This document shows, piece after piece, positions 1-21,838 of a DNA stretch of 21,838 nucleotides (the stretch's first letter is position 1; the number at the start of each line of letters is the position of its first letter). The translations under genes were made by a program, and so were the position numbers. The notes below the pieces were generated by a model. That model ran no database searches and was not told the DNA's origin. It saw only the letters and a program-made list of their open reading frames with translations. This stretch comes from an uncultured Butyricicoccus sp. (GTDB lineage: Bacteria; Bacillota; Clostridia; Oscillospirales; Butyricicoccaceae), in the NCBI GenBank assembly GCA_900557315.1, contig USSI01000006.1, positions 1-21,838 of the forward strand, in the 5' to 3' direction.

Positions 1-637
1 CGTCGATGTTATAGCGCTTGATCTCGCCTGTCGTGCAATGCGCTGCCGCCTTTTCGATCTCTCCCATGAGATTGGTCAGTGATGTGCCGCACAGGAAGAT
101 CATATAGGACGCATCCTCCGGCGCGATCGAGCAGCCGAGCGCACGGGCGCGCCGCTCAAGCCAGGCAACCAGTTCGCGTTCCTCCTGATGGGAGAACTCC
201 GCGAAACATGCCGTTTTCTCCAGCGTTTTATATAGTTTTGTGCGCTTGTCCGGCTTGCCATCCAGCACGTCATAATAGAACACCAGGCAGACATATTCCG
301 GCAGATCACCCAGTATGCCGGGCAGGACATCCGAAAAGCCGGCGGGAGGCTTAAACAGGTCGAAATCCGAAACAATAATCAGCTTTTTCTCCGACATCGC
401 AGGATAGCTGTCAATCGCTTCGTTCAGCTGTTCGACGGTCAGCCCCTTCCCTTCAAATTCAATGAGATTAAAGTCAGCAAAAGCGGGATCGACCACTTTT
501 TCGCGCAGCTGGCGCAGATAATATTCCTTCAGATAGGTTTCTTCACCGGAAATGATATAGAGCGGCGCAAACTCGCCGTTTTTCAAATCGCGGATCAGCT
601 GCGCCTTTCCGTTTGTTTTACCTTTTTCCGCGGGCAT
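1..637 (-). CDS. holA: DNA polymerase III delta subunit, C-terminus cut by window edge
   Basis: HolA is the clamp-loader delta subunit, which opens the beta sliding clamp during replication. About 212 N-terminal residues are present and the gene runs off the left edge. The start ATG at 637 follows an AGGAG box at 645-649 that overlaps the end of comEC. Near residue 24 the protein reads FAPLYIISGEETYLKEYYL. The GEExxL replaces a true Walker A motif, as is normal in delta subunits, which do not bind ATP. A hydrophobic strand KLIIVSDFD and the segment DGKPDKRTKLYKTLEK (the K(x)D(x)R(x)KLYK region) also fit the family. Only 5 bases separate it from comEC, so the two are probably co-transcribed. 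The comEC-holA order is conserved in Firmicutes (comEC-yqeN in Bacillus subtilis). Confidence 0.93.
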   Translation of the reverse strand, partial: MPAEKGKTNGKAQLIRDLKNGEFAPLYIISGEETYLKEYYLRQLREKVVDPAFADFNLIEFEGKGLTVEQLNEAIDSYPAMSEKKLIIVSDFDLFKPPAGFSDVLPGILGDLPEYVCLVFYYDVLDGKPDKRTKLYKTLEKTACFAEFSHQEERELVAWLERRARALGCSIAPEDASYMIFLCGTSLTNLMGEIEKAAAHCTTGEIKRYNID

Positions 638-642
638 GCGTT

Positions 643-2880
643 TCACTCCTTTGTAAATCGTCGGACAATTTCGCCGGTCAGATACGGGCTTTCAACCGGC
701 AAGCCGTTATATTCTGTTATAATATCCCGCGACCGCGCCTGCAGCAAGATGCGCTCTGCGTTCATTGCATCCAATGCCTGTGCCAGCAATGCTTGATCTT
801 CCAGATTTCGTTCGGACAGGACCACCTCCGGCGCGGACGGTGCATCGTTTTCTTCCAGATATGCCGCGAGCTGCTTTTGCGTCGGACTGTGCAGGACAAG
901 GATTTCATCCGAAATCTGTACGCCAAGCTTTCCATCCGTGATGGGGAAAATCATGACCGGAACAGTACCAGTGTATACCACCTGTTTTTCCGGAATCTCC
1001 TGTGCATTTACGCTTCGCACGAGTTCCATCAGCTCCCGGTTGGTTTTAATCTCCTTGCAGCCGGCCGGAATCAGAATCTGCCCGACCTCGGTCTGCTCCA
1101 ACAAGGCAGGAAGATCGCGCGCGTGGCCACGATCCACCGCAGTCAGGATCAGCACATCAATGCGGCTGTGGTTATTCCAGCGCATCCATTCCCGCACCAG
1201 CGCAGCGGCGTCACGATATCCGCCGTCTCCCGCGCAGTCGATCAGGGTCATATTGTTCGCATCGGATACAATAATCGCCTGTCCCGAGCCACATGGCAGA
1301 TAGGTTACGGTGTATTGCTGCTCATGAAAGTATGCCCCTGCACCGCTCAGCACGATCACCAGAACGCAGATACATGGCAGCACAGCTTTCCACTTCACAA
1401 GATTTCCGGCAGTCAGCCAGAGCAGCATAGCCACAGCTGCCAGCGCAAGTGCAGCCAGACCAAAGCTGTCGCCCCAGCTGACCAGCCCCAGCGGGATATC
1501 CGCTACCGTATTGGCGACCCACAGGATATAATCCAGCAACGGCTGTAGCATACGGGCAATCATCGGCACCGCCGCGGGCAAAATCACTGCAGAAACGCAG
1601 AGCAGAAAGCCGCCGATAAAGCACACCGCCGTTACACCCACCACCAGCAGGTTGCTGACGAGCGACAGGATCGAGACATAACCAAACGAGGACAGCAGGA
1701 TGGGTGCAGTAAAAATCGTAGCACAGACCGTGCAGGACAACGCGCCTGCCACGGCCGAAACCAGTTTTTTCGCAGGCTTTGGCAGATTGGAAAACGGTTT
1801 TATCAGCCTGCCCTGCATCCGGCCGGAAAACAGGATAAGGCCAAGCGTAGCAGCGAAGGAAAGCTGAAGGCTGAGGCTGGCGATTGCATAGGGGTTGACA
1901 AGCAGCAGCAGGCCAAGCGCCGCAAACAGCGAGTTCAGGCTGCTGGCTTCCCGCCGGGTGATGAACGCACCGGCCGCTATCAGGTACATAACTGCGGCGC
2001 GGATGACGGACGGCGTTGCGCCCGCGATCGGCACAAAAAGCAGGATCAACGGGATGGATACCCAGGTGCCGATACGCCGCCCCAGCAGCATATAGCAGAA
2101 TGCGACCAGAAAGGCAATGTGCATACCGGAAACCGCGACCATATGGCTCAGGCCGGAGATGCGGAACGCCAGTGTATCGTCCTCCGGAAGAAGACCGGTA
2201 TCACCGATCAGCAGGCCATTGAGCAGCCCGGCTTCCCGTGCCGGCAGGGCCTCTGATACCGATTGGCTGCAAAACCGCGCAATACGCTGCGGAAGCCAGC
2301 GCAATTTGTTCCCGTTTGATTCGATAACGGTAAAAGAAATCGGTTGCCCGCTTTCATTTTCTGTATAGGAAGCTGCAACATAACAACCGTTGGATGCCTG
2401 ATAGGCTGCCCGGTCAAATCCTTCAGCCGCGGTCGGCAGATAGAAGCCAACGTTTGCCTTGATGCGGTCGCCTGCGTGCAGAGGTTCCTTTGTCACGGGA
2501 AAATAACAGAGCATCCGGAATGAACCGGGCAACACGTCGTTATCATCTACCGATAACTCCACGCGCTGGCTGTCGTCATAGACAGCAGCATCCTGTAAAA
2601 CGGTAGCGGTAATCTCCGCATGACGTCCCGCCAATTCGCGCACAGGTTCCACCACAATCGCATGGAACAGAGAGAAGCCTGCAAAGGAAAGCGAAGCCGC
2701 TGCCAGCATGCAAAGCAGTGCAAATAGCCGCTTGTGTGCGGCAAGGGCACCGGCGCAGATCAGAAAGAGAGAAAACAATAAAAGGGAAAGATACAGGTTT
2801 GGCACTATATTCAGGCATACCGCGCAGTACAGCGCAGTTGCAGAGGCCGGAATTAAGTAGATCAGCGGTCGTTCCAGCAC
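643..2880 (-). CDS. comEC: ComEC/Rec2-type DNA uptake channel with degenerate metallo-beta-lactamase-like domain
   Basis: Polytopic membrane protein expected to form the channel that carries single-stranded DNA across the cytoplasmic membrane in natural transformation. I choose the GTG at 2880 (745 residues) because a strong AGGGGAGGA box lies 7 bases upstream. A GTG at 2934 in the same frame lies inside a terminator hairpin and has no such box. N-terminal hydrophobic segments and a soluble DUF4131-like/OB region cover about residues 1-190. The competence domain follows, with the signature HMVAVSGMH near 246-253 and several membrane spans to about residue 515. The C-terminal region (about 523-745) resembles the MBL-like domain of ComEC, but the usual THxDxDH motif reads TAVDRGH near 580 and the DVGQGDA motif is PCGSGQA, so metal-dependent nuclease activity looks lost. 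A terminator hairpin separates it from hinT. The GC-rich gene matches its neighbours. Confidence 0.9.
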   Translation of the reverse strand: MLERPLIYLIPASATALYCAVCLNIVPNLYLSLLLFSLFLICAGALAAHKRLFALLCMLAAASLSFAGFSLFHAIVVEPVRELAGRHAEITATVLQDAAVYDDSQRVELSVDDNDVLPGSFRMLCYFPVTKEPLHAGDRIKANVGFYLPTAAEGFDRAAYQASNGCYVAASYTENESGQPISFTVIESNGNKLRWLPQRIARFCSQSVSEALPAREAGLLNGLLIGDTGLLPEDDTLAFRISGLSHMVAVSGMHIAFLVAFCYMLLGRRIGTWVSIPLILLFVPIAGATPSVIRAAVMYLIAAGAFITRREASSLNSLFAALGLLLLVNPYAIASLSLQLSFAATLGLILFSGRMQGRLIKPFSNLPKPAKKLVSAVAGALSCTVCATIFTAPILLSSFGYVSILSLVSNLLVVGVTAVCFIGGFLLCVSAVILPAAVPMIARMLQPLLDYILWVANTVADIPLGLVSWGDSFGLAALALAAVAMLLWLTAGNLVKWKAVLPCICVLVIVLSGAGAYFHEQQYTVTYLPCGSGQAIIVSDANNMTLIDCAGDGGYRDAAALVREWMRWNNHSRIDVLILTAVDRGHARDLPALLEQTEVGQILIPAGCKEIKTNRELMELVRSVNAQEIPEKQVVYTGTVPVMIFPITDGKLGVQISDEILVLHSPTQKQLAAYLEENDAPSAPEVVLSERNLEDQALLAQALDAMNAERILLQARSRDIITEYNGLPVESPYLTGEIVRRFTKE

Positions 2881-2909
2881 GATGCATTCCTCCCCTCTAT
2901 ATGCGCAGA

Positions 2910-2944
2910 GAAAAAGAAGTGGCGTTTCTGCCACTTCTTTTTTA
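2910..2944. terminator. Bidirectional intrinsic terminator between hinT and comEC
   Basis: The arms AAAAAGAAGTGGC (2911-2923) and GCCACTTCTTTTT (2930-2942) pair across a 6-base loop. Both strands carry a T-run after the stem. On the minus strand the hairpin starts six bases after the hinT stop and ends about 20 bases before the comEC ribosome binding site. I see no promoter in the remaining gap, so comEC-holA transcription would need read-through or a promoter within hinT. Confidence 0.8.
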
Positions 2945-2949
2945 TCGTA

Positions 2950-3288
2950 TCAGCCCGGCGGCCAGGTCATATCACGGCCGGAGAGCACGTGGAAGTGCAG
3001 ATGGAACACGCTCTGCCCTGCCTGCTCACCGATGTTGGAAACCACACGGAAGCTGTCCATCCCCATGTCCTTTGCAATTTTTGCGATTACTTCAAAGCAA
3101 TGCGCAACAACCGCGCTGTTTGACGCGTCCACTGCAGCAACCGACTGGATATGCTGCTTCGGGATGACCAGAAAATGCGTGGGCGCCTGCGGATCAATGT
3201 CATAGAAGGCGTAACACTGCTCATCCTCGTAGACTTTTTTCGAGGGGATATCACCCGCAATGATTTTACAGAACAGACAATCCTGCAT
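2950..3288 (-). CDS. hinT: HIT-family nucleotide-binding hydrolase of the HinT branch
   Basis: Cytosolic histidine-triad protein of 112 residues, the normal length for HinT. The family hydrolyses purine nucleoside phosphoramidates and aminoacyl-adenylates. The triad HLHFHV lies at residues 96-101, and the C-terminus MTWPPG is typical of the HINT1 branch. The N-terminus has the CxFCKIIAGDIP motif with the CxxC pair. The ATG at 3288 has an AGGAG box 8 bases upstream. The gene starts 38 bases after alaS with no hairpin between them, so it probably shares the T-box-controlled transcript. That fits known HIT activity on aminoacyl-AMP by-products of tRNA synthetases; the functional link here is inference. 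A terminator follows at once. Confidence 0.93.
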   Translation of the reverse strand: MQDCLFCKIIAGDIPSKKVYEDEQCYAFYDIDPQAPTHFLVIPKQHIQSVAAVDASNSAVVAHCFEVIAKIAKDMGMDSFRVVSNIGEQAGQSVFHLHFHVLSGRDMTWPPG

Positions 3289-3326
3289 ATTGACCGCTCC
3301 TTTCTTATGTTACCAGTATAGCGGTT

Positions 3327-5954
3327 TTACAGCAGCGCGTCAACAATATTGTTGACCGACTCGAGCGCTTCCTCAAGCTTTGCCGGATTTTTGCCGCCCG
3401 CGGTTGCGCTGTCCGGACGGCCGCCGCCGCCGCCGCCAACAATCTTGGCAACTTCCTTGATAATTTTGCCTGCATGCGCACCCTTCTTCACGGCTTCCGG
3501 GCCGCAGACACAGAGCAGGTTGACCTTCTCGCCGTTGACCGAGGACAGCACGGCAACCATGTTGGGCGCCTTTTCCTTGATGCCGTCGCCCATGGTGCGC
3601 AGTACATCCGCCGTTGCATCCTCGAGCTTAGTCGCCACCACGTTCACGCCCTTGACGTCGCGGGATACATTGAACAGGTCCACCATCTGCATGGAAGCAA
3701 TCTTCCCGTTCAGTTTTTCGACCTTCTTAGACATGGTACGCAGATCAGCCATGGTCTGCTCGACCTTTGCCGCCAGCTCGTTCGGAGAGGTCTTGAGCGC
3801 GGCCGCAGTCTCATTCAGGATGTGCTGGCGCTCGTTGATGAAGTCCAGTACCGCCTTGCCGGTGATCGCTTCAATACGGCGCACACCAGCCGCTACGGAA
3901 GCCTCGCTGACGATCTTGAACATACCGGCCTTAGCGGTGTTGTCCAGATGCGTACCGCCGCACAGTTCCACCGAGTCGCCCGCCTGTACCACGCGCACCA
4001 CGGCGCCGTACTTTTCGCCGAACAGCGCCATCGCGCCCTTCTTCTTCGCCTCGTCAATCGACATTTCCTCGGTGATAACCGGGCTGCCAGCAAGGATTGC
4101 TTCATTGACCAGGTTTTCGACCTGAGCCAGTTCTTCGGATGTCAGCGCGGCAAAGTGCGTAAAGTCAAAACGGATATGGTCGTTTGCCGTATAAGAGCCG
4201 GCCTGCTCAACATGGTCGCCCAGCACCTTGCGCAGCGCTTTCTGCAGCAGGTGGGTCGAGGTGTGCGCACGGCAGATCGCCTGGCGGTATTCCGCATCTA
4301 CCTTTGCTTCAACCTCGTCCTCGACCGAGATCTCGCCCTCGGTGACAACGCCGATGTGCATATACTTGCCGTCCTTGGTCTTCTGCACATCAGATACCGT
4401 TACTACACCATTTTTGCCAACCAGAACGCCATGGTCGCCGATCTGGCCGCCCATCTCCGCGTAGAACGGTGTGTGGTCAAGAACAACCGTGATCTTCTCA
4501 CCCTGGGCTGCTGCGCCGGACGGCTCGCCTTCGTTCACGATTGCCAGCACCTTAGCGCCTTCGCCCAGCGTCTCATAGCCGTCAAAGCGGGTTTTGATGG
4601 ACTTGTCCAGACCAAGGTCCTCGCTCTGCCAGCCAAGGTCACCCATCTTTTTGCGGTCCTCGCGGGCACGCTCGCGCTGCTCGTTCATCAGGCGGTCAAA
4701 TTCCTCGCGGTTGGTAGTCATACCCTGCTCCTCAAGGATTTCGAGCGTCAGGTCGATCGGGAAGCCGTAGGTGTCGTACAGCTGGAATGCGTCGGCTGCG
4801 GGCAGCTCCTTGCCGTTTGCTGCTGCGATGCGTTCGTTCAGGATGGACAGGCCGCTGTCGATCGTCTTGTTGAAGCTGGCTTCCTCATTCTCGATGACTT
4901 TGTGGATATACTTCTGCTTTTCCACCAGCTCCGGGTACGCGCCGCCGGACTCCTGAATAACCGTGGTTGCAACCTCGGACAGGAACAGGCGGTCAATGCC
5001 GAGCAGCTTGCCGTGGCGCGCGGCGCGGCGCAGCAGGCGGCGCAGAACGTAGCCGCGGCCCTCGTTGGACGGGATAACGCCGTCGCAGATCATCATAACG
5101 GTCGAACGGATATGGTCGGTGATGACGCGGAGCGAAATATCGGTCTTTTCGCTGTCACCGTAATGTTTGCCGGCAATTTCGGAAACCTTATTGGTGATGT
5201 TGCGCACCGTATCTACGTCGAACAGCGAGCCCACGCCCTGCACCACGCAGGCCAGACGCTCGAGGCCCATGCCGGTGTCGATGTTCTTCTGCTTCAGTTC
5301 GGTATAGTTGCCGTGGCCGTCGTTGTCGAACTGCGAGAACACGTTGTTCCAGACCTCCATATAGCGGTCGCAGTCACAGCCGACCGTACAGCCGGGTTTG
5401 CCGCAGCCGTACTCCGGGCCGCGGTCGTAGTAAATCTCCGAGCACGGACCGCACGGACCCGAACCATGCTCCCAGAAGTTATCCTCCTTGCCGAAACGGA
5501 AAATACGTTCCGCAGGGATACCGATATCCTTATTCCAGATTTCGAACGCCTCGTCATCATCCACGTAGATGGACGGATACAGGCGGTCCGGGTCAATGCC
5601 AACCCACTCCGGGCTGGTCAGGAATTCCCAGCTCCAGGCAATGGCTTCCTTCTTGAAGTAATCGCCAAACGAGAAATTGCCCAGCATCTCGAAGAACGTG
5701 CCATGGCGCGCGGTCTTGCCGACGTTTTCAATATCGCCCGTACGGATGCACTTCTGGCAGGTTGTGACGCGGTGGCGCGGCGGCTCCTGCTCGCCGGTGA
5801 AATACGGTTTCATTGGCGCCATACCGGAGTTAATCAGCAGAAGCGACGGGTCGTTCTGCGGAATGAGAGAAAAACTCGGCAGGCGGAGATGGCCTTTGGT
5901 CTCGAAGAACTTCAGGTACATTTCGCGCAGTTCATTTAATCCTCTGTACTGCAT
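3327..5954 (-). CDS. alaS: Alanyl-tRNA synthetase
   Basis: Cytosolic class II enzyme that charges tRNA-Ala with alanine and edits mischarged serine and glycine. From the ATG at 5954 it is 875 residues, the usual bacterial length. The same frame is open another 64 codons upstream, but that stretch is the T-box leader and is not coding. GGAGG stands 9 bases before the chosen ATG. The catalytic core is residues 1-240 (RHGTFFEMLGNFSFGDYF at 84-100, GMGLERL at 228-234). The clostridial Cys-rich stretch CGKPGCTVGCDCDR is at 184-197. The editing domain carries the zinc-binding H564xxxH568 and C665xxxH669. The C-Ala domain has a six-glycine run near 840-845. It is regulated by the leader described below and followed by hinT. 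Confidence 0.98.
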   Translation of the reverse strand: MQYRGLNELREMYLKFFETKGHLRLPSFSLIPQNDPSLLLINSGMAPMKPYFTGEQEPPRHRVTTCQKCIRTGDIENVGKTARHGTFFEMLGNFSFGDYFKKEAIAWSWEFLTSPEWVGIDPDRLYPSIYVDDDEAFEIWNKDIGIPAERIFRFGKEDNFWEHGSGPCGPCSEIYYDRGPEYGCGKPGCTVGCDCDRYMEVWNNVFSQFDNDGHGNYTELKQKNIDTGMGLERLACVVQGVGSLFDVDTVRNITNKVSEIAGKHYGDSEKTDISLRVITDHIRSTVMMICDGVIPSNEGRGYVLRRLLRRAARHGKLLGIDRLFLSEVATTVIQESGGAYPELVEKQKYIHKVIENEEASFNKTIDSGLSILNERIAAANGKELPAADAFQLYDTYGFPIDLTLEILEEQGMTTNREEFDRLMNEQRERAREDRKKMGDLGWQSEDLGLDKSIKTRFDGYETLGEGAKVLAIVNEGEPSGAAAQGEKITVVLDHTPFYAEMGGQIGDHGVLVGKNGVVTVSDVQKTKDGKYMHIGVVTEGEISVEDEVEAKVDAEYRQAICRAHTSTHLLQKALRKVLGDHVEQAGSYTANDHIRFDFTHFAALTSEELAQVENLVNEAILAGSPVITEEMSIDEAKKKGAMALFGEKYGAVVRVVQAGDSVELCGGTHLDNTAKAGMFKIVSEASVAAGVRRIEAITGKAVLDFINERQHILNETAAALKTSPNELAAKVEQTMADLRTMSKKVEKLNGKIASMQMVDLFNVSRDVKGVNVVATKLEDATADVLRTMGDGIKEKAPNMVAVLSSVNGEKVNLLCVCGPEAVKKGAHAGKIIKEVAKIVGGGGGGRPDSATAGGKNPAKLEEALESVNNIVDALL

Positions 5955-5983
5955 AACATTTATCCTCCAAAATATTAAATTGA

Positions 5984-6026
5984 CAAAAAGAAAAGCCTCC
6001 GCCCGGACGATGTCAGGGGCGAAAGC
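5984..6026 (-). terminator. Regulated terminator of the alaS T-box
   Basis: On the minus strand GCTTTCGCCC (6017-6026) pairs with GGGCGGAGGC (5995-6004), ten pairs including two G-U, and is followed by TTTTCTTTTT. It lies 30 bases before the alaS start and shares its 5' arm with the T-box antiterminator. Confidence 0.85.
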
Positions 6027-6222
6027 ATACTTCCACGGTACCACCCTGATCTGCGAAAAAAAACGCATCTCAGCGATCCGGTATCGGGGATCAGACGGCC
6101 TGCTTTCACAGGCTGCTCGGAAGTGGCTGTTTTCCCGGCTGAACAAGGGCTTACACCGCTTCCCTCTCTCTTTGGATCAGCCGGCCGGAAAACTCGTTTC
6201 CTCATCGCATTGTCATGTTTGC
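5984..6222 (-). promoter_or_regulatory. T-box riboswitch, alanine type, upstream of alaS
   Basis: The minus strand carries the T-box core AGGGTGGTACCGTGGA at 6032-6047. A long Stem I precedes it: TTTTCC plus CGGCTGA pair with TCAGCCGGGAAAA, leaving a small bulge. Just after this helix the 3' side of the internal loop reads CAGCCAC. GCC at 6125-6127, followed by A, fits the specifier position and is an alanine codon. CGCCCCT at 6015-6021 can pair with the AGGG of the T-box to form the antiterminator, or act as the 5' arm of the terminator. The two folds exclude each other, as in known T-boxes. Uncharged tRNA-Ala should promote read-through into alaS. Stem assignments are by eye. Confidence 0.93.
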
Positions 6223-6228
6223 TTATTT

Positions 6229-6257
6229 ATTATGACACCGTTTGCGGGTTTTGTCAA
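6229..6257 (-). promoter_or_regulatory. Sigma-A type promoter of the alaS leader
   Basis: A perfect -35 TTGACA at 6252-6257, a 17-base spacer and a -10 CATAAT at 6229-6234 point to transcription starting near 6222, at the head of the T-box leader. The -35 box touches the T-run of the upstream MATE-gene terminator. Confidence 0.8.
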
Positions 6258-6258
6258 C

Positions 6259-6287
6259 AAAAAACCGGCCGAAAGGCCGGTTTTTTG
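6259..6287. terminator. Intrinsic terminator after the MATE gene
   Basis: AAAAAACCGGCC and GGCCGGTTTTTT form a 12-pair stem with a GAAA tetraloop, with T-runs on both strands. On the minus strand it follows the MATE stop codon by about 34 bases and ends just before the alaS promoter. The 34 bases between stop and hairpin are almost purely pyrimidine on the minus strand, with no further gene. Confidence 0.88.
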
Positions 6288-6320
6288 AAAGAAGAAAGTA
6301 GAGAGTAAGAAGTGGAAAAG

Positions 6321-7691
6321 TCAGGTTGACGGGGTCTCATCAGGACGTGTAACCTTTTTGACCCATTTCCAGCTGCGCAGCCGGATAACAACCGGAATTG
6401 CTTTGTAAAGCTGATCCCATTTGAGCAGGAAGAACACGACAGCCGGCGCGCACTTCCACCAGAACGCTGCCATTGCGGAGAACGGGACAACGATCAGCCA
6501 CATGCTGGCAAGATTCATTTTAGCACTGAACGAGGTATCACCGCCGCCGCGGATGATGCCGTTATCACATGCCATCTGATAGGCCGTGCCGACTGTTGTT
6601 ATTGCCAGTATCAGCATAAACTGCATGGATAATTCATAGGCGGTATCGGTCAGCGAGCCGCCGAAGATCATGAGAATCGGCTCGCGGAGCAGGAAAATCA
6701 GCAGGCCGGAGAAGATGCCGATGATAATGAAGAGGACCTGCAGCGTGTTTACCAGCGGGTGCAGACGGTCTTCGTTGCCTTCGCCGATTGTCCGGCCGAC
6801 AACGATACCGGAGGCCGACGCCGCGCCATAGGCTACGACGGACAGCACCTGATATACCTGCACAGCGATTGCATTTGCAGCAGTCACATCTCCGCCCAGA
6901 TGGCCGAGGATACCGGTCTGAACCATCTGCGCTACGCCCCACAGTGCCTGATTAATCAGGACAGGTGAAGAAACACGGGTATAATCGCGGATATAGCTTG
7001 TATCAATATGCAGCAGCTTTTTCAGCGTAAGGTTGAGCTTGTGCTCTTTGAACTTCAGATAGTAAATGACAATCAGCAGTTCCACGCAGCGGGATACCAA
7101 AGTCGCAATCGCCGCACCGCGCACGCCGAGTTCCGGGAAGCCGAAGTTGCCATAAATCAGGCAGTAGTTCAGGCAGACATTGATGACAAGCGTCGAACCC
7201 GAAATCATATAGCCGATCTTGACAATGCCAATCGACCGGAGTGAGGCGACTAGGATGTTGGTTACAGTAAAGATTACATATGTAAAGCAGATGATCTGGA
7301 AATACTTTGCGCCTTCCGCAATAACCGCAGGATCATTTGATAACAGGGACAACAGCTGCGTCGGGAAGAACAGCACGATCACAAACATCAATATGGCTAA
7401 CGAGCCGCCGAAGCGCAGCGCTACGCCAATAATATGCGGGATCGGCTCCAGCTTACCCTTGCCCCAGTACTGGGAGCCCAAAACAACGGCGCCTTCACCT
7501 GCGCCGACAACCAGCATCTGCAGCAGGTACTGTACCTGATTGCATAAGCTCACGCCACCCATCGCGTCCTGGCTGTATCGGCCGAGCATGACGGTGTCCA
7601 TCATGTTTACGCCATAAGTGAGCAGGTTCTGCAATGCGAGCGACAGCGCAAGGATCATAAATGATTTATAAAACGTCTTTTCCTTAATCAT
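6321..7691 (-). CDS. MATE-family multidrug/toxin efflux transporter
   Basis: Inner-membrane secondary transporter of 456 residues, the usual MATE length, expected to use an Na+ or H+ gradient to export cationic compounds. The ATG at 7691 has an AAGGGGGA box 8 bases upstream. The frame is open 70 codons further, but that region is divergent promoter DNA. Features include the N-terminal FMILALSLALQNLLTYGVN and VNMMDTVMLGRYS segments (substrate-pocket helix and the MxDxxMLG motif), about twelve hydrophobic spans in two related halves, and a basic C-terminal tail (SWKWVKKVTRPDE). It lies back to back with an AraC-type regulator, which probably controls it. The substrate cannot be told from sequence. 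Confidence 0.92.
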   Translation of the reverse strand: MIKEKTFYKSFMILALSLALQNLLTYGVNMMDTVMLGRYSQDAMGGVSLCNQVQYLLQMLVVGAGEGAVVLGSQYWGKGKLEPIPHIIGVALRFGGSLAILMFVIVLFFPTQLLSLLSNDPAVIAEGAKYFQIICFTYVIFTVTNILVASLRSIGIVKIGYMISGSTLVINVCLNYCLIYGNFGFPELGVRGAAIATLVSRCVELLIVIYYLKFKEHKLNLTLKKLLHIDTSYIRDYTRVSSPVLINQALWGVAQMVQTGILGHLGGDVTAANAIAVQVYQVLSVVAYGAASASGIVVGRTIGEGNEDRLHPLVNTLQVLFIIIGIFSGLLIFLLREPILMIFGGSLTDTAYELSMQFMLILAITTVGTAYQMACDNGIIRGGGDTSFSAKMNLASMWLIVVPFSAMAAFWWKCAPAVVFFLLKWDQLYKAIPVVIRLRSWKWVKKVTRPDETPST

Positions 7692-7708
7692 TTCAAAAAT
7701 CCCCCTTT

Positions 7709-7732
7709 GCGAAGGCTGCAAGCGGTCTTCGC
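7709..7732 (-). repeat. Inverted repeat in the MATE 5' leader
   Basis: GCGAAG at 7709-7714 and CTTCGC at 7727-7732 form a short inverted repeat directly upstream of the MATE ribosome binding site. It could be an mRNA leader hairpin or a regulator site. The stem is only six pairs, so chance is possible. Confidence 0.35.
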
Positions 7733-7745
7733 GCTTTATTTTTGA

Positions 7746-7756
7746 TCTATAGCAAG
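7746..7756 (-). promoter_or_regulatory. Putative extended -10 promoter of the MATE gene
   Basis: The minus strand reads TTGCTATAGA at 7746-7755, a TATAGA -10 box (7746-7751) with an upstream TGC that makes an extended -10. No good -35 box is seen 17 bases upstream, which would fit a promoter that needs an activator such as the divergent AraC protein. Confidence 0.4.
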
Positions 7757-7777
7757 CATACAGAAAAAAAGAAAATC

Positions 7778-7823
7778 CTGCAATAACAAAACACTGCAAT
7801 TTATTTATATTTTGTGCTATTAT
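7778..7823 (+). promoter_or_regulatory. Divergent control region: CTGCAAT direct repeats and putative araC-type gene promoter
   Basis: Two direct copies of CTGCAAT start at 7778 and 7794, 16 bases apart, between the divergent genes. A -10 like TATTAT lies at 7818-7823, and the second repeat sits about where its -35 would be (7795-7800). AraC-type regulators often bind direct repeats near -35, so these are candidate operator half-sites. This is a short motif in an AT-rich stretch and could be chance. Confidence 0.35.
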
Positions 7824-7845
7824 TAAAAGGAAGGATGTGAAGTAA

Positions 7846-8712
7846 GTGAAGGTCTTAAATGAACCGGGTGTGCTCGCACGTTCGGAGCGTTTTTTTTCCA
7901 CGCCGTCAGCAACCGCGCGGGGGCTGTTTTTCTATGTGACCCGCGTCGGGCATTATTATTACGATGCACGTTATAATTTTCTTGACAGCTGCGATGTGGC
8001 GCGGCTGGAAAGCCATAAAAACTACTACCTTACCTATATCCGTTCGGGTTCCATGCATTTCGAGACCGGGCAGCGGTTTACCGCGGAGCGCGGACAGGTT
8101 GCACTGGTTGACTGCCATAAGCGGCATCGGTTTTATACTTCGGGCGACGCCGAGGCCATGTGGATACACTTTGACGGCGCAAATTCCGCTGCTTTTTTTG
8201 AACAGATCATTGCGTTCCGCGGCGGAAAACAGGCATTTGATCCTGCGGCGGACGGCCGCATCGAGCAGGAAATGGCGCAGATCATTTCCGGCCTGCGCAC
8301 CGCGAGCATGAGCGAGGTGGATTGTTCACAGCGGATTTACCGGATTCTGTGTTCCCTGCTGTTTCCCCAGCCACAGGCCGGCGGCCTTTCCGACAACAGT
8401 GCGATTACCAAAGCGGTGCAGTACATCAATGCGCATCTGTTCGAATCGCTCTCGGTTGAACGCGTCGCGCATGCGGTCAACCTCAGCCCCTCTCACTTTT
8501 CCAGGCTGTTCCGCAGCACAACCGGGTTTTCTCCGCATGAGTATATCATGCTGCACCGGATCGACGAGGCCAAGGCGCTGCTGCAGTCAACCAACCTTTC
8601 CGTTAAAGAAATTGCCTTCCGCGTCGGATACCATAGCGAAGTAAATTTTATCACTGCATTTACGGACAAAACCGGCACTTCCCCAACGCAGTTCCGCAAG
8701 AACACCCTGTAA
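7846..8712 (+). CDS. AraC-family transcriptional regulator
   Basis: DNA-binding regulator of 288 residues, normal for the family. Residues about 35-120 match the cupin-like sensor domain seen in AraC proteins (YLTYIRSGSMHFETGQ, ALVDCHKRHRFY, MWIHFDG). The C-terminal 100 residues hold the double helix-turn-helix: SVERVAHAVNLSPSHFSRLF is the first helix-turn-helix, and SVKEIAFRVGYHSEVNFITAF leads into the hallmark second one, ending in GTSPTQFRK. The GTG at 7846 is preceded by GGAAGG about 11 bases upstream, and no in-frame ATG lies nearby. It diverges from the MATE transporter with a 154-base shared control region, so it probably regulates that gene in response to a small ligand. The ligand is unknown. 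Confidence 0.93.
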   Translation: MKVLNEPGVLARSERFFSTPSATARGLFFYVTRVGHYYYDARYNFLDSCDVARLESHKNYYLTYIRSGSMHFETGQRFTAERGQVALVDCHKRHRFYTSGDAEAMWIHFDGANSAAFFEQIIAFRGGKQAFDPAADGRIEQEMAQIISGLRTASMSEVDCSQRIYRILCSLLFPQPQAGGLSDNSAITKAVQYINAHLFESLSVERVAHAVNLSPSHFSRLFRSTTGFSPHEYIMLHRIDEAKALLQSTNLSVKEIAFRVGYHSEVNFITAFTDKTGTSPTQFRKNTL

Positions 8713-8728
8713 CAGGCCCGGATATGGC

Positions 8729-8766
8729 GACAGGCGGCAGGAAAACCTGCCGCCTGTTGTTTTTTC
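8729..8766 (+). terminator. Intrinsic terminator of the AraC-family gene
   Basis: ACAGGCGGCAGG and CCTGCCGCCTGT form a 12-pair stem with an AAAA loop, followed on the plus strand by TGTTTTTT. The same stem lies just after the SLH gene stop on the minus strand, but there it lacks a T-run, so it is a clear terminator only for the plus-strand gene. Confidence 0.85.
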
Positions 8767-8767
8767 A

Positions 8768-11128
8768 TTATTCAGCGACAATCACACGGATTTTGCCGCC
8801 GTCTTCCGCCGCCCTGTTGGCATAAACGCGGAAGGAAGAGTAATTGGATTTTGCGCTCTGAAGCGAGATGAATTCGCGGCGAGCGGAGACATACACACCG
8901 ATATCATCCGCCAGCTCGTAATAACCATCACTGGTGCGCACACCGGTTGAGCCGTCGAACGCAGCAAGATCCACCGTATCGACAAGCGTCAATTCCAGCG
9001 TATCCAGGCCGCTGTTGACGATACTTGCATTGGTCGAATATCCCTTAGGAATACCAACCGGCCGTCCGCTCAGGCCGCCCGGCAGGGCATTGACCCGATA
9101 ACTGCTTTCTACCGTTTCCGAGCCGTTCCAGTAGCGCATGACAACCGCATTGGTGTAGGTATAACGATCCGGGTTTGCATCCATATAGTCCTGCTGCTCG
9201 TCGGACGACAAATCCTCCCACGGCGTACCATCTACGGCTTCCGGCTCATTAAACGCCCCTTTCACACGATCACCGAACCCGATACCGTAAATCCAGCTGT
9301 CGCCGGTCACATCGCCCAGCACAATATTGGTGATCGTGCCGGCGCTGTCGGACGTTGTATAGCGGATCTGACTCGACGGCACGCTTGCAGCATTGATATC
9401 CGAAACCGCGATTGCTGACAACGGCGCGCCGGAAATGACTTCTTCATAAACACGAACCCGCGGGGACACTGTCTTGTCTCCCAGCCTGCCATCGGCTACC
9501 GTCCAGTTACCCGAAGCCTTGCCGGAAAGATCGCGCTTGGTCAGGTAAACCGAGCCGTTGTTGGACTGACCTACTGTGACCAGACGGCCCATCAGGCCGC
9601 TCAGGTCATCTGCGCTGACCGTGATGTCCCGGAGCGTCAGACCATTCATCAGAGATACCGTGGCCTGGTTGCCATCAAGACCAGTGACTACGCCCTGCAT
9701 ATCTGCACTGACCGTACTCTTGGGAAAAGCCGCTGCCACATCGCCTGCCGTATTAAACAGCAGGGTAATATAGTCGTTCAGCTTAATATTGGCAAAGGTA
9801 GCGGCAGCGCTGTCCGAAATGGCATAGGTTTGCCCAAACATGGTAACCGACTGCGGATAATTATAGGTCGGTGTGCCTGCCGTATACTGGCCGCTGATTT
9901 TTGCATCAGATACAAGCGCCTGCTTGTTTGCGGTGTCAAGCGTCACCACATCATACTTCTTCAATTTTGAACGGTCAACCACGACGCCGTTCTTGACAAT
10001 TTCATATTCCGCCGGAATATTAGCAGAAGTCGCAAGGCCATAGACAAACGAATTCCCGCTTCCGGACGAGACCTGCGGTAGCACTGCCATCAGCACCTGC
10101 GAGCCGTATTCATCATAGTAAACGGTCAGCGTGTCGCCCTGCTGGATGCCGGACCACATCTCCGCAAAGGTACCGAGTTTATGCCCTTCCCTTGCGATGT
10201 ACACTTCTGCGCTGCGGTTCGGACGGAGCGTCTGGGTTTCGGTCTGGATGCTGTCCGCTGAAACACCGGTCACCTGATAGGTTTCCGTCCGGTTCCCGTT
10301 GGGGATCAGGCCGAGCGCCACATTGTTCCCATCTTTTCCGATAACAATGGTGCCGTAAACGCCAATCGAACTGCTGTCCAGCGTGCCGGAGGTTCTGCGC
10401 GGCGTGGCGCTGACCGTCCCAGCCTCAAAGAAGATCGCCTCATTCGGCGCAAGCGAGCTGTCGGTTTCACTGGTCGCCAGCAGGATGCAGTCTTCAATGG
10501 TAGAGGAGGCCACTTTGTCAAGCAGCATGCCGCTTCCCTCACCCTTGAGGGAGGTACCCAGTGTATTGAGCAGCATGATTGCTGCATCCGAACGCTTGAC
10601 TGCCGACTTCGGATCGGTAGAGGATACCCCGTCGGTCAGCCCGAGAGACTGTGCGCGGGCGATGTAATCCGCGGGCCAGAACGGGCCGATGTCTTCTTCG
10701 GTATAGCCCAGCATACGAAGCAGCATGGTGCACACTTCGCCGAAATTGACGGTTTTATCCGGTCCAAATGTGCCGTCCGCATAGCCGCGGATGATGGCCT
10801 GCTCTTTCAGGTCCGGATGACGCACGGCCGCATTGATATACTGCGCTGCCCAGTGCGTGTTTTTGACATCCGGGAAAATCGTATAGCTTCCATATGCGCT
10901 GACATCAGAAAATCCCATCGTAGTAACTGCCATTTTGCAGAACTGCGCACGGGTCAGCGAGCCGTTCGGATTGAACTGGTTATTTCCCATACCCTGCATG
11001 ATGCCGAGTGCATCCAGGATAGCGGCAGTCTGTGCAAGCTTGCTGTCTGAAATATCCGAAAATGCCGCGGATGCAGGAGCAAAAGTAAAGACCAGCGCCA
11101 AACAGATGCTGAGGATTCGTTTTTTCAT
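8768..11128 (-). CDS. Secreted S-layer-homology (SLH) domain protein
   Basis: Exported cell-wall protein of 786 residues. The N-terminus (KKRILSICLALVFTFAPASAAF, residues 2-23) is a Sec signal peptide with a likely AxA cleavage near 22. Three SLH repeats follow at about 24-75, 84-141 and 149-195, including TRAQF (59-63) and GYADGTFGPDKTV (115-127). Such repeats dock on pyruvylated secondary cell-wall polymer. Only repeat 1 keeps a TRAE-like motif; repeats 2 and 3 read NFGEV and KRSDA. Residues 200-786 are rich in short beta-type segments and match no enzyme I recognise. The ATG at 11128 follows GGAGGTAGG. The gene starts 14 bases after the permease stop, so it is the last gene of the exporter operon. 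It may be the exported partner of the transporter or a wall anchor for it; both are inference. Confidence 0.9.
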   Translation of the reverse strand: MKKRILSICLALVFTFAPASAAFSDISDSKLAQTAAILDALGIMQGMGNNQFNPNGSLTRAQFCKMAVTTMGFSDVSAYGSYTIFPDVKNTHWAAQYINAAVRHPDLKEQAIIRGYADGTFGPDKTVNFGEVCTMLLRMLGYTEEDIGPFWPADYIARAQSLGLTDGVSSTDPKSAVKRSDAAIMLLNTLGTSLKGEGSGMLLDKVASSTIEDCILLATSETDSSLAPNEAIFFEAGTVSATPRRTSGTLDSSSIGVYGTIVIGKDGNNVALGLIPNGNRTETYQVTGVSADSIQTETQTLRPNRSAEVYIAREGHKLGTFAEMWSGIQQGDTLTVYYDEYGSQVLMAVLPQVSSGSGNSFVYGLATSANIPAEYEIVKNGVVVDRSKLKKYDVVTLDTANKQALVSDAKISGQYTAGTPTYNYPQSVTMFGQTYAISDSAAATFANIKLNDYITLLFNTAGDVAAAFPKSTVSADMQGVVTGLDGNQATVSLMNGLTLRDITVSADDLSGLMGRLVTVGQSNNGSVYLTKRDLSGKASGNWTVADGRLGDKTVSPRVRVYEEVISGAPLSAIAVSDINAASVPSSQIRYTTSDSAGTITNIVLGDVTGDSWIYGIGFGDRVKGAFNEPEAVDGTPWEDLSSDEQQDYMDANPDRYTYTNAVVMRYWNGSETVESSYRVNALPGGLSGRPVGIPKGYSTNASIVNSGLDTLELTLVDTVDLAAFDGSTGVRTSDGYYELADDIGVYVSARREFISLQSAKSNYSSFRVYANRAAEDGGKIRVIVAE

Positions 11129-11142
11129 TTTTCCTACCTCCT

Positions 11143-12390
11143 TTATTGGGTGCGCAGCGCGTCAACCGGCTGCAGATTGGACGCTTTGTTCGCCGGATAC
11201 AGGCCGAAAACAATGCCCAGCAGCGCGGAGAACAGGAACGCACCGATCATCAGGCCAACGGACGGCAGCACGGTAAACTGTTCAACAGCAGGCATATAGC
11301 TGCTTTGCAGCTGCCCTAACAGAAGGTTGCCGATGATTGCTGACAGGAAACATCCCAAAACAATGCCAATGATGCCGCCAAAGCACGAAACAACCGCCGC
11401 TTCAATCAGAAATTGCCCAATGATATCGCGTTTGCGCGCGCCGATCGCCATGCGGATGCCGATTTCGCGTGTACGCTCGGTAACTGAAACCAGCATGATA
11501 TTCATGATACCGATGCCGCCGACAAGCAGTGAGATACTTGCAATACCACCGCCCAGGAGCGCCAGCATGTTGGTGGAGGACTCGGACTGCGCCTGCCATT
11601 CACTGTTGGAATAGGCGCTGAAATAGCCGCCGTTGTTCTCGCACCTGGTCTGCATGAATTCTGGCAAAAGGGTACCTGTCAGCTCGGGGATATCATCTTC
11701 AGTTGCAGCCTTGATGACATACTGTTTGTCTGCCATGCCGCTCACACTCATCATGCTGTTCTGCAGCGTATATGGCATGACAATCAGCTGGTCTTCTGTG
11801 TTGAGCTTGCCGTCATATTTCCCTTCGTAGACACCTATGATCTCGAAACTCTTTCCGCCGATGCGGAGCTTCTGGCCCAGCGGGCTCATAGCGCCGAAAA
11901 AGTATTTACGGATGGTTTCGCCGATTACGCATACCCGCGCACGGCTGGTACAGTCTGCCGCGGATATATCGCGCCCGGCGGAGATGGTATGGCTGGTTAC
12001 CTCGCCATAATCCTGATTGCCGAAATACATATAAGTATAGCTGTTTTCATTGGACAAGGTCTGCGAACGGTATTGGATGCCGTCGCTCTGCCAGTCGTAA
12101 TATTGAGTCTGCGGCGACCATGCGGCAACCTTGTCCGCAAGTTCGGTATCCAGGTATTCCTCAAAATCCTCCCAGTCCCGGCTTTTTGCACACCAGCCAT
12201 AAACATCAATACGGTTGACACCCATGGCCTCGTATTGCAGACGCTGGAGTTTGCTGGTGCCCTGAATGGAGGCAACAATGGCGATGACCGAAGCCACGCC
12301 GATGATAATGCCCAGCATGGTCAGGATAGAGCGCACCTTATTGTTCATGATGGATTTGAATGCCATGCGTACGGTCTGCATCCAGTTCAT
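11143..12390 (-). CDS. MacB/FtsX-type ABC transporter permease
   Basis: Membrane permease of 415 residues. The order is membrane span (about 20-45, SILTMLGIIIGVASVIAIVA), then an extracytoplasmic MacB_PCD domain (about 48-265), then three C-terminal spans of the FtsX domain. The last part contains the family's GGIGIMNIMLVSVTERTREI and GIRMAIGARKRDI motifs near 293-325 that couple to the ATPase. The ATG at 12390 overlaps the ATPase stop in an ATGA arrangement, a sign of translational coupling. Together with the ATPase and adaptor it matches MacAB of Gram-negatives and YknXYZ of Bacillus, which drive mechanotransmission-type export or toxin defence. The substrate here is unknown. Nothing is truncated. 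Confidence 0.93.
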   Translation of the reverse strand: MNWMQTVRMAFKSIMNNKVRSILTMLGIIIGVASVIAIVASIQGTSKLQRLQYEAMGVNRIDVYGWCAKSRDWEDFEEYLDTELADKVAAWSPQTQYYDWQSDGIQYRSQTLSNENSYTYMYFGNQDYGEVTSHTISAGRDISAADCTSRARVCVIGETIRKYFFGAMSPLGQKLRIGGKSFEIIGVYEGKYDGKLNTEDQLIVMPYTLQNSMMSVSGMADKQYVIKAATEDDIPELTGTLLPEFMQTRCENNGGYFSAYSNSEWQAQSESSTNMLALLGGGIASISLLVGGIGIMNIMLVSVTERTREIGIRMAIGARKRDIIGQFLIEAAVVSCFGGIIGIVLGCFLSAIIGNLLLGQLQSSYMPAVEQFTVLPSVGLMIGAFLFSALLGIVFGLYPANKASNLQPVDALRTQ

Positions 12391-13145
12391 GCGCCGCTCC
12401 CCCCTTCCACGGGCGCATCCGAGATAATATGGCCGTCCTGAATGGTGACAATCCGCTTTGCCATTTGCGCAAGGTGGTTGTCATGTGTAATCAGAATGAT
12501 CGAAGTCCCCTGCTCATTGAGCGCGGTCAACTGTTTCATAATATCCAGGCCGGAAGCCGAATCCAGATTGCCGGTCGGCTCGTCCGCCATGATGATCGGC
12601 GGTTTTGCCGCGACCGCGCGTGCGATTGCAACGCGCTGCTGCTGGCCGCCCGACATTTCACCCGGGCGGTGGTCCATACGGTTTTCCAGCCCGACCGAAG
12701 CCAGGGCCTCTTTCGCCAACGTACGGCGCTCTTCCCGGCCGAGGCCGCGGTAAATCAGCGGCAGTTCGACATTCTCGAGCGCGGTCAGCGCCGGGATCAG
12801 GTTAAAGCCCTGAAAGATAAAACCGATCTCACGGTTCCGGATGCCGGAGAGCACGGAAGGCTTCATGTCGCTGACCGCCTGCCCGTCGAGATAGTAGGTG
12901 CCATAGGTCGGGATGTCCAGGCAGCCGAGGATGTTCATCAGCGTGGACTTACCCGAACCGGACTGTCCCAAGATGCACAAGAATTCGCCCCACTTCACAG
13001 TCAGCGAGATATTGTCAAGGGCCCGGACCTCATTTTCACGTCCTTCATTATAAATTTTGCTCATCTGCCGGACGTCGATCAGCAGTTCGGAAGCTGCAGT
13101 TTCAGATCTGATTTCCGCGGCCGGAGGCGCTTTTTTACCAAACAT
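12387..13145 (-). CDS. MacB-type ABC transporter ATP-binding protein
   Basis: Cytosolic ATPase that powers the adjacent permease. The ATG at 13145 gives 252 residues and has AGGAGG 5 bases upstream; a TTG 18 bases further up (13163) overlaps the adaptor gene and is less likely. After a 25-residue lead-in the domain shows Walker [10 protein letters not shown]-loop [12 protein letters not shown], signature [14 protein letters not shown], Walker [14 protein letters not shown] and the H-loop ILITHD. This is the LolD/MacB class, recognised by [12 protein letters not shown] and the NLDSASG D-loop. It begins 10 bases after the adaptor gene and overlaps the permease by 4 bases, so all three are one transcription and translation unit. 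Confidence 0.95.
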
Positions 13146-13155
13146 AGCGCCCTCC

Positions 13156-15084
13156 TCAGCCAACTGCTACGCCCATATCCATGCCCATGTCCGCATAGAG
13201 ATCCTGCGGCCCGGCCAGATAGACCGTTGTGCCTTCGTCAATCCCCCAGAGGATTTCCGTATTGGTCGAATCCGAGATACCGATCTCAACCGGCACCAGA
13301 TAATAGCCTTCCGGAATCCCTTCCGTACCCTCGGGGATGGTCAGAGTCTCCGCGAACGGGATTTCCTCTCCGTTCTCATCGAGAAGCGGCTGTGCAAATA
13401 CCGCTGTGCCGTCCTCGGTGTTGACGATAGCACTCGAAGGCACCATCAGGCAATCCATCGAAGAAGCGGTGGTGATCTGGTAATCCACCATCATGCCGCT
13501 GTAGATCGACTGGCCTTCGATCGGGTCAATGGCAATCACCGCGCGGAAGGTCGGCATGCTGCCCTGGCCGCCGCTTCCATCCTGTGTCGGTTCGAGGGCA
13601 ACCGATTCAACAACACCGGTCAGCATCAGCTGCGAGCCGTCGTAAGTATACATATTCATCGTAGCGGGCAGGCCTTCCTGCACTGCACCGACATCGGTGG
13701 ACATCACATCTGCATTGACCACGATATCATTAAGGTCTGCAACCACAACCAGCGCATCTGTCCCTGTAATTTCCTGATCTTCCACCGCGTTCAGGCTGAC
13801 GACCACACCGTCGATCGGGGATTCGATCGTCGAATCGGCAATCAGGTCGCGAAGCTCAGAAATGCGGGCCTGCTTTTCCGTGACCTGGCGCTGTGCCGTA
13901 GTCACGCCATTGCGCGCCGTGGTCACGCCGCTCTGCGCGTTTTTCACCTCATCCTGTGCAGAATCGCTCGACAGGCGCATGATGGTAGCGCCGCTGCTGT
14001 AGCTGTAATAGTCGATGCCATTCATTGAGGTGATCTCACCGCTGACCTGCGCGGTTACAGCCTCTTCGCGGCTGTATTCCAGCGTACCAGCCTCCGCAGG
14101 ATAAACCGTGCCTGCACTGCCGGCGGAAACAGTGGCGGTTGCCGTCATCCCCTTGGTCAGCGTGCCGGGGTTATCGACCGAAATGACCACACGGAACACC
14201 TTGACACCGTCGCTCGAAACGCGTTCGGTTTTTTCTACCTCGGAAACCGTACCGCTGACTTCGCTCATGGCGGACGGGATGGAAACGGTTGCGCCCTGGC
14301 CGGACTGAATATCATTGATATAGGCAGAACTGAAAAGCAGGGACAGCTTCATTTTGCTGTCATCCACCATATAGCCGATCACTTCGCCCTCGCTCACCTG
14401 CTGGCCAACCCGGTAAGTCGTGCTGCTGCCTTCCTCATCGGTTACCGGGATGATTTTTCCAGTAAAGGGAGCAGTTACATTCAGTTTGCTCAACTGATTT
14501 TGTGCGGTGTTGAGGGTGTTCTGTGCGCGTGTCACCTCCGCCTGCGCTTCGGTTACCGCACGCTGGGCATCGGCCAATTCATCCTGCGCGGTTTCCAGTT
14601 CATTCCGCGTTTCAGTGGGGTTGACAACAATCAGCTCATCCCCTTTTTTGACCTCGTCACCGACTTCCACCAGAACTTCAGTGACCGTACCCTTCAGGTC
14701 GCGCCCGAGCTCCTCGCGCTTTTTCGCCGCCGTGACGCCGCTGCCCTCTATGTAGGTTTCCAGCATACCGCGGGTGGCGACTGCAGTTGTGTTTACTGTT
14801 TCCTCGCTTCCCGCGTTGCGCGTTTTCAACACAAGGAATACGCCTGCTGCAATCAGCGCGACAATGACAGCAATACCAATGCCGATACGGACACCGCGGT
14901 TTAACTTGCTTTTCTTTTTGTTCATTTTGTCCGCGTATTTGTTGCGTTTTGGCGGCTCCCCACTGCTGTTGGACGTATCAGGTGCCGGAGATGCGGCATT
15001 CGTAGAGACGTCGCTGCCAGCCTTTGCGATATGCGCGCCGCCCTTGGAAACAGGTTGTTTCTGCTGCTTGTTTTCTTCACTCAT
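13156..15084 (-). CDS. MacA/HlyD-type efflux adaptor with duplicated lipoyl/coiled-coil module
   Basis: Membrane-anchored adaptor of 642 residues, longer than the 350-450 usual for MacA or YknX. A Ser/Pro/Lys-rich cytosolic tail (1-63) leads to one membrane span at 66-86. Two HlyD-like modules follow. Module 1: lipoyl half near 130-155, coiled coil 160-200 (ETAQDELADAQRAVTEAQ), second lipoyl half LNVTAPFTGKIIPV at 201-214, then a beta-barrel to about 322. Module 2: lipoyl half 340-370, coiled coil 377-415 (QDEVKNAQSGVTTARNGVTT), ADSTIESPIDGVVVSLN at 416-432, beta-barrel and membrane-proximal domain to 625. The C-terminus is Met-rich (ADMGMDMGVAVG). The ATG at 15084 has AAAGGA 8 bases upstream. 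It should link the permease to the cell wall or SLH partner; that role is inference. Confidence 0.92.
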   Translation of the reverse strand: MSEENKQQKQPVSKGGAHIAKAGSDVSTNAASPAPDTSNSSGEPPKRNKYADKMNKKKSKLNRGVRIGIGIAVIVALIAAGVFLVLKTRNAGSEETVNTTAVATRGMLETYIEGSGVTAAKKREELGRDLKGTVTEVLVEVGDEVKKGDELIVVNPTETRNELETAQDELADAQRAVTEAQAEVTRAQNTLNTAQNQLSKLNVTAPFTGKIIPVTDEEGSSTTYRVGQQVSEGEVIGYMVDDSKMKLSLLFSSAYINDIQSGQGATVSIPSAMSEVSGTVSEVEKTERVSSDGVKVFRVVISVDNPGTLTKGMTATATVSAGSAGTVYPAEAGTLEYSREEAVTAQVSGEITSMNGIDYYSYSSGATIMRLSSDSAQDEVKNAQSGVTTARNGVTTAQRQVTEKQARISELRDLIADSTIESPIDGVVVSLNAVEDQEITGTDALVVVADLNDIVVNADVMSTDVGAVQEGLPATMNMYTYDGSQLMLTGVVESVALEPTQDGSGGQGSMPTFRAVIAIDPIEGQSIYSGMMVDYQITTASSMDCLMVPSSAIVNTEDGTAVFAQPLLDENGEEIPFAETLTIPEGTEGIPEGYYLVPVEIGISDSTNTEILWGIDEGTTVYLAGPQDLYADMGMDMGVAVG

Positions 15085-15137
15085 AAGTATTTTCCTTTCT
15101 CTGCTCTATCCTGATTTTGCGGAGAATTTCCCCATTG

Positions 15138-15165
15138 ATTACATTTTCGATGATGGATCATGCAA
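15138..15165 (-). promoter_or_regulatory. Weak candidate promoter in front of the adaptor gene
   Basis: TGTAAT (15138-15143) is a good -10, but the -35 TTGCAT (15160-15165) is poor and the spacer is 16 bases. It overlaps the kinase stop codon. It would allow the exporter operon to be read apart from the kinase. Confidence 0.25.
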
Positions 15166-15667
15166 GAAGCGATCCAAAGAAAGCGTACACCTTTTCGGGA
15201 AGCTTGTCCAAAGGAACGTCGTTAACAAACACCGCATCATAGTTATACGCGGTTACGCCGTCATCAGAACGGTTGCCTAACGGACCTCGGGCCTGTTCCA
15301 GTGCCGGCCGGCGCACCAGTATTGTCCGGCAGCCCTTCCCCACCGCATTCCGGAAACGTTCAATTTCCTCCGGCTCCCGGATGTGGACGAAAAGCAGCTG
15401 CTGATCGCTCTGTACAAACCGTGCATACTGCTCCATGCAGTAACAAAAGGGCAGGTCGTTGAATTCGGTACAAGCTTCTTTCAAACGGGAAAGGAAACGC
15501 CGGGATTCGGGTGTCTTGACCCCGTCCCAGCCAGCTGCGTATGCCACATCAAGAATTGGAGTAATCGACGAGATGTTTTGCACCCGCCAGAACCGGGCAG
15601 CAAGTTCACAAACCGTGTCCTTGCCGACACCGCCGCTGCCGTTGATGACAAATATATGTTTGCCCAC
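15158..15667 (-). CDS. P-loop (deoxy)nucleotide kinase-like protein
   Basis: Cytosolic protein of 169 residues with a Walker A GSGGVGKDT at residues 10-18, the K-D/S-T form seen in nucleoside monophosphate kinases, phage dNMP kinases and dephospho-CoA kinase. Later features are FVHIREPEEIERF (Walker-B-like strand, about 93-105), ILVRRP (about 115-120, where NMP kinases keep a lid arginine) and a NYDAVFVND strand near the end. These fit an adenylate-kinase-like fold but not a single substrate. The GTG at 15667 has GGGGGT 7 bases upstream. A promoter stands at 15704-15732. It is 73 bases upstream of the adaptor gene in the same direction, so it may be the first gene of that operon or a separate unit. 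The specific substrate is not determined. Confidence 0.85.
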   Translation of the reverse strand: MGKHIFVINGSGGVGKDTVCELAARFWRVQNISSITPILDVAYAAGWDGVKTPESRRFLSRLKEACTEFNDLPFCYCMEQYARFVQSDQQLLFVHIREPEEIERFRNAVGKGCRTILVRRPALEQARGPLGNRSDDGVTAYNYDAVFVNDVPLDKLPEKVYAFFGSLLA

Positions 15668-15703
15668 CCGGACACCCCCAAAAAAACATGCTTTAGCGAT
15701 TGT

Positions 15704-15732
15704 ATTTTAGCACAATATATAGGGGTTTGCAA
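15704..15732 (-). promoter_or_regulatory. Promoter of the kinase gene
   Basis: A -35 TTGCAA at 15727-15732, a 17-base spacer and a -10 TAAAAT at 15704-15709 give a start near 15697, about 30 bases before the GTG start codon. The region is AT-rich compared with the flanking genes. Confidence 0.7.
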
Positions 15733-15910
15733 GCATTCACGAAAACAATATGGCTATTTTGCTGCAAGGAAATCATATGACGGGAGGATTTGGCGAGTAC
15801 TGCTGTATACATTTTTTAATGATATCCGTGTGCTTGGGAGGTTTTGTTTTTCAACTAATTTCCAAAAATTACTGGTAAAAAACAACAAAATATTTACGCT
15901 CGGTTTGTAA

Positions 15911-15947
15911 TTGACTTTTTGCTCGGTGCGTCATATCATTCTATTAT
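15911..15947 (+). promoter_or_regulatory. Promoter of the hydrogenase operon
   Basis: TTGACT at 15911-15916, a 17-base spacer and TATCAT at 15934-15939 form a good sigma-A promoter. A second set, TTGCTC (15919) and TATTAT (15942-15947), also spaced 17, overlaps it. Both lie just before the ribosome binding site at 15958-15967, so the leader is very short. Confidence 0.65.
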
Positions 15948-15973
15948 ATAACTTCCATGGAGGAGGGAAATCC

Positions 15974-17806
15974 TTGAGCCGTTTATCCATTGCGACGCCT
16001 GGGCGGGCGCAGACCGTTGTCGAAGGCCTGTATCGTGACGTCGAACATCGTATCAGCGCCAGTCCTCCGGGGCTATGCCCGGTTGATATGGCGCTTTCTT
16101 TCCTGCGCCTTTGTCATGCGCAGACCTGCGGCAAATGTGTGCCTTGCCGAATCGGGTTAGGGCAGCTCACAACGCTGCTGGAGTCTGTTCTGGACTCCAC
16201 CGCGTCTCTTGAAACCATTGACTTGATTGAAAAGACCGCGCGCGTGATTCAGGATACTGCTGATTGCGCGATTGGCTATGAAGCGGCGCGTATGGTGCTG
16301 CAGGGCGTGCAGGGTTTTCGTGAGGATTATGTCTCCCACGTGCAGCACGGCCGCTGTCTGTATGGACTTAACCAGCCGGTGCCCTGCGTGGCGCTGTGCC
16401 CTGCCGGGGTGGATATCCCGGGCTATATCGCGCTGGTGCGTGCAGGCCAGTATAATGATGCTGTGCGCCTGAGCCGTAAGGATAATCCGTTCCCAACCGT
16501 TTGCGGCTATGTTTGCGAGCATCCCTGCGAAGCCCGCTGCCGCCGCCGCATGGTGGACGACGCAGTCAACATCTGCGGAATCAAGAGGTTTGCGTGCGAC
16601 CACGCAACCGACTGGACTGCCCCGCCGTGTGCTGAGCCGACCGGTAAGAAAATCGGTATCATCGGCGGCGGCCCTTGCGGCCTTTCCGCTGCCTATTTCC
16701 TGTCGCTGATGGGACATCAGGTCGTCGTGTATGACCAGCGGCCCAAGCTCGGCGGCATGCTGCGCTATGGCATTCCGGATTACCGTCTGCCGGCCGAAAA
16801 ACTGGATGCGGATATTGAATTCATCCTGTCCACTGGTATCGAAGTACATACCAATACCGCGATCGGACAGGATATCCCGTTTTCCGATATTGAAAACCAG
16901 TATGATGCCGTTTATATTGCAATCGGTGCACATAACGATAAAAAGCTTGGTATTGAGGGCGAAAACAGCGAGGGAGTCTATTCTGCTGTCCGTCTGCTGC
17001 GGGACATTGGCGAGGGCAGGGTGCCGGACTTCCGGGGCAAGCGCGTATGCGTGGTCGGCGGCGGCAACGTGTCTATGGACGCAACCCGTACCGCAATCCG
17101 CCTGGGCGCGCAGTCGGTAACCTGTGTATATCGCCGCCGCATCAACGATATGACTGCGCTGGCTGAGGAGATTGAGGACGCGCAGAGCGAAGGCTGTCAG
17201 ATTCTGCCGCTTCAGGCGCCCGATCATATCGAAGCGGATGAAAACGGGCATGTCACTGCATTGTGGACGCGGCCTCAGATTATCGGCGCCTATGGATCGG
17301 ACGGACGGCCTCGTCCCAATGATGCAGACGCACCGCTGTTCCGCATTCCGTGCGATATTGTCATCGTAGCTATTGGACAGGCGATTGATGCCCAGCCCTT
17401 TGAGCAGGTCACACCAGTCGTGCGCGGCAGGATACAGGCAGAATCCGATGCTTTTGTTCCGAATACGCCGCATGTTTTTGCGGGCGGCGACGCAGTCACC
17501 GGCCCTGCAACGGTTATCCGTGCGGTTGCAGCAGGCAAGGTTGCTGCCGCTAACATTGATACGCATTTAGGGTTCCATCATATTATTGAATCCGACGTGG
17601 ACATCCCTGCCCCGCATCTGACCAATTCCCCTGCCTGTGGCCGTGTCGAACTGCGCAACCGCCCGGTGGGCGAATGCGTTGGCAGTTTCGAACTGGTGAA
17701 ATGCGGCATGAGCGAAGAGGAGGCGCAGCAGGAAACCTCGCGTTGCCTGCGGTGCGACCATTTCGGCTACGGTATATTTAAAGGAGGGCGTTCATCCAAA
17801 TGGTAA
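15974..17806 (+). CDS. NuoF-4Fe4S / GltD-like NAD(P)H-FAD oxidoreductase, hydrogenase partner
   Basis: Flavoprotein of 610 residues from the TTG at 15974, which has GGAGGAGGG 6 bases upstream. The frame is open to 15911, but that part is promoter DNA. Order of domains: a NuoF C-terminal-type 4Fe-4S module (about 1-110) with C52xxC55xxC58 in TCGKCVPCRIG and the fourth ligand C98; a GltD N-terminal Fe-S domain (about 130-210) with C138, C142, C177, C181, C185, C189; then two Rossmann folds with IGIIGGGPCGLSAAY (228-241, FAD) and VCVVGGGNVSMDA (358-370, NAD(P)H); and a C-terminal CLRC pair. The NuoF FMN/NADH domain is absent. It overlaps the hydrogenase gene by 7 bases, so it most likely passes electrons between NAD(P)H and that enzyme. 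YRRR after the second fold favours NADPH; this is inference. Confidence 0.9.
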   Translation: MSRLSIATPGRAQTVVEGLYRDVEHRISASPPGLCPVDMALSFLRLCHAQTCGKCVPCRIGLGQLTTLLESVLDSTASLETIDLIEKTARVIQDTADCAIGYEAARMVLQGVQGFREDYVSHVQHGRCLYGLNQPVPCVALCPAGVDIPGYIALVRAGQYNDAVRLSRKDNPFPTVCGYVCEHPCEARCRRRMVDDAVNICGIKRFACDHATDWTAPPCAEPTGKKIGIIGGGPCGLSAAYFLSLMGHQVVVYDQRPKLGGMLRYGIPDYRLPAEKLDADIEFILSTGIEVHTNTAIGQDIPFSDIENQYDAVYIAIGAHNDKKLGIEGENSEGVYSAVRLLRDIGEGRVPDFRGKRVCVVGGGNVSMDATRTAIRLGAQSVTCVYRRRINDMTALAEEIEDAQSEGCQILPLQAPDHIEADENGHVTALWTRPQIIGAYGSDGRPRPNDADAPLFRIPCDIVIVAIGQAIDAQPFEQVTPVVRGRIQAESDAFVPNTPHVFAGGDAVTGPATVIRAVAAGKVAAANIDTHLGFHHIIESDVDIPAPHLTNSPACGRVELRNRPVGECVGSFELVKCGMSEEEAQQETSRCLRCDHFGYGIFKGGRSSKW

Positions 17807-19554
17807 CTGTTACGATCAACGGGGTATCGGTATCAGTTCCCGAGGGCACGACCATTCTGGACGCTGCGGCCTCGGTGGGGATCGAGATCCCCAGCCTGTG
17901 TTATTTAAAGGATATCAACGAGATTTCGGCCTGCCGTGTGTGCTGCGTTGAGATCGAGGGCGAAGGCAAGCTTGTGCCTTCCTGCAACAACGTGGTCAGC
18001 GAAGGAATGGTGATCCACACCAATTCTCCGCGTGTACGCGAGGCGCGCCGTACGAATGTAGAACTGATTCTGTCCCAGCATGACAACAAGTGTGCCACCT
18101 GTGTCCGCTCGGGTACCTGCCGCCTGCAGAAAGTGGCAAATGATCTGGGTGTGCTGAATATTCCCTACCCGCCCGATCTGGCGCGCGGCAAAAAAACATT
18201 CTGGACAACCACGTTCCCGCTCTACCGCGATGCCAACAAATGTATCAAGTGTATGCGCTGTGTGCAGATATGCGACAAGGTGCAGTCACTCTCTGTATGG
18301 GACGTAAGCGGTTCCGGTTCACGCACCACGATTGATGTGTCGGAAAACCGCTTTATTAAGGAATCCGACTGCTCGCTCTGTGGCCAGTGCATTACCCATT
18401 GCCCCACCGGTGCACTGCGTGAGCGCGACGATACTGCGAAGGCATTCGCAGCCCTGGCGGCACCGGATAAGGTGACGATTGTGCAGATTGCGCCCGCGGT
18501 ACGCACCGCTTGGGGCGAAGTGTTTGGCATGGAAAGCGGCGCGGCAACCGTCGGTCAAATGGTAACTGCCCTGCGGCAGATGGGGGCCGACTATGTATAT
18601 GATACTACGTTTTCTGCTGACCTGACGATTATGGAAGAAGGTACGGAACTGCTGCACCGTCTGCGGGATGGGGACCTGGCCGTTCAGCCTATGTTTACTT
18701 CCTGCTGCCCGGGCTGGGTGCGCTTCCTGAAGTCCCAGTATCCCGAGCTGACCGGACGGCTGTCCACTGCCAAATCCCCGCAGCAAATGTTCGGTGCGGT
18801 AACGAAAACCTGGCTTGCGGAACGTCTGAACCTTGATCCGAAGGATATCGTCAGCATTTCCATCATGCCATGCGTAGCCAAAAAAGCAGAGAATGAGCTG
18901 CCTGGCATGCAGTCTGAAGTGGGATGTGACGTTGACCTTGTGCTGACTACACGTGAGCTTGCGCGCATGGTGCGTGCAGAAAACATCGAGGTGGCCCACT
19001 TGGAAGAATCTGCGTTTGACTCCCCGCTGGGTGATGGCACCGGTGCAGGCGTGATCTTCGGTGCGACAGGCGGCGTCATGGAGGCTGCACTGCGGTCCGC
19101 GTATTTCCTCACTACCGGCGAAAACCCGCCTGCGGATGCGTTCCGCGAGGTACGCAGTGATGGACAAGTGCGCGGCTGGCGTGAAGCAACCTTTGACCTC
19201 GCTGGTACGCCGGTTCGCTGCGCGGTAGCAAGCGGGCTTAGAAACGCACGCCGTCTGATCCGGGCGCTCAAACGCGGGGAAGTGCAATATGAGTTTGTTG
19301 AGATCATGGCCTGCCCGGGCGGCTGCGCAGGCGGCGGCGGTCAGCCGGTGGACGGCAGTGACCGGGAAAAAGCAGAGTCGCGTGGTGCAGTTCTGTATGA
19401 TCTTGACCGCATGTCGGAACTGCGTTTCTCGCATGAAAACCCGGCGGTTCAGGCATTGTATCGTGAATATCTGGATGAACCCTGTTCGGAAAAGGCGGAA
19501 CATCTGCTTCACTGCGATCATTTTGCATGGCAGATGCCAAAACATCAGTCATAA
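17800..19554 (+). CDS. hydA: [FeFe] hydrogenase, group A, NuoG-like N-terminus
   Basis: Cytosolic enzyme of 584 residues that makes or oxidises H2. It keeps every expected metal site: 2Fe-2S C34, C45, C48, C62; His/Cys 4Fe-4S H94, C98, C101, C107; two ferredoxin clusters C148/C151/C154/C158 and C191/C194/C197/C201; H-cluster motifs L1 TSCCPGW (300-306), L2 MPCVAKKAE (356-364) and L3 EIMACPGGCAGGGGQP (501-516). H-cluster ligands are C303, C358, C505 and C509, and C302 is the expected proton relay. The small-subunit-like tail is fused at the C-terminus. The ATG at 17800 has AAAGGAGGG upstream and overlaps the end of the flavoprotein gene, a mark of coupled translation. The combination suggests a NAD(P)H-linked hydrogenase that may be confurcating; no NuoE-like subunit is nearby. 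Confidence 0.97.
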   Translation: MVTVTINGVSVSVPEGTTILDAAASVGIEIPSLCYLKDINEISACRVCCVEIEGEGKLVPSCNNVVSEGMVIHTNSPRVREARRTNVELILSQHDNKCATCVRSGTCRLQKVANDLGVLNIPYPPDLARGKKTFWTTTFPLYRDANKCIKCMRCVQICDKVQSLSVWDVSGSGSRTTIDVSENRFIKESDCSLCGQCITHCPTGALRERDDTAKAFAALAAPDKVTIVQIAPAVRTAWGEVFGMESGAATVGQMVTALRQMGADYVYDTTFSADLTIMEEGTELLHRLRDGDLAVQPMFTSCCPGWVRFLKSQYPELTGRLSTAKSPQQMFGAVTKTWLAERLNLDPKDIVSISIMPCVAKKAENELPGMQSEVGCDVDLVLTTRELARMVRAENIEVAHLEESAFDSPLGDGTGAGVIFGATGGVMEAALRSAYFLTTGENPPADAFREVRSDGQVRGWREATFDLAGTPVRCAVASGLRNARRLIRALKRGEVQYEFVEIMACPGGCAGGGGQPVDGSDREKAESRGAVLYDLDRMSELRFSHENPAVQALYREYLDEPCSEKAEHLLHCDHFAWQMPKHQS

Positions 19555-19563
19555 ATAGTAGAA

Positions 19564-19596
19564 AAAGGCCGACATTCCAAAGGAATGTCGGCCTTT
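19564..19596. terminator. Shared terminator of hydA and groEL
   Basis: AAAGGCCGACATTCC and GGAATGTCGGCCTTT pair as a perfect 15-base stem around an AAA loop. On the minus strand a T-run follows, so it ends groEL well; on the plus strand the T-run after the stem is weaker (GCTTTGTGTTTTC). The genes converge here. Confidence 0.85.
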
Positions 19597-19623
19597 GCTT
19601 TGTGTTTTCTTGTATGGAAGGAA

Positions 19624-21255
<1,632 letters not shown>

Positions 21256-21268
21256 TTACCTCCTCGAA

Positions 21269-21565
<297 letters not shown>

Positions 21566-21596
21566 CTATAAGAAATAAGATTAACCAATTCAGGGG

Positions 21597-21623
21597 TTAG
21601 CACTCTTTTTGCCTGAGTGCTAA
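21597..21623 (-). promoter_or_regulatory. CIRCE operator (HrcA binding site)
   Basis: TTAGCACTC at 21597-21605 and GAGTGCTAA at 21615-21623 form a perfect 9-base inverted repeat with a 9-base spacer, the exact CIRCE consensus. It lies between the promoter and groES, so HrcA should block groES-groEL transcription until heat stress. The hrcA gene is not in this window. Confidence 0.97.
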
Positions 21624-21631
21624 CTTCGAGT

Positions 21632-21637
21632 ATTATA
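21632..21637 (-). promoter_or_regulatory. -10 box of the groES-groEL promoter
   Basis: A perfect TATAAT reads on the minus strand at 21632-21637, which places the transcription start at about 21625, next to CIRCE. The best -35 candidate (TTGCGT, 20-base spacing) is poor. Confidence 0.65.
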
Positions 21638-21684
21638 TTACATCAACTCTCACAAATACGCAAGAGGTATTTTGGAAAATCCCC

Positions 21685-21708
21685 CACAAATTTTATGAAA
21701 TTTTTGTG
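21685..21708. repeat. Imperfect inverted repeat over the end of the right-edge gene
   Basis: CACAAATTT and AAATTTTTGTG form an imperfect inverted repeat around the stop codon of the partial gene. On the minus strand it is followed by GGGGG, not a T-run, so it is not a standard terminator. Confidence 0.35.
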
Positions 21709-21838
21709 AATCCGGTTGCAGCGGTGCGATCCACTTTAGCAGACGGCCGCGGCGAGTGCTTGAAATACATATGCAGCTCGCATTTAATCATGCCGTTATA
21801 CAGCTTGCGGCGTTTGTCTGCCGGACGGCCGTAGCAGC
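21693..21838 (-). CDS. C-terminal 47 residues of an unrecognised protein, cut by window edge
   Basis: An open frame enters at the right edge and ends with TAA at 21693-21695. The residues are basic and hydrophilic, with YGRPADKRRKLYNG, ELHMYFKHSPRP and a final TAATGFTKIS. It looks coding from its stop position and its end close to the groES promoter, and the sequence shifts to AT-rich just after the stop. I do not recognise the family. It lies upstream of the groES-groEL promoter and runs the same way. With only 47 residues no function can be given. Confidence 0.55.
   Translation of the reverse strand, partial: CYGRPADKRRKLYNGMIKCELHMYFKHSPRPSAKVDRTAATGFTKIS

Follow-up and report, generated by a model that had tools for sequence, protein, structure and literature searches.

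Four adjoining genes on the minus strand of the window, the whole stretch of 21,838 nucleotides analysed here, encode an adaptor, an ABC ATPase, a MacB-family permease and a protein with SLH domains. On balance we favour the view that these four genes together specify a single exporter of the MacB (mechanotransmission) type, powered by ATP and serving a cell that lacks an outer membrane. The SLH protein is most likely a dedicated extracellular subunit of this machine, bound to the wall and docking on the adaptor. By gene position, the SLH gene holds the place that TolC-like genes occupy in sister pumps.

Arrangement of the gene unit

Based on open reading frames and the sequence itself, the order within the unit (8768-15084) is adaptor, ATPase, permease and SLH protein, with gaps of 10, -4 and 14 bases. 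The adaptor, a membrane fusion protein of 642 aa encoded at 13156..15084 on the minus strand, matches TIGR01730 at 132.5 bits (cut-off 94.9). Its stop is separated by 10 bases from the ATG, at 13145, of a MacB/LolD-type ABC ATPase (12387..13145, minus strand; PF00005 at 110.7 bits), which in turn overlaps the permease gene by 4 bases. The MacB-family permease (11143..12390, minus strand, 415 aa) comprises a MacB_PCD domain at residues 21-237 and an FtsX domain at residues 283-408. Right behind its stop lies the Shine-Dalgarno sequence AGGAGGT (11136..11142, minus strand) of the fourth gene, which encodes the SLH protein (8768..11128, minus strand, 786 aa; open reading frame and Pfam SLH). An earlier note on this DNA had given the same coordinates, gaps and domain calls, all of which are correct, and its description of an SLH protein with a signal peptide 14 bases behind the permease is likewise borne out, the signal peptide being read by eye.

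From this spacing the four genes are probably co-transcribed. The earlier note held that a strong promoter inside the permease gene would speak for separate expression; a consensus scan finds no promoter-like site within that gene, promoter-like sites in general being at chance level (7 versus 4.6 in shuffles). A strong terminator-like hairpin of 16 pairs (10 G-C) with a T run is found at 8726..8761, between the SLH gene and a convergent AraC-family gene, terminator-like sites overall also being at chance level (7 found versus 6.2 in shuffles).

The AraC-family regulator (7846-8712) has this hairpin in common with the unit. Its gene is present, at 68-86% identity, in 6 of the 80 SLH loci described below, and the gene upstream of the adaptor (15158-15667), which is P-loop kinase-like by eye and has no Pfam match, is present in 17 of them. 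Neither is therefore counted as part of the unit. The region 15911-19554 encodes an iron-only hydrogenase as well as a pyridine-nucleotide oxidoreductase that carries iron-sulphur domains.

The pump and its doubled adaptor

The pump is a MacB-family ABC exporter by its periplasmic core, its FtsX domain and its MacB/LolD-type ATPase. Pfam matches of the permease reach 114.6 bits for MacB_PCD (PF12704, cut-off 27) and 83.2 bits for FtsX (PF02687, cut-off 25.5), and the permease profile aligns with the solved MacB 5lil (E 2.3e-91), the separate permease 5xu1 (E 3.5e-79) and the YknZ domain 5f9q (E 3.9e-12). In the ATPase the motifs GQSGSGKST and MSGGQQQR are recognized by eye. Its best NCBIfam match is MacB NF007826 at 253 bits, which does not reach the full-length cut-off of 966, and LolD scores 224.4.

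By eye the adaptor consists of a cytoplasmic tail, one membrane span and two tandem MacA-type modules, and Pfam HlyD_3 matches it at 74.7 bits in two stretches. Module 1 (residues 98-330, 14095..14793, minus strand) and module 2 (residues 331-540, 13465..14094, minus strand) align to each other in hhalign with a probability of 99.7 and an E of 4.2e-26 over 186 columns at 16% identity, and the best stretch of the adaptor profile against solved MacA falls in module 2. To judge from these alignments the protein is a tandem double MacA-type adaptor, unlike the single-module MacA. Of the 90 SLH systems that could be evaluated, 89 have at least two modules; in the remaining one, L257, the adaptor is broken up into two frames. 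Among systems without an SLH gene 24 have one module, one has none and 33 have two or more, so that doubling is a trait of the wider group and not alone the mark of an SLH system. Adaptor length was rejected as such a marker, as adaptors of at least 500 aa are also found without SLH; module count is the better marker, yet not an exclusive one.

The pattern RxxxLxxxxxxS (RLS) is described, in the part of the source available, as a TolC-docking motif at the hairpin tip (PMC3391258). It occurs anywhere in 3 of 90 SLH-type adaptors compared with 8.9 in shuffles, and is thus not enriched. In the window's adaptor the pattern matches once, at residue 407, which belongs to module 2. Two of three adaptors of TolC-like systems contain the pattern, in both cases ahead of the hairpins, at frame residues 58 and 81.

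The SLH protein

The SLH protein begins with a Sec-type signal peptide (residues 1-22, 11063..11128), assigned by eye and from the alignment, followed by a triple SLH module with the motif LTRAQFCK (residues 23-190, 10559..11062) and a β-rich body of small OB-like barrels (residues 275-786, 8771..10306), all on the minus strand. Pfam SLH matches at 71.9 bits, with two stretches individually over the cut-off, and in a predicted model residues 23-204 match the triple-SLH domains of SpaA and Sap. An earlier model of the whole protein was weak (pLDDT 70.8); the model of the body is confident (pLDDT 92.0, pTM 0.85) and consists of many small β barrels, which singly resemble OB-type folds with Z below 8. 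No whole-length relative of the body was found among the matches listed by Foldseek or in 982 chains aligned, which does not amount to evidence for a new fold. Kinship with TolC was considered and rejected, as the protein has no PF02321 match and SLH is its only Pfam match at E 0.001; nor does Pfam detect a hydrolase domain. The wall-polymer pyruvyl transferase family PF04230 (CsaB) is represented in 15 of 15 genomes of relatives. The two best loci by SLH protein (L001 and L002; 77% and 81% in the best segment) come from Candidatus Agathobaculum genomes, which places the source organism near Agathobaculum.

Linkage of the SLH gene to the transporter

A profile of 19 SLH proteins yielded 134 confirmed loci in species genomes, 80 of which were used for the analysis. 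A permease lies upstream of the SLH gene in 72 of these 80, at a distance of 10-51 bases in 63 loci, 79-296 bases in eight and 6482 bases in one. Wherever the complete set of four genes is present (65 loci) their order is kept, and the ATPase and permease genes overlap by 4 bases in 65 of the 71 loci where this was measured. The conserved order and the upstream permease indicate that the arrangement is more than chance. Among the eight loci without a permease, L033 and L046 have less than 0.5 kb of DNA upstream, L015 has the adaptor directly ahead of the SLH gene, and L047, L069, L075, L076 and L080 have space for a permease where none was found.

In L075 (1240-8028) an SLH protein of the window's type is encoded 183 bases behind an adaptor-RND pair. 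A general role of the SLH gene as efflux-pump partner was rejected: at 30 RND loci of the order no SLH-profile match is found on either strand within about 1.5 kb or less on each side (L315 having merely 349 bases downstream), and the L075 case therefore looks single. At L113 (4628-5638) the SLH gene of the operon is truncated and a full-length copy is located elsewhere in the same genome.

Counts anchored on the permease are independent of selection by the SLH gene. The permease is found at E 1e-60 or better in 98 of 245 genomes of the order, and 130 of 135 listed places were counted; four places, all SLH-followed (L121, L122, L125 and L126), were counted with the 15 genomes below, and one at a contig edge (G136:C19) was left out. 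Among close relatives of the permease the SLH gene comes next in 80 of 99 places (16 not, 3 contig edges), and among ordinary MacB relatives in 0 of 31 (30 not, 1 edge). Sorted by permease score, places of at least 480 bits have the SLH gene in 43 cases and lack it in 4 (3 edges), those of 325-480 bits have it in 37 and lack it in 12, and those below 310 bits have it in none and lack it in 30 (1 edge). One lineage without an adjoining SLH gene (L082-L085) carries one about 6.3 kb downstream in both cases with a long contig (L231, L234), the contig stopping 4.3 and 1.7 kb downstream in the other two (L232, L233). In L153 the SLH gene begins about 960 bases downstream of the permease.

In 15 hand-chosen genomes 19 further permease places were counted, 10 with the SLH gene and 9 without, two of the latter being ordinary MacB. 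In the class sample the permease is matched in 178 of 391 genomes; 40 places outside the order sample, taken by hand as about every fourth among the matches listed, comprise 27 with SLH, 4 with a TolC-like gene, 8 with neither and 1 edge. The phylum sample has a match in 131 of 398 genomes, and the best 30 loci, 29 of them new, add 8 with SLH, 2 with a TolC-family gene, 18 with neither and 1 edge. Six phylum loci (L324-L328 and L335) show the permease followed by an SLH protein that has no body-profile match in the sequenced part examined.

Taken together, these counts show a strong SLH link within the order, one that is common across the class and becomes patchy further out. The earlier note had considered SLH genes scattered independently of the transporter as grounds against its view; in most relatives the gene goes with the transporter, and in a minority it is unlinked or missing. 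The lack of an SLH gene right after 16 of 99, 9 of 19, 8 of 40 and 18 of 29 places counts against the explanation that we favour.

Phylogeny and co-duplication

Of 190 loci read, L128 has no permease and L177 (with SLH) is too short, leaving 188 and the window for tree building. Two quick permease trees were made, with SH-aLRT support only, hand-rooted on L130 and with long branches that meet. In the first, of 189 permeases, all 117 that are SLH-followed (window included) fall into one clade of 147 (SH-aLRT 87), which also holds 22 unlinked, 4 TolC-like and 4 edge rows; outside it an SLH gene follows in 0 of 42 rows, one of them a contig edge. In the second, of 218 rows (29 added, the labels of the phylum rows being assigned by hand), 125 of 125 SLH-followed permeases fall into a clade of 182 (SH-aLRT 85), with 0 of 36 outside, again including one contig edge. 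Parsimony on this tree requires 17 changes of the SLH label versus a mean of 70.2 in shuffles. We read this as a probable single origin of the SLH pairing with several losses, moves and replacements, which trees of this kind suggest and do not prove.

Among 17 permeases of the first type in the 15 hand-chosen genomes, 14 have a full-length SLH gene next to them. Of the other three, G013 and G014 have the full-length SLH gene on a contig other than that of the transporter, and G015 combines a truncated SLH gene at the operon with a full-length one at another place in the genome. The 15 genomes also harbour 12 permeases of a distant second type, matched at E 7e-119 to 9e-102; eight of these, in six genomes, adjoin an SLH protein of their own (frames of 619-678 aa) and four have none adjoining. 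For 17 hand-chosen pairs, nine of the first type and eight of the second, the SLH tree and the permease tree each split types A and B at 100/100. By the concordance of these trees, SLH protein and permease duplicated together.

TolC-like genes at the same position

At L258, L259, L263 and L277 the permease is followed, after 4-24 bases, by the gene of a protein of roughly 380 aa that begins, as judged by eye, with a signal peptide. The label of these four as TolC-like in the locus count is circular, the profile having been built on them, and the independent evidence is thus the match to PF02321 (cut-off 22), at 34.9 bits for L263, 34.4 for L277, 34.0 for L259 and, just under the cut-off, 20.9 for L258. 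In the phylum sample L331 and L338 have strong PF02321 matches behind the permease (124.4 and 95.6 bits). A TolC-like gene therefore follows the permease in six sister transporters, five of them over the Pfam cut-off.

No Omp85 match was obtained in 27 genomes of unstated completeness (the six with a TolC-like gene in the slot, the 15 hand-chosen and 6 others), the control giving a match in 7 of 14 known genomes, including that of E. coli. By that one marker, none of the 27 has an outer membrane. TolC-family matches are present in 18 of these Omp85-negative genomes. To our knowledge no role has been assigned to TolC-like proteins in genomes without Omp85, so the analogy between the slots is a positional one. 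A proteomic study of the Gram-positive Desulfotomaculum reducens reports, in its accessible part, a PF02321 protein from the surface proteome (PMC4137172). Directly behind RND pumps at L294-L296 are proteins of about 340 aa that by eye resemble TolC, and lipoprotein-like genes occur near the place downstream of the RND genes at L300, L302, L305, L306 and L313.

Discussion

The conserved linkage, the co-duplication and the TolC-like gene in the same slot point to the SLH protein as a third, extracellular component of the pump. In line with this are the single clade of SLH-followed permeases, the doubled adaptors of SLH systems, the missing Omp85 match in 27 genomes and the PF04230 family in 15 of 15. 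In such a machine pumping by the ATPase and permease would start at the membrane's outer face, and the double-length adaptor would sit on the permease as a ring or tube. The SLH protein would leave the cell by Sec, its three SLH domains would bind pyruvylated wall polymer, and its body, a chain of barrels, would be presented to the adaptor. The pump would thus be tethered at the wall and its product passed into or through it. Docking of the SLH body on the adaptor, tethering at the wall in the source organism, and the passage and identity of a substrate are inferences. A third component of this kind would fit the proposal, made in the accessible portions of two papers, that the adaptors of Gram-positive cells ferry substrates through the space separating membrane from wall (PMC5768738; PMC5985334). 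Weighing on the other side, besides the places without an adjoining SLH gene, are the unlinked or truncated SLH genes of G013, G014 and G015, the four second-type transporters with none next to them, the two-module adaptors of 33 systems without SLH, the RLS pattern that is not enriched, a slot analogy that is one of position, and a body for which no whole-length relative is listed.

It is possible, if rather doubtful, that the unit goes further and is a true tripartite MacAB of single-membrane Clostridia. The SLH protein would then replace the TolC exit, the doubled adaptor would form the tube from membrane to wall, and TolC-like and SLH proteins would be alternatives within one clade.

The earlier note had offered the SLH protein either as the extracellular part of the machine or as its dedicated substrate. 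Conservation, the single clade, co-duplication and the TolC-like genes in the same slot favour the former, and the latter remains as a rival that we consider unlikely. As dedicated cargo, the SLH protein would be exported by Sec and then lifted off the membrane to the wall, as LolCDE lifts lipoproteins. Its linkage to and co-duplication with the pump and its signal peptide, read by eye, are consistent with this, as is the view, given in the accessible part of a review, that MacB-family pumps do their work at the membrane's outer face (PMC5985334). Against it, the same genomes, with 3 to 16 SLH profile matches each (counted as stretches, not proteins), also have SLH matches away from the pump, so that SLH proteins as such seem not to need the pump, and sister pumps have a TolC-like gene in the slot.

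Less probable again is an SLH gene that shares only its expression with the pump, perhaps as part of an envelope-stress response, with no contact between the products. The two are unlinked in G013 and G014, and some 6.3 kb separates them in L064, L231 and L234, as this would allow; the conserved tight spacing, the single clade, the co-duplication and the absence of an SLH gene at all 31 ordinary MacB places argue for more than shared expression.

FtsEX is not known to have an adaptor, and its partner is a wall hydrolase or its activator. A device for wall remodelling or sensing, in which permease motion would drive the SLH protein as FtsEX drives EnvC or PcsB and nothing is transported, seems the least probable, since, despite the FtsX-type domain (PF02687) of the permease and the wall enzymes encoded next at two loci without SLH (a D-Ala-D-Ala carboxypeptidase at 587 bases in L252, a glycosidase-amidase at 280 bases in L272), the SLH protein has no hydrolase domain by Pfam and the unit has a MacA-type adaptor.

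Comparison with known systems

A review of the MacB family asks, in its accessible part, what role the adaptor has in Gram-positive cells, which lack an outer membrane (PMC5985334). With the extracellular subunit that we favour, the fourth gene, often linked to the pump in Clostridia and wall-binding by its domain, provides a named partner for that question. The pairing suggests how MacAB-family pumps may work without an outer membrane in gut bacteria that apparently have a single membrane. In the open-licence literature of PubMed Central, represented mostly by titles and the openings of abstracts, a pairing of a MacAB-type pump with an SLH protein was not found.

The closest Gram-positive systems, by a separate ATPase and permease with an adaptor, are YknWXYZ of Bacillus and Spr0693-0695 of Streptococcus pneumoniae. 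In the accessible parts of their descriptions no SLH protein is mentioned, and their MacA-like adaptors are said to have a single set of hairpin, lipoyl and barrel domains, unlike the doubled adaptor of the window; YknW is there a membrane protein with four spans. For Spr0693-0695 an assembly of roughly 154 Å has been modelled (PMC5768738). FtsEX likewise combines an FtsX-type permease with an extracellular partner. SpaA and Sap carry SLH wall-binding domains in S-layer proteins, whereas the SLH protein of the window is linked to a transporter and has a different body. The TolC-like (PF02321) proteins of the sister pumps, of about 380-400 aa, share the place in the operon and the signal peptide by eye, but are unrelated in sequence to the SLH protein, which lacks their Pfam match. 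With MacAB-TolC of Gram-negative bacteria the window's system shares the MacB-family permease core, the MacB/LolD-type ATPase and the MacA-type adaptor modules. It differs in that the RLS docking pattern is not enriched in SLH-type adaptors, that ATPase and permease are separate genes rather than one fused chain, that the adaptor is doubled, and that an SLH protein stands in place of TolC.
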